A stretch of 64,000 bases of DNA from assembly GCF_001270745.1 (NCBI RefSeq), contig NZ_KQ434753.1:403155-467154 (forward strand), written 5' to 3'. The DNA is from Jiangella muralis (GTDB lineage: Bacteria; Actinomycetota; Actinomycetes; Jiangellales; Jiangellaceae). Below are positions 1 through 64,000 of this stretch, piece by piece. How positions within the stretch are numbered: position 1 is the first letter of the stretch; every line of letters begins with the position of its first letter. A program made the position numbers and the translations under genes. The notes under the pieces are model-generated. The model did not search any database. It was given only the letters and a program-made list of their open reading frames with translations, and had not been told where the DNA came from.

Positions 1-390
1 CGAGCCGTGGAACCGCAGCGAGAGCCGCTGCACGTGGGCGAAGACGTCGGCACGGACGGCGGTCATCGCACGGGTGCCGGCCAGGGCGAAGCAGACCGTC
101 ATGAGGTACGCCGAGAGCGCCCGCAGCCCGGCGGCGGCCACCAGCGCGACCGCGCAGACCAGCAGCAGCGCGACGATCCCGGACCGGTCCGCCGCGCCCG
201 GCTCCACCACGGCGTCGATGACGTACTTCAGCGGCCACGGCTCGATCAGCCGGAACGCCACCTCGGCCAGCAGACAGGCGAAGCCGCCGATCAGCAGCCA
301 CCGCTCGGGCCGCAGGTGCGGGCGCAGGTAGCGCAGGGTGCGGCGCAGCCCGGGCAGCGCCGAGCGCAGGTCCGCCCGCCGGGCCGCCAT
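1..390 (-). CDS. ABC transporter ATP-binding/permease (N-terminal part, cut by window edge)
   Basis: Only the first 130 residues lie in the window; the gene continues beyond base 1. They show a basic start, then hydrophobic segments around residues 33-52 and 73-95, and a charged loop ending in HVQRLSLRFHGS. That pattern is typical of the transmembrane half of exporter-type ABC proteins (MsbA/LmrA class), where the loop before the coupling helix often reads 'hLqrLslxFh'. The ATPase half is outside the window. The ATG overlaps the stop of the upstream glycosyltransferase (ATGA), so the two are translationally coupled. The context of three glycosyltransferases suggests export of a glycosylated compound or surface glycan; the substrate is inferred only. 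Confidence 0.8.
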   Translation of the reverse strand, partial: MAARRADLRSALPGLRRTLRYLRPHLRPERWLLIGGFACLLAEVAFRLIEPWPLKYVIDAVVEPGAADRSGIVALLLVCAVALVAAAGLRALSAYLMTVCFALAGTRAMTAVRADVFAHVQRLSLRFHGS

Positions 391-1556
391 CACACCGTCT
401 CCGGCACGGGTGCGTCCAGGCCGACCCCCGCCGCGGCGAGCGTCCGCGTCACCACGGCGCGCCAGGTGTGGTGCCGCTCGACGCCGGCCCGGGCGGCCCG
501 GCCGAGCCGGCGCCGGCGGCCGGGGTCGCGCCGGAGCCGGATCAGCTCCCGCGCCAGCGCCGCCGCGTCGCCGGGCGGCACCAGGACGCCGTCGACGCCG
601 TCGCGCACGACCGTCGGCAACTGCCCGGTGCGGCTGGCGATGACGGGCAGCCCGGTGGCGAGGTACTCGTAGACCTTCAGCGGCGAGAAGTAGGCCCCGG
701 CGTCCGCCGGATACGGCGCGGTCGCGACGTCCATGGTGCGCAGCAGGGCGGGAATGGCGGACGGCGGGACGGCACCGGTGAGCTCCGCGGATCCGGCGCA
801 GCCCGACGCCTCCAGCGACGCCCGCAGGCCGGGCGCGCCCGGCCCGTCGCCGACCACGAGCAGCCGCGCCTCCGGGCACTCGTGCCTGAGCTGGGCGAAC
901 GCGGCGGCCAGCACGCCGACGCCGTGCCACGGCTTGAGGGTGCCGACGAAGCCGACGGTGAAGGGGTGCGGTCCACGCCCGGGCGCGGGCCGGAACCGGT
1001 CGACGTCGACGCCGTTGGGCTGCACCAGCACGGGCGCCGGCCCGGCGACGGACCGGACCCAGTCGGCCACCGGCTGGGACACGCAGCTCACCACGGTCGC
1101 GCACATCGCGGCGGCCCGCAGCACCGACAACGCCTCGTCGCGGTGCGCGAGCGTCCGGTGCTCGGCCTGCTCGTCGACCAGCGGCGCGTTCACCTCGAGC
1201 ACCGCGGGCACGCCGGCCGAGCGGGCCCAGCCCATGGTCGCGGCGTTCCACAGCGAGTACCGCTCGTAGACCAGGTCGAACGGCCCGGCCGCCCGCACGG
1301 CCGCCTCGATCTCCCGGGCCTGGCCGAGCAGCTCGCGCTCGCGGCCGGCGGCGTCGCGGGTGATCAGCGTGGGCAGGCGATGCACCCGGACGCCGCCCAG
1401 GCCGGGCGGCACCACACCGCCGGTGCGACGGCAGAACAGGTCGACCCGCGCGCCCAGGCCGACGAGCACCCGCAGGACCTCGGTGACGTGCACCGACGCG
1501 CCCTTCGACCCGAACACCGGCACACCGGGATCGGCGCAGACGTAGGCGACCCTCAT
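390..1556 (-). CDS. Glycosyltransferase family 4 (GT-B fold)
   Basis: A 388-residue protein. The N-terminal half has the GT-B acceptor fold with a glycine/serine loop (VFGSKGASVHVTEVL). The C-terminal half carries the nucleotide-sugar site: VGFVGTLKPWHGV, then VVGDGPG, then FSPLKVYEYLATGLPVIAS, the E-x7-E-type motif of GT4 enzymes. It probably transfers a sugar from a nucleotide donor in the cytoplasm. The ATG is chosen because it overlaps the stop of the preceding transferase (ATGA) and begins a canonical beta strand (MRVAYVCADPG). An open frame continues upstream but only as antisense shadow. It is the third transferase of the operon; acceptor and sugar are unknown. Confidence 0.88.
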   Translation of the reverse strand: MRVAYVCADPGVPVFGSKGASVHVTEVLRVLVGLGARVDLFCRRTGGVVPPGLGGVRVHRLPTLITRDAAGRERELLGQAREIEAAVRAAGPFDLVYERYSLWNAATMGWARSAGVPAVLEVNAPLVDEQAEHRTLAHRDEALSVLRAAAMCATVVSCVSQPVADWVRSVAGPAPVLVQPNGVDVDRFRPAPGRGPHPFTVGFVGTLKPWHGVGVLAAAFAQLRHECPEARLLVVGDGPGAPGLRASLEASGCAGSAELTGAVPPSAIPALLRTMDVATAPYPADAGAYFSPLKVYEYLATGLPVIASRTGQLPTVVRDGVDGVLVPPGDAAALARELIRLRRDPGRRRRLGRAARAGVERHHTWRAVVTRTLAAAGVGLDAPVPETV

Positions 1557-2764
1557 GGCGCCGGCTCCGGCGTGACCAGCAGCTCGTCCAGTTCGCGTGC
1601 CTGCCGGACGGCGTCGAACTCCTTCTCGACCAGGCCGCGCGCGGCCGTGGCCAGCCGGGTCCGCAGGGCGGTGTCGTCGAGCAGCCGGGCGACGGCACGG
1701 GCGAGGCCGACGGGGTCGCGTTGCGGCACCAGCAGCCCGGTCGTCTCGTCGCGCACCACCTCGCCGATGCCCGCGACGTCGGTCGACACGCACGGAGTCC
1801 CGAGCGCCATGGACTCGAGCAGCACCGTCGGCAGGCCGTCCTGGTTGCCGTCGGTCCCGACGACGCACGGCGCGGCCAGGACGGCGGCGGACCGCACGAC
1901 GGCGCGGACCTGCGGCTGTGGCAGCGGGCCGGTGAACTCCACGACGCCGGTGAGTCCCAGCCGGGCCGACCGCTCGCGCAGTTCGGCCTCGAGCAGGCCG
2001 GTGCCGACGACGCGGCAGCGGAACTCCCGCCCGGCGTCGGCCAGCAGCCGGCACGCGTCCAGCAGCACGTCGAAGCCCTTCTTCTCCACCAGGCGGCCGA
2101 CCGCGGCGACGACCGGCGGGCGGTCCGCGGCGTCCGGCTGGAACGGGAACGCGTCGAGGTCGAGGCCGTTGTAGACCCGGTGGACGCGGCCGGCGGCGGC
2201 GCCGTAGCGGTCGGCCAGGTAGGCGGCGTTCCAGTCGCTGACGGTGACGGCATGCGCGGCGCCGGTCAGCTTGCGGCGCAGGTCGGCCGGGTCGACCGAC
2301 TCGTGGAAGATGTCCTTGGCGTGCGCGGTGAACGAGTACGGCACGCCGGTCAGCAGCGACGCCAGCCGGGCCACCGTCGTCGCCACCGAGCCGAAGTGCG
2401 CGTGCAGGTGGGTGAGGCCGGCCCGGCGCACCCGCACCGCCAGGTCGACCGCCTGCCCGGCGTCCTCGGCGTCGGCGGCCAGCAGCTCCGGCAGCGCCTC
2501 CGGCAGCCGGGGCAGTTCGGCGGCGGCCGCGGCGAGTACCGACCACAGCCCGTCCGGCCGGCGGATGCGCGGCACGTAGGTCACCGGCGCACTCACCCGG
2601 GCCAGCGTGTCGTGGAACCGGCTGTCGGCCGGCGGCCGCAGCGAGAAGATCTGGATCTCGGTGCCGCGGGTCTCGCGCGCCAGGATCTCGGTGACGACGA
2701 ACGTCTCGGAGAAGCGCGGGTAGACCTTCAGCACGTAGCCGATGCGCGGGCGGTCAGGCGACAT
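1553..2764 (-). CDS. Glycosyltransferase family 4
   Basis: A 403-residue GT-B enzyme. The N-terminus (IGYVLKVYPRFSETFVVTEI) is the signature seen in GT4 transferases of exopolysaccharide and colanic-acid type. A histidine-rich strand, HLHAHFGSVATTVARL, follows near residue 120, and the donor half contains VGRLVEKKGFDVLLDA and ESMALGTPCVSTDVAGIGEVV. It overlaps the upstream transferase by 11 bases and the downstream one by ATGA, so all are co-transcribed. It likely adds a hexose to a lipid-linked or secreted acceptor, but specificity cannot be read from sequence. Confidence 0.9.
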   Translation of the reverse strand: MSPDRPRIGYVLKVYPRFSETFVVTEILARETRGTEIQIFSLRPPADSRFHDTLARVSAPVTYVPRIRRPDGLWSVLAAAAAELPRLPEALPELLAADAEDAGQAVDLAVRVRRAGLTHLHAHFGSVATTVARLASLLTGVPYSFTAHAKDIFHESVDPADLRRKLTGAAHAVTVSDWNAAYLADRYGAAAGRVHRVYNGLDLDAFPFQPDAADRPPVVAAVGRLVEKKGFDVLLDACRLLADAGREFRCRVVGTGLLEAELRERSARLGLTGVVEFTGPLPQPQVRAVVRSAAVLAAPCVVGTDGNQDGLPTVLLESMALGTPCVSTDVAGIGEVVRDETTGLLVPQRDPVGLARAVARLLDDTALRTRLATAARGLVEKEFDAVRQARELDELLVTPEPAP

Positions 2765-3980
2765 GGCCGGCCTCCTCCCGACGGGCGGACGCGGATTCGA
2801 TCAGCGGCAGCGCGAGCGCCGGGATGCGCTCGAGCCCGTCCAGGTCGACGGTGGTCGCCGGACGCCGGACGGTGGACCGCGAGCCGGCCGCGCCGGTCGC
2901 GGCGGTCAGCCAGCCGCCCAGCACGGCGGGGTCGAGACCGTCCGGGTGTAGCACGTCCAGCAGCCCGGCGGCGGCCAGCCGCTCGGCCCGGACCAGCTGC
3001 TCGGTCCGTGGCCGCACCCGTGGCACCACCAGCAGCGGCGGCCCGGCGGCGATCACCTCGCAGACCGTGTTGTAGCCGCCCATCGAGACGACGGCGTCCG
3101 CACCCTCCAGCCACGACTCGACCTCGTCGACGAACTCGAAGACCCGCAGCTCCGGCCGGGTCCGGGCGATCGCCCGCAGCTCGGCCTGCCGGTGATGCGG
3201 CATCCGCGGGCCGGTGACCAGCACGCCCACGTGGCCCACCGGCATCGGCGTCGTCGCGAACGCCCGGGCCAGCGCCCAGCCGTCGGCGCCGCCGCCGACC
3301 AGGCCGAGCACGAACGGCCCGCTGACCGGACGGGGCGGCACGCCGTGCGGCCGCCGGTGCCGCCCGCGGGCCAGGTACCCCGTCGGGACCACCATGCCGG
3401 CCAGCCGCTCCGGCAGCCCGAGGTCGGCCGTCGCGTCGTGCACCCGCGGGTCGCCGTAGTACCAGATCTGGTCGTACCAGCGCTCGATCGCCTCGGACGC
3501 GCGGTCGCGGGCCCACTCGCGCCGCGCCCGGCCGGGCTCGTCGAGGACGTCACGCAGGCCGAGCACCACCCGGCCGCGCCCGGCCAGCGTCTCGAGGATC
3601 GGCACCAGCTCGCGCCCGAAGCCCCACGGGTGCCGGTCGACGATGAGCAGGTCCGGGTCGAACGCCCGCAGCGCCGCGTCGATGGTGGCGGACCGGAGCC
3701 GGACCAGCTCGCCCACCGGCACCGACAGGTGCCGCGAGCGGTACTGGCCGCCCTCGTCCTTGGCCATCCCCGGCAGGCCGACGATGTCGCAGCCCGGCGG
3801 ACGGGTCAGGGCGGACGCCTCCGGGGCGCCGGTGAGCACCAGGACGTCGGGCGCCGGCCGGATGCGGGCGAGCGCGCCGGCGATGGCGAGATTGCGCCGG
3901 ACGTGGCCGAGGCCCTGGGCGTCGTGGGAGTACAGGGCCACGCGCGCCCGTCCGAGGCCGGACAGCGATTGCACCGTCAT
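2754..3980 (-). CDS. Glycosyltransferase, MurG/GT28-like
   Basis: A 408-residue protein and first gene of the minus-strand glycosylation operon. The N-terminus has the GT-B motif YSHDAQGLGHVRRNLAIAGAL, equivalent to the GxGH loop of MurG-type enzymes. The C-terminal half has GPFVLGLVGGGADGW and DAVVSMGGYNTVCEVIAAGPPLLVVPRVRPRTEQLVRA, matching the donor-binding region of GT28-like transferases (MGGYNT.cEv, then P....EQ). The acceptor is unknown. Upstream of the ATG there is only a distant purine-rich stretch, so the ribosome site is weak. The 129 bases between this start and the stop of the next gene should hold the operon promoter. Confidence 0.88.
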   Translation of the reverse strand: MTVQSLSGLGRARVALYSHDAQGLGHVRRNLAIAGALARIRPAPDVLVLTGAPEASALTRPPGCDIVGLPGMAKDEGGQYRSRHLSVPVGELVRLRSATIDAALRAFDPDLLIVDRHPWGFGRELVPILETLAGRGRVVLGLRDVLDEPGRARREWARDRASEAIERWYDQIWYYGDPRVHDATADLGLPERLAGMVVPTGYLARGRHRRPHGVPPRPVSGPFVLGLVGGGADGWALARAFATTPMPVGHVGVLVTGPRMPHHRQAELRAIARTRPELRVFEFVDEVESWLEGADAVVSMGGYNTVCEVIAAGPPLLVVPRVRPRTEQLVRAERLAAAGLLDVLHPDGLDPAVLGGWLTAATGAAGSRSTVRRPATTVDLDGLERIPALALPLIESASARREEAGHVA

Positions 3981-4109
3981 GGAGGGGGCACCCTTTCACC
4001 GAGGCGTCGAGATGACTGCTCGGTGACCAGGTTTCAGCCCGCACGTGGCGTGCGGATGAACCGACGATGAGCGTGCTCTCATCCGCCCGGCGGCCGGGGC
4101 GGCGCGGAC

Positions 4110-6161
4110 TCAGCCGGCGAGCTGGACGGCGAGACGGGCGGGGTCGGTGGTGGGGAGGTCGCAGACGAAGCCGCGGCACACGTAGGCGGCCGGGGCGCCG
4201 CCGGCCAGCGTGCGGTCGCGCAGCAGCGGCACGGCGGCCGTCGCCGGGTCGGCGGGGTCGCCCGCGACCACCACGGCGCCGGGCGAGGCGGACCGCAGCG
4301 CCACCTCGTACAGCGCCGTCGTGCGCGGATCGTCCGCCGGGCCGACGACCGCGACCTCCGCCGGGCCGGCCAGCCACGCCTCCGCGGCCGCCAGTCCCCA
4401 GCCGGCGAACCGGGGCGCCCGGGCAGCCAGCGCGTCGTACAGGCGCAGCGCGTCGCCGGCGGCGGAGCGGTGCCGGTCGGAGCCGGTGTACGCCGCGAAC
4501 GCGAGCAGTGCGCCGGCCGCCGCCGACCAGCCGGACGGCGTCGCGTTGTCGGTGGGGTCCTGCGGGCGGCGCAGCCCGGCCAGCCGGACGTCGGTCGTCT
4601 CGGAGCCGGTGTCGAAGAAGCCGCCGTCGGGGTCGGCGAACTGCGCCAGGACGATGTCGAGGAGCTGCTCGGCGAACGACAGCCAGACCGGGTCGCCGGT
4701 GACCGCGACCAGCGCCAGGAACCCCTCGGCGACGTCGGCGTAGTCCTCCAGCACCCCGGCGGGCGTCTCGGCGACGCCGTCGCGGGAGACGCGGAGCAGC
4801 CGGCCGTGCTCGTCCAGGTGCAGCCGGACCAGCAGGTCGGCGCAGTCGACGGCGGCGGACACCCAGGCCGGCTGGTCGAACAGCGCGCCGGCCTCGGCCA
4901 GCGCCGCGATGGCCAGCCCGTTCCACGCGGCCACGACCTTGTCGTCGCGGCCCGGCGTGGGCCGCGGCAGCCGCGCGTCGAACAGCTGGCGGCGCACCCG
5001 CGCCCACCGAGCGGCCTCGTCGTCCGACGGCGAGCGCAGCAGCCGCAGCGTCGACGCACCGTGCTCGAACGTGCCGGTCTCGGTGACGCCGAGCAGCGTC
5101 GCCGCCCAGGCGCCGTCGTCGTCGCCCAGGACCTCGCGCAGCTGCGCCGGTGTCCACACGTAGAACGCGCCCTCCACCGGCGCCGCGCCCGGGACCGGCG
5201 GCGAGTCGGCGTCCAGCGAGCTGGCGAAGCCGCCCTCGGCCGTGCGCAGCTCGCGGAGCAGGAATTCCGCGGTCTCGCGGACGACCCGCGCCGCCTCCCC
5301 GGACCGCGTCGCCCGCCACAGGTGCGTGTACACGCGCAGCAGCAGCGCGTTGTCGTACAGCATCTTCTCGAAGTGCGGCACGACCCACCCGGCGTCGACG
5401 CTGTAGCGGGCGAACCCGCCGCCGAGCTGGTCGTACAGGCCGCCGCCGGCCATCGACGCGCAGGTCTGCTCGACCATCGACAGCGCGCGGCCGTCGCCGG
5501 TGCGGGCGTGGTGGCGCAGCAGGAACTCCAGCACCATCGACGGCGGGAACTTCGGCGCGCCGCCGAAGCCGCCGGAGGACGCGTCGAACTCGCCGGCCAG
5601 CCGGGCGACGGCGGCGTCCAGCCGGTCCGCACCGGGCGGGCCGTCGCCGGAACCGACCCGCGCTCCCCCGCCGAGCGCCGCGCCGATGCGGTCCGCCGAC
5701 TCCGTCACGTCGCCGCGCCGCTGCGTCCACGCCTCCTCGACGGCCTGCAGCAGCTGGCTGAACGACGGCAGCCCGTGCCGCGGCTGCGGCGGGAAGTACG
5801 TGCCCGCGTAGAACGGCTTGCCGTCGGGCGTGAGGAACGCCGTCATCGGCCAGCCGCCCTGCCCGGTGAGCGCCTGCACCGACTCCATGTAGACGGCGTC
5901 GACGTCGGGACGCTCCTCGCGGTCGACCTTGATCGCCACGAAGCGCGCGTTGAGGTACGCCGCGACCCGCTCGTCCTCGAACGACTCGTGTGCCATGACG
6001 TGACACCAGTGGCACGCGGCGTACCCGACGCTCAGCAGCACCGGCACGTCCCGGCGGCGCGCCTCCGCGAACGCGTCGTCGCCCCATTCCTGCCAGTCGA
6101 CCGGGTTGTCCGCATGCTGCAGCAGGTACGGGCTGCGGGCGTCGCGCAAGCGGTTGGCCAT
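4110..6161 (-). CDS. Thioredoxin-domain protein, DUF255/YyaL (spermatogenesis-associated 20) family
   Basis: A 683-residue cytoplasmic protein of the size usual for the family. Residues about 1-165 form the DUF255 thioredoxin-like domain: [21 protein letters not shown], then the CxxC-type site in [10 protein letters not shown], and [11 protein letters not shown]. The rest resembles an (alpha/alpha)6 barrel of the glycoside-hydrolase/epimerase type with motifs such as [21 protein letters not shown] and [13 protein letters not shown]. Family members are widespread but their biochemical role is not settled. The gene stands alone between the glycosyltransferase operon and the surface-protein gene, and no operon partner is visible. 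Confidence 0.92.
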
Positions 6162-6186
6162 GCCGGCCAGCCTAGGCGGCGTGCGC

Positions 6187-9100
6187 TCAGACGGTGCGGC
6201 GCGACCTCCAGCGCAGCGCGGCGCCCACCGCGAGCCCGGCCGCGGCGACCAGCGCCACCAGGCCCAGCGGGCCGCCGGTGCCGGTGTCGGGCAGCGGGTG
6301 CTCCGGGCTCGGCGACGGTGACGGGCTGGGCGTCGGCGTGGGAGTCGGCGTCGGGGTGGGAGTCGGCGTCGGCGGCTGCTCGACCGGCGGGTCGACGAAC
6401 GTCACGGCGGCGATCTGCGTGCCGGCGTTCTCGGCCGTGATCGACACGACGTCGCTGGTGACGTCGTCGGGCAGCAGGTACCCCTCGGGCGCGGTGATCT
6501 CGACCCAGTAGTAGTCGCCGAAGTCGAGGCTCCCGACGGTGCACAGGCCGTCGTCGCCGGTGGTGCAGGTGCCGACGACGTAGTCGCCGTCGGCGAACAC
6601 CAGGTCGAAGACGGCGCCGGCCAGCGAGTCGCCGGTGTCCTCGGCCACCTTGTGCACGGCCAGCTCGGACAGCAGCCGCGGATCGTGCACGACCACCTGG
6701 GTGAGCTCGCCGCCGGCGTTCGACGCGTCGATGACGACCGGGTCGCTCACCGGGTCGGCGGGCAGCTCGTAGCCCTGCGGGACCGCGATCTCGACCCAGA
6801 CGTAGGTGCCGAAGTCGAGGTCGCCGACGGTGCAGGTGCCGTCGTCGCCGGTCGTGCAGGTGCCGACGACCTCGCCGCCGGCGTCACCGGCGTGCAACTC
6901 GAACTCCGCGCCGGGCAGCGCCGTCCCGTCGAACGCGTCGACCTTCAGCACCGACAGCTCCGACAGCAGCCGCGGGTCGCGGTACTCGAACGGCGTCGGC
7001 TCCTCGCCGACGGTGGACTCGTCGACGACGATCGGGTCGCTGACGGTGTCGGCGGGCAGGTCGTAGCCCTGCGGCGCCGCGACCTCGACCCAGACGTACG
7101 TGCCGAAGTCGAGGTCGCCGACGATGCAGGTGCCGTCGTCGCCCGTGGTGCAGGTGCCGACGACCTCGCCGTCGGCGTCACCGGCGTGCAGCTCGAACTG
7201 GGCGCCGGCCAGCGGCGCGCCGTCGGTGTCGTCGAGCTTGAGCACCGCGAGCTCACCCGGCTTGCGCGGGTCGTAGAACGTCAGCGGGGCGATCTCGGTG
7301 CCGGCGTTCTCGGCGGTGACGTTAACGAATGCGCTGTACGGGTCGTCGGGCAGGTCGAAGCCGGGCGGCGCGACGGTCTCGAGCCAGTAGTACGACCCGA
7401 AGCCGAGGCCGGTGACGGTGCAGAGGCCGTCGTCGCCGGTGGTGCACTCGCCGACGAGCGTGTCGCCCTCGGGCGCGTCCATGACGCCATCGGCAGGATC
7501 GTCCACGTACAGCTCGAAGGTGGCCCCGGCCAGGGGCGCGGCGCTGTCGGACCCGCCGTCCAGCTTGAGCACGGACAGGTCGGTGAGCACCTGCGGGTCC
7601 GCGAACGTCACCGTGACGGTCTCGCCGGCGTTGTCCGGGCCGATGCCGATCGGGCCCTGGTAGGCCGGGTCGGGCAGCTCGTAGCCGGTCGGCGCGGCGG
7701 TCTCCTCGACCCAGTAGTCGCCGAAGAGCAGGCCGTCGACGGTGACCGTGCCGGTCGCGTCGGTGACGACCTCGCCGGGCGGGTCGACCACCGCGTCGTC
7801 GGCGGGCTCGAAGACGCCGTCGCCGTCGTCGCGGCGCACCACGAACGTGGCGCCGGCCAGCTCGTCGCCGGTGCTCGCGTCGGTCTTGACGATCTCGATG
7901 GACGAGCGGATCTGCCGGTCGGTCAAGGTCGACACCGGCAGCTCGCCACCCGCGTTGTCGCGGTCGATGGTGGTCATGCCGCTGAACCGGTCGGCGGGCA
8001 GCTCGTACCCGGGCGGCGCGGCGGTCTCGTACCAGTAGTAGCTGCCCCAGGCGAGGTCGCCGATCGTGCAGGTGCCGTCGTCGCCGGTGGTGCAGTCGCC
8101 GATCAGCGTGTCGCCGCCGGGCGCGTCCATGACGCCGTCGCCGTCGTCGAGGTACAGCTCGAAGGTGGCGCCGGCCAGCGGCTGCTGGGTGTCGGCGTCG
8201 AGCTTCAGGACGGTCAGCTCGGACGGCAGCCGCGGGTCCTCGAACGCGTCCTCCAGGACGACGTCGGGGGTGTCCGCATCGATGACGATCCCTTCATGGA
8301 CGGGGTCGGCGGGCAGGCCGTAGCCGGTCGGCGGCACCGTCTCGGTGACGGTGTACGTGCCGGTCAGCAGGCCCTCGACCAGAATCGAGCCGACGGTCGG
8401 GTCGGCGTCGTTCTCGCCGTTGTCGACGACGGTGATCGACACGCCATCCGCGGCGCCGGCGGTGCCCTCGACGGTGAACGTCGCGCAGCAGACCAGGTCG
8501 TTGGACTCGGCGTCGACCTTGCTCCACGCGAGCGAGCCGAGGCCGTTGACGAACGTGACCGTCACGGCGCCGAACTCCTCCAGCGTGACGTCCTGCGGCT
8601 CGCCGTCCTGGATGTAGCCGGGCGGCGGCGTGGCCTCGGTGATCGTGTAGTCGCCGGGCTCCGCCGGGTCGATGACGATGACGCCGTCGGCCGGGTCGGC
8701 GTCGTTCGCGTCGTTGTCGGTGATGGTCAGGCTGTCCGGGTCGGCCGCACCGGGGATCGGGTTCGGCTCGACGGTGAACGTCGCGCCGCCCAGCGGCTGG
8801 CCGTCGGGGTCGTGCTTCTCGATGGTGAGCGCGCCGCACCGGGCCTCGGTGTCGACCGGGCCGGTGAGGTAGTCCTTCAGCTCCGAGCTCTGACTGGCGC
8901 CGGGCGCGCTGCGGATCCACAGCGAGGAGAAGCCGGTGAAGTCGCACTGGTCGCCGTCGAGCAGCGCGCTGAGGTCGAACCCGACCTCGACGAACTGCTC
9001 CGCGCCCAGCGGCGACACGGCACTCGGCGTGCTGATGGTGGAGTCGTTGACGGCGAGGGCGACGTCGGAGGGGTCGGCCGCGGTCACCCACGCGCTGCCG

Positions 9101-9693
9101 TCCCACCTCTCCACCGACTCCAGCTCCAGCGCCTGGCCGCCCTGGTTGAACAGGCTGAGCCGCAGGTCGCCGACGCTGCGGTCGGGCACCGGAGTGTCGT
9201 TGCCGTTGACGGTGTTGGGCAGCTGGTTCAGCTCGACGTACCAGTGGACCGTGCCGTTGTCGGTGCCGCGCTCCCACCCGAGGTACAGGTACTGGTCGCC
9301 GTCGACGACGCGGTCGAAGAGGTAGGCGTCGCCGATGTCGCCCTTGCCGGGCGCGCTCGCCGACCCGTCGTCGTTCCACGACGCGGTGTCGTCCTCCGCG
9401 CTGCCCTGGTCGAACACCGTCGTGTCGGTGCCGCCGAGCGGGTCGGGAACGATGTCCACCAGCGCCGGGAAGATCTCGGCGCTCCCCCAGTCGATCGGGT
9501 CGCCGTCCGGGCCGGTGGCCGTCGTCGTGTTGTCGAAGCCCTCGTAGAAGTTGCCGTCGACCTCGAAGCCGCCCACCAGCTCGTTGCCGTTCTGGTTCGC
9601 GGCCGCGCCGCCACCGGTGGCCGTCACCGAACCGGCGACCAGAAGGACACCCACCACGGCCCGCACGAACGGGCGTCGCATACCGGACATCAT
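6187..9693 (-). CDS. LPXTG-anchored surface protein with eight SpaA-like repeats
   Basis: About 1168 residues. An N-terminal signal peptide ([27 protein letters not shown]) precedes a domain of about 260 residues with conserved Trp/Asp stretches and no repeats. Eight tandem beta modules of about 90-110 residues follow, each starting with a strand like ELSVLKxD, then LAGAxFEL and a closing ET/Vxx-P-x-GYxLP segment. This is the prealbumin/SpaA fold used in pilins and adhesins, often stabilised by Lys-Asn isopeptide bonds. A (TP)n/(SP)n spacer, the sorting signal LPDTG, a hydrophobic helix and RWRSRR end the protein, so sortase should fix it to peptidoglycan. ATG at 9693 is preferred because GGGGGCGG precedes it; an in-frame ATG at 9705 is possible. 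Confidence 0.9.
6304..6373. repeat. Low-complexity (TP)n/(SP)n coding repeat
   Basis: Tandem GGCGTC/GGAGTC-type hexamers on the plus strand encode the Thr-Pro/Ser-Pro wall-spanning spacer just before the LPDTG signal. Such hexamer runs are prone to length change by slippage, which would alter how far the adhesin projects. Confidence 0.75.
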
Positions 9694-9705
9694 GTCCGCC
9701 CCCAT

Positions 9706-10022
9706 GTGAAAAGAATGCCCGCGCGCCGAATGGCCGGGGAAAGTAGAAGGGTCAAACGCCCTTCGGCGCCGGACGAGCCACGAGAATTCGCGACTCCGGC
9801 ACCGAAGGGCGACTGCCCCCCGGCCTTGGAGAATTTCTCCACGCTATGGAAGTCGACCCGCCGAGACCACTCGTGGACTCGGCTAACGCAGCAGAGCATG
9901 CACCTACCAGCCGACGGCTGTCAACGCAAACGCACACATTGCCACGCGCCACGCTTGCGTGCCGGCGGACGCGACGCGAATTCACGCCGCCGGCACACAA
10001 AGCGGGCAAGGCCGAATGGCAT
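9706..10022 (-). promoter_or_regulatory. Gene-free region with two strong stem-loops upstream of the surface-protein gene
   Basis: 317 bases without a credible gene. Two inverted repeats stand out. Arms 9757-9772 and 9796-9811 pair over 16 positions with a single G.U-type mismatch around a 23-base loop. Arms 9870-9880 and 9883-9893 form a second hairpin (GCCGAG, CCAC against GTGG, CTCGGC). Read on the minus strand they lie after the propeller-protein gene and before the surface-protein start, so they may be terminators, a structured leader, or both. Base composition is less GC-rich than in the coding DNA around it. Confidence 0.5.
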
Positions 10023-11126
10023 TCAGCCGATTCGGGAGAGCGCGCCCGGACCGAATACCGGCCCGGTGACATAGAGCCGTCCGTGCGACCCAGCCGCGAC
10101 GCCGCCGGGGAGAATCAGCTGACCGGCCGCCAACTCGGTGCGCGCACCGCCCGGCCGCACCCGGAACAGCCCGCCCACCGGCGGGTCGACCAGACCCAGC
10201 TCCCACTGGAGCCAGCTCTGCTGCACCAGCTCGACGGCATACACGCTGCCGTGGCTGCCCGCACCGAGGTCGACGATCGAGGTCAGGCCGTCGGCGAAGC
10301 GCCGGCAGTCGCCCTTCTTCGGCCGCTCCGGGTCGCACACCGCGTTGCGGGAGCCGGGCTTGATCCGCCAGATCTGCGACGTGTCCGGCGTCGCCGGGAA
10401 GCCGCGCAGCTCACCGACGTACCAGTAGCCGTCCGAGCCGACCGTCACCGAGGTCGCCACGGCCTCCGCCACGATCGGTGTTCCCGCGGGCGGCAGCGGC
10501 TCGCCGTCGAACTCCGGCGGCAGCCCTTCCGGCACCTCCACCGTGCGCGGCTTCAGCCGCGCGACCGTGACGATGTGCCCGTTCGGGTACACCCGGAGCA
10601 GGTCGTTGCCGGCGGCGTCGGCGACCAGCACGCTGCCGTCCTTCAACGCGGCCACGCCGAACGGGTTCGACTCGGTGGGCTCGCCCTCCTGGTTGTACGG
10701 ATCCGGGTCGCCCTGCTGGTAGGCCGCGATGTCGGCGACCGGCGTCGCGTCCTTGCCACGACGCAACAGGAAGAGCGTGGCGGCACCGGCGCCCGGCTCG
10801 CCGCCGCCGGTCAGGGCGTAGGCACTGTTGTGTCGCCCGGCCGCGACCGCCGGGGCGAACCCCGTGTTCGGCACCGAGCCGACGACCTGGACCTTCGGGT
10901 GCCGGCCGCGGTCGGTGACCAGGCTGATCGTGCCGTCGGACGCTCCGACCAGGATGCGGCCGGCCTGGTCGACGTCCACGCCGCGCGGGCCGTCGAACTG
11001 GGCCACCGGTTTCGGCGTCGACGAGCCCTTCGCGGCGGCGGCCGGCGCGGAGGCGACCGCCGCGACGGCCATCACCCCCGTGGCCAGCACTGCTGCTGCT
11101 ACGCGTGCACGCGACGTACGCGTCAT
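10023..11126 (-). CDS. Secreted ScyD/ScyE-family beta-propeller protein
   Basis: 367 residues. The ATG gives a clean signal peptide (MTRTSRARVAAAVLATGVMAVAAVASAPAAAA); the frame is open further upstream but without signal-like sequence. The mature part repeats blade-like strands with glycine and aspartate turns (GPRGVDVDQAGRILVGA, NPFGVAALKDGSVLVADAAGN, LPGGVAAGSHGRLYVTG), the pattern of NHL/ScyD-type propellers. In cyanobacteria ScyD/ScyE sit in scytonemin loci, but actinobacterial relatives are common and uncharacterised, so only an extracellular binding or scaffold role can be suggested. No partner gene is evident. Confidence 0.82.
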   Translation of the reverse strand: MTRTSRARVAAAVLATGVMAVAAVASAPAAAAKGSSTPKPVAQFDGPRGVDVDQAGRILVGASDGTISLVTDRGRHPKVQVVGSVPNTGFAPAVAAGRHNSAYALTGGGEPGAGAATLFLLRRGKDATPVADIAAYQQGDPDPYNQEGEPTESNPFGVAALKDGSVLVADAAGNDLLRVYPNGHIVTVARLKPRTVEVPEGLPPEFDGEPLPPAGTPIVAEAVATSVTVGSDGYWYVGELRGFPATPDTSQIWRIKPGSRNAVCDPERPKKGDCRRFADGLTSIVDLGAGSHGSVYAVELVQQSWLQWELGLVDPPVGGLFRVRPGGARTELAAGQLILPGGVAAGSHGRLYVTGPVFGPGALSRIG

Positions 11127-11141
11127 GAGAACCCCCCAGTT

Positions 11142-11223
11142 CCCCGTCGCCCGCGTCCCCCTGTGAGGCCATGGCCTCTGGCGCGGGCTCCACCCAGGAA
11201 TAAACCGTGCGCGGGCGACGGGG
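11142..11223 (-). promoter_or_regulatory. Leader inverted repeat upstream of the propeller-protein gene
   Basis: A perfect 14-bp inverted repeat (11142-11155 with 11210-11223) encloses a second palindrome, GAGGCCATGGCCTC, at 11164-11177. It lies between the VOC gene stop and the propeller-protein start. It may end VOC transcription or fold in the 5' leader of the propeller mRNA. Confidence 0.5.
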
Positions 11224-11246
11224 TCAAGGGGTGCCAGCACCACGAA

Positions 11247-11705
11247 TCAGCGGCCGGGCTCGAAGGCCTCCGCCATCGCCTGCTGGTCCAGCGCCTTGTC
11301 GTTGAGCTCGTTGAGGCTGTACCAGTTGCCGAAGTCGTCGCGGAACACGGCCTCGATGCCGTAGGGGCGGTCGGCCGGCTCCTGGATGAACTCGACCCCG
11401 CGGGCCTTGTACAGCTCGTACGTGGCCCGGCAGTCGTCGGTGTTCCAGGCGCCGGAGCTGAGCGCGCCCTTCGCCATCAGTTCGCGCAGCGCCGCCGCGG
11501 TCTGCTCGTCGTGCATCGGCGGACCCGGCACGGTGAGGTTGAGCTGGAAGTCCGGGCTGGCCGGCGGGCCCACCGTCAGCCAGCGGAAGCCGTTCTCCAT
11601 CGTGACATCGGTGCGCAGCTCGAAGCCGAGCTTGCCGATGAAGAAGTCCAGCGCCTGGTCGTAGTCGCTCACGTATGCGGTCGCGACGCCCAGCTTGGTG
11701 ATCAT
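11247..11705 (-). CDS. VOC-family (glyoxalase/bleomycin-resistance fold) protein
   Basis: 152 residues with two beta-alpha-beta-beta-beta modules: MITKLGVATAYVSDYDQALDFF at the start and FRDDFGNWYSLNEL near the end, the standard VOC landmarks. These proteins bind a divalent metal or act as small-molecule binding enzymes in the cytoplasm; the substrate is not predictable. It lies 33 bases downstream of an AraC-type regulator in the same direction, so the regulator probably controls it or is co-transcribed with it. GGAAGGAA just before the ATG is a good ribosome site. Confidence 0.88.
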   Translation of the reverse strand: MITKLGVATAYVSDYDQALDFFIGKLGFELRTDVTMENGFRWLTVGPPASPDFQLNLTVPGPPMHDEQTAAALRELMAKGALSSGAWNTDDCRATYELYKARGVEFIQEPADRPYGIEAVFRDDFGNWYSLNELNDKALDQQAMAEAFEPGR

Positions 11706-11738
11706 GTTCGGTTCCTTCCTTCCGTCGGTGCTTCGACG

Positions 11739-12230
11739 TTAGAAGGTGCGGGCGGCCGCGGGCTTCTCCAGGATTGCCGTCTTCGGCTGGGGCCGGCCCC
11801 ACATGAGCACGTAGCAGCCGGGGATCAGCCGCGGCGCGGAGGCGAGCGCGTCGCGCTGGAACCGCGACGGCGACACCCCGACCAGCTCGGAGAACAGCCG
11901 GCTGAACGAGCCGAGACTGGTGAAGCCGACCAGGTGGCAGACCTCGGTGACGTTGAGGTCGGCGACGCGCAGCAGCTCCTGCGCCCGCTCGACCCGGCGG
12001 CGCTGCAGGTAGCGTCCCGGCGTCTCGCCGTATGCCGCCTTGAACGCACGGACCAGGTGGTAGCGCGAGTAGCCGGCGGCGGCCGCGATGCCGGCGAGGT
12101 CGAGCGGCTCGGCATAGTGTCGGTCGACGAAGTCGCGGGCGCGGCGCACCGCGACCAGTGTCTCGACGGCGGCCGACCCGGGCGAGGCCGCCGTCCGCCG
12201 AGCGGCGCGGCGGCGGTCCGGACCAGTCAT
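11739..12230 (-). CDS. Short AraC-family transcriptional regulator
   Basis: 163 residues, essentially only the two helix-turn-helix units: RARDFVDRHYAEPLDLAGIAAAAGYSRYHLVRAFK and NVTEVCHLVGFTSLGSFSRLFSELVGVSP. The usual ligand-binding N-terminal domain is absent, as in the MarA/SoxS group; the C-terminal tail (WGRPQPKTAILEKP) is typical of small actinobacterial AraC proteins that sit beside VOC genes. The ATG overlaps the stop of the small membrane-protein gene by ATGA. A longer frame upstream is antisense shadow. Confidence 0.88.
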   Translation of the reverse strand: MTGPDRRRAARRTAASPGSAAVETLVAVRRARDFVDRHYAEPLDLAGIAAAAGYSRYHLVRAFKAAYGETPGRYLQRRRVERAQELLRVADLNVTEVCHLVGFTSLGSFSRLFSELVGVSPSRFQRDALASAPRLIPGCYVLMWGRPQPKTAILEKPAAARTF

Positions 12231-12451
12231 CGCTCCGGCGGCTCCTGGTGCCCGCGCATCCGCTCGACGTCGTCGACGCCCTCGGGGTCGAAATCGACCC
12301 GGCGGATCTGCTTGCGCAGGCTCCGGTAGAGCAGGAACAGCGCGGCGACCAGGAAGATCAGGACCAGGAGGCCGTACAGGCCAGGGCCGACCCCGGAGTC
12401 TTCCGCCTCCGACTCCGCCGCGATGTACGCCACCGCCTGCAGGATGCCCAT
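12227..12451 (-). CDS. Small single-pass membrane protein
   Basis: 74 residues. A hydrophobic helix at about 24-42 (PGLYGLLVLIFLVAALFLLYRSL) is followed by a basic patch and an acidic/polar tail (FDPEGVDDVERMRGHQEPPER). Similar short proteins often lie next to mca in actinobacteria; no function is assigned. It overlaps the AraC gene by ATGA and lies 118 bases downstream of mca on the same strand. Confidence 0.75.
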   Translation of the reverse strand: MGILQAVAYIAAESEAEDSGVGPGLYGLLVLIFLVAALFLLYRSLRKQIRRVDFDPEGVDDVERMRGHQEPPER

Positions 12452-12569
12452 CAGAACTCTGTCTCTCCTCGTTACCGGCCGGTCCCGCTGCGGGCCTCAC
12501 GGCAGGCGGCGGGCATTCCTCGTGTCGTCCCCCGCCGGCCCATTGTGACACCGCTGGCCGGCATGGTGC

Positions 12570-13433
12570 TCACCGCAGTCCCGCGAAGAGGTCGTCCTCG
12601 GGCGTCGAGGTGGGCACGTGCGACGTGACCAGCTCGTAGTCCTCGGTCGGCCAGGTCTCCCGGGACACCTCGAGCGGGACGGCGAACCAGTGGCCGTCGG
12701 GGTCGATCTGGGTGGCGTGCGCCAGCAGCGCGCGGTCGCGCACCGGGAAGTACTCGGCGCACTCGACCCGGGTGGTGACGCGGTCGTCCCAGTTCTGCTC
12801 GCCGTCCCAGTTCTCCAGCCACTCGGCGTACGGCGAGTCGAAGCCGCGCCGCAGCATGGCGTCGTGCAACTCCTGCATGCGCATGCGGCTGAAGGAGTGG
12901 TGGTAGTAGAGCTTCAGCGGCTGCCACGGCTCGCCGCTGCCCACGTAGCGGGTGGGGTCGGCGGCCGCCTCGAACGCCGCGACGGTGATCTTGTGACACA
13001 TGATGTGGTCGGGGTGCGGGTAGCCGCCGTTCTCGTCGTAGGTGGTGACGACGTGCGGGCGGAACCGGCGGATGGCCTCGACCAGCGGCTCGGCCGCCTT
13101 CTCGACCGGCATGAGGCCGAAGCAGCCCTCGGGCAGCGGCGGCAGCGGGTCGCCCTCGGGCAGCCCGGAGTCGACGAAGCCGAGCCACTCCTGCCGGATG
13201 CCGAGGATCTCGCGGGCGGCGTCCATCTCGCGCCGGCGGATCTCGGAGATGTTGGCCAGCACCTCGGGGCGGTCCATCTTCGGGTTGAGGATGGAGCCGC
13301 GCTCGCCGCCGGTGCACGTGACGACGAGGACGTCGACGCCCTCGGCGACGTAGCGCGCCGTCGAGGCCGCGCCCTTACTGGACTCGTCGTCGGGATGTGC
13401 GTGGACGTGCATCAGCCGCAGCTGCTCGGACAC
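12570..13433 (-). CDS. mca: Mycothiol S-conjugate amidase
   Basis: 287 residues, the length usual for the family. Mca hydrolyses mycothiol S-conjugates to a mercapturic acid and GlcN-Ins, detoxifying electrophiles. The zinc-site motif AHPDDES lies near residue 11, followed by [29 protein letters not shown] (second metal/catalytic histidine region) and HATQIDP, all characteristic of the MshB/Mca family; the C-terminal WPTEDYEL segment favours Mca. The GTG at 13433 is chosen because GGGG precedes it by six bases and it gives the family N-terminus ([18 protein letters not shown]); an in-frame ATG at 13445 lacks a ribosome site. It diverges from the DUF4307 gene. Confidence 0.95.
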
Positions 13434-13614
13434 CGGAAACCCCATCGGTCGAACGGAAACGTGTATGCGTGGCGGCGCCCACCGGCGGGTTGGCCCCCGC
13501 TGCCCGGAGCGGCGCCGTCTGTAGGCGGGGCGGGCGTGCCCTCGAGCGCCGCCTCCGGGATAATGGTGCCGCACGCCACTGACAACAACGCCCGCAGCCC
13601 CTGGGGACATCCCG

Positions 13615-14046
13615 ATGAGCGACCACGACGCCGCCGACCGCGACCTGCTGGCGCAGCGGTACGGACGAGTGTCGGCGGGCGGCCCCGCGGCCCGCAACGG
13701 CCGCGGCGTCCTCGTCGCGGTCGTCATCGGCGTGCTGCTGGTCACCACGGTCGTCGGCTGGATGATCGTGAGCGCGGCCCGCGGTCCCGACGTCGACGCC
13801 GAACTGCTGTCCTGGGACGAGCCGCGCGACGGCGTGCTGACCGCCCGGGTCGAGATCCGCCGCGACGCCGACCTGGCCGTCACCTGCGACCTCGTCGCCG
13901 TCGACGTGCGGCGCATCATCGTCGGCCAGCTCGACCTGGAGGTCCCGGCCGGCCCGGACGAGCACCTCGTCGTCCCCGCCGACATCCCGCTGGAGGGCGA
14001 CGGCATCGTCCCCGAACTGCGCGGTTGCCGGCCCGCGTCGGAGTAA
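13615..14046 (+). CDS. DUF4307 membrane protein
   Basis: 143 residues with a cytoplasmic N-terminus (RYGR motif), one transmembrane helix at about 37-59 ([24 protein letters not shown]) and an extracytoplasmic beta-rich domain with a Cys pair (TCDLVAV and RGCRP). DUF4307 proteins are actinobacterial and often sit between mca and greA, as here. Role unknown. Confidence 0.88.
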
Positions 14047-14209
14047 CGGCCGCAGCCGATAGCCCTGACCTGCGACAATCGTCGGCTTGCCACATTGCTT
14101 GTATTCTTGTTCTTTCCCCGTCAGCACTTGGACCGGGCGAACGGCCCGGCGGCGAAGCACACCCATACGACGTGCGACGCAACTATAGACAACCCGAGGA
14201 GCAGTTGCC

Positions 14210-14713
14210 GTGACCGCTACCAGCGACAACGTTGCTTGGCTCACCCAAGATGCCTACGACCGCCTCAAGCAGGAGCTCGAGCACCTGATGGGGCCGGCCC
14301 GGCTCGAGATCGCGCGACAGATCGAAGAGGCGCGCTCCGAAGGCGATCTGTCCGAGAACGGCGGGTACCACGCAGCCAAGGACGAGCAGGGCAAGCAGGA
14401 AGCCCGCATCCATCAGCTGCAGCAGCTGCTCCAGCGCGCGCAGGTCGGCGACCCGCCGGACGACGGCGTGGTCGAGCCCGGCATGATCATCGAGGTCAAG
14501 TTCGAGGGCGACGACGCCGCCGAGCGGTTCCTGCTCGGATCGCGCGAGCTGGCCTCGCTCGACGACTCCGTCGACATCGACGTCTACTCCCTGAAGTCGC
14601 CGCTCGGCGCCGCCATCAGCGGCAAGAAGGTCGGCGAGAAGGCGTCCTACCAGGCGCCCAACGGCGCCACCATCACCGTCGAGGTCGTGAACGCCAAGCC
14701 GTACGGCGCCTGA
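14210..14713 (+). CDS. greA: Transcription elongation factor GreA
   Basis: 167 residues. GreA enters the RNA polymerase secondary channel and stimulates cleavage of backtracked transcripts. The N-terminal coiled coil carries the acidic tip (EARSEGDLSENGGYHAAKDEQ) with the D/E residues that coordinate the catalytic magnesium; the C-terminal FKBP-like domain ends with SPLGAAISGKKVGEKASYQAPNG. GTG start with GAGGAG eight bases upstream. An actinobacterial-type extra N-terminus (SDNVAWLTQDAYDRL) is present. A TATAGA box about 28 bases upstream may be its promoter. Confidence 0.97.
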   Translation: MTATSDNVAWLTQDAYDRLKQELEHLMGPARLEIARQIEEARSEGDLSENGGYHAAKDEQGKQEARIHQLQQLLQRAQVGDPPDDGVVEPGMIIEVKFEGDDAAERFLLGSRELASLDDSVDIDVYSLKSPLGAAISGKKVGEKASYQAPNGATITVEVVNAKPYGA

Positions 14714-14730
14714 GCTCCCCCGCACGCACC

Positions 14731-14771
14731 GACGCCGCCCGCCCGGTCATCGCGACCGGGCGGGCGGCGTC
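14731..14771. terminator. Bidirectional terminator between greA and drrB-like gene
   Basis: Perfect 18-bp GC-rich stem (14731-14748 with 14754-14771) and a 5-base loop between two convergent genes. There is no U-tract, as is usual for high-GC actinomycetes. Confidence 0.85.
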
Positions 14772-14785
14772 GTGTTCGGCGGCCG

Positions 14786-15618
14786 TTACTTGCTGGCCGC
14801 CTTCTTGTACTTGCGCACCGCCAGCGGTGCGAAGACCGCGACGATCAAGAGGCACCACAGCAGCGCGGCGACCACCGAGTGCTGCATCGGCCAGGCATCG
14901 GACTGGACCAGGCTCTGGTTGCCGAACAGCTCGCGCGCGCCGGACGCGATGGCGCTGACCGGGTTCCACTCGGCGATCGCCTGGACGACGGCCGGCATGG
15001 TCGACGGGTCGACGAAGACGTTGGACATGAAGACGACCGGGAACAGCCAGATCAGCCCGGCGGACGCCGCGACCTGAGGGCTGCCGACCGACAGGCCGAT
15101 GAACGCGCCGACCCAGAGCATGGCGAACGCGAACAACATGAGCAGCCCGACAGCCGCCAGGAACTGGCCGAACCCGTTGTGGAACGTCCAACCCACGATG
15201 AAGCCGCAGACGATCATGATGACCAGCACGATGAACTGGTTGACCAGGTCGGCGATCACCCGCCCCGCGATGACCGCGGACCGCGCCATCGGCAGCGAGC
15301 GGAACCGGTCGATCAGGCCTTTCTGCATGTCGTCGGCGAGGCCGACGCTGGCCGGCGCACAGGCGAACGCCATGGTCTGCACGAAGATGCCGGCCATGAG
15401 GAAGTCGACGTAGTCGACGCCCGGCACGTTGATGGCGCCGCCGAACACGTACGCGAACAGCAGCACGAACATGATCGGCTGGATGAACATGTAGATCTGG
15501 TTGTCCGGGACTCGCCAGCCGGCCCGGATGTTGCGCCACGTGATGGTCATGGCGTCGGTGAATGCCTGGTTGAAGCCGACGCGACTGGGCGCGGCGGCGG
15601 TCGGCATGACGTCGGTGG

Positions 15619-15622
<4 letters not shown>
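14786..15622 (-). CDS. ABC-2 type permease, DrrB-like
   Basis: 278 residues with six predicted membrane helices and the ABC-2 signature in GGRVIADLVNQFIVLVIMIVCGFIVGW and the LWLFP-like region (GLIWLFPVVFMSNVFVDPSTMP), typical of daunorubicin-resistance-type permeases. The GTG start overlaps the ATPase stop (GTGA) and is preceded by AGGGGAG. It should form the membrane half of an exporter for a hydrophobic compound; the substrate is unknown. Confidence 0.92.
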
Positions 15623-16611
<989 letters not shown>

Positions 16612-16704
16612 GGTGGTGTCCTCTCGTGTGGGTTGGAGGCATCGTGGCAGGTGCCCCCGACAAGGTCGGGCCGCATCGGCGCGCCCGTCCCCGGCGGCTA
16701 CCAG

Positions 16705-16745
16705 TGCCAGCTATTACTTATATAAGCGAAGTCTTCTACTATCAA
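16705..16745 (-). promoter_or_regulatory. AT-rich promoter/operator upstream of the DrrAB-type operon
   Basis: In a region of over 70 % GC a short AT-rich block contains the perfect palindrome CTTATATAAG (16717-16726). On the minus strand it supplies a TATAAG-like -10 about 100 bases before the ATPase start. AT-rich operators of this kind are common for PadR-type repressors of DrrAB exporters, but no such gene is nearby. Confidence 0.5.
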
Positions 16746-16747
16746 CC

Positions 16748-17146
16748 TCAGCCGAGTAGCGCAGTCGCCTCGTCGAGGTCCAGCTCGCCGGCGGCCAGCC
16801 GGCGCAGGATCTCCTCGCGGTCGACGGCGCCAGCGGCGGGAGCGCCGGTCTCGGCCGGCGTCTCGAGGCCGAGTCGCTCGAGTAGCTCGGCGAAACGCTG
16901 CCGGGCGGTCGGGTAGCTCACCCCCAACTCTCGCGCGAGCTCCCTCATATTGCCCCGGGACACCAGGAAGGTGCCAAGGATTTTCTGATCCTGCGCGGTG
17001 AGCGAACAGTACGGGCAGGGGGCGAACCGGCCGGACAGCTCGGTGCCGCAGGACTCGCAGCCGAGCCGGGTGACGTGCAGCTTCACCCCGCAGACCGGGC
17101 AGTCGGACGGCGGCTGGTGCAGGTGCTGCGAGAAACCGCCGATCAT
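16748..17146 (-). CDS. DUF2089 zinc-ribbon/HTH protein
   Basis: 132 residues. Two CxxC pairs form a zinc ribbon (CPVCGVKL, CESCGTEL) with a further CPYC, then a helix-turn-helix-like segment (MRELARELGVSYPTARQRFAELLERLG) and a SHOCT-like short helix at the C-terminus (REEILRRLAAGELDLDEATALL). It is likely a DNA-binding regulator. It overlaps the upstream DUF4097 gene by ATGA. Confidence 0.9.
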   Translation of the reverse strand: MIGGFSQHLHQPPSDCPVCGVKLHVTRLGCESCGTELSGRFAPCPYCSLTAQDQKILGTFLVSRGNMRELARELGVSYPTARQRFAELLERLGLETPAETGAPAAGAVDREEILRRLAAGELDLDEATALLG

Positions 17147-18075
17147 CGGAGCGTCCCCTCGGGCAGGCGGACGGTGATGTCGCCCATGACCACCTCGGCC
17201 TGGATCTGCCCGGCGCCGGTGCCGAGCACGATGTCGCGGTCGCGGTCGCGCCCGGTGCGCTCGGGCACCGTGCGGAACCGGCCGAGCTGGACGTCGGAAT
17301 GGATGCGGACGTCGGAGCCGTCGAGCAGCGTCAGCTGCAGCGAGCCGGACTCGCAGCGCATGCGCGAGTGGCCCACCACCTGCCGCGTTTCGACCTGCGC
17401 CGACCCGGCCTGGACCAGGAGGTCGACCGGCGCGGCCAGGCCGTGCGCCCGCAGCGACCCCGCCGTGACGCGGACGTGGTCGAGCGCCGGCACGTGGTCG
17501 ATCTGGAGCGAGCCGGCGATGACCTCGGCGCCGACGGAGAGTTCGGGGTTGACCCGGACGTGGAGGTCGAGCAGCTGGCCGGGGTTCTGGAAGCGGCTGG
17601 CGATGTCGCGCCAGCGCCCGCCCGCGAGCAGCACGAACGCGCCGTCGCCCGGCATCAGCTCGGACTCTCCGGTGACCTGCAGTGTGGCGCCGTCGCGCCG
17701 CACCGTGTGCTGGCCGTTGACGGCCACCGTGGCGACGCTGGGGTCGCCGAGGATGACCACCCGCCGCGAGGTGGCCCGCACTTGGACCCGGGTGATGCGC
17801 TGCGCGGTGACCGGGCCGCCCGAGGGTCCGGACCGCCCAGCGGTTCCGGCGCCGGCCGCGGCCCCCGCGGCCGCTCCGGCGGACGTCCCAGCGGTCCCGG
17901 TGGTCGCGTTGACGGGGTCGGCCGTCGCTGCGCCCGCGGACTCGGTGGTCTCGGCGCCGGTGGGCGCGACCACCGTCGCGTCCTCGATCTGGTCGAGCAG
18001 GACGGCCGCCCGGGTGGGGTCGAGCCGCCCGTCGGCCACCTGCTCGAGGATCTCACGCACGCTGAGGGTGTTCAT
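17143..18075 (-). CDS. DUF4097-type beta-helix protein with SHOCT-like start
   Basis: 310 residues. The N-terminal helix (VREILEQVADGRLDPTRAAVLLDQIE) resembles the short helix found at the end of the downstream DUF2089 protein. An Ala/Gly/Thr-rich linker (about 35-90) follows, then a right-handed beta-solenoid of repeated short strands (ITRVQVRATSRRVVILG, GSLQIDHVPALDHVRVTAGSLRAHG) as in DUF4097. No signal peptide or membrane helix is present. The ATGA overlap with the DUF2089 gene suggests both act together. Confidence 0.85.
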   Translation of the reverse strand: MNTLSVREILEQVADGRLDPTRAAVLLDQIEDATVVAPTGAETTESAGAATADPVNATTGTAGTSAGAAAGAAAGAGTAGRSGPSGGPVTAQRITRVQVRATSRRVVILGDPSVATVAVNGQHTVRRDGATLQVTGESELMPGDGAFVLLAGGRWRDIASRFQNPGQLLDLHVRVNPELSVGAEVIAGSLQIDHVPALDHVRVTAGSLRAHGLAAPVDLLVQAGSAQVETRQVVGHSRMRCESGSLQLTLLDGSDVRIHSDVQLGRFRTVPERTGRDRDRDIVLGTGAGQIQAEVVMGDITVRLPEGTLR

Positions 18076-18133
18076 GCCCCCATGGTGGAACCTGAACTAC
18101 CAAAACGTCAAGCGCGCCTTCCAGATTGATAGG

Positions 18134-19348
18134 TCAGTCTTCTGAAATGGCAAGTCGATAGCCCGCCTCGCGCAGTCTGCCCAGCACTCGCTCGCAGTGC
18201 TCCGGACCACGGGTCTCCAGCTGCAGGGCGATCTCGACCTCGTCGATCGACAGCGTCGACGCGGTGCGCTCGTGCACGACGTCGAGCACGTTGGCGTCGA
18301 CGGACGCGAGGTCGGCCAGCAGCCGGGCCAGCCCGCCGGGAGCGTCGGGCACCCGGACCCGCAGCGCGAGGTACCGTCCGGCGGCGGCCATGCCGTGCCG
18401 GATGACCCGCAACAGCAGCAGCGGGTCGATGTTGCCGCCGGACAGGACGGCGACGACCGGCGGCTCGTACGCGCCGGGGTCGTCCAGCAGCGCGGCCACG
18501 GCGGCCGCGCCGGCCGGCTCGACCACCAGCTTGGCCCGCTCGAGCAGCAGCACCAGCGCCCGCGACAGCGACTCCTCGGAGACGGTGACGACGGACTCGA
18601 CGTACTCCTGGATCATCGCGAACGGGACGTCGCCGGGGCAGCCGACCGCGATGCCGTCGGCCATGGTCGTCATCCGCTCCAACGCGACCGGCTTCCCCTC
18701 CGCCAGCGACGTCGGGTAGGCCGCGGCACCCTCGGCCTGCACGCCGACCACGCGGACGCCCGGCTTGAGGTGGTGCACGGCCAGCGAGATGCCCGCCGTC
18801 AGGCCGCCGCCGCCGGTGCCGACGACGATGGTGCGAACGTCCGGGCACTGCTCCAGGATCTCCATGCCCACGGTGGCCTGACCGGCCACGATGTCGGGGT
18901 GGTCGAACGGGTGGATGAGCACGGCGCCGGTCTCGGCGGCGAACGCGCGCGCCGCGAGCAGGGCGTCGTCGATGCTGGCGCCGGCGAAGCGCACATCGGC
19001 GCCGTAGGCCCGGGTGGCCTTCTCCTTGACGATGGCCGCACCCTCGGGCATGAACACCGTCGCCTTCGTGTGCAGCATGCTGGCCGCGAGCGCGACGCCC
19101 TGGGCGTGGTTGCCGGCGCTGGCCGCCACCACGCCGCTGGCGCGCTCCTGTTCGGACAGCCGGGCGATGCGCACGTAAGCGCCGCGGATCTTGAACGATC
19201 CGGCGCGCTGCAGGTTCTCGCACTTCAGATGGACTCGACCGCCGACCCGTCCGGCCAGCCAGCGGGAGTCCTCGAGCGGAGTGGGCCGCACGACGTCGCG
19301 CAATAGCTCGCGCGCGGCTTCCACGTCCGCCATGGAGACAGTACTCAT
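18134..19348 (-). CDS. ilvA: Threonine ammonia-lyase (threonine deaminase) with ACT domain
   Basis: 404 residues. The PLP-binding lysine lies in AGSFKIRGAYVRI, followed by ASAGNHAQGVALAA and the glycine-rich phosphate loop GTGGGGLTAGIS. A C-terminal ACT-like domain (RYLALRVRVPDAPGGLARLLADLASVDANVLDVVHER) is present. The length and single ACT domain fit the catabolic/short biosynthetic type that converts threonine to 2-oxobutyrate, feeding isoleucine synthesis. An ATG at 19348 is preferred to the open frame further upstream. It diverges from the F420-type oxidoreductase across 91 bases. Confidence 0.93.
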   Translation of the reverse strand: MSTVSMADVEAARELLRDVVRPTPLEDSRWLAGRVGGRVHLKCENLQRAGSFKIRGAYVRIARLSEQERASGVVAASAGNHAQGVALAASMLHTKATVFMPEGAAIVKEKATRAYGADVRFAGASIDDALLAARAFAAETGAVLIHPFDHPDIVAGQATVGMEILEQCPDVRTIVVGTGGGGLTAGISLAVHHLKPGVRVVGVQAEGAAAYPTSLAEGKPVALERMTTMADGIAVGCPGDVPFAMIQEYVESVVTVSEESLSRALVLLLERAKLVVEPAGAAAVAALLDDPGAYEPPVVAVLSGGNIDPLLLLRVIRHGMAAAGRYLALRVRVPDAPGGLARLLADLASVDANVLDVVHERTASTLSIDEVEIALQLETRGPEHCERVLGRLREAGYRLAISED

Positions 19349-19423
19349 GACGACGATCCTGTCACCCGGCTGCCTATGATCGCTTCTCGACCTGCACGCG
19401 CATCTAGCCGTGCCCGGATACAA

Positions 19424-19439
19424 GATATAGAGTGAGACA
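19424..19439 (+). promoter_or_regulatory. TANNNT -10 box for a probable leaderless transcript
   Basis: TATAGA ends about eight bases before the GTG start at 19440 and no Shine-Dalgarno sequence lies between them. This is the spacing expected when transcription begins at the start codon. Confidence 0.5.
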
Positions 19440-20426
19440 GTGAAACTAGCCTGGTTGTGCAGTCATGAGTCCTACCAGCCCGAGGTCCTGCTGGAGCACG
19501 CCGTCCTCGCCGAACAGGTGGGATTCGACGTCGTCACCGGGGCCGACCACTTCCACCCGTGGGTCGACGACGTCTCGGCCGCCAGCTACGTCTGGTCCTG
19601 GTTCGGCGCCGTCGCGCAGGCCACGTCCAGGGTCGAGCTGGCCACCAGCGTCACCGCCCCGCTGTTCCGCTACCACCCGGCGCTGATCGCGCAGGCCGCC
19701 GCCACCGTCGACCGGCTCTCCAACGGCCGGTTCATCCTGGGCGTCGGCACCGGCGAGGCCATCAACGAAGCGCCGCTGGGATACGCGTTCCCCGGCTACA
19801 AGGAGCGCATCGCCCGCATGCGCGAGGCGCTGACCATCATGCACGGCCTGCTCGCCGGCGAGAAGCTCGACATCGACGGCGAGTTCTACCAGGCCCGGAC
19901 GGCGAAGCTGTACAGCCCGCCCATCGGGCGCACACCGGTCTGGATGGCGGCCGGCGGCCCGAAGTCCGCGACGTTCGCCGGTGAGACCTGCGAGGGCCTC
20001 ATCACCAGCGTCAAGGACCCCGCCGAGACCGTCGCCAACATCATCACGCCGTACCGCGAGGCCGCTGCGGCCCGTGGGGCCGACACCACCGTGATGGCCA
20101 CCCGCTGGGTCGTTCTCGCGGGCAGCGACGACGAGGCGTGGGAGGCGCTGGTCTCGATGCGGGGCCTGCGCGCGCCCGGCCGGCTCGAGGTCGCCGACCC
20201 CATGGTGCTGCGCGAGCGCGCCGACGCCATGGACCGGCAGGAGATCCTCAGCAAGTACACGATCGTCCGCGACCTCGACCAGCTCACCGAGGCGTACCGC
20301 CCCCTCGTGCACGACGTCGGGGCCGACTACGTGGCGATCCAGGTGGCCAGCGCCGACCCGGCCGACACCATCCGGCGCATCGGCGCCGAGGTGCTGCCGG
20401 CGCTGCGCGAGGCCGCCACGTCCTGA
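19440..20426 (+). CDS. F420-dependent LLM-class oxidoreductase (TIGR03557-like)
   Basis: 328 residues in a luciferase-like TIM barrel. The N-terminus (MKLAWLCSHESYQPEVLLEHAVLAEQ) and GADHFHPWVDD match the F420-dependent glucose-6-phosphate-dehydrogenase-like branch; GVGTGEAINEAPLG and AAGGPKSATFAGETCEGLI are further landmarks of the F420 site. It probably reduces or oxidises a substrate with coenzyme F420 in the cytoplasm. The substrate is unknown. Confidence 0.9.
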   Translation: MKLAWLCSHESYQPEVLLEHAVLAEQVGFDVVTGADHFHPWVDDVSAASYVWSWFGAVAQATSRVELATSVTAPLFRYHPALIAQAAATVDRLSNGRFILGVGTGEAINEAPLGYAFPGYKERIARMREALTIMHGLLAGEKLDIDGEFYQARTAKLYSPPIGRTPVWMAAGGPKSATFAGETCEGLITSVKDPAETVANIITPYREAAAARGADTTVMATRWVVLAGSDDEAWEALVSMRGLRAPGRLEVADPMVLRERADAMDRQEILSKYTIVRDLDQLTEAYRPLVHDVGADYVAIQVASADPADTIRRIGAEVLPALREAATS

Positions 20427-20440
20427 TCCGCGTCCTACCG

Positions 20441-20472
20441 ACGGCCGGCGACCTCCAGGGGTCGCCGGCCGT
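20441..20472. terminator. Bidirectional terminator
   Basis: Perfect 13-bp stem (20441-20453 with 20460-20472), 6-base loop, between the convergent oxidoreductase and DUF4328 genes. Confidence 0.85.
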
Positions 20473-20487
20473 TCGCGTTCGTGCGGG

Positions 20488-21333
20488 TCAGGGGGCGGGC
20501 GGAGGCGGCGGGGCGGGCGGTGCGGCCGGGCCGTCCGGCGGCGGTCCATACCCCGGCGACCCGGCCGGCGGCGGCCCGGGCGGGGCGGCCGGCCACGCGG
20601 CGTACGGCCGCTGCCCGCCGGCCGACGCCGTCCGGGCCGCGAGCGCCGCCTCCTGGCGCGTCGTCAGCGTCCGCACCATGACGACGGCCAGCACCGCCGC
20701 CGCGATGTAGCCGACGTTCGCCGCCAGCGAGAGGCCGTCGGAGTTCTGCAGCCGGTCGAGATAGTCGGCGTCCAGGGCATCGGGCGCACCCGCCGCGGCG
20801 GCCCGGTCGAGAGAGGCCGAGACCCCGAGGCAGATCGCCCACACCACGACGATCCCCGGCCCGCGCCGCTCGGCGGCGGTCGTGCTGTGGCGGGCGTTGC
20901 CGTGCAGGTTGATCGCCGGGATCACCAGGTTCGCCAGCGGGATGAACCAGCCGCCGATCGCCCAGCCGGGGCCGCTGACGCCACCCTGCGCGCCGAGGAG
21001 GCGGCCGTTCTTCGCGTGCCGGTACTGCCACACGATGAACACCACCGCGGTCGCGAGGAACACCAGGACCCAGAGGATCACGGCCACGGCCACGAACCCG
21101 TCGGCGTCCTCGGCCCGCTGCCGGTCGATGCTGCCGCTGTCGATGACCTCACCGACGTAGCCGATGCGACCGGCATAGGCGGCGATGGACAGCACGCTGG
21201 CCGCCGCGATGATCGCCAGCAGCACGGTCAGCGCGGTGCGCAGGCCACCCAGCCCGGACGGCTCGCCGGCCGCCGGCTGGGGCGCCCAGGTGGGATTGCC
21301 CCAGCGCTGGTCCCGGTCGTCGTAGAAGCTCAT
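20488..21333 (-). CDS. DUF4328 membrane protein
   Basis: 281 residues. Membrane segments fall at about 29-51, 80-100, 130-150 (GWAIGGWFIPLANLVIPAINLHG), 165-185 and 205-225, then a long Pro/Gly/Ala-rich cytoplasmic tail. The WxxGGWFhPxxNxxxPxxxh motif is the DUF4328 hallmark. The ATG at 21333 has GAGGGA upstream. Function is unknown. Confidence 0.88.
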   Translation of the reverse strand: MSFYDDRDQRWGNPTWAPQPAAGEPSGLGGLRTALTVLLAIIAAASVLSIAAYAGRIGYVGEVIDSGSIDRQRAEDADGFVAVAVILWVLVFLATAVVFIVWQYRHAKNGRLLGAQGGVSGPGWAIGGWFIPLANLVIPAINLHGNARHSTTAAERRGPGIVVVWAICLGVSASLDRAAAAGAPDALDADYLDRLQNSDGLSLAANVGYIAAAVLAVVMVRTLTTRQEAALAARTASAGGQRPYAAWPAAPPGPPPAGSPGYGPPPDGPAAPPAPPPPPAP

Positions 21334-21396
21334 CAGTCCCTCGATTTCACGCGGCGTCGGCACACCCTAGCGGGCGCCGCGCGGCACGGGGAAGGG

Positions 21397-22533
21397 TCAG
21401 CCCAGCGCCTGGCCGAGGTCGGCGAGGAGGTCTTCGACGGTCTCGATGCCGACGGAGAGCCGGACGAGGTCGCCGGGCACCTCGAGCACGCTACCGGCGG
21501 CGCTGGCGTGCGTCATGCGGCCGGGGTGCTCGATCAACGACTCGATGCCGCCCAGCGACTCGCCCAGCGTGAACAGCCGGGTGCTGTTGCAGACGTCGAC
21601 GGCGGCCTGCTCGCCGTCGGCCAGGCGGAACGACACCATGCCGCCGAACCGGCTCATCTGCTTGACGGCGACGTCGTGGCCGGGATGCCCGGGCAGCCCC
21701 GGGTACAGCACCTGCGACACCCGCGGGTGCCCTTCGAGCAGCTGGACGACGCGCTCGGCGTTGTCGCAGTGGCGGTCCATGCGGACGGCGAGCGTCTTCA
21801 GCCCGCGCAGCACCAGCCACGCGTCGAACGGGCCGGCGACGGCGCCCATGGCGTTCTGGTGGTAGGCCAGCTCGTCGCCGAGAGCGGCGTCGGAGACGAC
21901 CAGCACGCCGCCGACGACGTCGGAGTGGCCGCCGCAGTACTTGGTGGTCGAGTGGACGACGACGTCGGCGCCGAGTGCCAGCGGCTGCTGCAGGTACGGC
22001 GTGGCGAACGTGTTGTCGACGACCAGCAGCACACCGGCGTCGCGCGACACCGTCGCGAGGGCGGTGATGTCGGCGACGCTGAGCAGCGGGTTGGTGGGCG
22101 TCTCGACCCAGATCAGCTTCGTCTCGGGACGCACCGCCGCCCGGACCGCCGCGACGTCGGTGACCGGCGCCGCCGTCCAGCTGACGCCCCACCGTTCGGC
22201 GACCTTGCTGACCAGCCGGAACGTGCCGCCGTAGGCGTCGTCCGGGATGACGACGTGGTCGCCAGGCTTCAGCACGGTGCGCAGCAGGGTGTCCTCGGCG
22301 GCCATGCCGCTGGCGAACGCGAGGCCCCGGACGCCGCCCTCGAGCGCGGCGATGCACTCTTCGAGCGCAGTGCGCGTGGGGTTGGCGGTGCGGCTGTACT
22401 CGTACCCCTCGCGCAGCCCGCCGACGCCGTCCTGGGCGTACGTGCTGGTGGCGTAGATGGGCGTGATGACCGCACCGGTCCGGGGGTCGGGCTCCTGGCC
22501 CGCGTGGATGGCTCGCGTCTCGAATCCGTGCAC
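21397..22533 (-). CDS. metB: Cystathionine gamma-synthase / Cys-Met metabolism PLP enzyme
   Basis: 378 residues. Motifs run in order: PIYATSTYAQDG, EYSRTANPTRTALEECIA, FASGMAAEDT, TPTNPLLSVADI, VVDNTFATPYLQQPL, and the PLP lysine in HSTTKYCGGHSDVVGG; the C-terminus has SLGGIESLIEHPGRMTH. In actinomycetes this group can act as gamma-synthase or gamma-lyase, so the exact activity is inferred. GTG start. With the cystathionine beta-synthase at 30635 it could complete transsulfuration in both directions. Confidence 0.92.
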   Translation of the reverse strand: MHGFETRAIHAGQEPDPRTGAVITPIYATSTYAQDGVGGLREGYEYSRTANPTRTALEECIAALEGGVRGLAFASGMAAEDTLLRTVLKPGDHVVIPDDAYGGTFRLVSKVAERWGVSWTAAPVTDVAAVRAAVRPETKLIWVETPTNPLLSVADITALATVSRDAGVLLVVDNTFATPYLQQPLALGADVVVHSTTKYCGGHSDVVGGVLVVSDAALGDELAYHQNAMGAVAGPFDAWLVLRGLKTLAVRMDRHCDNAERVVQLLEGHPRVSQVLYPGLPGHPGHDVAVKQMSRFGGMVSFRLADGEQAAVDVCNSTRLFTLGESLGGIESLIEHPGRMTHASAAGSVLEVPGDLVRLSVGIETVEDLLADLGQALG

Positions 22534-22544
22534 GAGATGCGACT

Positions 22545-23153
22545 CTACGTCGCCGCGGGAGCGGCGGCGACGCGAACCGGCTCACGGACCTGCAACTTCG
22601 GCAGCAGCAGGTGCACCAGCGGGCCGATCGCGAGCGCATACACCACGGTCCCGGCGCCGACGGTGCCGCCGAGCAGCCAGCCGGTGGCGAGCACCATCAC
22701 CTCGATGGAGGTCCGGACCACTCGCACCGAATGGCCGGTGCGCTGGACCAGCCCGGTCATCAGGCCGTCGCGCGGGCCGGGCCCGAGCCGGGCGCCGATG
22801 TAGGCAGCGGTGGCGACGGCGTTCAGCACCACGCCGGAGACCAGGAACACGATCTGCACGGCCAGCGGCTCCGGCGACGGCAGCAGCCAGATGGACGCGT
22901 CGGCGGCCAGCCCGACCAGCAGCGCGTTGGCGATGGTGCCGACGCCGGGCCGCTGCCGCAGCGGAATCCACAGCAGCAACACCACGACGCCGACCAGGAT
23001 GACGATGGTGCCGATGGTGAGGCCGGTGCGCTCGGCGATGCCCTGGTGCAGCACGTCCCACGGGTCCAGGCCGAGGCCGGCCTCGACGAGCAGGCCCATG
23101 CTGAAGCCGTAGAGCAGGAGTCCGGCGAAGAGCTGGGTCAGGCGGCGCGTCAT
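22545..23153 (-). CDS. YczE-family membrane protein
   Basis: 202 residues with five predicted helices; the start (RRLTQLFAGLLLYGFSMGLLVEAGLGLDPWDVLHQGIAERTGLTIGT) carries the GLGPWDVLHxG-type YczE/YitT signature. It diverges from a MocR-type regulator across 64 bases. A subgroup of MocR regulators (YczR) is known to be genomically linked to YczE membrane proteins, so the pair probably senses a PLP-related or amino compound whose transport involves YczE. The start could also be the GTG at 23156. Confidence 0.88.
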   Translation of the reverse strand: MTRRLTQLFAGLLLYGFSMGLLVEAGLGLDPWDVLHQGIAERTGLTIGTIVILVGVVVLLLWIPLRQRPGVGTIANALLVGLAADASIWLLPSPEPLAVQIVFLVSGVVLNAVATAAYIGARLGPGPRDGLMTGLVQRTGHSVRVVRTSIEVMVLATGWLLGGTVGAGTVVYALAIGPLVHLLLPKLQVREPVRVAAAPAAT

Positions 23154-23217
23154 CACGGACCCATACTCACCGACAAGTGGCCTGTTCTTCCATAGCCAAT
23201 CGTGCCAGAGTGGACTT

Positions 23218-24675
23218 GTGCGCACTGTCACAGGCCCGCAACTGGCGACGATGATCGGCGACCGGTCCGAAGCCGGCGGTCCGGCGTACGCCCGCGTCGC
23301 GGCGTCGATCCGGCGGCTGGTGCTCGACGGCCGGCTGCCGCTGGAGACGCGGCTGCCCGGCGAACGCGGCCTGGCCGCCGCCCTGGGCGTCAGCCGGACG
23401 ACGGTCACCGCGGCCTACGACGAGCTGCGCGACGGCGGGTTCGCCGTCAGCCGGCAGGGCTCGGGCACCCGGACCGCGCTGCCGCCGTCCCGTGGCGGGG
23501 CACGCGACGGCGAGCCGGGCGCTGCCCCGTGGTGGACGCCGTGGGCCTCCGACGGCTCGGACCTGCTCGACCTCGCGCACGCCGCGCCGGAGGCCCCGGC
23601 CGAGGTGCGCCGCGCCTACGATGCCGCGCTCGAGCAGTTGCCGCGGCACCTGCCCGGCTCCGGGTACCACCTGTTCGGGCTGCCGGAGCTGCGCGCGGCC
23701 GTCGCCGACCGGCTGACGGCGCGCGGCCTGCCCACGCTGCCCGCCCAGGTGCTCGTGACATCCGGCGCGCAGCACGCGTTCACGCTGGTCCTGCAGCTGG
23801 CCACCGGCGTCGGCGACCGCGTGCTGGTGGAGCAGCCGACGTATCCGAACGCACTGGACGCGATCGGGCGGCACGGCGCCACCGCTGTCCCGGTGCCGCT
23901 GGCCGGCGACGGCTGGGACCTCGGCGCCATGGCGGCCGCCGTCCGGCAGACCGCGCCCCGGCTGGCCTACCTGATGCCCGACTTCCACAACCCGACCGGG
24001 CTGCTGGCCACCGACGCCGAGCGGCGCGACCTGGGCGCCGTCCTCACCCGCAGCCGCACGCTCACCGTCGTCGACGAGACACTGGTCGAGCTGGCGCTGG
24101 ACGGGCCGGTGCCACCGCCGCTGGCCACCTACCTGCCCGACGACCTCACCGTCACCGTCGGCAGCGCGAGCAAGACGCTGTGGGGCGGGCTGCGGATCGG
24201 GTGGGCGCGCGCGAGCACCGCGCTGATCCGCCGGCTGGCCGCCGTCCGGGCCGGCGTCGACATGGGGTCGGCGGTGGTCGAGCAGCTCGCCGTCGCCGAA
24301 CTGCTCGGCGGTCTCGACGCGGCGCTTCCGGCCCACCGGGCGGAGCTGCGCACCCGCCGCGACGCGCTGGTGGCGGCGCTGGCGCGGCGGCTGCCGACGT
24401 GGCGCGCGCGGGTGCCGGCGGGTGGGCTGGTGCTGTGGTGCGACCTCGGCGCGCCGGTGTCCAGCCGGCTGGCCGGCGCGGCGGAGCGGCACGGCATCAG
24501 GCTCGCGGCCGGCCCGCGCTTCGGCGTCGACGGCGCGTTCGAGCGGTGGCTGCGGCTGCCGTACACGCACCCCGCGGACGTCATCGGCCCCGCCGTCGAG
24601 GCGCTGGAGCAGGCGTTCCGGGCGGTGACGGCGGACGGCCGCGCCGCCGCGGACCCCGTCGTCGCCGTCGCCTGA
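23218..24675 (+). CDS. MocR/GntR-type regulator with aminotransferase-like domain (YczR group)
   Basis: 485 residues. The GntR winged helix is at about 20-90 ([40 protein letters not shown]), then a fold-type I aminotransferase domain: [50 protein letters not shown] and the PLP lysine in [16 protein letters not shown]. In family members PLP is held as a sensor group rather than used for catalysis. Divergent from the YczE gene, its likely target. GTG start. Confidence 0.93.
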
Positions 24676-24710
24676 GCCGGGCGGGGAACGCAGCGACCGT
24701 CCCCGGTGTT

Positions 24711-24726
24711 CACCTCTATGGAGGTG
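24711..24726 (+). promoter_or_regulatory. Hairpin that can occlude the msrA ribosome site
   Basis: CACCTC (24711-24716) can pair with GAGGTG (24721-24726), which is itself the Shine-Dalgarno sequence of msrA, seven bases before the ATG. The 6-bp stem with a 4-base loop could tune translation. Confidence 0.45.
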
Positions 24727-24733
24727 TCTGCGA

Positions 24734-25402
24734 ATGTCGCTGTTCGATCGCTTGGTGAAGACGAAGAAGGTCGGCCCCGAGGAGGCGCTGCCCGGCCGCG
24801 ACGCCCGTCCGTTCGGGCTGGCCGGCATGCACACCGTCCTCGGCACCCCGATCGAGGCAGAGCCGCCGGCCGGGTACCAGGAGGCCGTCTTCGGCATGGG
24901 CTGTTTCTGGGGTGCCGAGCGGATCTTCTGGCGGCTGCCCGGCGTCTGGACCACCGCCGTCGGCTACGCCGGCGGGTACACGCCGAACCCGTCCTACGAA
25001 GAGGTATGCACCGGCCGCACCGGTCACGCCGAGGTCGTCCGCGTCGTCTTCGATCCCGCCGTCATCAGCTTCGCGGGCCTGCTGAAGGCGTTCTGGGAGG
25101 AGCACGACCCCACCCAGGGCATGCGTCAGGGCAACGACATCGGGTCGCAGTACCGCTCGGCCGTCTACACGACGTCACCGGCGCAACTCGAGACCGCGCT
25201 CGCCGGGCGCGACGCATACGCGGCCAAGCTGCGGGCGGCCGGCCACGACGACATCACCACGGAGGTCGAACCGCTGGGTGCGTTCTACTACGCCGAGGAC
25301 TACCACCAGCAGTACCTGAGTGACGCGAAGAACCCGAACGGCTACTGCGGCCTCGCCGGCACCGGCGTCTCCTGCCCCATCGGCACCGGCACGGCGCTCT
25401 GA
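24734..25402 (+). CDS. msrA: Peptide methionine-S-sulfoxide reductase
   Basis: 222 residues. The catalytic motif [13 protein letters not shown] is at about residues 54-66, followed by [47 protein letters not shown] and a C-terminal resolving cysteine region ([13 protein letters not shown]). It repairs oxidised methionine using thioredoxin. The 30-residue N-terminal extension ([20 protein letters not shown]) is usual in actinobacterial MsrA. GGAGGTG ribosome site, possibly sequestered. Confidence 0.97.
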
Positions 25403-25466
25403 GCACGGCGATCCCAGCCATGAACGACCGGCCATGCAGGTGCATAGACGTTCGATCACTCAGGTT

Positions 25467-25540
25467 GCTACGCTTCTTGTAGCGGAGACCGGCGACAAGA
25501 GGCCCAGGGGGCCTCTTCCCCAACGGGGATAGCCGGTCTC
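25467..25540. ncRNA. Candidate structured RNA: three-way junction plus hairpin next to a DUF3800 gene
   Basis: Helix P1 pairs 25485-25493 with 25532-25540 (9 bp, perfect). Inside it, P2 pairs 25497-25505 with 25509-25517 (9 bp, 3-base loop) and P3 pairs 25518-25521 with 25525-25528 (4 bp, 3-base loop), forming a three-way junction with tri-nucleotide linkers. A separate hairpin pairs 25467-25471 with 25479-25483. On the minus strand the structure begins one base after the DUF3800 stop codon. I recall that comparative work has described several conserved RNA motifs lying beside DUF3800 genes; this may be one of them or a relative. Strand is not decidable by eye, and neither strand ends in a U-tract. 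Confidence 0.55.
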
Positions 25541-25541
25541 T

Positions 25542-26210
25542 TCACGTTGCCCGGTTCCACGGCAAGAAGAACGACTGTACGGTCGGCTTGACGCACGGCT
25601 CCCACCAACCACACCGTCTCCCTTCAAGCACCCGCTGCGCCGCCCAGAGACCGTAGTCGGCTACCTGCAACCCCCACGACGTCGCGCCGTCCCATACACA
25701 GAGGACGATCCTCCGGCTGACCTGGTCGCAGACCTCACGGATGGCTGCTCGCGCCGCCGTCGCTCGGGCATGTGTTCCGAACGAGCTGACAATCGCGTAC
25801 AAGGTGTCGTCCGCTTCGGCGACCTGCTTGGCGATCTCCTTGAAGTGGAGATACCAGGCCATTCTGTACAGCCCCATTTCACCGCGCTCTCGTACCCCTG
25901 CGTAGGCGTTCTCTTTGAGGAGGAACGTCAGGTCGAAGCGTGGCTGTTGCTCTTTGATGAGAGAGAACATCTCGGACTTGGTGGCCTGCGTGTCGTTCTT
26001 CGCATGAAACCCTCGGGGGAGGTTGAGGCCTCGGCTCTCGAGGCGTGCACGCAGGCAGAGGCCGTCCCACAGCTCCTTGCCGTGCTCACGATCGAAGACC
26101 GCGGTCCCGAAGCCGAAGTACGTCGAAGCGCCCTGCTTGCCAGCCGAGACGTCGTAGTCCAGATTGCCCGTCTCGTCGGCGTACATATAGATCTCCGCCA
26201 CCCGCGTCAC
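25542..26210 (-). CDS. DUF3800 domain protein
   Basis: 222 residues. The N-terminal strand and acidic motif EIYMYADETGNLDYD, together with FGFGTAVFD, FHAKNDTQATK and the later WGLQVADYGLWAAQRVLEG, are DUF3800 landmarks; the acidic residues suggest an RNase-H-like fold with a metal site, though no activity is established to my knowledge. Base composition is visibly less GC-rich than the neighbours, consistent with acquisition. GTG at 26210 keeps the whole first strand; an ATG at 26186 has a better ribosome site (GGCGGAG) but would truncate it. It stands alone except for the structured element abutting its stop. Confidence 0.85.
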   Translation of the reverse strand: MTRVAEIYMYADETGNLDYDVSAGKQGASTYFGFGTAVFDREHGKELWDGLCLRARLESRGLNLPRGFHAKNDTQATKSEMFSLIKEQQPRFDLTFLLKENAYAGVRERGEMGLYRMAWYLHFKEIAKQVAEADDTLYAIVSSFGTHARATAARAAIREVCDQVSRRIVLCVWDGATSWGLQVADYGLWAAQRVLEGRRCGWWEPCVKPTVQSFFLPWNRAT

Positions 26211-26261
26211 AGTAGGTCGATCAAGATCGCCGCTGCAACAGGACGCCTCCCCGACCCTTCG

Positions 26262-27077
26262 TCAGGGGTAGGGCCAGCTGTTGGCCAGGCAGCCGTCCAG
26301 GCCGTAGGTCTGCTGCAGCATCACCGGCGCCACCTCGCCCGGCCCGGGGCAGTCGACGTGGCCTTGGCCGAGGGCGTGGCCGACCTCGTGGTTGACGACG
26401 TACTGGCGGTAGCCGGCGACGTCGCCGTTGTAGTGCGGGACGGCGACCGCCCAGCGCAGCCCGTTCAGCACCACGTTGTCGCCGTTGCGGCAGGACACCT
26501 CGCCGCGGGTGCGCAGCGGCGCGCACAACTGGTCTGTGGTGTCCGGGCTGGCGACCAGGATGCGCAGGTCGCCGTCCGACGGCACCCGCTGGAACGAGCG
26601 GTGGCCGTCGGCGATCCAGCTGCGCGGGTCGGCCAGCGTGGCGTCGACGACCGCGGCCACCTCGATCGGGTCGAACGGCAGCCCGGTCTCGATCTCGACG
26701 GTGTACGTGAGCAGGGTGCTGCCGGTGCCGGCCCGGCCGCTCTCGCCGGGCGTGACGGTGAAGGTGCCGGGCCCCGTGGCGGGGACCTCCGGGGTGGACG
26801 GCGTCGGCGTGGCGGTGGGCCGTGGCGGCGGCCGTTCGGCCGCCATGACGACGACCATCTTGGGGGCGTGCCGCTCCGGCGGCGGCGTGGCCGCGTTGCC
26901 CGCCATCGGCTCGCCGTCGGGCATCAGCGTCCAGCCGGCGAAGCCCAGCACGGCCAGCCCGAGAGCGAACCCGGCGACACGGCGGCCCCGGCGACACGGC
27001 GGCGGTGAGTCCGGTGCCCGGCGACGCCCCCGGCCGCGATGACCGGCGCGACGCACTCGGGAGGCCATGCGGATCAT
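26262..27077 (-). CDS. DUF3152 secreted/membrane-anchored zincin-like protein
   Basis: 271 residues. A basic N-terminus precedes a membrane helix at about 33-52 (RVAGFALGLAVLGFAGWTLMP), a Pro/Thr-rich linker, and a domain with the extended zinc-protease motif VVNHEVGHALGQGHVDC and a downstream PVMLQQT Met-turn-like element. DUF3152 proteins are actinobacterial and uncharacterised; the HExxHxxGxxH pattern suggests metalloprotease activity on the cell surface. Confidence 0.88.
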   Translation of the reverse strand: MIRMASRVRRAGHRGRGRRRAPDSPPPCRRGRRVAGFALGLAVLGFAGWTLMPDGEPMAGNAATPPPERHAPKMVVVMAAERPPPRPTATPTPSTPEVPATGPGTFTVTPGESGRAGTGSTLLTYTVEIETGLPFDPIEVAAVVDATLADPRSWIADGHRSFQRVPSDGDLRILVASPDTTDQLCAPLRTRGEVSCRNGDNVVLNGLRWAVAVPHYNGDVAGYRQYVVNHEVGHALGQGHVDCPGPGEVAPVMLQQTYGLDGCLANSWPYP

Positions 27078-27120
27078 GCTCTCACACGGTTCTCGGACCG
27101 ATCTCAGAGCGGCCGGGCAG

Positions 27121-27900
27121 TCACGGCTGACACGTGACGGCGGCCGTTCCGCTGGGGATCTCGCCGATCTGACCGTCGTCCAGCACCTCGGACAGGAGTT
27201 CCCCGTCGTCGGCGTAGGCGCGCACGACGTACGGCAACGGCCCTTCGCACGGCCGTTCCTGGTCGATCAGCCGGATGCGGCCCGTCGGATCGAACCAGTA
27301 TCCGTTCCACAGCACGGCGTCCTGCTCCGGCCCGTCCGCGTACTGGACGGTCACCCGCGTCGCCGGGTCGGCATAGCTGCCGGCCCCCATGCCCACCTCC
27401 ACGATCAGCGCCTCCGGTTCGTCCACCACCGGACGCCCCAGCGGCAGCTGCGGGTAGCCGTCCCCTCCTGACGGGAGCGCACACCAGACCAGTTCCTCGC
27501 CTGTGGGCCCGGCGACCACCCAGGTGGCCAGCGCCTCGGGCGACGCAGGTTCGGTCAGCTGGACTCCGTGTAGCGAATCCCAGGCTTCGGCCGGATCCTG
27601 GTGGCCGGCGAAGCAGGTGTCGACCGCGGCCGTCAGCTCGTCGCCGGTCAGCTCGCGCCACTCAGGCTCCGCCTGAATGTCTGCCCCTGCGGCGAGGCCG
27701 GGCGCGTCGTCGTCGCGGCCGAGCGCGACCATGCCGGCCGGCACGGCGACGGCGGCCACCGCGCCGACGGCCACCACGCTCCGGGCGGCGGTGCGGCGCC
27801 GGCGGGCCCGGCGCCACGCCGTGGCGGCCAGGCCGGGCACCGGCAGGGCGTCGTCGGCCGCCTCTTCCAGGGCGGCTCGCAGGTTCGTCTCGATGCTCAT
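27121..27900 (-). CDS. Membrane protein encoded with an ECF sigma factor
   Basis: 259 residues: a short cytoplasmic N-terminus (LRAALEEAADDALPVPGLAATAWRRARRRR), one membrane helix at about 39-60, then an extracytoplasmic domain with Cys at about 94, 139, 225 and 257. It overlaps the sigma-factor stop by ATGA. The position and topology suggest a regulator or sensor partner of the sigma factor, but it lacks the ZAS zinc motif, so an anti-sigma role is an inference. Confidence 0.75.
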   Translation of the reverse strand: MSIETNLRAALEEAADDALPVPGLAATAWRRARRRRTAARSVVAVGAVAAVAVPAGMVALGRDDDAPGLAAGADIQAEPEWRELTGDELTAAVDTCFAGHQDPAEAWDSLHGVQLTEPASPEALATWVVAGPTGEELVWCALPSGGDGYPQLPLGRPVVDEPEALIVEVGMGAGSYADPATRVTVQYADGPEQDAVLWNGYWFDPTGRIRLIDQERPCEGPLPYVVRAYADDGELLSEVLDDGQIGEIPSGTAAVTCQP

Positions 27901-28415
27901 CGTCGCAGCTCCTCCACGTCGTCGGTGCGTTCATCGAGCTCCGGCACGAGGGTGCGCAACCGGGCCAGCGCACGATGCGCCTGGCTGCGCACCGTCCCGA
28001 CCGAGCAGCCCATGATCTCGGCGACCTCGGCCTCGGGCAGGTCCTCCAGGTACCGGAGCACCAGGACCGCACGCTGCCGCGGCCCGAGCAGCCGCAACGC
28101 GGAGCGCAGGTCGAGCCGGCGGACGGCGTCGACGGCGCGGTCGGCCTGCGGCTGCTCCGGCACGGTCGCGCCGAGCACCTCGGACCGGGCCGACCGGCGC
28201 CGCCACCATCGGGCGTGGTCGTGGTAGATGATGCGGCGGACGTAGGCTCCCGGGTCGTCGACCGTCCACCAGCGTCCGGCCAGCTTGGCCAGCGCGCCCT
28301 GCACGAGGTCCTCGGCCCGGTGCCGGTCGCCGGTGAGCACCACCGCGACCCGCAGCAGCGCCGTCGATCGCGCCGCCACGAACTCCGTGAACTCACGTTC
28401 CGCCGCCGCGTCCAC
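27897..28415 (-). CDS. ECF sigma factor, SigE-family (TIGR02983-like)
   Basis: About 172 residues. Region 2 is EREFTEFVAARSTALLRVAVVLTGDRHRAEDLVQGALAKL; region 4 is LGPRQRAVLVLRYLEDLPEAEVAEIMGCSVGTVRSQAHRALARLR. It directs RNA polymerase to a dedicated set of promoters. The GTG at 28415 has GAGGAG five bases upstream; the GTG at 28439 would add eight basic residues but has no properly spaced site. Its membrane partner overlaps its stop. Confidence 0.92.
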   Translation of the reverse strand: MDAAAEREFTEFVAARSTALLRVAVVLTGDRHRAEDLVQGALAKLAGRWWTVDDPGAYVRRIIYHDHARWWRRRSARSEVLGATVPEQPQADRAVDAVRRLDLRSALRLLGPRQRAVLVLRYLEDLPEAEVAEIMGCSVGTVRSQAHRALARLRTLVPELDERTDDVEELRR

Positions 28416-28530
28416 ATCCGCTCCTCGCCGTCGCCTCACCCTCTATGACGACGTGGCCGGCGCCTCACTATGCACGACGGCGGCGCCGCCCCCGAGATGG
28501 GGCGACGCCGCCGTCGATCGGTGCTGCGAC

Positions 28531-29925
28531 TCAGCCGTGTGTCGCCAGCCGTCGCCGGGCGAGGAACGCCGCGGCCGCGCCCCCGGCCAGCAGCAGCGCC
28601 AGCGCGAGGCCCGTTCCGGCGCCGGCACCGGTGTCCGGCAGTTCCTCGCCGTCGCCCGGGTCGTCGGTCGGGGTGGACGTCGGCTGCTCGGTCGGCTCCT
28701 GCGTGGGCTGCTCCGTCGGCTGCTCGGTGGGCGTCGGGGTCGGTGTCGGCGCCGCGCCCTCCACCGTCACCGTCACGAGCGCGGGAGCGGAGTCGATCTT
28801 GCCGTCGTTGGCGATGACGTAGAACGTGTCCTCGCCCTCGAAGCCCGGCGCCGGGGTGTAGGTGAGCGTGCTCGGGTCGTCCTCGTAGCTCAGCTCGCCG
28901 AACTCCGGGGCGAAGACCTTGAACTCCAGCTCGTCGCCCTCGGGGTCGCTGCCGGCCAGCTCGATCGTCACCGGGGTGTCGATGGTCGTCTCCGCCGCGG
29001 TGGTCTCGACGACCGGCTCGGTGCGGGTCTCAGCGGTGTCCGCGATCGCCGCCGCGACGGCGCTCACCTGCGTGTAGACGCCCGGGTAGTCCGGCCGGGC
29101 GCAGCCGTTGCCCCAGCTGACGATGCCGACCTGGACCTGCTCGCCGTTCTCGTCCTCGCGGAACAGCGGGCCGCCGGAGTCGCCCTGGCAGCTGTCGATG
29201 CCGCCCTCGGCGAAGCCGGCGCACAGCTCGACGCCGGGCGCGAAGCCCCAGCCCTCGTCGTCCGGGTAGGAGGCGAGGCACTCGTCGTCGGAGACGAACG
29301 GCACCTCGGCCTCGAGCAAGAACTGCTGCTGCTCGCCGCCCTCGACGTCGGTGCCCCAGCCGGCCACCGTGAACATGCCCTCGTCGTACTCGTCGGTGGT
29401 GGCGAGGGCGAGCGTCGGGACGTCCTCGACCGGCTCCTCCAGCTGGATCAGCGCCCAGTCGGGTGACCCGCCGCCGATGCCCTCGGCGTTGGCCGACCAG
29501 ACGTACTCGCCGCCGACCTCGACGATGTCCTCGCCGGCGAGGTCGACCGAGCCGATCAGCGCGGTGATGTCGGTGTTCGGGCCGGTGCCGGGCGCGACGC
29601 AGTGCGCCGCCGTCAGCACCAGGTCCGGCGCGTACAGGGCACCGCCGCACAGCCCGCCGCCGATGTCGAGGCGGACCATCCACGGATAGTCACCCTCGGC
29701 GGCCGGGTCGCCGCCGACGATGCGCGGCAGGACGTCCAGCGTCTCGAAGGCCTGGTCGAGCAGGGTGACCGCGGGATCCGGCGTCTCCTCGGACGACGCG
29801 ACGCCGGCGGTGCCGAGCAGGCCGGTGCCGGCCACGACGGTGGCCAGCAGGGCGCCCGCGACGCGGACACGATGACGCAAGTGGTAACGCAAGGATTCAC
29901 TCCGATTCGGCACATGGATTCGCAT
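28531..29925 (-). CDS. Cell-wall-anchored trypsin-like serine protease (S1, LPXTG)
   Basis: 464 residues. After a signal peptide (about 1-44) and short pro-region, the protease starts at RIVGGDPAAEGDYPW, the classical activation site. The triad is visible: His in LTAAHC, Asp in GSPDWALIQLEEP, Ser in CQGDSGGPLF. An Ig/cadherin-like module (about 305-385) with DPEGDELEFKVF and GFEGEDTFYVIANDG follows, then a Thr/Pro/Glu spacer and the sorting signal LPDTG, a hydrophobic helix and RRRLATHG. It should be sortase-anchored with the protease facing outward. ATG at 29925 is chosen because it begins the signal peptide. Confidence 0.93.
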   Translation of the reverse strand: MRIHVPNRSESLRYHLRHRVRVAGALLATVVAGTGLLGTAGVASSEETPDPAVTLLDQAFETLDVLPRIVGGDPAAEGDYPWMVRLDIGGGLCGGALYAPDLVLTAAHCVAPGTGPNTDITALIGSVDLAGEDIVEVGGEYVWSANAEGIGGGSPDWALIQLEEPVEDVPTLALATTDEYDEGMFTVAGWGTDVEGGEQQQFLLEAEVPFVSDDECLASYPDDEGWGFAPGVELCAGFAEGGIDSCQGDSGGPLFREDENGEQVQVGIVSWGNGCARPDYPGVYTQVSAVAAAIADTAETRTEPVVETTAAETTIDTPVTIELAGSDPEGDELEFKVFAPEFGELSYEDDPSTLTYTPAPGFEGEDTFYVIANDGKIDSAPALVTVTVEGAAPTPTPTPTEQPTEQPTQEPTEQPTSTPTDDPGDGEELPDTGAGAGTGLALALLLAGGAAAAFLARRRLATHG

Positions 29926-30113
29926 TCGATGATCACGATCTCCGGGGCGGCACGGAATTCGCCGGGCCCGGAACCGCGGGGAACGGTACCGGAAGCCGCC
30001 CCCCCGTCGCGGACCCGACAACACCGTTCCGACCAGGAATTTCACCGGGCCGGACCGGCTCGGGGGGCATTGCCCCGTTTCGTCCGCGACTGGTTCCGCG
30101 ACACCCTGACATC

Positions 30114-30151
30114 GTGTCAATGGACACAAATACGGCGATGGTCAATAAACT
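30114..30151 (+). promoter_or_regulatory. Palindrome and -10 box upstream of nfeD-like gene
   Basis: GTGTC-N4-GACAC (30114-30127) is followed by TAAACT (30146-30151), which ends six bases before the ATG. The spacing suggests a leaderless transcript with an operator over its -35 region. Confidence 0.4.
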
Positions 30152-30157
30152 TCGGCC

Positions 30158-30619
30158 ATGCAGTCGATGTGGGACTGGTTCGGCGAACACGCCTGGGTGC
30201 TGGCATGGGTCGGCACCGCGCTCGTCCTCGGGACGATCGAACTCACGACGCTCGACTTCTTCTTCCTCATGCTGGCCATCGGCGCGGCCAGCGGCGCCGT
30301 CGCGGCCGCCATGGGCGCGGAGTTCCTCGTCCAGGTGCTGGTCGCGGTGGCGGTCGCCGTGGCACTGCTCGGCGTCGTGCGGCCGATCGCGAAGAAGCGG
30401 CTGCTCAAACCGACCCCGTCGTCGTTCGGCGCGGCGGCGCTGGTCGGCCAGAGCGGCGTCGTCATCGAACGCGTCGACGCCCACAACGGGCTGATCAAGC
30501 TGGCCGGCGAGGTGTGGTCGGCGCGCAGCTACGACGGGACGTCCGCGTTCGAGGCGGGCGCCACCGTCGGCGTCGTCGAGATCCGCGGCGCCACCGCGCT
30601 CGTGCTGGACGAGTCCTGA
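30158..30619 (+). CDS. NfeD-family membrane protein
   Basis: 153 residues. Three hydrophobic segments at about 12-28, 31-52 and 54-75 (FFLMLAIGAASGAVAAAMG) precede a soluble OB-fold domain (GQSGVVIERVDAHNGLIKLAGEVWSARSYDG), the short form of NfeD. In bacteria such proteins act with stomatin/SPFH proteins on membrane quality, but no SPFH gene is adjacent. It ends 15 bases from the convergent cbs stop. Confidence 0.92.
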   Translation: MQSMWDWFGEHAWVLAWVGTALVLGTIELTTLDFFFLMLAIGAASGAVAAAMGAEFLVQVLVAVAVAVALLGVVRPIAKKRLLKPTPSSFGAAALVGQSGVVIERVDAHNGLIKLAGEVWSARSYDGTSAFEAGATVGVVEIRGATALVLDES

Positions 30620-30634
30620 CGCCGCTGCTCCGGG

Positions 30635-32002
30635 TCAGATCGTGGCGACGTAGCCGAGGAGGTCGGTGCGGGTCAGCACGCCCACCGGCTTGCCGTCGTC
30701 GACGACGAGCAGCGCGTCGGCCGTGCGCAGCGCGTCGACGGCGGCGGTGACGGCCTCGCCGGCGCCGACCATGGGCAGCGCCTTCGACATGTGCCGCTCG
30801 ACGCGGTCGGTGAGGTGCGCGGCGCCGGTGAACAGGGCGTCCATCAGGTCGCGCTCGACGACGGCGCCGGCCACCTCGGCGGCCATGACCGGCGGCTCGG
30901 CCCGCACGACCGGCATCTGCGACACGTTGTACTCGCGCAGGATGTGGACGGCGTCGGCGACGGTCTCGGCCGGGTGGGTGTGCACCAGCGCCGGCATCTC
31001 GCCGGTCTTGCCGCGCAGGACGTCGCCGACGGTGGCGCCCTCGACCGGCGGCAGGAAGCCGTACGACGTCATCCAGGCGTCGTCGAAGACCTTGGACAGG
31101 TAGCCGCGACCGCCGTCGGGCAGCAGCACCACGACGACGTCATCCGGCCCGGCCCGCTCGGCCACCCGCAGCGCGGCCACGACGGCCAGCCCGCAGGAGC
31201 CGCCGACCAGCAGGCCCTCTTCGCGGGCCAGCCGGCGGGTCATGTCGAAGGAGTCCTTGTCGGACACCGCGACGATCTCGTCGCACACCTCGGTGTCGTA
31301 CGTCGTGGGCCAGAAGTCCTCACCGACGCCCTCGACGAGGTACGGCCGGCCGGTGCCGCCGGAGTAGACCGAGCCCTCCGGGTCGGCCCCGACGACCTGC
31401 ACCCGGCCGCCGGACACCTCCTTGAGGTAGCGCCCGACGCCGGTGATGGTGCCGCCGGTGCCGATGCCCGCCACGAAGTGGGTGATGCGGCCGTCGGTCT
31501 GCTTCCACAGCTCCGGGCCGGTGGTCTCGTAGTGCGAGCGCGGGTTCGCCGGGTTGGAGTACTGGTCGGGCTTCCAGGCGCCGGGGGTCTCGCGGACCAG
31601 CCGGTCGGAGACCGAGTAGTAAGAGTCGGGGTCCTCCGGCGCGACCGCCGTGGGGCAGACCACCACCTCGGCGCCGTACGCCTTGAGCACGTTCCGCTTG
31701 TCCTCGCTCACCTTGTCGGGGCAGACGAAGATGCAGCGGTAGCCCTTGCGCTGCGCCGCCAGCGCCAGCCCGACGCCGGTGTTGCCACTCGTCGGCTCGA
31801 CGATGGTGCCGCCGGGCCCGATGAGGCCGGCCTTCTCGGCGTCCTCGATCATGCGGGTGGCGATGCGGTCCTTCACCGAGCCGCCCGGGTTCAGGTACTC
31901 GACCTTCGCCAGCACGGTGGCCGGCAGCGCCTCGGCGACGGCGCCCAGCCGGACCAGCGGGGTGTTGCCGATGAGGTCGAGGACGTTCTCGTAGTACTCC
32001 AC
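30635..32002 (-). CDS. cbs: Cystathionine beta-synthase
   Basis: 455 residues. Fold-type II PLP domain (about 1-320): NTPLVRLG, PLP lysine in NPGGSVKDRIA, PTSGNTGVGLA, GTGGTITGVGRYLKE. A pair of CBS domains follows (about 330-455: MPALVHTHPAETVADAVHILREYNVSQMPVV and ALPMVGAGEAVTAAVDALRTADALLVVDDGKPVG). No haem-binding N-terminus. It condenses serine and homocysteine. The GTG start lacks a ribosome site but TAATCT (32010-32015) lies seven bases upstream, so the mRNA is probably leaderless. The longer open frame upstream is shadow of the divergent hydrolase. Confidence 0.95.
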   Translation of the reverse strand: MEYYENVLDLIGNTPLVRLGAVAEALPATVLAKVEYLNPGGSVKDRIATRMIEDAEKAGLIGPGGTIVEPTSGNTGVGLALAAQRKGYRCIFVCPDKVSEDKRNVLKAYGAEVVVCPTAVAPEDPDSYYSVSDRLVRETPGAWKPDQYSNPANPRSHYETTGPELWKQTDGRITHFVAGIGTGGTITGVGRYLKEVSGGRVQVVGADPEGSVYSGGTGRPYLVEGVGEDFWPTTYDTEVCDEIVAVSDKDSFDMTRRLAREEGLLVGGSCGLAVVAALRVAERAGPDDVVVVLLPDGGRGYLSKVFDDAWMTSYGFLPPVEGATVGDVLRGKTGEMPALVHTHPAETVADAVHILREYNVSQMPVVRAEPPVMAAEVAGAVVERDLMDALFTGAAHLTDRVERHMSKALPMVGAGEAVTAAVDALRTADALLVVDDGKPVGVLTRTDLLGYVATI

Positions 32003-32009
32003 GCTGCTG

Positions 32010-32062
32010 AGATTAGCCGAGGGCGTGGCTCGCCTCGGCCGAGCCGTCCGGTTCGCTAGAGT
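32010..32062. promoter_or_regulatory. Divergent leaderless-type promoters of cbs and the SGNH hydrolase
   Basis: TAATCT (32010-32015, minus) lies seven bases before the cbs GTG and TAGAGT (32057-32062, plus) lies six bases before the hydrolase GTG. Both match TANNNT and leave no room for a ribosome site. Confidence 0.5.
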
Positions 32063-32068
32063 CGAACG

Positions 32069-33070
32069 GTGGTCGGCATGGTCAGCGCTCGGACGGCACG
32101 TCGTCTCGCCGCGGCCGCCGCGTACGGGGGTGGTGGGCTCAGCCTGATCGGCGCCGCCGGCTACGGACTGCTGCGGCTGCAGGCGAAGCTGGCCCGGCGC
32201 ACCATCACCGGCCGCCCGCTCGGCGGCCCGCCCGACCCCGACGGCCGCTACGGCAGCGGCGACGACCCGCCGCTCTCGTTCGTCGTCGCAGGCGATTCCG
32301 CGGCGGCCGGGTACGGCGTCGCGACCGCCGAGGAGACGCCCGGCGCGCTGCTCGCCGCCGGGCTGGCCGAGGTCGCGCACCGCCCGGTCACCCTCACCAC
32401 CGTCGCGCAGGTCGGCGCCCAGACGGCCGACCTCGCCGACCAGCTCGACCGCGCGAAGGCCGCCGCCCCCGACGTCGCGCTGCTCATCGTCGGCGGCAAC
32501 GACATCACCCACCAGGTGAAGCTGGCCGAGTCCGTCCGGCTGCTCGACGAAGCCGTGCGGCGGCTGCGCGAGACCGGCTGCCAGGTCGTCGTCGGTACCT
32601 GCCCCGACCTCGGCACCATCCGCCCGATCCGCCCGCCGCTGCGCTGGCTGGCCCGGCACGCGAGCCGGCAGCTGGCCGCCGCCCAGACGATGGCCGTCGT
32701 CGCGGCCGGCGGACGCACCGTCTCGCTCGGCTCCATCCTCGGCCCCGAGTTCGACGCGGCGCCCGGCGAGCTGTTCAGCGAGGACCAGTTCCACCCGTCG
32801 TCGGCCGGCTACGCGCACGCGGCCGCCGCCGTGCTGCCGTCGCTGATCGGCGCGCTCGGCCTGTGGGCTCCCGGCGACGAGACGCCCGAGCTCGGCCGCG
32901 GCGACAGCGTGCTGCCGGTGTCTCTCGCGGCGGTCGCGGCCGCCGACCACGCCGGGACCGAGGTCGCCGCCGCGACGCTGGGCGGCCGGGCCCGCGGGCC
33001 GCGCGGCCCCTGGGCCCAGCTGCGCAACCGCCGCCGGCGGCCGCTGCCGGAGACGCCCGAGCGGGTCTGA
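32069..33070 (+). CDS. SGNH/GDSL-type hydrolase, membrane-anchored
   Basis: 333 residues. A hydrophobic N-terminal segment (about 13-33) is followed by the SGNH blocks: Ser in VVAGDSAAAGYG, Gly region in QVGAQTADL, Asn in IVGGNDITH and Asp/His in SEDQFHPSSAGY. It is a lipase/esterase-like hydrolase, probably acting outside the membrane; substrate unknown. The C-terminal 60 residues are Ala/Arg/Pro-rich and probably disordered. Start GTG 32069 or ATG 32078. Confidence 0.9.
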   Translation: MVGMVSARTARRLAAAAAYGGGGLSLIGAAGYGLLRLQAKLARRTITGRPLGGPPDPDGRYGSGDDPPLSFVVAGDSAAAGYGVATAEETPGALLAAGLAEVAHRPVTLTTVAQVGAQTADLADQLDRAKAAAPDVALLIVGGNDITHQVKLAESVRLLDEAVRRLRETGCQVVVGTCPDLGTIRPIRPPLRWLARHASRQLAAAQTMAVVAAGGRTVSLGSILGPEFDAAPGELFSEDQFHPSSAGYAHAAAAVLPSLIGALGLWAPGDETPELGRGDSVLPVSLAAVAAADHAGTEVAAATLGGRARGPRGPWAQLRNRRRRPLPETPERV

Positions 33071-33106
33071 CCCCGCCGCACCGGCCCGCTCGCGGGGCGC
33101 GGCGGG

Positions 33107-33131
33107 TATCCTGGAGTTACCAGCGAGTAAC
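33107..33131 (+). promoter_or_regulatory. Promoter and palindromic operator of the thiolase gene
   Basis: A TATCCT box (33107-33112) is followed by the palindrome GTTAC-N6-GTAAC (33116-33131), placed where transcription would start. TTAC-type palindromes of this kind are known for TetR-family fatty-acid-degradation repressors in actinobacteria; the cognate regulator is not identified here. Confidence 0.5.
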
Positions 33132-33152
33132 CCACGGTCGAAGGAGCCCGCC

Positions 33153-34376
33153 ATGCCCGAGGCAGTCATCGTCGCCACCGCGCGGTCGCCGATCGGGCGG
33201 GCCTACAAGGGGTCCCTGGTCGGCGTGCGGCCGGACGACCTGGCCGTCGCGACCATCCGGGCGGCGCTCGACCAGGTCCCGGCGCTCGACCCCGCGACCA
33301 TCGACGACCTGTATGTGGGGTGTGCGGAGCCGCGCGACGAGCACGGCGGCAACGTCGCGCGGCGCATCGCCGTCCAGCTCGGGCTCGACGCGATGCCGGC
33401 GGCGACGATCAACCGGTTCTGCGCGTCGTCGGTGCAGACGGCGCGCATGGCGTTCCACGCGATCAAGGCCGGCGAGGGCGACGTGTTCGTGTCGGCCGGC
33501 GTCGAGTGCGTGTCCCGGTACGTCGGCTTCGGCGGCGCCGGCGTCGACCCGGCCGAGACGCAGAACCCGGCGTTCGCCGACGCGCAGGCGCGCACGGCCA
33601 GGTACGCCGAGACGAACGAGACGTGGCACGACCCGCGCGACGACGGTCAGCTGCCCGACATCTACCTCCAGATGGGCCAGACCGCCGAGAACGTCGCCAC
33701 CTACGCCGGCGTCACCCGCGCCGAGCAGGACGAGTTCGCCGTCCTCTCCCAGTCGCGGGCCGAGCAGGCGGTGAAGGACGGCTTCTTCGCCCGCGAGATC
33801 GTCCCCATCACCCGGCCCGACGGCCAGGTCGTCGACACCGACGACAGCCCGCGGCCGGGCACCACGCTGGAGAAGCTGGCCGCGCTGCAGCCGGTGTTCC
33901 GGCCCGGCGGCACGGTGACGGCGGGCAACTGCACGCCGCTCAACGACGGCGCCGCTGCCGTCGTGATCATGTCCGACGACCGCGCCCGCGAGCTGGGCCT
34001 GACGCCGCTCGCCCGCATCGTCGCGACGGCCACGTCGGCGCTGTCGCCGGAGATCATGGGCCTCGGCCCAGTCGAGTCCACCCGCCGGGCGCTGGACCGC
34101 GCCGGCATGACCATCGGCGACGTCGACCTCGTCGAGATCAACGAGGCGTTCGCCGCCCAGGTGGTCCCGAGCGCGCGGCAGCTCGGCATCGAGTACGACA
34201 AGCTCAACGTGCACGGCGGCGCCATCGCGCTCGGCCACCCGTTCGGCTCCACCGGAGCACGCATCATGACGACCTTGGTGAACGGCCTGCGCACGCGCGA
34301 CGCGTCGATCGGCCTGGAGACGATGTGCGTCGGCGGGGGCCAGGGGATGGCGATCATCCTCGAGCGGATGGGCTGA
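33153..34376 (+). CDS. Acetyl-CoA C-acyltransferase (thiolase)
   Basis: 407 residues. The active-site cysteine lies in INRFCASSVQTARMA (about residue 91), the GHP histidine in HGGAIALGHPFGSTGAR and the second cysteine in CVGGGQGMA. NEAFAAQVVP is also present. It cleaves 3-ketoacyl-CoA in fatty-acid oxidation or condenses acetyl-CoA. AAGGAG lies seven bases before the ATG. Confidence 0.96.
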   Translation: MPEAVIVATARSPIGRAYKGSLVGVRPDDLAVATIRAALDQVPALDPATIDDLYVGCAEPRDEHGGNVARRIAVQLGLDAMPAATINRFCASSVQTARMAFHAIKAGEGDVFVSAGVECVSRYVGFGGAGVDPAETQNPAFADAQARTARYAETNETWHDPRDDGQLPDIYLQMGQTAENVATYAGVTRAEQDEFAVLSQSRAEQAVKDGFFAREIVPITRPDGQVVDTDDSPRPGTTLEKLAALQPVFRPGGTVTAGNCTPLNDGAAAVVIMSDDRARELGLTPLARIVATATSALSPEIMGLGPVESTRRALDRAGMTIGDVDLVEINEAFAAQVVPSARQLGIEYDKLNVHGGAIALGHPFGSTGARIMTTLVNGLRTRDASIGLETMCVGGGQGMAIILERMG

Positions 34377-34473
34377 CGCCCCGCGGCCAGATGGTCTTGG
34401 GTGTAGGGGTTGTGCCCTCCGGAGTCCTGCGGCACAGTCGATGTACGGAGACCTCGACACCCCGGAGGCAGCC

Positions 34474-34704
34474 ATGAGCCTGAATCACTCCGACGAGACC
34501 CATCGCAACCTTCTCGCCCGCGTTCCCGGCGTCACCGGGCGAGAACTCCCGGAGTGGTTCGCGGCCTTGGAGGCCGGACCGTCCTTCCTGCGGTTCGACG
34601 ACCGGGTGAGATGGCTCCGCGACGAACACGGGCTGGCGCACGGCCACGCGACGGCCATCGTGCACGAGGCCGACCTGCGCCGCGCCGCCCGCAACTTCAG
34701 CTGA
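34474..34704 (+). CDS. DUF4287 small protein
   Basis: 76 residues. The sequence (NLLARVPGVTGRELPEWFAALEAG, then VRWLRDEHGLAHGHATAIVHEADLRRA) matches the DUF4287 pattern, found alone or fused to DUF5655. Cytoplasmic, role unknown. The ATG at 34474 is chosen because GGAGG lies five bases upstream; a longer frame from 34441 has no such site. Confidence 0.85.
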   Translation: MSLNHSDETHRNLLARVPGVTGRELPEWFAALEAGPSFLRFDDRVRWLRDEHGLAHGHATAIVHEADLRRAARNFS

Positions 34705-34711
34705 GACGCTG

Positions 34712-34756
34712 ACACGAACGGCCCGCCCCGTGAACTGCACGGGACGGGCCGTTCGT
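34712..34756. terminator. Bidirectional terminator
   Basis: A stem of about 19 bp with one mismatch, ACGAACGGCCCG...CGGGCCGTTCGT, between convergent DUF4287 and Bax-inhibitor-type genes. Confidence 0.8.
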
Positions 34757-34781
34757 ACGTCAGGCGGCGCTGCCGCCGGGG

Positions 34782-35582
34782 TCATTCACCCCGGAGGATG
34801 GCCAGCAGCCGCAGGATCTCGAGGTAGAGCCAGACCAGCGTGACGGTGAGGCCGAACGCCGCCGTCCAGGCGAACTTGGCCGGAATCCCAGCCTTGACGC
34901 CCTTCTCGATGAAGTCGAAGTCGAGGATCAGGCAGAACGACGCCAGGCCGACCGCGAACAGGCCGATCAGCACGCCGAACCAGCCGTCGCGGAAGCCGAA
35001 GGCGCTGTCGGACGAGCCGAACCACATGAACATCAGGTTGACCAGGCTGAAGATGCCGTAGCCGATGAGTGCGATCATGACGCCGCGACGGAACCTCGGC
35101 GTCACCCGGACCTTGCCGCTGCGGTAGACCAGCAGCGTCGCCGCGAACACGCCCAGCGTGCCGAGCACGGCCTGCGCGACGATGCCGTCGAGCGGGCGGC
35201 CGGAGACGGCGTAGTTCTCGAAGATCTGGCTGATGCCACCGACGAACAGACCCTCGAACGCGGCGTAGGCCAGGATCAGGGGCGGCGACGGGTTGCGCTT
35301 GAACGCGTTGACCAGGCCGAGCACCAGGCCGACGATCAGGCCGATCATGGCCAGGCCCGGGTTCATCCAGCCGATGACGGCGCCGGCGAGCAGCACCGCG
35401 AAAGTGATGCCGGTCTTCGTGATGACGTCGTCGTACGTCATCCGCCCGGTCTGCACCGGCGTCGCCGACGGCGCGGCGTACATGTTCTGCAGTTCTTCAG
35501 CACTCGGCGCGGCGGCGTCGTAGGTCGCGTGCCGTCCGTTGAAGCCCTCAGCCCGGCCGAAGATCGGGTTGTTTCCCTGCAT
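34782..35582 (-). CDS. Bax inhibitor-1/YccA-family membrane protein
   Basis: 266 residues with about seven hydrophobic helices. The N-terminus (MQGNNPIFGRAEGFN) is typical of actinobacterial members; the C-terminal aspartates (ILDFDFIEKGVKAGIP) correspond to the pH-sensing acidic pair of the family. Related proteins are calcium-leak channels. The ATG at 35582 has GGAGGAG upstream. Confidence 0.92.
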   Translation of the reverse strand: MQGNNPIFGRAEGFNGRHATYDAAAPSAEELQNMYAAPSATPVQTGRMTYDDVITKTGITFAVLLAGAVIGWMNPGLAMIGLIVGLVLGLVNAFKRNPSPPLILAYAAFEGLFVGGISQIFENYAVSGRPLDGIVAQAVLGTLGVFAATLLVYRSGKVRVTPRFRRGVMIALIGYGIFSLVNLMFMWFGSSDSAFGFRDGWFGVLIGLFAVGLASFCLILDFDFIEKGVKAGIPAKFAWTAAFGLTVTLVWLYLEILRLLAILRGE

Positions 35583-35797
35583 CGTTCTCCTCCAACGCCC
35601 CACGGCGGGGCGAGTCAGGTGCGTTCCGCAAGTCTACTGATCACGCGTGGTGCGGACACCCCCGGGCGCACGGCCCAGGCCGCAATGGTGACACCTCATC
35701 CACACGTTGGCACAACCCATGAAGAGGGACTTTCCGCTACCCTGGGCCGCGCGTCCGGCCGGGTCCGGCGCACCAACGGGGGAAAGCGGAGGTCAGC

Positions 35798-37441
35798 ATG
35801 GTGTATCCAGGGTCGCCCACAGGTCCGGACGAGCCGGATCCCGGACCGGTCCCGCCGCCTCCGCCGCCGTCCGGCCAGCCGCTCCCCTACCCCGACGCCG
35901 CCGACGCCGAGCCGGCGATCGTGCCGCGCAAGCGCCGCGGCCTGCTGGCCGGCGGCATCGCGGCGGCGGTCCTGCTGGTCGTGCCCGGCGCGGTGTTCGC
36001 GTGGCAGGCGCTCGACGGCGGCGGCACGCAGCCGCACGACGTGCTCCCGTCCGACGCCATCGGCTACGTCCGGCTCGACCTCGACCCGTCCGCCGGGCAG
36101 AAGATCGAGGCGTTCCGGTTCCTGCGGAACTTCCCGCTGTTCACCGAGGCCACCGGCATCACCGACGAGGACGCCGACCTGCGCGAGCGGTTCGTCGACG
36201 AGCTGGCCGCGTCCACCGGCTGCGACATCGACTTCGCCAGGGACGTCGAACCGTGGGCCGGCGAGCGCATCGGCGCCGCCATGACGCCGCCCGCGGGCGA
36301 CGCCGACGCACCGGGCTACGTCGTCGCGCTGCAGGCCAGCGACGAGGACGCCGCCACCGCCGCGATCGACCGCATCCTCGGCTGCGGCGGCGACGGCGCC
36401 GAGACCGAAGGGCTCGGACGCGCCTACGTCGACGGCTACCTGCTGGTCACCGACACCCAGGAGAACGCCGACGCCTACGCGGGCGCCGCGGCCGACTCGT
36501 CGCTGGCCGACAACGCCGAGTTCACCGAGGCCATGGACCTGCTCGGTGAGCAGGGCATCGCCTCGGCGTGGATCTCCGGCGGCGCCATGTTCGACCTGTT
36601 CGACGCGTCGGCGGGCTCGTTCGGTGCCGGCGCCGGCGACGAGGGCATGCCGTCGCTGGACGACCTGCGCGACGTCGTCGACCAGACGTACCGCAGCGTC
36701 GCGCTGTCCCTCCGCTTCGACGACCGGTACGCCGAGCTGGCCGGTGTGGTCAGCGGCAGCTCGTACCGCGCTCTCGCCGGTGGCGGCGTCGACGCGTCCG
36801 TGCCCGACGACACCACCCTGTTCATCGGCCAGCACGACGCCGGCCAGTACCTGCGCGACACCTGGGACACGTCGCTGGAGGCGATCCCCGACGGCGCGGA
36901 GATGATGGCCGAGCTGGAGGCCCAGACCGGCATCGTCCTGCCCGACGACCTCGCCACCCTCCTCGGCGACGACCTCGTCGTGGCCGCCGACGCGAGCAAC
37001 CTGGACCTCGACGACGCGGACGGCCTGTTCGGCGTCGAGATCGGCGCCCGCGTCGTCACCGACCCGGACGCGTTCGCCGACCTGTGGGATCGCGTCGAGG
37101 GCCTGGCCGCCGACGCCGGCGCACCGCTGGACGAGCTGCCGCTGCGGACCACCGACGACGGCTACGTGCTGGCCACCTCCGACGACTACGCCGACGTCCT
37201 GCTCGACGGCGGCGGCCTCGGCGACACCGACGCCTACCGCACCGCGGTCGCCGGCGCCGACGACGCCGACTCCGTCCTCTTCCTCAACGCCGACGCCGTC
37301 ACCGAGCAGCTGCTCGCCGCCGGTGGCGACTCCCTCGGCGACGCCGAGCGGGAGTCGATCGAGGCGCTCCAGGCGCTCGGCCTGGCCCTGCACCTCGAGG
37401 ACGGCCACCTGGAGCTGAGCCTGCGCGTCACCACCGGCTGA
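35798..37441 (+). CDS. DUF3352 membrane-anchored protein
   Basis: 547 residues: a Pro-rich cytoplasmic N-terminus (1-45), one membrane helix at about 50-70 (GLLAGGIAAAVLLVVPGAVFAW), then a very acidic extracytoplasmic domain with DVLPSDAIGYVRLDLDPSAGQKIEAFRFLRNFP, the DUF3352 signature. One Cys pair (GCDIDFA, LGCGGDG). Function unknown. GGAGG ribosome site. Confidence 0.88.
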   Translation: MVYPGSPTGPDEPDPGPVPPPPPPSGQPLPYPDAADAEPAIVPRKRRGLLAGGIAAAVLLVVPGAVFAWQALDGGGTQPHDVLPSDAIGYVRLDLDPSAGQKIEAFRFLRNFPLFTEATGITDEDADLRERFVDELAASTGCDIDFARDVEPWAGERIGAAMTPPAGDADAPGYVVALQASDEDAATAAIDRILGCGGDGAETEGLGRAYVDGYLLVTDTQENADAYAGAAADSSLADNAEFTEAMDLLGEQGIASAWISGGAMFDLFDASAGSFGAGAGDEGMPSLDDLRDVVDQTYRSVALSLRFDDRYAELAGVVSGSSYRALAGGGVDASVPDDTTLFIGQHDAGQYLRDTWDTSLEAIPDGAEMMAELEAQTGIVLPDDLATLLGDDLVVAADASNLDLDDADGLFGVEIGARVVTDPDAFADLWDRVEGLAADAGAPLDELPLRTTDDGYVLATSDDYADVLLDGGGLGDTDAYRTAVAGADDADSVLFLNADAVTEQLLAAGGDSLGDAERESIEALQALGLALHLEDGHLELSLRVTTG

Positions 37442-37444
37442 GGT

Positions 37445-37610
37445 CAAGGGTGTGTCTCCCAGGTCCGTGGCCTACTGCGCGACCCCCAGGCGGCGCCTCG
37501 CTGCGTTCTCGTCAGTCGCCATAGGCACCGCTATGTCTCCTTCCTCGGCCTTGCGAGGCATCCACCTGGACGCCGCTCGCTACGGCCGAGACCTGGGAGA
37601 CACACCCTTG
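37445..37610. repeat. 166-bp palindromic element with perfect 21-bp terminal inverted repeats
   Basis: 37445-37465 and 37590-37610 are exact reverse complements (core GTGTCTCCCAGGTC). The interior also pairs imperfectly (GGCC/GGCC, CCAGG/CCTGG, CCTCGC/GCGAGG) down to a central CATAG-CTATG stem at 37519-37534, so the whole unit can fold as one long cruciform. It contains no reading frame of note and lies between convergent genes. It looks like a MITE- or REP-type mobile palindrome, possibly acting also as a terminator; no flanking target duplication is obvious. Confidence 0.7.
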
Positions 37611-37615
37611 CTGTA

Positions 37616-37663
37616 CCCGGCGATGGGGGCCTTGGGAGGGACAACTGACACCCCATCGCCGGG
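37616..37663. terminator. Hairpin between DUF3352 and subtilase genes
   Basis: 13-bp perfect stem (37616-37628 with 37651-37663) and a 22-base loop, ending 15 bases before the subtilase stop codon on the minus strand. Likely terminator for one or both genes. Confidence 0.65.
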
Positions 37664-37677
37664 CACGGTCGTGACGG

Positions 37678-40600
37678 CTAGCCGGCCGCGTCGACCCGCC
37701 AGCCGCGGTCGATCTGCTGGCTGACGGTGTTGCCGGCGGCGTCGGCGACGGTCACCCGCAGCGACGCCAGGCCGCCGGCCGCGGCCGGGACGGTCGCCAC
37801 CAGCGTCCCGTCGCCCGACGGGGTCACGGGGGCCGGCTGCCAGCTGGCGCCGTCGTCGAAGGACACCTCGGCGGTCGCGGTGAACTCGCCCGGGCCATCG
37901 GCGCCCGCCGGGTAGGACGGACGCAGCTCCACCGGGTAGGACACGCCGGCCGGGACCTCGTTGTACAGGCCCGCCTCCAGCCCGTAGTCCAGCTGGATCA
38001 GCGGCAGCACCTCCCGCAGTTCCGACGGCCGCTCGGACCGGAAACCCCACGTCGTCAGCGTGTGCGTCCACAGGTCGGAGAAGTTGCCCCCTCCGGCGGT
38101 CGTCTCCAGTGACAACTCGAAGTCCGCCGCCGCCCCGGGCACGGTGAACTGCGCTTCCGACCAGCCGGCCCGCCCGACCTCGACACCGTCGCGGCGCAGC
38201 ACCAGCTCCGTCTCGTCGCCGAACTGCTGCTGGTTGAAGCCGTACGTCGACGGGCCGTAGAGGTACTGCGGCATCGACACCCGGATCGCGTCGCGGAACC
38301 GCGCGGCCGGCATGCCGTACTCCTCCGACCCGGTCAGCGCCGGCGTGCCGGGCGCCACGAGCGGGCCCCACCAGACCTGCTCGGTGCTGCTGCCCGCGGT
38401 GTACGGCCGGATGCCCGACCACGTCCAGTACACGTTGAGGAACTCCGGGTGCGGCTGGGCGAACCGCTGCCACTCGACGCCGTCGGCGCTCAGGTACTCG
38501 GTGCGGTGCACCGGCCCGTTGCGCATGATGCCCATGGCCGACCCGAGACTGGCGGTGCCGGTGACCGGGACCCACGCCTCGCGCCGGCCCATCTCCGCCG
38601 ACGCCTGCCGGTACTCGGACTCGACGGTGGCGAGGTCGTCGTGGTCGACCTCGTAGCTGCCGCCGTCGGGCACTCCGTCCTCGACGAACGCGAGCTGGTA
38701 GCTGTACTCGGCGTCGCGGCGGCCGGTGACGTCGAGCTCCAGCCCCGGGGTCGCCGCCATGGCGGCACGCAGCTGCTCGCCCACCGGCCGCTCGATGACG
38801 TACGCGGGCAGTGGCGCGTTCCAGAACGACGGCGCCCACGGTCCGGGGCCGGTGTCGGCCACCAGCAGGAACGCCGCGCCGGCCGTGGCGGCCAGCTGCA
38901 GCTGCTCCTGCATCGCCGCGCTGCCGCCCCGCCGGGTGACCAGCGCGATCGCCCCGGCAACGTCGACGGCGGCGAACTCAGCTGCGGTGCCGGTGCCGGC
39001 GTCGACCACCGGCAGCGGGCCGGAGCCGGCGTAGGCGGCCGGCGCGGTGGCCGGGACCGGCGCCGGCAGCAGCCGCTCGCCGTCGGCGCTCAGCTCGAGC
39101 GCCGGCTGGGTGAGCAGCCACGTCGTCGACACCTCGAACGTGCCGGTGCGGGCCGGCCCGCTCTCGAACGTGTACAGGTCGGTGCCGAGATACCCCTGTC
39201 CGGCGGTCATACGGATCGACTGCTCGCCGGCCTGACGCGCCCAGACGACGTCGAACCCGTCCACGCCGGCCTCGCGCGGCGTCGCCACCTCCAGCGGCTC
39301 GGCGTCGCGCGCGTCGTAGGCCAGCGCCACATCGGCGCCGATGTGCAGGTCGGGCTCGGCGGCGAGTGCGAGGCTGGTCTTGATGAGGTCGGGGCCGGGG
39401 GTCTCGACGGTGGTGACGACGGTGTAGTCGCCTTCGGGCACCTCGACGGTGGCGGTGCCCGTGGTCCGTGGCGTGAACACCCGCTTCCACTCGCCGGTCT
39501 CGATGTTCCAGAGGTCGACCGGGCCGTGGGCGGGTGCGCCGTTGCGGTCCACCGCGCTCACCGTGACGGTGTGCACCGGACGCTCGATGGTGAACGTCGT
39601 GACGCTGTGGACGGCGCTGTCGCGGTCGCGCGGGTCCTGCGCGACGATGCGGCCGGTGTAGGTGCCGCCGGTGCTGGCCTCGGCGGACACCTCGACCCGG
39701 GTGCTGGCGCTGCCGCCCGGCGGGATGGAGAGGACGGGGTTGCGCACCCGCATGGCGGGCCGGCTCGGGTCCGACCCGCCCGGCCGGGTGACGTCGGCGC
39801 TGACGCGCAGCGTGACGCGTCGGTCGGTCGGGTTGTGGTAGGTCAGCGTGCGGCTGACGACCGGCGCGTCCATCGCCAGCTGCCCGAAGTCGACGACGCC
39901 CTGGTCGACGGTGATGGACTCGCTCACCGCGGCGGCGACGTCGATCCGGCCGGCGCCCTGGAACGTCAGGCTCTCGTCCAGCGGCGTGCTCGACGTGATC
40001 AGCCGCTGCTTGAGTTGCTCGTCGGTCCAGTCCGGGTGGCTCTGGGCCAGGATCGCGGCCGCGCCGGCGACGTGCGGCGTCGCCATCGAGGTGCCGTTCA
40101 GCGAGGTGTAGTGCCCGTCCAGCAGGTTGCCCAGCGCCGTCCCGGCCGCCCGCGCCGCGACGATGCCGACGCCGGGCGCGACCACCTCGGGCTTGACCGC
40201 GCCGTCGCCGAGCCGCGGGCCCCGCGACGAGAATCCCGCCGCCTGGTCCTGCTTGTCGACGGCGCCGACGGTGAGCGCGGACGTCGCGGCGCCGGGCGAG
40301 CCGACGGTGCTCTCGCCCGGGCCCGCGTTGCCGGCCGCGATGACGAACAGCGCGTCCGACTCGGCGCTGAGCCGGTCGACGGCCTGGCTCATCGGATCGG
40401 TGCCGTCGCTGGCGCCGTCGGTGCCCAGGCTCATGCTGACGATGTCGGCGCCCTGCGCGACCGCCCACTCCATGCCGGCGATGATCCAGTCCTCGTAACC
40501 GGAGCCGGTGTTGTCCAGCACCTTGCCGATCAGCAGGTCGGCGCCCGGCGCCACGCCGACATGTGTGCCGCCGGACGCGGCGCCGGTCCCGGCCACCGTC

Positions 40601-41430
40601 GCCGCGACGTGCGTGCCGTGACCCTGGCCGTCGACCGCGATCTGGCCCTCGGGGTCGGCGTCCTCGGTGAAGTTGCTGGCGCCGGTGACCTGGCCGGCGA
40701 GGTCCGGGTGGGTGGGGTCCCAGCCGGTGTCGAGGACGGCGACGGTGCTGCCGGTTCCGTCCAGCCCCTGCTCCCACGCCTCCGGCGCGCCGATCTGCGG
40801 CACCGACTCGGCCAGCGTCGCCTCGACCCGGCCGTTCAGCCAGACCCGCCCGACCGCGCCGGACACGACGTCGTCCCAGACCGAGCGCACGTCGTCCTTC
40901 GCCGCCGACACCGACAGCGCGCCGATGCTGGGCAGCTCCCGCTCGGCCCGGGTGCCCGAGGGAGCCTCGGGCACGCTGCGTATCCCGGGGCCGTCGGGCG
41001 CGGACACCAGCAGCGGCAGGTCGGTGCGGGCGGCGTCGTGGTAGCCGGCGCCGGCCAGGTAGGTGAGGTCGAACAGCCGCTCGTCCAGCACGCCGGACTG
41101 CACGTACGGGACCGCCTCGTCCGGCAGCGCCAGCACGTGGCCGTCGCGCTCGGCGAACGCCGGCGGCTCGGCGCCGGGCGACGTCTCCGACCACGCCGCC
41201 TGCCGTCCGTCCGGCGCGACGTGCAACGTCACGACGTCGCCGGTGAGCAGCGTCAGCTGGTACGTGTGCCCGGTCGCGGCCGAGCCGGTGGCGGGGGTCG
41301 CCGTTGCCGCGCCGCCCGCGGGCCCGGCGGCGGGCGCCGTCGCACCGGAGCCGAGCAGCAGGGCTGCGGCCACGGCCGGGACGAGCAACCGGGCGCGAGT
41401 GCGGCGCCAGGACAGGATGGTGCGGGGCAT
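37678..41430 (-). CDS. Secreted S8 subtilase with PA-like insert and fused C-terminal beta domain (cassette A)
   Basis: 1250 residues. Signal peptide (about 1-36), an N-terminal region (TYQLTLLTGDVVTLHVAPDG) shared with cassette B, then the catalytic domain: Asp in VAVLDTGWDPTHPDL (about 235), His in GQGHGTHVAATV (about 271), oxyanion Asn in VIAAGNAGP, Ser in LNGTSMATPHVAG (about 460). Beta domains follow, including a PA-like one (PVVDAGTGTAAEFAAVDVAGAIALV). The last 150 residues or so (DFELSLETTAG to the end) are homologous to the separate lipoprotein of cassette B. An extracellular protease; substrate unknown. ATG 41430 gives the signal peptide and has GAGG upstream. Confidence 0.93.
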   Translation of the reverse strand: MPRTILSWRRTRARLLVPAVAAALLLGSGATAPAAGPAGGAATATPATGSAATGHTYQLTLLTGDVVTLHVAPDGRQAAWSETSPGAEPPAFAERDGHVLALPDEAVPYVQSGVLDERLFDLTYLAGAGYHDAARTDLPLLVSAPDGPGIRSVPEAPSGTRAERELPSIGALSVSAAKDDVRSVWDDVVSGAVGRVWLNGRVEATLAESVPQIGAPEAWEQGLDGTGSTVAVLDTGWDPTHPDLAGQVTGASNFTEDADPEGQIAVDGQGHGTHVAATVAGTGAASGGTHVGVAPGADLLIGKVLDNTGSGYEDWIIAGMEWAVAQGADIVSMSLGTDGASDGTDPMSQAVDRLSAESDALFVIAAGNAGPGESTVGSPGAATSALTVGAVDKQDQAAGFSSRGPRLGDGAVKPEVVAPGVGIVAARAAGTALGNLLDGHYTSLNGTSMATPHVAGAAAILAQSHPDWTDEQLKQRLITSSTPLDESLTFQGAGRIDVAAAVSESITVDQGVVDFGQLAMDAPVVSRTLTYHNPTDRRVTLRVSADVTRPGGSDPSRPAMRVRNPVLSIPPGGSASTRVEVSAEASTGGTYTGRIVAQDPRDRDSAVHSVTTFTIERPVHTVTVSAVDRNGAPAHGPVDLWNIETGEWKRVFTPRTTGTATVEVPEGDYTVVTTVETPGPDLIKTSLALAAEPDLHIGADVALAYDARDAEPLEVATPREAGVDGFDVVWARQAGEQSIRMTAGQGYLGTDLYTFESGPARTGTFEVSTTWLLTQPALELSADGERLLPAPVPATAPAAYAGSGPLPVVDAGTGTAAEFAAVDVAGAIALVTRRGGSAAMQEQLQLAATAGAAFLLVADTGPGPWAPSFWNAPLPAYVIERPVGEQLRAAMAATPGLELDVTGRRDAEYSYQLAFVEDGVPDGGSYEVDHDDLATVESEYRQASAEMGRREAWVPVTGTASLGSAMGIMRNGPVHRTEYLSADGVEWQRFAQPHPEFLNVYWTWSGIRPYTAGSSTEQVWWGPLVAPGTPALTGSEEYGMPAARFRDAIRVSMPQYLYGPSTYGFNQQQFGDETELVLRRDGVEVGRAGWSEAQFTVPGAAADFELSLETTAGGGNFSDLWTHTLTTWGFRSERPSELREVLPLIQLDYGLEAGLYNEVPAGVSYPVELRPSYPAGADGPGEFTATAEVSFDDGASWQPAPVTPSGDGTLVATVPAAAGGLASLRVTVADAAGNTVSQQIDRGWRVDAAG

Positions 41431-41550
41431 GGGACCTCGTCTCCTCGGGCCGCGGCCCCGCCGCCCGACGGGGGTTGGCGGGCGGCGGGGTAATCCGCGG
41501 CGGGGGATCACCGTGTGCCCACCGTTCCGTACCGCGCCGTCCGTTGCGAT

Positions 41551-41565
41551 TGGGCGAATCACCCA
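41551..41565. promoter_or_regulatory. TGGG-N7-CCCA palindrome, upstream copy for subtilase A
   Basis: TGGGCGAATCACCCA, an imperfect 15-bp dyad, lies 121 bases before the subtilase start and just after the small-peptide gene. The same form recurs at 41722-41736. Possible binding site for the cassette's LuxR-type regulator. Confidence 0.4.
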
Positions 41566-41586
41566 TTTATGTCCGGCGCGGAACCG

Positions 41587-41685
41587 TCAGAGCGGTTCCC
41601 AGCGCTCGCCGTCGGCGGGCTCCGGCTCGTCGGCGGGCACGTCGTCGTCGGTGTCGTCGGGGTCGGGCGGGTCGCTCACGTGCAT
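41587..41685 (-). CDS. Small acidic peptide ending in WEPL (cassette A)
   Basis: 32 residues, about half Asp, Pro or Glu (MHVSDPPDPDDTDDDVPADE...), ending in GERWEPL. Not recognised as a known family. It lies between the LuxR-type regulator and the subtilase, the same place as the 40-residue peptide ending in GYEPL in cassette B; the matching C-termini and positions are the argument for a real gene. An upstream GTG at 41703, preceded by GCGGA, would add six residues (VSDRDL) and may be the true start, since the ATG has no ribosome site. No signal peptide. Function unknown. Confidence 0.5.
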   Translation of the reverse strand: MHVSDPPDPDDTDDDVPADEPEPADGERWEPL

Positions 41686-41721
41686 GAGGTCACGGTCGGA
41701 CACTCCGCAGCCGTTCGCGAG

Positions 41722-41736
41722 TGGGGAGATCACCCA
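41722..41736. promoter_or_regulatory. Second TGGG-N7-CCCA palindrome at the end of the LuxR gene
   Basis: TGGGGAGATCACCCA overlaps the regulator's stop codon and lies about 20-50 bases before the small-peptide start, a position suited to control of peptide and subtilase. Same spacing as the copy at 41551-41565. Confidence 0.4.
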
Positions 41737-44606
41737 TTCTTCTCGGCGACGGCGACCGCGAGCGCCGTCCGCGACGCGACGCCGAGCTTGCGCATGGCCG
41801 CGCTCAGGTGGCGGTCGACGGTGCGCGGCGAGAGGAACAGCGCCTCGGCGACCTGCCGGTTGGTGAGGCCCTGCGCGACCAGCCCGGCGACCTCGGCCTC
41901 GCGCGGCGACAGCTGGTCGCCGTAGCCGCGCCGGCCGCCGCGCCAGGCCCGGGCGACCTCGACGCCGTTGCCGCGCAGCACCTGGGCGACGCGGTCGGCG
42001 TCCCAGCGGGCGCCGAGGTCGAGCAGCCGCAGCTGCACCGTCGCCAGCAGGTCCAGCGCGGCGGCGCCCGGCAGCAGCACCAGCGCCTGCCGCTCCAGCG
42101 CGAGCAGCTCCTGATAGGGACGGGGCAGCGCGGCCCACGCCGCGGCGGCCACCCCGAACAGCTCCGCGGCGGCGGCGCCGGAGCCGGCCACGATGCCCCG
42201 GCAGACCAGCAGCGCCGCCTGCGGGGCCGGCGCCGCGCGGTCGCCCAGCCCGGCCGCGAACAGGTCGGTCAGCTCGCGCGCGTCGTCCGCCCGCCCGGCC
42301 CGCACCAGCGCGTCGACGTGCGCCGGCGCCAGCTCGGTGGCCCACAGCCAGATCCCCTTGCGCACGACCATCGCCATCGCCGGCTCGGTGACCCGCAGCG
42401 CGTCCGCGACGGCGTCGTCGGCGAGGAGGAGCCGGCCCAGCGCACCGGCCGGCCCCGTTTGCACGTCGACCAGCCCGCGCCGCACCGCCTCGGCGACGAC
42501 CACCCGGAACTGGTCGGCGGCGTCGTCGCGGCGACCGCCGGCGAGGTCGAGCAGGCCGAGGATCATCCGCGCCTCGAGCAGCGCCTCCGGCAGCGTGTCG
42601 GCGGACCCGGCCAGCTCGGTGACCCGCGCCGACAGCCCGTCCCAGGCGCCGCCGTGCCAGTCCAGGTTGGCCCGGGTGATCAGAGCCGAGTTCACCAGCC
42701 GCTGGTAGCCGGTCGCGGCAAGGAGGTCGACGGCGCCGTCCAGCTGCCGCCCGGCGACCGCGTCGCGGCCCCAGCCGATCGCGGTGTGCCCGACGTTCAT
42801 CCGGCAGCGGCCCAGCTGGCGGCGGTCGAACAGGCTGTCCGCCGCGGCGGCGTCGATCTCCTCGGCGGCGGCCCAGCCGGCCGCTTCGCCCATCATCAGC
42901 AGCGCGCTGGCACGGTCGACCGCGAGCCACGTCTGCTCCTCCGCCGGGACCTGCGGGAACAGCGCCGTCGCGCGGTCCAGCCAGTCGCGGTGCCGGGTGA
43001 CCGGCCAGACCTGCCCGCGCGGATGCGACAACGAGATCATCGCCCGCACGGCCAGCTCCGGGCGGCCGGCCAGTTCGCCGGCGGCGGTCTCGACGTGCTC
43101 GATGCCGGTGTCGAAGTCGCCGAGCTGCAGCCAGAGCCGCCCGAGCAGCAGCCGGATCTCGCCGCGGCGGTCGGCCGGCAACTCCGGGCGGTCCAGCGCG
43201 GCGGCCAGCGTCGTGGCGACCACCACGGCCAGCTCGCCGAGCGCCGCGACGCCCCAGGTGGCGGCCTGGCCCAGCTTGTGCGCCAGCCGGGCCTCCCGGT
43301 CCGGCGGATGCGCGGCGGCAGTGAGCAGGTCGTTCAGTAGGACGACGGCGGCGCGGTCCTCGCCGGCCTCCAGCGCGACGTCGGCGGCGGCCTCGGCGTG
43401 CCGGCTCCACGCGGCGACGTCGCCGGCCTCACGGAAGTGCCGGCTCAGCCGCAGCACCGGCGGCGTCGGCAGCTCCTGCAACGCGGCGGCGGCCTGGCCG
43501 TGCAGCAGCCGCCGCTCGGACACCGGCAGCGCCTCCTCCATCGCCCGCGACGCCAGCACGTGCCGGCCGACGAACCGGCCCGGCGACGCCTCACGCAGCA
43601 GCCCCGACGTCAGCGCGGCGGCCAGCCCCGGCCGCGCGTCGTCCTCGTCCAGGCCGGCGACCCGCGCCAGCAGGACGCCGTCGGCCGGCTCGGCCAGGAC
43701 GGCCGCGGCCTCCAGGATTCGGCGCGCGGCCGGCGGCAGCCGGTCGACCCGTTCCAGCACCGAGTCGCGCACCGTCGGCGGCACCTGCAGGTCGTCGACG
43801 GCGCGCCGGGACCACTCGCCGCCGCGGCGGACGATGTCGCCGCGTTCACGCAGCAGCGACAGGCTCTCCTCCAGCGCCAGCGGCACGCCCGCGGTGCGGC
43901 GGTGCAGGAACGAGACGAACTCCGCCGAGACGTCGTCGGTGGCGAACATCGACGCGACCAGCGCGGTCGTCTCGCCGACCGTCAGCGGCTCCAGCGCCAG
44001 CTCCAGGCGGCGCAGCCCGGCCGGCGGGCGCGCCGTCAACCGCAGCAGCGGCGACGCGGCCGGGACGTCGGTGCCGCGGTACGTCACGACCAGGCTGAGG
44101 TCGTGCGCCGTCGCCGCGACCAGCAGCGGCAGGAACTCCAGCGTCGCGGCGTCGGCCCAGTGCGCGTCCTCCAGCACCAGTACTTCGACGCCGGACCGCT
44201 CGACCAGCTCGGCCAGCGCACGGAACAGCCGGTGCCGGGTGGAGCTGGGGTCCGCCAGCGGCTCCAGCGCGGGCGGCAGGTGCTCGGCCCACTCCGGGAA
44301 CAGCGGCCGCAGCGCCCCCGCCAGCGGGCTGAGCCGCACCCCGTCGACCGGCAGCCGGTGCAGCGCGTCGACCAGCGGCCCCAGCGGGAACGGCTCGGCC
44401 AGCGGCGGGCAGGCCGCCACCAGCGTCGTCGCGGGATCCAGCGAACCCAACGCTTCCTGCACCAGGCGGGTCTTGCCGATGCCGGCCTCGCCCTCGACCA
44501 GCGCGAACACCGGCTCGCGCGGCGCGGCGAGCGCGGACGTGAGTGCGGACAGCTCGCGCTCGCGCCCGACGAACGCCGTCCCCGGCACCGCGTGCTGGCG
44601 GTCCAC
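41730..44606 (-). CDS. Large LuxR-family ATPase regulator (LAL/STAND-type), cassette A
   Basis: 958 residues. AAA/STAND ATPase at about 15-300 with Walker A VEGEAGIGKTRLVQ and Walker B VLVLEDAHWAD, a long helical TPR-like middle, and a C-terminal LuxR helix-turn-helix (LSPREAEVAGLVAQGLTNRQVAEALFLSPRTVDRHLSAAMRKLG). Such regulators bind ATP and a ligand, then activate transcription. It is collinear with the cassette B regulator over its whole length. The GTG at 44606 has GGGAGG five bases upstream and gives VDRQ, matching VDQP at the start of the paralogue; the frame open to 44753 would overlap the divergent promoter. Confidence 0.93.
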   Translation of the reverse strand: MDRQHAVPGTAFVGRERELSALTSALAAPREPVFALVEGEAGIGKTRLVQEALGSLDPATTLVAACPPLAEPFPLGPLVDALHRLPVDGVRLSPLAGALRPLFPEWAEHLPPALEPLADPSSTRHRLFRALAELVERSGVEVLVLEDAHWADAATLEFLPLLVAATAHDLSLVVTYRGTDVPAASPLLRLTARPPAGLRRLELALEPLTVGETTALVASMFATDDVSAEFVSFLHRRTAGVPLALEESLSLLRERGDIVRRGGEWSRRAVDDLQVPPTVRDSVLERVDRLPPAARRILEAAAVLAEPADGVLLARVAGLDEDDARPGLAAALTSGLLREASPGRFVGRHVLASRAMEEALPVSERRLLHGQAAAALQELPTPPVLRLSRHFREAGDVAAWSRHAEAAADVALEAGEDRAAVVLLNDLLTAAAHPPDREARLAHKLGQAATWGVAALGELAVVVATTLAAALDRPELPADRRGEIRLLLGRLWLQLGDFDTGIEHVETAAGELAGRPELAVRAMISLSHPRGQVWPVTRHRDWLDRATALFPQVPAEEQTWLAVDRASALLMMGEAAGWAAAEEIDAAAADSLFDRRQLGRCRMNVGHTAIGWGRDAVAGRQLDGAVDLLAATGYQRLVNSALITRANLDWHGGAWDGLSARVTELAGSADTLPEALLEARMILGLLDLAGGRRDDAADQFRVVVAEAVRRGLVDVQTGPAGALGRLLLADDAVADALRVTEPAMAMVVRKGIWLWATELAPAHVDALVRAGRADDARELTDLFAAGLGDRAAPAPQAALLVCRGIVAGSGAAAAELFGVAAAAWAALPRPYQELLALERQALVLLPGAAALDLLATVQLRLLDLGARWDADRVAQVLRGNGVEVARAWRGGRRGYGDQLSPREAEVAGLVAQGLTNRQVAEALFLSPRTVDRHLSAAMRKLGVASRTALAVAVAEKNG

Positions 44607-44788
44607 CCACACCTCCCGTCGCGCCGCAGGAACGTCGTCGCCGGCCGGTCCGCCCCGCCGAGGTCGGCAATCAGCCAGCCTAGAGCAGCGGCAGCCGCGC
44701 CTGTTGACCGGTTCGGTAGGCTCCTGTGACCCACCAGCGTCACACGTCGTCACGCACCGCTGCCCCCGGTGCGGCGAGGGGGTGCATC
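44607..44788. promoter_or_regulatory. Shared divergent promoter region of the two cassettes
   Basis: 182 bases with no gene. The hexamer TAGGCT appears on both strands (44677-44682 read on minus, 44717-44722 on plus), each a plausible -10 for the regulator on its side. TGTGAC-N8-GTCACA (44725-44744) sits where plus-strand transcription would begin and may be an operator. Confidence 0.45.
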
Positions 44789-47716
44789 GTGGACCAGCCC
44801 GACGACACCGCGCTCGTGTCGGTGCCCGCCCTGGTCGGACGCGAGCGCGAGTCGGCCCTGCTGACCCGGACGCTCACCGGCGGGCCGGCCCTGGTGCTGG
44901 TCGAGGGCGAGGCCGGGGTGGGCAAGAGCCGGCTGGTCCAGGAGTTCCTCGCCTCCGGCGCGGGCCGCCGGCTGCGCACCGTCGTCGCCGCCTGTCCGCC
45001 GTTCCGCGACTCCCTGACTCTCGGGCCGATCGTCGATGCCTTGCGCGCCGCACCTGAACCGGTGAGCGGACGGCGGCTCAGTCCGCTGGCCGGGGCGTTG
45101 CGGCCGCTGTTCCCGGAGTGGGCCGGCGCGCTCCCGCCGGCGCCCGAGCCGCTCACCGACCCCGGTGCGTCCCGCCACCGGATGTTCCGGGCACTGGCCG
45201 AGCTGGTCGACGGCTCCGCGCTGGACCTGCTGGTGCTGGAGGACGTCCACTGGGCCGACGACGCCACCGTCGAGTTCCTGCTCTTCCTGCTCGCCGACCC
45301 GCCCGGCCACGACCTCGCGATCGTCCTGACCTACCGGCCCGACGACCTGGGCGCGGCATCGCTGCTGCGGCGGTTGACCGCTCGGCCGCCGTCCGGCCTG
45401 GCCCACGCGCGGCTGACACTCGGGCTGCTGGACGTGGCCGCGACGGCGGACCTGATCTCGTCGATGCTCGGTGGCGAGCCGGTGTCCACCGCGTTCGCCG
45501 CGTTCCTGCACGACCGCACCGACGGCCTGCCGCTGGCGGTCGAGGAGTCGGTCCGGCTGCTGCGTCAGCGCGACGACGTGATCCGCCGCGACGGCGAGTG
45601 GGTGCGGCGCAGCCTGACCGAGCTGACGGTGCCGCCGACGGTGCGTGACTCGGTGCTGGAACGGGTCCAGCGGCTCGGGGCCGACGCCCGGTCGGTGCTC
45701 GAAGCCACCGCCGTCCTGGCCGAGCCGGCCGGCGACGACGTCATCGCGGCGACGGCCGGCCTGGCCAGGCCGCGGGCCCGGGCCGCGCTGGCCGAGGCCG
45801 CACGGTCCGGGCTGCTCGGCGACGACGGGCGCGGCCGGCCGGCGTACCGGCACGTCCTCGTGGGCCGGGCCGTGTACGACGCGATCACCGGGGCGGAGCG
45901 ACGGCGGCTGCACGAGCGCGCCGGGCGGGCGCTCGAGCGGCTCCGCCCGCCGCCGGTGATGCAGCTCAACCGGCACTTCCGCATCGCGGGCGACCTGCCC
46001 CGCTGGACCCGCTACGCCGAGCGGGCCGCCGACGCCGCGATCGCCTCCGACGACCAGACGACGGCCGTCGCCGTTCTGCAGCCCGTCGTGGCCGGCGGCG
46101 AGCTACCGGCACCGGACCTCGCCCGGCTGGCCGCCAAGCTGGCCACCGCCGCGAGTTCCCGGCGCGAGTCGCTCGACGCGGCCCACGCGCAGGTCATCGA
46201 TGTTCTGCGGGACGTTCTCGAGCACGGCGGGCTGGACGCCACGGCGCAGGCGGAGCTGCGGATCCCGCTGGGCCGGTTGCTGTTGCAGTCGGGCGAGTTC
46301 GAACCGGCCCGGGTCGAACTGGAGCGGGCGGTGCCGGGCCTGACGCACCGGCCGGGCGCGGCCGCCGTCGCGATGACCCTGCTCGGCTACCCGTTGCCGG
46401 AGCCGCGGCCGGCGGCGGAGCACCTGCGGTGGCTGCACCGGGCGGAGCGGGCGGCGCGGGAGGTCCCGGCAGAGTTGGATCGGCTCGCGTTGACCGTCGA
46501 CCGCGCCGCGGCGTTGCTGGCCCTCGGCGAACCGGACGGCTGGGACGTCGCCGCGCGGCTGCCCACGGACCTGCCCACGACGGAAGGGCGCTGCCAGCTC
46601 GCGCGCGGCCACGCGAACATCACCTACGCCGCGCTGCTATGGGGGCGCTACGCGACCGCCCGGCGGCACCTGGACCACGCGATGGAGCTGGCCGAGACGG
46701 CCCGCTTCGCGCGGCTCAGCACCACGGCGGGTGAGCTGTTGGTGCTGACCGAATGGCTGACCGGCGACTGGTCCGGGCTGGCCGGCCGTGCGACGGCGCT
46801 GGCCGACGACGCCGCACCGGACGCGACCCCGGCCGCCCTGCTGGTCGGGGCCCTGCTGGGTGTCGCGGCGGGCCGGCCAGGCGCCGGCCGCGAGCTGCGT
46901 GGCCTGCTCGCGCGGACCCGGTCCGACAGCATCGCCGTCCTGCCGCTGATCCCGGCCGCTGTCCTGGCCCGGCAGGAGCTCACCACCGGCCGTGCCACCG
47001 CCGCCCTCGAGCTGACCGAGCGGCCGACGACGGCCGTGCGGACCTCCGGCACCTGGATCTGGGCGACCGAGATCGCCCCGGTCCGGGTGGACGCTCTGCT
47101 GGCGGCCGGCGAGCGGGACGCGGCCGTGGCGTTCGTCGCCGACTTCGGCCGCGGGTTGAGCGGCCGGGACGCGCCGGGACCGCAGGCCGCCCTCACGACC
47201 GCCCGCGCGAGCCTGGCCGCGGCCTCCGGCGACCACCTCGCCGCCGCCCGCGCGTTCACCGACGCCGCCGACCGCTGGTTCCGGCTGCCGCGTCCGCACG
47301 AGGCGCTGCTGGCCGGCGAGCGGGCGGCGGGCCACCTCGTCGCGGCCGGCCGGTCCGAGGACGGACTCGCGCTGCTCGCCCGGATCCAGCAGGCACTCAC
47401 CGACCTCGGCGCCGGTGCCGACGCGACCCGGGTCGCGGGCACGCTGCGCGCACACGGCATCCGACCGCCCGCGGGGGCCGGCGCCCGCCGCGGCCGGCGC
47501 GGCTACGGCGACCAGTTGTCGCCCCGCGAGCTGGAGGTGGTCCGGCTGGTCATCACCGGACGGACCAACCGGGAGATCGCACAGACCGTGTCCCGCTCAC
47601 CGAGGACGGTGGCCGCGCAGCTCGCCTCCGCCATGCGCAAGCTCGGCGTGACGTCGCGCACCGCGCTGGCGGTCACGGCGGTCGAGGCCGGGCTGGCCGG
47701 CGACACCACGGCCTGA
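44789..47716 (+). CDS. Large LuxR-family ATPase regulator, cassette B
   Basis: 975 residues with Walker A VEGEAGVGKSRLVQ, Walker B LLVLEDVHWADD, a TPR-like middle and C-terminal HTH (LSPRELEVVRLVITGRTNREIAQTVSRSPRTVAAQLASAMRKLGVTSRTALAV). It shares long runs with the cassette A regulator (RRLSPLAGALRPLFPEWA; LTVPPTVRDSVLERV; RRGRRGYGDQLSPRE-like), so they are paralogues. The DNA-recognition helix differs (NREIAQTVSRSPRTVAAQL against NRQVAEALFLSPRTVDRHL), so targets may have diverged. GTG 44789 follows GAGGGGG by seven bases. Confidence 0.93.
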   Translation: MDQPDDTALVSVPALVGRERESALLTRTLTGGPALVLVEGEAGVGKSRLVQEFLASGAGRRLRTVVAACPPFRDSLTLGPIVDALRAAPEPVSGRRLSPLAGALRPLFPEWAGALPPAPEPLTDPGASRHRMFRALAELVDGSALDLLVLEDVHWADDATVEFLLFLLADPPGHDLAIVLTYRPDDLGAASLLRRLTARPPSGLAHARLTLGLLDVAATADLISSMLGGEPVSTAFAAFLHDRTDGLPLAVEESVRLLRQRDDVIRRDGEWVRRSLTELTVPPTVRDSVLERVQRLGADARSVLEATAVLAEPAGDDVIAATAGLARPRARAALAEAARSGLLGDDGRGRPAYRHVLVGRAVYDAITGAERRRLHERAGRALERLRPPPVMQLNRHFRIAGDLPRWTRYAERAADAAIASDDQTTAVAVLQPVVAGGELPAPDLARLAAKLATAASSRRESLDAAHAQVIDVLRDVLEHGGLDATAQAELRIPLGRLLLQSGEFEPARVELERAVPGLTHRPGAAAVAMTLLGYPLPEPRPAAEHLRWLHRAERAAREVPAELDRLALTVDRAAALLALGEPDGWDVAARLPTDLPTTEGRCQLARGHANITYAALLWGRYATARRHLDHAMELAETARFARLSTTAGELLVLTEWLTGDWSGLAGRATALADDAAPDATPAALLVGALLGVAAGRPGAGRELRGLLARTRSDSIAVLPLIPAAVLARQELTTGRATAALELTERPTTAVRTSGTWIWATEIAPVRVDALLAAGERDAAVAFVADFGRGLSGRDAPGPQAALTTARASLAAASGDHLAAARAFTDAADRWFRLPRPHEALLAGERAAGHLVAAGRSEDGLALLARIQQALTDLGAGADATRVAGTLRAHGIRPPAGAGARRGRRGYGDQLSPRELEVVRLVITGRTNREIAQTVSRSPRTVAAQLASAMRKLGVTSRTALAVTAVEAGLAGDTTA

Positions 47717-47816
47717 GCGTCCGCACGCATTCTTTGAGTCATTTGCCGGGTTACAACCGGATCGCCGCGCCGTGACACTCGGTGCACCCGTTTTGCGCAC
47801 GACCCGGAGGAAGCCC

Positions 47817-47939
47817 ATGCGCGATCCGCAGACCGTCGGGCCGCCGCCGGATCACGAGACCGCGGATCCCGCTCCCGCGGTCCCCGCTCCACCAGCCCCC
47901 GAACCTGGACCCGATCCCGACGGCTACGAGCCGCTCTGA
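47817..47939 (+). CDS. Small proline-rich acidic peptide ending in YEPL (cassette B)
   Basis: 40 residues: MRDPQTVGPPPDHETADPAP, then Ala/Pro/Glu-rich sequence ending GPDPDGYEPL. It has a strong ribosome site (GGAGG seven bases before the ATG) and ends 19 bases before the subtilase start, so it is very likely translated and co-transcribed. No signal peptide, cysteine or hydrophobic segment. Not recognised as a known family. Its counterpart in cassette A ends in RWEPL. It could be a signalling peptide, a protease-linked pro-peptide or a RiPP-like precursor, though no modification enzyme is near. Confidence 0.7.
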   Translation: MRDPQTVGPPPDHETADPAPAVPAPPAPEPGPDPDGYEPL

Positions 47940-47958
47940 CCGGGCCGGAGAGGCGACG

Positions 47959-50900
47959 ATGACCCCGCACACCATCCGAACCCACCCACGACTCCGGCGC
48001 TTCGCGCTGGCGGCCGTCGCGGTCGCCGGTCTGCTGGCCGCCACGACGGCGCACGGCGGGGACGACCCCGCGACCGCCGCGCCGCTCGACGGCGCACCGG
48101 TCAGCCTGCCCACCATGCCCGGCGAGACCGTCACGATCACGCTGATCACCGGCGACCGGGTCGAGGTGATCCCGGCCGCTGACGGAGCACCAGAGGTCGC
48201 CGGGGTGGAACCGGCGCCGCGCGCCCACGGCGCGCCGATCGGCTTCCAGACCTTCCGGCACGACGACGACGTCTACGTCGTGCCATCCGACGCCTCCGGC
48301 CTGCTGGCCGCCGACCGGCTGGACCCCGAACTGTTCAATGTCAGCGGACTGCTCGAGGACGGCATCACCGGCGCGGCCGGCCTGCCGCTGATCGTCCAGT
48401 ACGACGCCACCCGCCGGCAACCGGCGCAGGCCCTGCCCGGCGGCGAGCGCGGCCCGTCGCTGGAGAGCATCAACGGCAGCGGGCTGCACGTCGATGCCGC
48501 CGATGCCGCCACGTTCTGGGCGGCGGTGGACCCGGCGCCGGCGGCGAGCGCCGCGGCCCGGCTCGATCGCGGCCTCGCCCGCATCTGGCTGGATCGCCCG
48601 GTCGAGGCGTCGCTGGACGTGAGCGTCCCGCAGGTCGGGGCTCCGGAGGCGTGGGAGGCCGGGTACGACGGCGACCGTGTCACCGTCGCGGTCCTGGACA
48701 CCGGCGTCGACGCCGGCCACCCCGACCTCGTCGGCCAGGTGGCGGACAGCCGCAGCTTCGTGCCCGACCAGGAGGTGGCCGACGGCCACGGCCACGGCAC
48801 CCACGTCGCCTCCACCGTCGCCGGCATCGGCGGCCGCTACCGTGGCGTCGCCCCGGGCGCCCGGCTGTTGGTGGGCAAGGTGCTCAACGATTCCGGGTCC
48901 GGTTCCAGCTCGTGGATCATCGAGGGCATGGAGTGGGCGGTCGAGCAAGGCGCCCGCGTCGTCAGCATGAGCCTGGGTGGCGATCCCACGGACGGCACCG
49001 ATCCGATGAGCCAGGCGGTCAACCAGCTCAGCGCCGAATCCGGCGCTCTGTTCGTCATCGCGGCGGGCAACAGCGGCCCGGAGGCCGGCACCGTCGGGGC
49101 GCCCGGCGCCGCCGATGCCGCGCTCACCGTCGCCGCGGTGGACAAGCAGGACGACCTGGCGTCGTTCTCCAGCCGAGGTCCGCGGGTCGGCGACGCCGGG
49201 CTGAAGCCGGACCTCGCCGCACCCGGCGTGAAGATCGTCGCGGCGCGTGCGGCCGGTACGTCGCTCGGCGAACCGCTGGACGAGCTGCACACCGCCGCGA
49301 GCGGCACCTCCATGGCGACCCCGCACGTGGCAGGCGCCGCCGCGATCCTGGCCCAGCAACACCCCGACTGGTCCGGGCCGCAGCTGAAGGCCGCACTCAC
49401 CAGCACGGTCGCCGACGTCGGCGGCACCGTCCCCGAGCTGGGCGCCGGCCGCCTCGACGTCGCCCGCGCGACCACACAGGGTGTGGTCGCCGATGGTCCG
49501 CTCTGGTTCGGGCACCTGCCGTATCCGCAGACGGCGCCGGTGACGCGCAGCGTCGCCTACACCAACACCGGCACCGCACCGGTGGTGCTCGACCTGACCG
49601 CCACCCTGACGACGGCGGGCGGCGCCCCGGCGCCGGACGGGCTGATCGCGGTGCGACCGCGCTCGCTCACGGTCCCCGCCGGCGGCACCGCCACGGCCGA
49701 GATCGTCGTGGACGCGTCCGGCGGCTCCGCGGCCGGCCTCTACCAGGGCCGGATCACCGCCGCGTCGGCGACCGGTTCGGTGCGCCTCACTACCGTGACC
49801 GGCGTGTACGTCGAGCCGGAGACGTTCGACCTGACCGTCTCCGCCACCCTGCCCGAAGGGAGCACCGCTGCGGCGTTCGGCGGCTGGCTGGTCGTGCGCA
49901 ACGACGGCTGGATCGACTTCGCCGACAACCTCGTACGGCTGCCGGCCGTGCCGAAGGCGACCGTCGAACTACCGCGCGGCGACTACACCGTCGCCACCCA
50001 GATCGGCTGGTACGACGCGAACGGCGAAAGCAACATCTGGCTGCCGCTCGAGCCGCAGGCACAGCTGGACGGCGACACCACCGTCCGGTTCGACCTGGCG
50101 GAAGCGGCTCGGCTCGGCGCGTCCACCGACCAGCCGGCCGAGGCCTACGGCAGGTGGCTGCGCTACGAGCGAACCGGTGCCGGTGACGCCTGGAGTCTCA
50201 GGGCGGAACTGCCCGGCGCCACCGGCGCCACCAGCGCCACGTCGTTCTGGATGACGCCGACCGATCCGGTGGACGCGGGCACGCTGGAGCTGACGTCGCA
50301 GCAGGTGCTCGGGCCGCCGCTGCTGTCCATGCAGACGCTGGGCGCCCGGCCACTGACCCTGCGGCCGCGGTACCGCTCGGCCGACATCACGGTGCCGAAG
50401 CTGGACACCGTCCGCCCGTTCCCGGTCGTCGATGCCGGCAGCGGCACGCCCGAGGAGCAGGCCGGCGCCGACGTCGCCGGCGCACTGGTGCTGATCTCGC
50501 CGGACGACCTGTGCACCCCCGGCTGCGCGTCCGGGCTCGCCGACCGGGTGAGCGCCGCGGCACAGGCCGGCGCGGCCGGCGTGCTGGTGACCGGTCCCCT
50601 GGCGCGGCCCGTGCTCGGCGCCACGCCCCTGGCGCTGCCGGTCGCGACGCTGCCGCCGGCGGACGGCGCGGCGCTGGCCGCCGAGCTGGACCAGCGCCCG
50701 GTGCGCGTGCGCCTCGGCGGCGACCCGAGCGTGCCGTCGCTGACCCTCGTCACCCATACCGAGACCGGTGCCGTGCCCGCCGACCTCGACTACGAGGTGG
50801 CCGACGAGGAATTGGCGGTGGTGCACCATGACCTCCACCTCGACGCCGCGGACGGAACCGCCACCCGGCGACTGTTGTGGTGGGTCGGTCGCGATAAGGC

Positions 50901-51429
50901 CGAACTGCCCTACGTCACCGCACCGAGGCGGCTGACCGTGCGGGTCGGGCCGGCCGATCCGGGCATCGTGCACACCATCGAACTGCAGGACGACGACAAC
51001 TCCGACGGCGGGCTGTACCTGGAAGACACCCGGCAGGTGTTCGGCGCCGCGGGCCCGTACGAGGTGGCGTGGAACAGCGGGCCGCTGGTGCCGGGGCCGG
51101 CCACCCGGCCGACCGGTGACGGCCTGACGTCGGCGCTGAGCGCATGCGCCGGCTGCCGCCTGGGCGACGTGTTCCTGCCGTTCATGTACCTGGGCCCGTC
51201 GGCCGAGCACGAGGCCTCCATGCTCGGGCTGGTCGAAGGCGGCGCGCTGGTGCCGGGCCCGCACATCTGCCGGCCCGACGACCCGGAGCACCCGCCGAGC
51301 GGCCCGCCCAGGTACCAGTGCGAGGTGCGCCTCTACGACGAGGACGGCGACGAACTCGAGCCGCGCCTGGTCAGCGAGAGCGGCGCCATCCCGCCGATCG
51401 GTGCCGCTGCCACGGAGGAGGACCGATGA
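47959..51429 (+). CDS. Secreted S8 subtilase with PA-like insert (cassette B)
   Basis: 1156 residues. Signal peptide (RTHPRLRRFALAAVAVAGLLAATTAHGG), N-terminal region VTITLITGDRVEVIPAADG as in cassette A, then the triad: Asp in VAVLDTGVDAGHPDL, His in GHGHGTHVASTV, Asn in VIAAGNSGP, Ser in ASGTSMATPHVAG. A PA-like domain follows (PVVDAGSGTPEEQAGADVAGALVLIS) with a Cys pair (LCTPGC). It ends (YDEDGDELEPRLVSESGAIPP) just where the cassette A enzyme continues into its C-terminal domain. GGAGAGG ribosome site; the longer upstream frame is not used because it would swallow the peptide gene. Confidence 0.94.
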   Translation: MTPHTIRTHPRLRRFALAAVAVAGLLAATTAHGGDDPATAAPLDGAPVSLPTMPGETVTITLITGDRVEVIPAADGAPEVAGVEPAPRAHGAPIGFQTFRHDDDVYVVPSDASGLLAADRLDPELFNVSGLLEDGITGAAGLPLIVQYDATRRQPAQALPGGERGPSLESINGSGLHVDAADAATFWAAVDPAPAASAAARLDRGLARIWLDRPVEASLDVSVPQVGAPEAWEAGYDGDRVTVAVLDTGVDAGHPDLVGQVADSRSFVPDQEVADGHGHGTHVASTVAGIGGRYRGVAPGARLLVGKVLNDSGSGSSSWIIEGMEWAVEQGARVVSMSLGGDPTDGTDPMSQAVNQLSAESGALFVIAAGNSGPEAGTVGAPGAADAALTVAAVDKQDDLASFSSRGPRVGDAGLKPDLAAPGVKIVAARAAGTSLGEPLDELHTAASGTSMATPHVAGAAAILAQQHPDWSGPQLKAALTSTVADVGGTVPELGAGRLDVARATTQGVVADGPLWFGHLPYPQTAPVTRSVAYTNTGTAPVVLDLTATLTTAGGAPAPDGLIAVRPRSLTVPAGGTATAEIVVDASGGSAAGLYQGRITAASATGSVRLTTVTGVYVEPETFDLTVSATLPEGSTAAAFGGWLVVRNDGWIDFADNLVRLPAVPKATVELPRGDYTVATQIGWYDANGESNIWLPLEPQAQLDGDTTVRFDLAEAARLGASTDQPAEAYGRWLRYERTGAGDAWSLRAELPGATGATSATSFWMTPTDPVDAGTLELTSQQVLGPPLLSMQTLGARPLTLRPRYRSADITVPKLDTVRPFPVVDAGSGTPEEQAGADVAGALVLISPDDLCTPGCASGLADRVSAAAQAGAAGVLVTGPLARPVLGATPLALPVATLPPADGAALAAELDQRPVRVRLGGDPSVPSLTLVTHTETGAVPADLDYEVADEELAVVHHDLHLDAADGTATRRLLWWVGRDKAELPYVTAPRRLTVRVGPADPGIVHTIELQDDDNSDGGLYLEDTRQVFGAAGPYEVAWNSGPLVPGPATRPTGDGLTSALSACAGCRLGDVFLPFMYLGPSAEHEASMLGLVEGGALVPGPHICRPDDPEHPPSGPPRYQCEVRLYDEDGDELEPRLVSESGAIPPIGAAATEEDR

Positions 51430-52031
51430 GCACGATCACGACCCGCCGCGGCGCCGTCGTCGCCGCACTCCTGGCCCTGGTGGTCCTGGCCACCGGCTGC
51501 CGCGTGATCGCCTACGACCTGGCGCCGGAGCCGCAGCGCTACCAGATGACCCTGGACCAGCGGACGGGTGTCAGCACCGTCCACACCTCCTGGGAGTTCG
51601 TCTCGGCGCACGTGGCCGAGGACGACACCCCGGCGGGCACCATCTGCTTCGGCAACTGGGTCCCCGAGCTCGGTCTGAGCGGTCCGTGCGAGGCGGAACC
51701 GCTGATCTTCCTCAGCTACGAGTTCGGGCTCGCGCTGGACAACACCGCACGAGCGGGGCGGCCGCACACGATCGCCGTCACCGGCTACTACGAGGACGGG
51801 ACCAACGGACTGGAGGTCACCGAGCTCACCGCCTGGGCGAGCTATGACGACGGAGCGGAGTGGGCGCCGGTCGACGTCGAGCCCACCGGGCCGGGCACGT
51901 TCGACCTGAGCCTGCGCCACCCGGGCCTGGACCGCACCTCCGGCAGCGTCGCGCTGCGCGTGCGGGCCGAGGACGGCGACGGCAACACCGTGGAGCAGAC
52001 CATCCAGGACGCGTACGCGCTGCGGCGCTGA
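51426..52031 (+). CDS. Lipoprotein homologous to the C-terminal domain of subtilase A
   Basis: 201 residues. A lipoprotein signal with lipobox LATGC (lipidated Cys 25) is followed by a beta domain. From about residue 39 it aligns with the end of subtilase A: YQMTLDQRTG with FELSLETTAG, PLIFLSYEFGLALDN with PLIQLDYGLEAGLYN, YDDGAEWAPVDVEPTGPGTF with FDDGASWQPAPVTPSGDGTL, and DGDGNTVEQTI with DAAGNTVSQQI. The ATG overlaps the subtilase stop (ATGA). It probably tethers the protease or its product to the membrane face. Confidence 0.88.
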   Translation: MSTITTRRGAVVAALLALVVLATGCRVIAYDLAPEPQRYQMTLDQRTGVSTVHTSWEFVSAHVAEDDTPAGTICFGNWVPELGLSGPCEAEPLIFLSYEFGLALDNTARAGRPHTIAVTGYYEDGTNGLEVTELTAWASYDDGAEWAPVDVEPTGPGTFDLSLRHPGLDRTSGSVALRVRAEDGDGNTVEQTIQDAYALRR

Positions 52032-52043
52032 CGCATCCCGGCC

Positions 52044-52075
52044 GCCCGGGCCACCGCGCTGGCGGTGGCCCGGGC
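52044..52075 (+). terminator. Terminator of cassette B
   Basis: Perfect 14-bp GC-rich stem (52044-52057 with 52062-52075), 4-base loop, 13 bases after the lipoprotein stop. Confidence 0.85.
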
Positions 52076-52127
52076 GAGCTACGTCCAGGGGTAGGTTCGG
52101 TGCAGCAAGGGACACGGGGGAGGTGCG

Positions 52128-52610
52128 GTGGACGATCATGTTCACACCAGCGGGGCACTGGGCCGCAGCGTCGGCGCCGTCGAACCGGCCCGCGAGTTCG
52201 CCGACGCGCTCATGGCGTTCCTGTCGGCGTCGCGGCGCACGCGCGGCCGGCTGCAGCCGCTGTTCGACGACATCACCGTCCCGCAACTGGTGCTGCTCGA
52301 CGCGATCGAGGAGTGCGGCCGCGACGGCGTGGGCGCGGTCGCCGAGCTGACCGGGCTCAGCCAGCCGACGGTCACCCGCAGCGCCGGCGCCCTCGTCCGC
52401 GACGGCCTCGTCCAGTACGGCAGGGTCGACGGCGACGGCCGGCGGCGGGTGCTGGAGCTGACCGAGCGGGGCGACGCCCTGCTCACCGCCAAGCGCGCCG
52501 TCGTCGCGGGCCACCTGGCCGGCGCGTGGGAGAACCTCTCCCCCGCCGAGCAGGCCCTGGTCGTGCCGTTGCTGCTGCACCTCACCGAACTGGTCGACAA
52601 GCTGTTCTGA
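52128..52610 (+). CDS. MarR-family regulator
   Basis: 160 residues with the winged helix at about 55-115: VPQLVLLDAIEECGRDGVGAVAELTGLSQPTVTRSAGALVRDGLVQYGRVDGDGRRRVLELTERG. Likely a dimeric ligand-responsive repressor. GTG start with GGGGGAGG upstream. Converges on an acetyltransferase gene eight bases away; no obvious target. Confidence 0.9.
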   Translation: MDDHVHTSGALGRSVGAVEPAREFADALMAFLSASRRTRGRLQPLFDDITVPQLVLLDAIEECGRDGVGAVAELTGLSQPTVTRSAGALVRDGLVQYGRVDGDGRRRVLELTERGDALLTAKRAVVAGHLAGAWENLSPAEQALVVPLLLHLTELVDKLF

Positions 52611-52618
52611 CCGCGGTG

Positions 52619-53197
52619 TCACCAGCGGCGGCGCACCGTCCCCTTCGGCCCGGCGACCAGACTCGCCGCCGGCACGTCGTCGGCCACGACCGCGCCGGCC
52701 GCGACGACCGCGTCGCGGCCGATGCTGACGCCGGGCAGGATGGTCGCGCCGGCGCCGATCCACACGTTCGGCGCCACGTCGATCGGCGCGCCGGTGAGGT
52801 ACTGGCGCCGCTCGCCGGGGTCGACCGGGTGGCCCATCGTGATGAAGGTGGCCTTCGGGCCGACCATCACGCCCTCGCCCAGGCTGATGCCGGCGAAGTC
52901 GAGGAACGTGCAGCCCTGGTTGACGAAGACCCGCTCGGCGAGGTCCAGGCGCAGGCCGTGGTCGGTGTAGAACGGCGGATAGATGGTGACCCGCGCCGGC
53001 AGCGGGCGGCCAAGGATCTGCTCGAGCAGCGCCGCCTTGCCCGCCTCGTCGTCGAACGGGAGAGCGTTGAGGCGCGAGGTCAGCTCGGTGACCCGCAGCA
53101 CCCGCTCGCTCATCGCCCGGAACTCGGCACCCAGCACCCGCTCGCCGGTGGCCAGGAGTTGCGGATCATGGATCGGCATGAAGCGGTCGCGGCTCAC
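52619..53197 (-). CDS. Sugar O-acetyltransferase (maltose/galactoside type, left-handed beta-helix)
   Basis: About 192 residues. The hexapeptide-repeat helix is clear: FYTDHGLRLDLAERVFVNQGCTFLDFAGISLGEGVMVGPKATFITMGHPVDPGER, then IDVAPNVWIGAGATILPGVSIGRDAVVAAGAVVADDVPA. Transfers acetyl from acetyl-CoA to a sugar or similar acceptor. The catalytic His is in MGHPVDP. The start could be GTG 53197 or ATG 53179; neither has a strong ribosome site. Confidence 0.9.
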   Translation of the reverse strand: MSRDRFMPIHDPQLLATGERVLGAEFRAMSERVLRVTELTSRLNALPFDDEAGKAALLEQILGRPLPARVTIYPPFYTDHGLRLDLAERVFVNQGCTFLDFAGISLGEGVMVGPKATFITMGHPVDPGERRQYLTGAPIDVAPNVWIGAGATILPGVSIGRDAVVAAGAVVADDVPAASLVAGPKGTVRRRW

Positions 53198-53253
53198 CCG
53201 GCGATTGTCGCGCACACGCCGCCAGGGGCTGGCCTTCCACCTGTTCCTGCTAT

Positions 53254-53300
53254 ATAAATCGGCGTACCCTTGAAGTGACGAGCCGGTCACTCTGGGTACG
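53254..53300 (+). promoter_or_regulatory. Promoter and compound palindrome upstream of a small membrane protein
   Basis: TATAAA near 53252-53257 is followed by nested inverted repeats: CGTACCC/GGGTACG (53263-53269, 53294-53300) around GTGAC/GTCAC (53275-53279, 53286-53290). It may be an operator or a leader hairpin. Confidence 0.45.
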
Positions 53301-53345
53301 TCGAACGGTGAGTACCGCAGCCGCAATGACGCGGAGGTGAGCAAC

Positions 53346-53651
53346 GTGAGCTATGGGTCGGCACACCTCGTGCATGCGATGCTCGACGGGTTGCGCTACG
53401 TCCTGTGGGTCGTCGTCAGCGGGTTCGCCGTGGTGGGCGCCGCGTTCTACGGCGGGTCCGGCGTGGCCGCCGTCTGGCAGAAGTCGGGGCCACCCGCACG
53501 CCGGCGCCAGGACGAGATCGCCCGCGAGGCCGCCGAGGGCATCGCCGAGATCGAGGCCTTCCTGGCGACGCAGCGACCCGTCGACGAACCGCCGGAGCCA
53601 CCGCCGGCGCCACGCCGCAAGCGCCCGCCGACGTCCGGGGACCCCGTCTGA
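53346..53651 (+). CDS. Small membrane protein
   Basis: 101 residues with one helix at about 15-40 (GLRYVLWVVVSGFAVVGAAFYGGSGVAAVW), then a charged, Pro-rich cytoplasmic tail. Not recognised. GTG at 53346 is preferred (GGAGG eight bases upstream) over GTG 53337. Followed 15 bases later by the methyltransferase gene. Confidence 0.65.
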   Translation: MSYGSAHLVHAMLDGLRYVLWVVVSGFAVVGAAFYGGSGVAAVWQKSGPPARRRQDEIAREAAEGIAEIEAFLATQRPVDEPPEPPPAPRRKRPPTSGDPV

Positions 53652-53666
53652 TGCGACGATGCGGGC

Positions 53667-54406
53667 ATGACGGAGGAGTACCGGTTCTACGGTGACCTCG
53701 CCGAGTGGTGGCCGCTGATCTCACCGCCGGACGACTACGCCGACGAGGCCGCCGTCGTCGCGTCCGCGCTCGATTCCGCCGACCTCGACGTCCGCGAGGT
53801 GCTCGAGCTGGGCAGCGGCGGCGGGCACAACGCCGTCCACCTGAAGCGCCGGTTCACGATGACGCTGGCCGACCTGTCGCCGCGCATGCTGGCGGTGTCG
53901 CGCGCGCTGAACCCGGAGTGCGCGCACGTCGAGGGCGACATGCGCGACCTGCGGCTGAGCCGCGCGTTCGACGCGGTGTTCGTGCACGACGCGATCGGCT
54001 ACCTGCTGGCCGAGGAGGATCTCGCCGCGACGGTCGAGACGGCGTTCGCGCACTGCCGGCCGGGCGGCGCCGCGGTGTTCGTGCCGGACCACACGACGGA
54101 GACGTTCGCGGAGCGCACCGAGCACGGCGGCGCCGACGCCGACGACGGGCGCGGCGCGCGGTTCCTCGGCTGGACCTGGGACCCGGACCCGGACGACACC
54201 TGGGTGCGAACGGAGTACGTGCTGCTGCTGCGCGAGACGGACGGCAGCACCGAGACCGTGCACGAGACGCACCGGACCGGCCTGTTCGGCCGCGACGTGT
54301 GGCACCGGCTGCTGGCCGCCGCCGGGTTCGAGCCGCTGGTGCTGACCCGCCGCGACGGCCCGGACGACGCGCCGCGCGACCGTTCATCGGGCACCGTCCG
54401 GGCTGA
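53667..54406 (+). pseudogene. Class I SAM-dependent methyltransferase with apparent single-base frameshift near its end
   Basis: The start (EEYRFYGDLAEWWPLISPPDDYADEA), the SAM-binding LELGSGGGHNAVHLK, DLSPRMLAVSRALNP and VEGDMRDLRL are those of an intact methyltransferase of about 245 residues. Near 54377-54382 the frame fails: the expected ending, (E/D)PFIGHRPG then stop, is encoded one frame over and stops at 54404-54406, while the original frame runs on for about 1.4 kb antisense to the next gene. One missing base after GCGCGA explains this. It is either a real lesion of a few C-terminal residues or an assembly error; function may survive. Confidence 0.8.
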
Positions 54407-54425
54407 CCGGCGCCGGCCCCGGACG

Positions 54426-55745
54426 CTAGCGTGCGGCCGGGACGATGTTGTGGTTGAGGTGGAAGACGTTCTCGGGGTCGTAGCTCGTCTTCACGGCGGT
54501 GAGGCCGTCCAGCTTGGCCGGACGGTACGCGCGGCGCACGCCGGCGGCGCCCTCGTCGCTGAGCGCGTTGACGTACGCGCCGCTGGAGAACGGCTCGAGC
54601 GCGGTGGCGGTCCGGCGGGCGACGGCGATGCGCCCGGCGTCCTCGGCGGCGTCGTCCCACCGGGCGGCGGCGACGTACTCGAAGGCGGCGTCGCGCTGGC
54701 TGAACGCGGCGTCGTCGTCGGGGACGTCGGCGATGGCGCCGCCGTAGGCCTGCAGGCTGATCCCCATGTCGGCGTCACCGTGCTCGACCATCGCCTCGAT
54801 CGCCTCGTCCGTCAGGCCGCGCACGTAGTGGCCCTTCCAGTAGCGGCGGTACGCGTGCCCCTCCGGGGAGTCCTCGCGGGTCTGCAGCTCGACGTAGGAC
54901 AGTTCGCCGACGTTCTCCGTCACCGGCACGCCGAGCGAGCGCAGCGGCGGCAGCAGCTCTGCCGCACGCTCCGTCGGCCCGGCCCACACGTACCCGACGG
55001 TGGCCAGCCCGCGGCCCATCGACGCGGCGAAGGTGGCCTGACGGGGCGCGTCGGCGCTGAGGTCGCGCCAGCCGCGCAGCACCGCGGCGGCCTGCTCCAG
55101 CGGGTAGGTCAGCTCGGCGACGTAGGCGCGGGTCCCGGTGGCGTGCAGCTGGAACTCGAACTCCGTGACGATGCCGAAGTTGCCGCCGCCGCCGCGCAGC
55201 GCCCAGAACAGCTCCGGGTGCTCGTCGCGGGTGACCCGCAGCCGGTCGCCGTCGGCCGTCACCAGCTCGTAGGAGACGACGTTGTCGCAGCTCAGGCCGT
55301 ACTGACGGGCCAGCCAACCCATGCCGCCGCCGAGCGTGAGCCCGCCGACGCCGGTATGCGAGACGTTGCCGGCGGTGGTGGCCAGGCCGTGTCGCTGCGC
55401 CTCGACGTCGAGCGCGCCGAGCAGCGCGCCGCCCTGGACCCGGGCCCGCCGCGTGGCCGGGTCGACGGTGACCGCGCCCATCGGCGTGAGGTCGATCATC
55501 AGGCCGTCCTCGGGCACCGACATGCCCAGCACACTGTGGCCGCCGCAGCGCACGCCGATCTCCAGGCCCAACTCACGGCCGAGCCGGACGGCGGCGGCGA
55601 CCTCATCGGCGTCGGCGCAGCGGACGATCATCCGCGGCCGGCGGTCGACCATGGCGTTCCAGACCGAGCGGATCCGGTCGTAGTGCCCGTCGCCCGGCAG
55701 AACCAGGCGGTCGCCGAGCCGTTCGCGAAGCTGTGCTGTGGTCAT
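54426..55745 (-). CDS. FAD-linked oxidase, berberine-bridge-enzyme type
   Basis: 439 residues. The PCMH FAD domain contains RCGGHSVLGMSV, whose His is the usual 8-alpha FAD attachment site, and GGLTLGGGMGWLARQYGLSCDNV, whose Cys fits the second, 6-S-cysteinyl link, so bicovalent FAD is likely. The C-terminal BBE motif (YVNALSDEG ... YDPENVFHLNHNI) is present. It oxidises sugars or secondary metabolites. It diverges from a MocR-type regulator across 47 bases, which probably controls it. Confidence 0.93.
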   Translation of the reverse strand: MTTAQLRERLGDRLVLPGDGHYDRIRSVWNAMVDRRPRMIVRCADADEVAAAVRLGRELGLEIGVRCGGHSVLGMSVPEDGLMIDLTPMGAVTVDPATRRARVQGGALLGALDVEAQRHGLATTAGNVSHTGVGGLTLGGGMGWLARQYGLSCDNVVSYELVTADGDRLRVTRDEHPELFWALRGGGGNFGIVTEFEFQLHATGTRAYVAELTYPLEQAAAVLRGWRDLSADAPRQATFAASMGRGLATVGYVWAGPTERAAELLPPLRSLGVPVTENVGELSYVELQTREDSPEGHAYRRYWKGHYVRGLTDEAIEAMVEHGDADMGISLQAYGGAIADVPDDDAAFSQRDAAFEYVAAARWDDAAEDAGRIAVARRTATALEPFSSGAYVNALSDEGAAGVRRAYRPAKLDGLTAVKTSYDPENVFHLNHNIVPAAR

Positions 55746-55792
55746 GTGCCGAGCATCACAGCCGGGCGGGCCACGCGATAAGGTCCAATGAC

Positions 55793-57205
55793 ATGGCCGG
55801 AACCCGGACCAATTCCACCCGCGAGAGCCTGCTGGTCACGCTCGACCGCGAGTGCGGCGAACCACTGCACCGGCAGCTCGCCGCGGCCGTGCGCGACGGC
55901 GTCCGGTCCGGCCGGCTGCGGCGCGGCACCACCCTCCCGCCCACCCGCCGCCTGGCCGGTGAGCTGGGCGTGTCCCGCGGTGTCGTCGTCGAGGCGTACC
56001 AGCAGCTGGTCGCCGAGGGCTACCTCACCAGCCGCACCGGCGGGTACACCGAGGTCGCCGCCGCGCCGGCGGCCCAGCCCGCACCGTCGGCCCGGCCCGC
56101 CCCGCCCGCGCCGGCCGTCGACTTCGGCTACGGCCGTTACGACGTCGCGAACTTCCCGCGCGCCGCGTGGCTGCGCTCGATCCGCCGGGCGTACGCGCAG
56201 GCGCCGAACGAGCGGTTCGGGTACCTGACCGGGCGTGGCGTGCCGGAACTGCACGAGGCGCTGGCCGACTACCTCAACCGGGTCCGCGGCACCGCGGCCT
56301 TCCCCGACACCATCGTCGTCAGCAACGGGTACGCGCAGGGCATCGCGCTGCTGGCGCAGGTGCTGGCCGCCCGCGGTGTGCGCCGCATCGCCGTCGAGGA
56401 CCCGTCCGCCGACGACGACCTTCGGCCGGTGGCCCGTGCGCTGGGCCTGGACGTCGTCGGGGTGCCGGTCGACGACGACGGCATCCGCACCGACGTCCTG
56501 GCCGGTGTCGACGCCGGCGCGCTGGTGCTGACGCCGACGCACCAGTGGCCGACCGGCGCAATGCTGTCCGCGCCGCGCCGGGCCGAGGTGCTGCGGTGGG
56601 CGGGCGAGCGGGGCGCGCTGGTGATCGAGGACGACTACGACGCCGAGTACCGCTACGACCGCCTGCCGGTGGGCGCGATGCAGGGGCTGGCGCCGGACCT
56701 TGTGGCCTACTCCGGTACGGCCAGCAAGACGCTGGCGCCGGGGCTGCGGCTGGGCTGGCTGGTGCTGCCGCGACCCTGGGTCGACGACGTCGCCACGACG
56801 AAGCTGCTGGCCGACCGTGGCTCGCCGGTGCTCGACCAACTGGCCTTCGCCGACTTCCTCGCGTACGGCGAGTTCGACCGGCACCTGCGCCGCATGCGTC
56901 CGGTGTACCGGCAGCGCCGCGACGTGCTGCTGGCGGCGCTGGCCGCCCGGTTGCCGGAGCTGGAGCCCGCGGGCATCTCGGCGGGGCTGCACCTGGTGGC
57001 CTGGCTGCCGGACGGCGTCGACGAGGCGGCGCTGGTGGCCGCCGCGGCCCGGCAGGGCGTGCGCGTGAATGGGGTGACGCCGTACCGCCTTTCTCCGGCC
57101 GCGCGGGGTGGATTGATCTTCGGCTATTCCGCATTGAACGAACGCGCAGTCGCGGACGGAGTCGCGCGGCTGGCCACCGCGTTCGCGCGCCTGCGCCGGA
57201 GCTGA
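55793..57205 (+). CDS. MocR-type regulator (PdxR/GabR-like)
   Basis: 470 residues. GntR winged helix at about 20-85 (PLHRQLAAAVRDGVRSGRLRRGTTLPPTRRLAGELGVSRGVVVEAYQQL), then an aminotransferase-like domain with GVPELHEALADYL, TPTHQWPTGAMLS, VIEDDYDAEYRYDRLP and the PLP lysine in YSGTASKTLAPGLRLGW. The DDYDAEYRY motif is the form usual for GabR/PdxR-like members. ATG 55793 follows AAGG; the frame open to 55733 overlaps the divergent gene. Confidence 0.92.
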   Translation: MAGTRTNSTRESLLVTLDRECGEPLHRQLAAAVRDGVRSGRLRRGTTLPPTRRLAGELGVSRGVVVEAYQQLVAEGYLTSRTGGYTEVAAAPAAQPAPSARPAPPAPAVDFGYGRYDVANFPRAAWLRSIRRAYAQAPNERFGYLTGRGVPELHEALADYLNRVRGTAAFPDTIVVSNGYAQGIALLAQVLAARGVRRIAVEDPSADDDLRPVARALGLDVVGVPVDDDGIRTDVLAGVDAGALVLTPTHQWPTGAMLSAPRRAEVLRWAGERGALVIEDDYDAEYRYDRLPVGAMQGLAPDLVAYSGTASKTLAPGLRLGWLVLPRPWVDDVATTKLLADRGSPVLDQLAFADFLAYGEFDRHLRRMRPVYRQRRDVLLAALAARLPELEPAGISAGLHLVAWLPDGVDEAALVAAAARQGVRVNGVTPYRLSPAARGGLIFGYSALNERAVADGVARLATAFARLRRS

Positions 57206-57540
57206 CCCGGACCGCCCGGCGCCAGCCGGCGGCCGCGGCCGCCGGCTGGAAGATCCGCTGGTCGAGGACGTGTCCGCAGGTTTTTCTGGATCCAGATGCG
57301 CGAAACGGGTCGATGGGTTAATGTTGTTTCAGAGCCGCCCTGCCGTTTTGCCCCCCAAATTGGCAGGGTGGCCCTTTCTTTGCCCGGACCCCTTTCCGAG
57401 GCCGCTAAACCACCCACCGCGGTGATGTCTGTCACATCCTTTCCCGCACCTTTCTCCGCTCGCCACTTTCGGTCGTTCTGGTCACGCTCCACCCATGCGC
57501 TATCCTGTGAACCACCAACATAGTGAAGGGGCATCACGAC
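57206..57540. promoter_or_regulatory. Gene-free region with terminator, a second hairpin and the marR promoter
   Basis: 57222-57249 is a near-perfect 13-bp palindromic stem that should terminate the MocR gene. 57334-57344 pairs with 57362-57372 (11 bp, one G.U), with TTTG/CAAA pairing inside the loop, followed by the pyrimidine tract CCCTTTCTTTG; this may be a second terminator or attenuator. TATCCT at 57501-57506 is the likely -10 for the downstream marR gene. The stretch is relatively AT- and pyrimidine-rich. Confidence 0.5.
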
Positions 57541-58032
57541 ATGACGACCCCGCCGCACCACGCCGTGGCCTTCGACCGGATCCTCGAGCTGGTGATCGTC
57601 GTCAGCGACGACATGACCCGCACGTTGTCCGCGCAGGGCCTCACCGATGCCCGCGCGCACCTGCTCTGGGAACTGCATCACCGCGGCCCGTCGACCCAGC
57701 GGGTGCTCGCCGACGCGCTGCGGGTCAGCCCGCGCAACATCACCGGGCTGGTCGACGCGCTGGTCGCCACCGGCCTCGTCACGCGCGAGCCACACCCCAC
57801 CGACCGGCGGGCCACCCTGGTCACCTTCACCGAGCGCGGCGCGGCCATGACCGCCGCCATGGAGCGCGACCAGCAGGAGTTCGCCCGCATCCTCTTCGCC
57901 GGCATGCCCGACGACCGCGTGACGGCACTGGTCGACGGGCTCGACGATGTGCTGGCGCGGCTGAAGGAGCACGGCCTGACCGTCGACGCCGCGCGCGCGG
58001 CCGCCAACCCCGGGAACGAGGCCGGGCGATGA
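57541..58032 (+). CDS. MarR-family regulator
   Basis: 163 residues. Winged helix at about 35-105: DARAHLLWELHHRGPSTQRVLADALRVSPRNITGLVDALVATGLVTREPHPTDRRATLVTFTERG. It overlaps the next gene by ATGA, so it probably regulates itself and that membrane protein. ATG 57541 chosen with AAGGGG nine bases upstream; GTG 57523 is possible. Confidence 0.9.
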   Translation: MTTPPHHAVAFDRILELVIVVSDDMTRTLSAQGLTDARAHLLWELHHRGPSTQRVLADALRVSPRNITGLVDALVATGLVTREPHPTDRRATLVTFTERGAAMTAAMERDQQEFARILFAGMPDDRVTALVDGLDDVLARLKEHGLTVDAARAAANPGNEAGR

Positions 58033-58658
58033 CCGAGACGACCGAGCCCGCCGGCGGTGCCACCCTCTTCCAGAAGGCGGCCGCCTTCGAGTCGGGCGTG
58101 TGGCGCAGCCTCTACATCATGCTGGCCCGGCGCCCGCGGGTGCCGGAGCCGGGCGCCACGCCGTTCGGCTACCTCGAGCCGGTCTCGCTGATCCTCTGGG
58201 TGTTCATCATCGGCTCGGCGATCGAGGTGGTGGTCGTCCACTTCATCATCCCGTGGCCGGTCGTGCAGATCATCGCGCTGGTCATCGGCGTCTGGGGACT
58301 GATCTGGATGCTCGGCTACGCCGCCGCGCTGCGGGTGCACCCGCACGCCGTCGGCCCGACCGGCCTGTGGGTGCGCAACGGGTCCACCGTCGACATCGCG
58401 CTGCGCTGGTCCGACATCGACGCGATCCGCATCCAGAAGCGCACGCTGCCGGAGTCGAAGACGGTGCAGGTGGCCGACGGCGACGACGGCGACGTGTTGC
58501 AGGTGGCGGTGTCGAGCCAGCTCAACGTCCACCTCGTACTGTTCGAGCCGGTGACCGTGCGGTTGCTGGACGGCCCGGTGACCTTCACCGAACTGCGCTT
58601 CTACGCCGACGACCCCAAGGGGCTGGTCGTGCTGGCGCGCGAGCACCTCAGAGCGTGA
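58029..58658 (+). CDS. Membrane protein with PH-like domain, coupled to marR
   Basis: 209 residues with two helices at about 52-74 (VSLILWVFIIGSAIEVVVVHFII) and 78-100 (VQIIALVIGVWGLIWMLGYAAAL), then a bacterial PH-like beta domain (LWVRNGSTVDIALRWSDIDAIRI). Family not identified. Its last 11 bases overlap the convergent oxidoreductase. Confidence 0.8.
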   Translation: MTETTEPAGGATLFQKAAAFESGVWRSLYIMLARRPRVPEPGATPFGYLEPVSLILWVFIIGSAIEVVVVHFIIPWPVVQIIALVIGVWGLIWMLGYAAALRVHPHAVGPTGLWVRNGSTVDIALRWSDIDAIRIQKRTLPESKTVQVADGDDGDVLQVAVSSQLNVHLVLFEPVTVRLLDGPVTFTELRFYADDPKGLVVLAREHLRA

Positions 58659-59634
58659 CGACCACCTTGCCGCGGGCGCGTCCCTGCTCGGAGTACCGCA
58701 GGGCGTCGGGGAGTTCGGCGAACGGGTAGCTGCGGTCGATGACGGGGACCACCCGGCCGTCGTCGAGGTACTCCGTCAGCGCCAGCAGGTCGGCCCGCCG
58801 GTCCCGGTGGCCGACGACGTCGGTCATCGTCATCCGCTGCGACACGAACGGATGCAGCGCGAGCGCGCCGAACGCGTGCCCGATCGGCTGCACGAAGCGC
58901 CCGGCGGGCCCGCCGACGATGACCAGCGTGCCATCGCGCGCGAGGATCCGCCGGAACGCCCACGCCGAGTGCCCGCCCACGGCGTCGACGACGACGTCGA
59001 ACGTGCGCTCGCCGCGGGTGACGTCGGCGGCCGTGTAGTCGACGACCTCGGCGGCGCCGAGGCCGCGGACGAGGGTCGCGTTGCGACCGCTGCACACGCC
59101 GGTGACCTCGGCGCCCATCGCGACGGCCAGCTGGACGGCGAACGTGCCGACTCCGCCCGACGCGCCGTTGACCAGCACCCGCTGGCCGGCCCGCACCCGG
59201 CCGTCGTCGCGGACCGCCAGCAGCGCCGTCATGGCCGCCAGCGGGACCGCGGCCGCCTGCTCGAACGAGAGCGAGCCCGGCAGCGGGGCGAGGTCGGCCG
59301 CCAGCACGCACGTGTACTCGCCGAAGCCGCCGCCCGCGACCAGCGCGAACACACCGTCGCCCGGGGCGAGGCCGGTGACGGCCGGCCCGACGGCGGCGAC
59401 CTCGCCCGCGACGTCCGCGCCGAGGATCTCGATGCCCGGCCGGCGCAGCCCGAGGGTGCCCGGCAGGAGACGGGACAGCCGCGGCTCGCCGCGGACGTGG
59501 TGCCAGTCGTAGGGCTGCGCCGACGTGGCCCGGACCCGGACCAGCACCTCGTCGCCGGCCGGGACCGGGGTCGGGACGTCCACCAGCTCGAGGTCGGCGG
59601 GGGAACCGTACGAACGCATGACGTACGCCTTCAT
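58648..59634 (-). CDS. Zinc-independent MDR oxidoreductase (quinone oxidoreductase-like)
   Basis: 328 residues. Landmarks run in order: MKAYVMRSYGSPADLELVDVP, SAQPYDWHHVRGEP, GADVAGEVAAVGPAV, FEQAAAVPLAAMTAL and the NADPH-binding VLVNGASGGVGTFAVQLA, with no structural-zinc cysteines. Reduces an enone or quinone with NADPH. AGGAG ribosome site at 59634. Three tandem repeats upstream suggest regulation by a dedicated repressor. Confidence 0.93.
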   Translation of the reverse strand: MKAYVMRSYGSPADLELVDVPTPVPAGDEVLVRVRATSAQPYDWHHVRGEPRLSRLLPGTLGLRRPGIEILGADVAGEVAAVGPAVTGLAPGDGVFALVAGGGFGEYTCVLAADLAPLPGSLSFEQAAAVPLAAMTALLAVRDDGRVRAGQRVLVNGASGGVGTFAVQLAVAMGAEVTGVCSGRNATLVRGLGAAEVVDYTAADVTRGERTFDVVVDAVGGHSAWAFRRILARDGTLVIVGGPAGRFVQPIGHAFGALALHPFVSQRMTMTDVVGHRDRRADLLALTEYLDDGRVVPVIDRSYPFAELPDALRYSEQGRARGKVVVTL

Positions 59635-59656
59635 CGCACTCTCCTGACCTGGGATT

Positions 59657-59712
59657 CTTACGACGTAAGGTGGTCGTACATCGTAAGGTAGCCGTACGCC
59701 GTAGGGCTGTAA
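59657..59712. promoter_or_regulatory. Three tandem 18-bp repeats and a TetR-type palindrome
   Basis: Units start at 59659, 59677 and 59695 with consensus TAC(G/A)nCGTA(A/G)GG. The first overlaps a perfect palindrome, CTTACGACGTAAG (59657-59669). Lying 23-78 bases upstream of the oxidoreductase start, the array is a likely multi-site operator. The TetR gene at 61400 is the nearest candidate ligand-sensor. Confidence 0.6.
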
Positions 59713-59909
59713 AGACTCCGGCGCAGCTGGGTGAACGATCAGTGCCGCCCAGACGCCCCGATCCCGCGCCCATGACGGGCGGGTACGCCTCGGTGAGAGC
59801 CGGCCAGATACTCCGTCTGCAATGTGCAGCAGGCACGAGGCACGCAACCCCTGCCCAAACTCGGCTCAAGGGTCGGAGTTCGGACACCGAGCGACGTCAG
59901 GGTGTCACC

Positions 59910-60872
59910 CTAGATCCGCTCGGGCGTCAGGAGCGGACCGGTGACGGTCCCTTCCTGGACGATCCGCAGCTCGTCCTCGGCGGCGAGACGGTACCCGACA
60001 CGAAGCTGTACGGCGTCGGCGCCGGCGGGAACCGTGCCGACCACCAGGAGCGCATCGCCGCCACCGACACCGGCGTTCTCGTCGACGACGAGCTCCAACG
60101 GGTACTCCGCCCCGTCGATCAGAACGCTCGCGCCCTCGACGGCGCAGGCCACCACCACACCGTCGTGATCATCGTCACTGACGGGTAGCAGGGTGCCAGG
60201 ACGCGTCATCATCCGGACCTCGACCCACACCTCGCCCTCGGGCGCCCATCCTCGCTCGGGCAGATACCCGACCATCCGCAGATCGGCCTGGATCACCGCC
60301 CCCACCATCGTGTACCAGCCCGCGGGCGGCTCGATCACCGCCTCCAGGGTCCCTCCCCAGGGGACCGTCTCGATGAAGGGAGACTCGCCGACGAGATCCG
60401 CCGTCGCCACGGAGACCACCGCGTCACGACCCTCGAAGGTGAGCACCAACTCGGCGTCGCCGCCGTCGCCGGGCAGGACAGCGACCTGCGTCCCAACGGC
60501 CGCGGGATCCAGCTCGACCGGGACCTCGGTGTCACCCGCCCGCAGCATCGTCTCCGTCCGGCCCGGCGCCCACTCACCGGCATAATCGCCATCCGACACC
60601 GAGACTTCGACGAGGACGGCACCACCCGGCGCGCGGACGGTCTCGCCATCGACGAACGCCTTCTCACGCACTCCGAGCGCCTCGACGAGGTAGACGCCGT
60701 CGGGCATCCGCACCGCCACTCTCTCGTCCAGCAGCTCGATGCTGGGAGAGAAGGCGGTGTCCCCCACCGGAATCGTCGGGCCCGCGGGCGCACAGCCGAC
60801 GAGCAGAGCGGCGAACACGAGCAGCACCACACCGGCGGCCGCATGACGGCGGCGTGGGGAAAGCGGGCTCAT
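59910..60872 (-). CDS. Lipoprotein of unknown function
   Basis: 320 residues. Signal with lipobox LLVGC (lipidated Cys about 27), then a beta-rich acidic domain (VAVRMPDGVYLVEALGVREKAFVDGETVRAPGGAVLVEVSVSDGDYAGEW and similar). Exported and membrane-tethered. Family not recognised; no partner is obvious. Confidence 0.82.
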   Translation of the reverse strand: MSPLSPRRRHAAAGVVLLVFAALLVGCAPAGPTIPVGDTAFSPSIELLDERVAVRMPDGVYLVEALGVREKAFVDGETVRAPGGAVLVEVSVSDGDYAGEWAPGRTETMLRAGDTEVPVELDPAAVGTQVAVLPGDGGDAELVLTFEGRDAVVSVATADLVGESPFIETVPWGGTLEAVIEPPAGWYTMVGAVIQADLRMVGYLPERGWAPEGEVWVEVRMMTRPGTLLPVSDDDHDGVVVACAVEGASVLIDGAEYPLELVVDENAGVGGGDALLVVGTVPAGADAVQLRVGYRLAAEDELRIVQEGTVTGPLLTPERI

Positions 60873-60909
60873 TCCTCGTCATCCTCCGACGTACGTCTCG
60901 ACCAGCCGA

Positions 60910-61100
60910 TCATTCGTCCAGGTACACCAGCGGATCGCCGCCGGGGCTCGCGCGGTCCTGCAGGACGATGGTGAGGATATCGAGCCCGCGGGGCGCAGGA
61001 CGTCGAGCATCTGCTCGCCCACGGCAGCGTCGGCGGCGAGGCTGACGCGTCCGATCGCAGGTGCGCTGCCGGGCAGCGCCTCCCCCCGTTCACGATGAGC
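60910..61100 (-). pseudogene. Degraded gene fragment
   Basis: On the minus strand GSAPAIGRVSLAADAAVGEQMLDVLRP-type sequence continues, after a one-base shift near 60983, as LDILTIVLQDRASPGGDPLVYLDE then stop. The two parts read like one C-terminal domain. No upstream remainder is found, so this is a probable remnant; the family is not recognised. Confidence 0.35.
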
Positions 61101-61399
61101 GGGCACCCGGTACGGCGAGGCATGCGTCGAATGCATGTGACCGTTCGTGAGCGGCCATGGGCCTGGGCATGTCTGTCGGGGGGGGTGACGTGAGCGCCAA
61201 CCGTTGGCGCTCACGTCACCTCGCCGGATCGTGATCGCTCACCCCTGGGCCGTACCGGCCGCCCCGATGGGTGACGACGCGGTGAGGTTCGGTCCTTGCG
61301 CGGGGAGTCGTCAAGCGGCGCCGCGGTCCTCACCGGTGCGCACCCACCGCGTCGGCCTCCCGCCGTCGTCACGAGTCACAGCGACCAGCAGCCCGAGGA
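61101..61399. other. Gene-free stretch with a strong 17-bp hairpin
   Basis: A perfect 17-bp stem (61184-61200 with 61204-61220) with loop CCG, core GGTGACGTGAGCGCCAA, is preceded by a run of G. A smaller CATGC/GCATG palindrome lies at 61122-61138. Nothing credible is encoded. The hairpin is probably a terminator for whatever the remnant gene once was, or part of a repeated intergenic element. Confidence 0.6.
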
Positions 61400-62125
61400 T
61401 CAAGAGGACTCACTCGTCCGGCGGCCGCGCAACCGGTCGAGGCCGTCGAGAATGAGGTCGAGACCGAACTCGAACTCGGCCTGGTCGTCGCACCAGCCGA
61501 GCGTGGAGCCGGGGTCGTCGTGCGCGATCTCGGCCAGCATGCCGGCCAGCTGCGGCAGCCGCTCGGCCAGCCCGGCCAGTTCCTCGGGCGCGGCGGAGCC
61601 GTCACCGGGGTCGAACAGCTCCTGGCTGAAACCGAGCGCCCGGCTGCCCAGCGCGTGCAGCGCGTGGTGGCCGAGGTCGTAGGAGAACCCGCCGTCGCGC
61701 ATGAGGCCGAGCAGGCGGTCGTGGTAGCGCAGGATCTCCGGGCTCATCGCCGCGCGGGTCTCGAGCACCGACGGCGCCCACGGGTGGCGCAGCAGCACCT
61801 CGCGGGCGGTGAGGATGCGGCGGCGGACGGCGTCCTTCCACCGCGCGCCCCCCGACGGCACGTCCAGCGCGTCGACCGCCTCGTTGATCTCCCGCGCGAC
61901 GACGTCGGCGATGCCGTCGAGCACGTCGTCCTTGTTGGCCACGTGGTAGTACAGCGACATCGCCTCGGCGCCGAGCACCTCGGCCAGCCGCCGCATGGTC
62001 AGCGCCCCGAGACCGGCGTCGTCGGCGATGCGCACCGCCGCCCGCAGCACGCGGTCGCGGTTCAGCGGGGCCCGGACCGGACCCGCTTCGGCATCGGCCA
62101 CCACGCACATCACCTCGGCTGGCAT
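61400..62125 (-). CDS. TetR/AcrR-family regulator with TetR_C_1 domain
   Basis: 241 residues. HTH at about 20-70: LNRDRVLRAAVRIADDAGLGALTMRRLAEVLGAEAMSLYYHVANKDDVLDGIADVV, then a TetR C-terminal ligand domain (VRRRILTAREVLLRHPWAPSVLETRA, YDLGHHALHALGSRALGFSQELF). The start is uncertain; ATG 62125 lacks a ribosome site and GTG codons 21-24 bases downstream follow GAGG. May act on the repeats at 59657-59712. Confidence 0.9.
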   Translation of the reverse strand: MPAEVMCVVADAEAGPVRAPLNRDRVLRAAVRIADDAGLGALTMRRLAEVLGAEAMSLYYHVANKDDVLDGIADVVAREINEAVDALDVPSGGARWKDAVRRRILTAREVLLRHPWAPSVLETRAAMSPEILRYHDRLLGLMRDGGFSYDLGHHALHALGSRALGFSQELFDPGDGSAAPEELAGLAERLPQLAGMLAEIAHDDPGSTLGWCDDQAEFEFGLDLILDGLDRLRGRRTSESS

Positions 62126-62143
62126 CGTACAAAACCGGGCCGG

Positions 62144-64000
62144 CTACCCGGCGTCCACCGCCGTCAGCACGGGCCGGCCCAGCGACGCGGAGAAGGTCCA
62201 GACGGAGGCGAAGTCCCAGCCCATGGCCGCGTACGTCGCCTGGGTAGCGGCCTCGACGGCGGTGCGGGTGGCGCCGTTGAGGGTGTCCGCACCGGTCGCC
62301 GGCACCGACTGGGTCCTGGCGTCCACTGTCTCCGCCGCGGCGTTGCCGGTCAGCGTCGCGGTGTTCCCGGCCAGCACGCGGGCGACGACGCGGTGGGCGT
62401 ACCCGGTGGCGACGACGCGGGAGTTGAGCGCCATGCTGTCCCGCAGCGTCGTGCCGGTGTAGGCGTAGCCGCTGATCCCGCCCGCGTTCGCGTTGCCCAC
62501 CACCTCGATGTGGCCGGTGGCGTAGGTGCGCTCGGTCAGCGAACCGGCGCCGGTGATGCCGGCCACCCCGCCCGCCTGCCGCCCGGCGACGGCGTAGACG
62601 GAGGCGGTCGAGTAGCTGTCGCGCAGTTGTCCGTACGAGTACCCGACCACGCCGCCCACGGTCGAGCCGCCGACCATCAGGCCGGACGTCGTCACGCGCT
62701 CGACGACGCCGCGGCTGGTGTCGGCCAGGATCCCGACGTTCGAGCCGGCGGTCTCCACCGCAGCGTCGTCGACGGCCAGGTCGTGCACGCGGCCGCCCGC
62801 GGCGACCAGCGGGAACAGCCCGCCCGTCGACGACGTGAAGCCGGTCAGCCGGTGCCCCGCCCCGTCCAGCTCGCCGGAGAACCCGGTCCGCGCGACGGTG
62901 AGCCCGGGGTGCCCGCTCAGGTCGAGGTCGGCCGCCAGCCGGTAGCGCTGGTCCGGGAACGCGGTGAGCTGCGCCAGTTCGGCCACGGAGGACACCAGGT
63001 AGGCGCCGTCGGCGTCCCGCGGCAGCGACGGCACGCCCGGCTCGCCCGTGCCCGGCGGCACGTCCTCCGGCACCGACCGCAGCACCGGCCGGCGCCCGTC
63101 CGCGGACCAGGTCCAGACGGTGTCGAGGTCCCAGCCGAGCGTGTCGCGGAAGAATGCCGGGTCCTGCACCTGCGCGGTCGTCGCCGAGGCGCCCGCGAGG
63201 TTGTCCGCGGCCGGCGGGTCCAGCACGGCGGGCACCTGCGCGACGAGGCTCTCGACGGCCCAGTTGCCGGCCAGGGACGCGGTGTTGCCGGCCAGCACCC
63301 GGCCGAGCACGCGGTGGGCGTATTCGGGCGCCGTCACGGTCGGGTTCAGGGCGACGGAATCGCGCAGCACGGTGCCGGTGTAGCCGTAGCCCGCGACGCC
63401 GCCGGCGTTCCGGGTCGACGCGCCCACCGGCCCGGCCGCGTAGACCCGCTCCGTCGTCGACCCGGCCAGCGCGACACCGACCACGCCGCCGGCCTCGGTC
63501 CCGTAGCTCTGCACCCGCGCCGTCGAGTACGCGTCGCGCAGCACGCCCGCGTTGTCGCCGACGATGCCACCGGCCCGCGAACCGGCCGTGACCAGGCCGG
63601 TCGTGTAGACCCGCTCGACGGTGCCCGAGTTGGTGTCGGCCACGATGCCGCCCCGCGCGGTTACCGTCGCGACGTCGGCGCCGACGATCGCGAGGTCGTG
63701 CACAGCGCCTTCGTTGACGCCGAACAGCCCGCCGCTCGTGCTGGTGAGACCGGTCAGCGTGTGCCCGTCGCCGTCCAGGTCGCCGGAGAACGCCTCGACC
63801 CGCGCGACGACGCCGGTGAGGTCGAGGTCGGTGGTCAGCCGGTACGACGCGGCCGGGTCGGTCCCGATCTTGCCGAGGTCGTCGGCGGAGTCCAGCAGGT
63901 ACGGGTCATCGGCGGTGCCCGAACCGGCCAGCGCCTCCCGCAGGACCACCGCCGGGCGCAGTTCCTTGCCCTTGCGCGGGCTGTCCCAGAAGTGCACCCG
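62144..64000 (-). CDS. GLUG-repeat surface protein (C-terminal part, cut by window edge)
   Basis: About 617 residues are visible and the gene continues past 64000. Two homologous halves of about 300 residues each contain (Y)RLxxDLDLxG, FSGxLDGxGHxLTGxTSxxGGLF, GLUG-like units (GGIVGDNAGVLRDAYSTARV, GGVVGYSYGQLRDSYSTASV) and a closing GWDxxxVWxxSAxxGRPVL. Such repeats form beta-solenoids in exported adhesins and IgA-protease-like proteins. The first visible residues (HFWDSPRKGKELRPAVVL) belong to a different upstream domain. No sorting signal at the C-terminus, so it may be secreted. Confidence 0.88.
   Translation of the reverse strand, partial: RVHFWDSPRKGKELRPAVVLREALAGSGTADDPYLLDSADDLGKIGTDPAASYRLTTDLDLTGVVARVEAFSGDLDGDGHTLTGLTSTSGGLFGVNEGAVHDLAIVGADVATVTARGGIVADTNSGTVERVYTTGLVTAGSRAGGIVGDNAGVLRDAYSTARVQSYGTEAGGVVGVALAGSTTERVYAAGPVGASTRNAGGVAGYGYTGTVLRDSVALNPTVTAPEYAHRVLGRVLAGNTASLAGNWAVESLVAQVPAVLDPPAADNLAGASATTAQVQDPAFFRDTLGWDLDTVWTWSADGRRPVLRSVPEDVPPGTGEPGVPSLPRDADGAYLVSSVAELAQLTAFPDQRYRLAADLDLSGHPGLTVARTGFSGELDGAGHRLTGFTSSTGGLFPLVAAGGRVHDLAVDDAAVETAGSNVGILADTSRGVVERVTTSGLMVGGSTVGGVVGYSYGQLRDSYSTASVYAVAGRQAGGVAGITGAGSLTERTYATGHIEVVGNANAGGISGYAYTGTTLRDSMALNSRVVATGYAHRVVARVLAGNTATLTGNAAAETVDARTQSVPATGADTLNGATRTAVEAATQATYAAMGWDFASVWTFSASLGRPVLTAVDAG

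Follow-up and report, generated by a model that had tools for sequence, protein, structure and literature searches.

Two genes for LuxR-type ATPase (LAL) regulators diverge in a 64,000-nucleotide stretch of Jiangella muralis DNA (hereafter the window), and each is followed by a 32- or 40-codon acidic gene and then by a gene for a secreted S8 protease (Table 1). Does the small peptide belong to the regulator or to the protease, and what may it do? Antibiotics are among the traits that LAL regulators control in actinobacteria; to our knowledge, few of these regulators have a known ligand. A co-encoded peptide with a conserved four-residue end is a candidate ligand for a whole LAL subfamily and may offer a handle to switch the subfamily's exoproteases on or off.

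Table 1. Features of the divergent cassettes, with positions in the window
Feature	Position	Strand	Description and evidence
S8-A	37678..41430	-	Secreted subtilase with PA domain, 1250 aa; Peptidase_S8 E 4e-66, PA E 2e-5 (Pfam)
Operator-like site 2	41546..41565	-	TGGGTGATTCGCCCAATCGC; between pepA and S8-A
pepA	41587..41685	-	32 aa, MHVSDPPDPDDTDDDVPADEPEPADGERWEPL; orthologs and frame test; predicted leaderless
Operator-like site 1	41717..41736	-	TGGGTGATCTCCCCACTCGC; overlaps LAL-A stop
LAL-A	41730..44606	-	STAND-type ATPase, C-terminal GerE (LuxR), WEPL clade; AAA_16 5.5e-21, GerE 1.1e-17 (Pfam); tree
Divergent region	44607..44788	.	Separates the two LAL starts
LAL-B	44789..47716	+	Architecture as LAL-A, YEPL clade; AAA_16 2.9e-19, GerE 8.2e-14 (Pfam); tree
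Operator-like site, B type	47738..47765	+	Located in cassette B
pepB	47817..47939	+	40 aa, MRDPQTVGPPPDHETADPAPAVPAPPAPEPGPDPDGYEPL
S8-B	47959..51429	+	Secreted subtilase, 1156 aa; Peptidase_S8 E 8.8e-63 (Pfam)
Lipoprotein-like ORF	51426..52031	+	BLASTP to S8-A residues 1140-1240, 36% identity, E 2e-12

Organisation of the locus

An earlier note on this DNA had described two paralogous regulators diverging from a 182-bp region, each with a short acidic peptide gene and a secreted S8 gene behind it. Coordinates (182 bp between the chosen starts) and Pfam matches confirm this layout, and the peptide ends, GERWEPL and DGYEPL, match in WEPL/YEPL as claimed. The unit had been drawn to position 52031. 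S8-B ends at 51429; positions 51426-52031 form a separate lipoprotein-like gene, apparently a C-terminal domain of the S8-A kind that has split off, to judge by its BLASTP match. Its sequence contains a LATGC lipobox. A third cassette of the same kind lies at another place in the genome, its peptide ending in PDGYEPL upstream of another S8 gene. An Rfam scan of the whole window gave nothing reaching the gathering threshold.

The locus had also been read as a duplicated mirror circuit. The paralogy stands; a recent duplication was rejected. LAL-A and LAL-B are 48% identical and are, by their place in the tree, old paralogs of different clades, and the divergent pair recurs in survey loci L185 and L187. 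Both regulators, about 960-980 aa long, carry a STAND/AAA NTPase domain near the N-terminus and a C-terminal GerE (LuxR) helix-turn-helix. Pfam gave no TPR match at E 0.1 and no N-terminal SARP domain for them. All 47 PDB sequence matches of the LAL profile fall within C-terminal positions 892-972; no solved relative was found by sequence outside the GerE region. The Jiangella genome has three LALs of this subfamily (2047, 1002 and 706 bits against LAL-B; the next score is 91), and all three stand upstream of a peptide gene and an S8 gene.

The proteases have hydrophobic N-termini: the two S8 N-termini reach maximal mean Kyte-Doolittle values of 2.58 and 2.65, the higher value being that of S8-A over 11 residues. 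S8-A and S8-B/C belong to separate parts of the S8 tree. No [WYF]EPL ORF and no subfamily LAL was found at the 8 other large S8 paralogs of the genome, which has 11.

The peptide as a coding gene

The pepB gene is preceded by a GGAGG-type ribosome site, as read from the sequence. For pepA, a single in-frame ATG lies 51-54 nt downstream of the start of operator-like site 1 in 13/13 WEPL loci; the distance from site to start codon is fixed in this clade. The reading frame is supported by 9 of the 13 WEPL orthologs, in which 27 gap-free codons have 6, 12 and 17 variable columns at codon positions 1, 2 and 3. On these codons, pN/pS is 0.55 in frame, whereas the two shifted frames give 1.92 and 1.11; over all aligned codons the in-frame value is 0.67. 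The last 8 codons have a pN of 0.063 versus a pS of 0.348. These values speak against conservation of mere DNA elements such as operators, a reading to which the operator-like sites flanking the ORF, nearly touching it in one clade, would otherwise lend themselves. Three stop codons are in use among the survey peptides, and synonymous codons encode one tetrapeptide. That the ORF is no translated gene is the least credible of the explanations considered.

Conservation is limited to the C-terminal end by alignment of 46 peptides: the entropy of the last four residues is 1.38, 1.46, 0 and 0.86 bits, three of these positions being constrained by the search pattern, and that of the preceding 12 residues is 2.0-2.9 bits. 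The consensus end is [DE]-G-[FWY]-[EQ]-P-[LV], behind a short, acidic and proline-rich body. Taking the most upstream start of each, the survey peptides have a median length of 49 aa and range from 27 to 114 aa. A hydropathy scan, which is not SignalP, made no signal peptide evident in the 46 peptides (median maximal hydropathy -0.1, highest 1.14). Pfam and NCBIfam matched no family to pepA or pepB, and a homology search with pepB returned 2 candidates, neither at E 10 or better.

Association with the regulator

A downstream ORF ending in [FWY]xP[LIV] was found for 43/56 actinobacterial LALs scoring at least 957 bits versus 1/70 below; both this threshold and the motif were chosen after a first look at the data, the motif having begun as the literal [WY]EPL and been broadened once YQPL, FEPV and others turned up. 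From this survey, 8 LALs at contig ends were excluded and 1 exact copy was dropped. The background is 43/5360 at random anchors and 6/2365 at other long-ORF stops, of which 4 are accounted for by the peptide of locus L064 itself. When the pattern, now fixed, was applied to 34 new LALs in a later set, 24 had the motif and 7 more had near variants. Among the 13 high-scoring LALs (of 56) outside the strict motif, 3 are followed by near variants. For the other 10, nothing recognisable as such a peptide lies directly downstream; at one of these ten, L064, a YEPL peptide is encoded upstream on the opposite strand. The sole low-scoring LAL with such an ORF, L068, has a broken LAL frame.

The earlier note had linked the peptide to the regulator, and these counts make that the best reading of the sequences. 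On the sequence side, the refuting condition set there, that relatives would have no such conserved frame at these loci, was checked and did not come true: in related genomes a small frame of this ending does adjoin the same kind of regulator.

In the family of the window, 19/22 genomes match at E 1e-100. At E 1e-270, at least 25/250 genomes match in the family of genome G144, and none of 395 other genomes in a phylum sample; in these searches at E 1e-270, only 2 or 3 candidates were scored per genome, which makes both counts minima. Beyond these two families, the module appears to be sporadic.

The endings differ by LAL clade (YQPL, YEPL/WEPL, FEPV, WLPV), and several occur within one genus. 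In the LALs, columns specific to peptide carriers cluster at residues 201-300 (12/30 carrier-conserved columns versus 16/188 elsewhere), a contrast confounded by clade structure. The presumed ligand-binding sensor region was also considered and holds only 6/68. No LAL columns were found that compensate, by charge, the change from E to Q or to a hydrophobic residue at peptide position -3.

Operator-like sites and outputs

The two 20-bp sites of the window are the sole exact matches to their pattern in 7.27 Mb; shuffling gives 0.01 expected matches in the window for this pattern, which was derived from the same two sites. In 12/13 WEPL loci, one site lies ahead of the peptide and a second, with at most 2 mismatches, ahead of the protease, as far as 847 nt beyond the peptide stop. 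The B-type pattern, derived from the sites of cassette B and the third cassette, has 2 genome matches, both inside cassettes. Neither pattern matched in the divergent region. In locus L199, an operator-like site leads straight into an S8 gene with no peptide between; thus the peptide is not always needed.

The output varies. A sedolisin-type protease stands beside LAL and peptide in L065, L068 and L079. In L205, L206, L208, L209 and L211, with W[LH]PV peptides, the fetched stretch gave no S8 or sedolisin-type match. The peptide stop and the next start are 19 nt apart in cassette B, 36 nt in the third cassette, 14, 21 and 37 nt in L057, L079 and L076, and 155 and 333 nt in L062 and L063.

Function of the peptide

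By genomic context, the conserved unit is best read as a regulator plus peptide module, with the secreted protease as its usual output. The peptide tracks the LAL and not the protease in these sequences, because 8 S8 paralogs are without it and it persists with a sedolisin-type or no detected protease. The peptide/protease circuit proposed in the earlier note is not supported, for the same reasons. We give a probability of roughly 45% to the LAL activating a local regulon that includes its own intracellular feedback ligand, which would contact the LAL through its free C-terminus. The activated LAL, a MalT-like STAND switch, would bind the operator-like sites and turn on peptide and exoprotease together. 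The peptide, which shows no export signal, would remain cytosolic and dock on its own LAL by the last four residues, with its disordered acidic part as a tail, and docking would close the feedback loop. Negative feedback by an anti-activator, like MalY, MalK and Aes for MalT, is somewhat favoured over positive feedback. Variable N-termini and clade-specific last residues may prevent cross-talk between paralogous LALs of one genome. Several observations count against this feedback model: the ten high-scoring LALs that have no such peptide behind them, the S8 gene of L199 with its site but no peptide, the carrier-specific columns outside the presumed sensor region, the lack of compensating LAL columns for peptide position -3, and the lack of a Pfam TPR match in the LALs.

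A secreted signal would act differently. The peptide would leave by an unknown route, be cut down to its conserved C-terminus (the co-regulated protease might do this), re-enter and activate the LAL, like NprX and NprR. The adjoining regulator, peptide and protease genes suit such a pheromone, and so does conservation at the C-terminus only: the excerpt of PMC10075063 states that in most RRNPP propeptides the mature signal consists of the last residues, and that of PMC4970707 describes nprA as activated by NprR with NprX. However, the peptides show neither a signal peptide nor a strongly hydrophobic stretch, the cassette itself contains no exporter gene, and no protease was found near five LAL-peptide pairs. 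Since no signal peptide is evident, processing by the protease outside the cell is unproven and would presuppose some other way of export. A secreted signal has thereby become less likely and appears doubtful. Alternatively, a cytosolic protease of the Clp type or similar may read the C-terminal tag, so that a short-lived peptide hands over the LAL, or some other protein, for degradation. The free Pro-Leu/Val end and the acidic, proline-rich body would fit an adaptor or degron, and negative feedback would result as well; yet the tag follows the LAL clade and is not one per host, and we consider this unlikely.

The peptide gene mostly lies upstream of a secreted protease gene, and the peptide might inhibit, chaperone or be a substrate of that enzyme. 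Their predicted compartments differ, however, and 8/11 large S8 paralogs of the Jiangella genome have no peptide. A like C-terminus occurs with S8, sedolisin-type and no detected protease, and S8-A and S8-B/C lie apart in their tree. A partner role was rejected on these last two grounds and is improbable. Translational stalling at Pro-Leu-stop, controlling the protease in cis, could use the proline conserved one residue before the end and the short gaps of several loci (14-37 nt). Against such a leader or arrest peptide stand the second site between peptide and protease in 12/13 WEPL loci, the long gaps of L062 and L063, and the five peptide genes near which no protease was found. With the separate operator-like site and the variable distance arguing against it, this reading was set aside as very improbable.

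The feedback-ligand reading could extend further. Tentatively, such pairs may form a widespread undescribed class of STAND/LuxR switches, each with its own cytosolic peptide, whose free aromatic-x-Pro-Leu/Val C-terminus locks or triggers the switch, the clade endings working like addresses that tell the paralogs of one cell apart.

Comparison with known systems

No described system with a LAL, a tagged peptide and a protease in this layout appeared among the literature matches listed, and the same statement in the earlier note is uncontradicted there. What recurs in Jiangella and, here and there, in other actinobacteria thus appears to be a control module of switch and peptide that has not been described before.

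NprA is a secreted protease. The modules resemble the RRNPP system NprR-NprX with nprA, as far as the available text describes it, in that the regulator adjoins a small peptide gene, the peptide C-terminus is conserved and a protease is among the outputs. According to the excerpt of PMC10075063, RRNPP propeptides of 10-100 aa adjoin the gene of a receptor of 250-500 aa with TPRs, carry a SEC (or PptAB-type hydrophobic) export signal, and bind the receptor as mature peptides. The window peptides, beside LAL genes, agree in size and adjacency. In contrast, the 46 peptides showed neither a SEC-like signal nor a basic/hydrophobic N-terminus in the hydropathy scan, and the LALs differ from the receptors in length, in their AAA_16 and GerE domains and in the missing Pfam TPR.

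AfsS is small, and afsS adjoins afsR. AfsR of Streptomyces has an N-terminal SARP domain, unlike the window LALs with their C-terminal GerE. The likeness lies in a large STAND activator with a regulator-encoding direct target; here, candidate sites precede the peptide. The excerpt of PMC10936776 names afsS as a direct AfsR target that encodes a regulator. The output of the LAL modules is mostly a protease, and the two systems are likened by description and not by AfsS sequence. The actinobacterial LALs SCO0877 and SCO7173 share the general domain plan in the accounts available. Other actinobacterial LALs, 69/70 below 957 bits, are without such an ORF, the exception being L068.

MalT has a STAND NTPase core and a DNA-binding domain, as the window LALs do. 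Its DNA-binding domain is of the GerE type. Each of its inhibitors is an enzyme or a subunit of a transporter, and the excerpt of PMC10427625 describes no co-encoded peptide with a conserved C-terminus. It does describe how a ligand governs MalT activity together with inhibitor proteins that bind the STAND activator, MalY at an oligomerization interface, MalK and Aes via residue T38 of the NBD. If true, a switch controlled by its own co-encoded peptide would be a new mode of STAND protein control, in a group that includes immune receptors.

Cassettes in the Jiangella genome

The mirror layout described in the earlier note was confirmed: two genes for LuxR-type ATPase regulators (LALs) diverge from 182 bp and are followed outward by a short acidic gene and then a large secreted S8 protease. 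The peptides are MHVSDPPDPDDTDDDVPADEPEPADGERWEPL, with a net charge of −12, and MRDPQTVGPPPDHETADPAPAVPAPPAPEPGPDPDGYEPL, with a net charge of −7. A genome search with S8-B, the protease of the cassette whose peptide ends in YEPL, yielded weaker matches and 11 large S8 paralogs, and the stretches upstream of all 11 were inspected. An ORF ending in [WYF]EPL was located directly upstream of three, the third (cassette C) ending in RRPDGYEPL. The LALs adjoining these three proteases scored 2047, 1002 and 706 bits in a genome search with LAL-B, the regulator of cassette B; the next match scored 91. The eight similar S8 genes had neither a peptide in the upstream stretches nor a LAL of this subfamily in the LAL-B search. 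Peptide and LAL subfamily therefore co-occur in this genome.

The lipoprotein-like ORF of cassette B resembles the C-terminal domain of S8-A, the protease of the WEPL cassette (36% identity, E 2e-12), and apparently represents the last domain of the protease, detached to form a surface lipoprotein of its own. Inverted repeats similar to the hairpin before S8-A were seen by eye in several relatives.

Coordinates of additional features in the window and at one surveyed locus
Feature	Position	Strand	Observation
Lipoprotein-like ORF	51426–52031	+	Overlaps the S8-B stop codon
Stretch from operator-like site 2 to the S8-A start codon	41435–41530	−	GC-rich hairpin directly 5′ of the Shine-Dalgarno sequence
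Folded stretch	41425–41530		MFE −58.1 kcal/mol, z −1.9
L187 (genome G012), two tandem WEPL ORFs	−4 to 353 nt relative to the stop of the WEPL LAL	−	In the LAL–protease gap

Survey of relatives

The survey covered the best 80 of at least 122 confirmed relatives in named genomes and further loci from searches of 22 and 393 genomes (72 regions taken, three rows cut by contig ends left out). It contained 135 LALs of at least 150 bits; removal of one exact copy and eight at contig ends left 126, with close relatives still among them. An ORF of 20–140 codons ending in [FWY]xP[LIV] and starting −40 to +400 nt from the LAL stop was counted as a peptide. It was present at 37 of 45 LALs with at least 1100 bits, 6/11 at 957–1100, 1/12 at 800–957, 0/29 at 690–800 and 0/29 with lower scores. 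The sole carrier at 800–957 bits, L068 (954 bits), has a broken LAL frame. The background at the same loci was 43/5360 for random anchors and 6/2365 for other long-ORF stops, four of these six being L064's own peptide. Among loci obtained through genome searches alone, the ORF accompanied 25/33 high-scoring versus 0/37 low-scoring LALs. Nominal Fisher values for the two contrasts, 7e-21 and 2e-12, ignore relatedness.

Because pattern and score threshold had been chosen after viewing the first surveyed loci, a later set was run with the pattern fixed. A search of 250 genomes from a different family gave at least 41 matches, spread over at least 25 genomes; 39 were new loci, 37 of them testable. 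The ORF was found at 26/37 LALs, or 24/34 after removal of three near-copies of earlier LALs; the other ten comprise seven near variants (HEPL three times, WVEV, WVEL, FEPA, WVKA) and three with nothing.

Peptide features

The 46 peptides, 44 from the survey counts and two from contig-end loci, end in YQPL, YEPL, WEPL, FEPV, FEPL, YVPI, YVPL, WHPV, WLPV or WVPL. Entropy at the last four positions is 1.38, 1.46, 0 and 0.86 bits, with the search pattern fixing the proline, restricting the first and last and leaving position −3 alone unconstrained; the preceding 12 positions have 2.0–2.9 bits. Conserved residues show synonymous codon variation, all three stop codons are used, and the composition is 24% D/E and 20% P. 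A frame test with 9 of the 13 WEPL orthologs, aligned from a common start, gave 6, 12 and 17 variable columns at codon positions 1, 2 and 3, and, over the eight codons at the 3′ end, pN 0.063 versus pS 0.348. A hydropathy scan detected no hydrophobic stretch of signal-peptide strength in the peptides.

Near-variant endings (WVDV, WVLL, WFPA, HEPL, WVKA, WVEV, WVEL, FEPA) occur at L071, L201, L212, L220, L268, L269, L270, L279, L285, L287 and L290; even the proline is therefore not absolutely fixed.

Operator-like sites

In the WEPL clade, TGGGTGATYNNCCCAMTCGC (at most two mismatches) is located at or just 5′ of the LAL stop (site 1). A second copy after the peptide and before the protease (site 2) is present at 12/13 WEPL loci; the contig of the 13th ends 306 nt past the LAL stop. 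At L195, site 2 is found 847 nt beyond the stop codon of the peptide gene, next to the point where the S8 frame opens. The peptide's single in-frame ATG is 51, 52 or 54 nt from the start of site 1 at 13/13 loci, and no Shine-Dalgarno sequence was seen by eye before it at these loci. This geometry would suit a leaderless mRNA whose activator site is centred near −41.

The A-type pattern, written from the window's own two sites, had two exact matches in the whole genome, both in cassette A, and two more with 1–2 mismatches; the reversed control had two. The B-type pattern was derived from the sites of cassettes B and C and matched nowhere else. The regulon predicted from these matches is therefore local. 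Neither pattern matched the 182-bp divergent region, so the LAL genes do not look autoregulated via such sites.

Peptide, regulator and output

In a quick midpoint-rooted tree of 100 LALs, the carriers grouped into two clades with strong support, one of 45 rows and one of 17, and each clade also included some LALs that have no peptide. The 45-row clade contains both LAL-A and LAL-B, in separate parts. No peptide occurred in the remaining large clade of 37 rows or at L235. The S8 outputs differ, with PA, with CarboxypepD_reg and malectin (L057) or with kelch (L210). The output of L079 is sedolisin-type (kumamolisin E 5e-17), and L065 and L068 encode close relatives of it (68% identity); L061, L064 and L220 have proteins without Pfam match, and an adjoining stretch is 42–49% identical to the L079 protein. 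L205, L206, L208, L209 and L211 have a peptide beside the LAL and no S8 or sedolisin-type match in the approximately 10 kb examined. L205 and L211 each have a GH3 enzyme as typed neighbour, and L206 has a LacI regulator; the neighbour frames tried in L208 and L209 had no Pfam match. A FastTree phylogeny placed S8-A in a clade with solo S8 proteins and S8-B and S8-C elsewhere. The peptide stays beside the LAL whether an S8, a sedolisin-type or neither kind of protease is matched nearby, and therefore fits best as a component of the regulator module.

Related LALs without peptide have an S8 protease nearby on the opposite strand in L066, L067, L069, L072, L088 and L092, the first four with LAL and S8 divergent. 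They possibly represent an older LAL–protease pairing.

Proposed mechanism and known systems

The peptide may be a cytosolic feedback ligand of its LAL, more likely an anti-activator, a tentative reading with a probability of about 0.45. It is favoured by precedents together with the LAL columns. MalT is kept inactive by proteins bound to its NTPase module (PMC10427625), and TPR-type STANDs are autoinhibited via NBD-arm and NBD-sensor contacts (PMC6468293). In a comparison of 49 carriers with 40 non-carriers, 12/30 carrier-conserved columns were carrier-specific at LAL residues 201–300 versus 16/188 elsewhere (nominal p 4e-5). We assign these residues to the helical/winged-helix part of the NTPase module; the columns are compatible with peptide docking there and are confounded by clade. 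Against a feedback ligand stand ten high-scoring LALs without recognisable peptide downstream, L199, in which an operator-like site is directly followed by the S8 gene, and the search for a compensating LAL column, which found none.

Among the matches listed from open-licence full texts, there was no description of the LAL–peptide module, and the words LuxR and subtilisin are absent from the main text of a study of Streptomyces small ORFs (PMC10654065). One defining feature of AfsR–AfsS is a SARP domain, which the module lacks. Defining features of RRNPP systems include an export signal and receptor size and make-up, and the LAL–peptide module departs from them in these properties.
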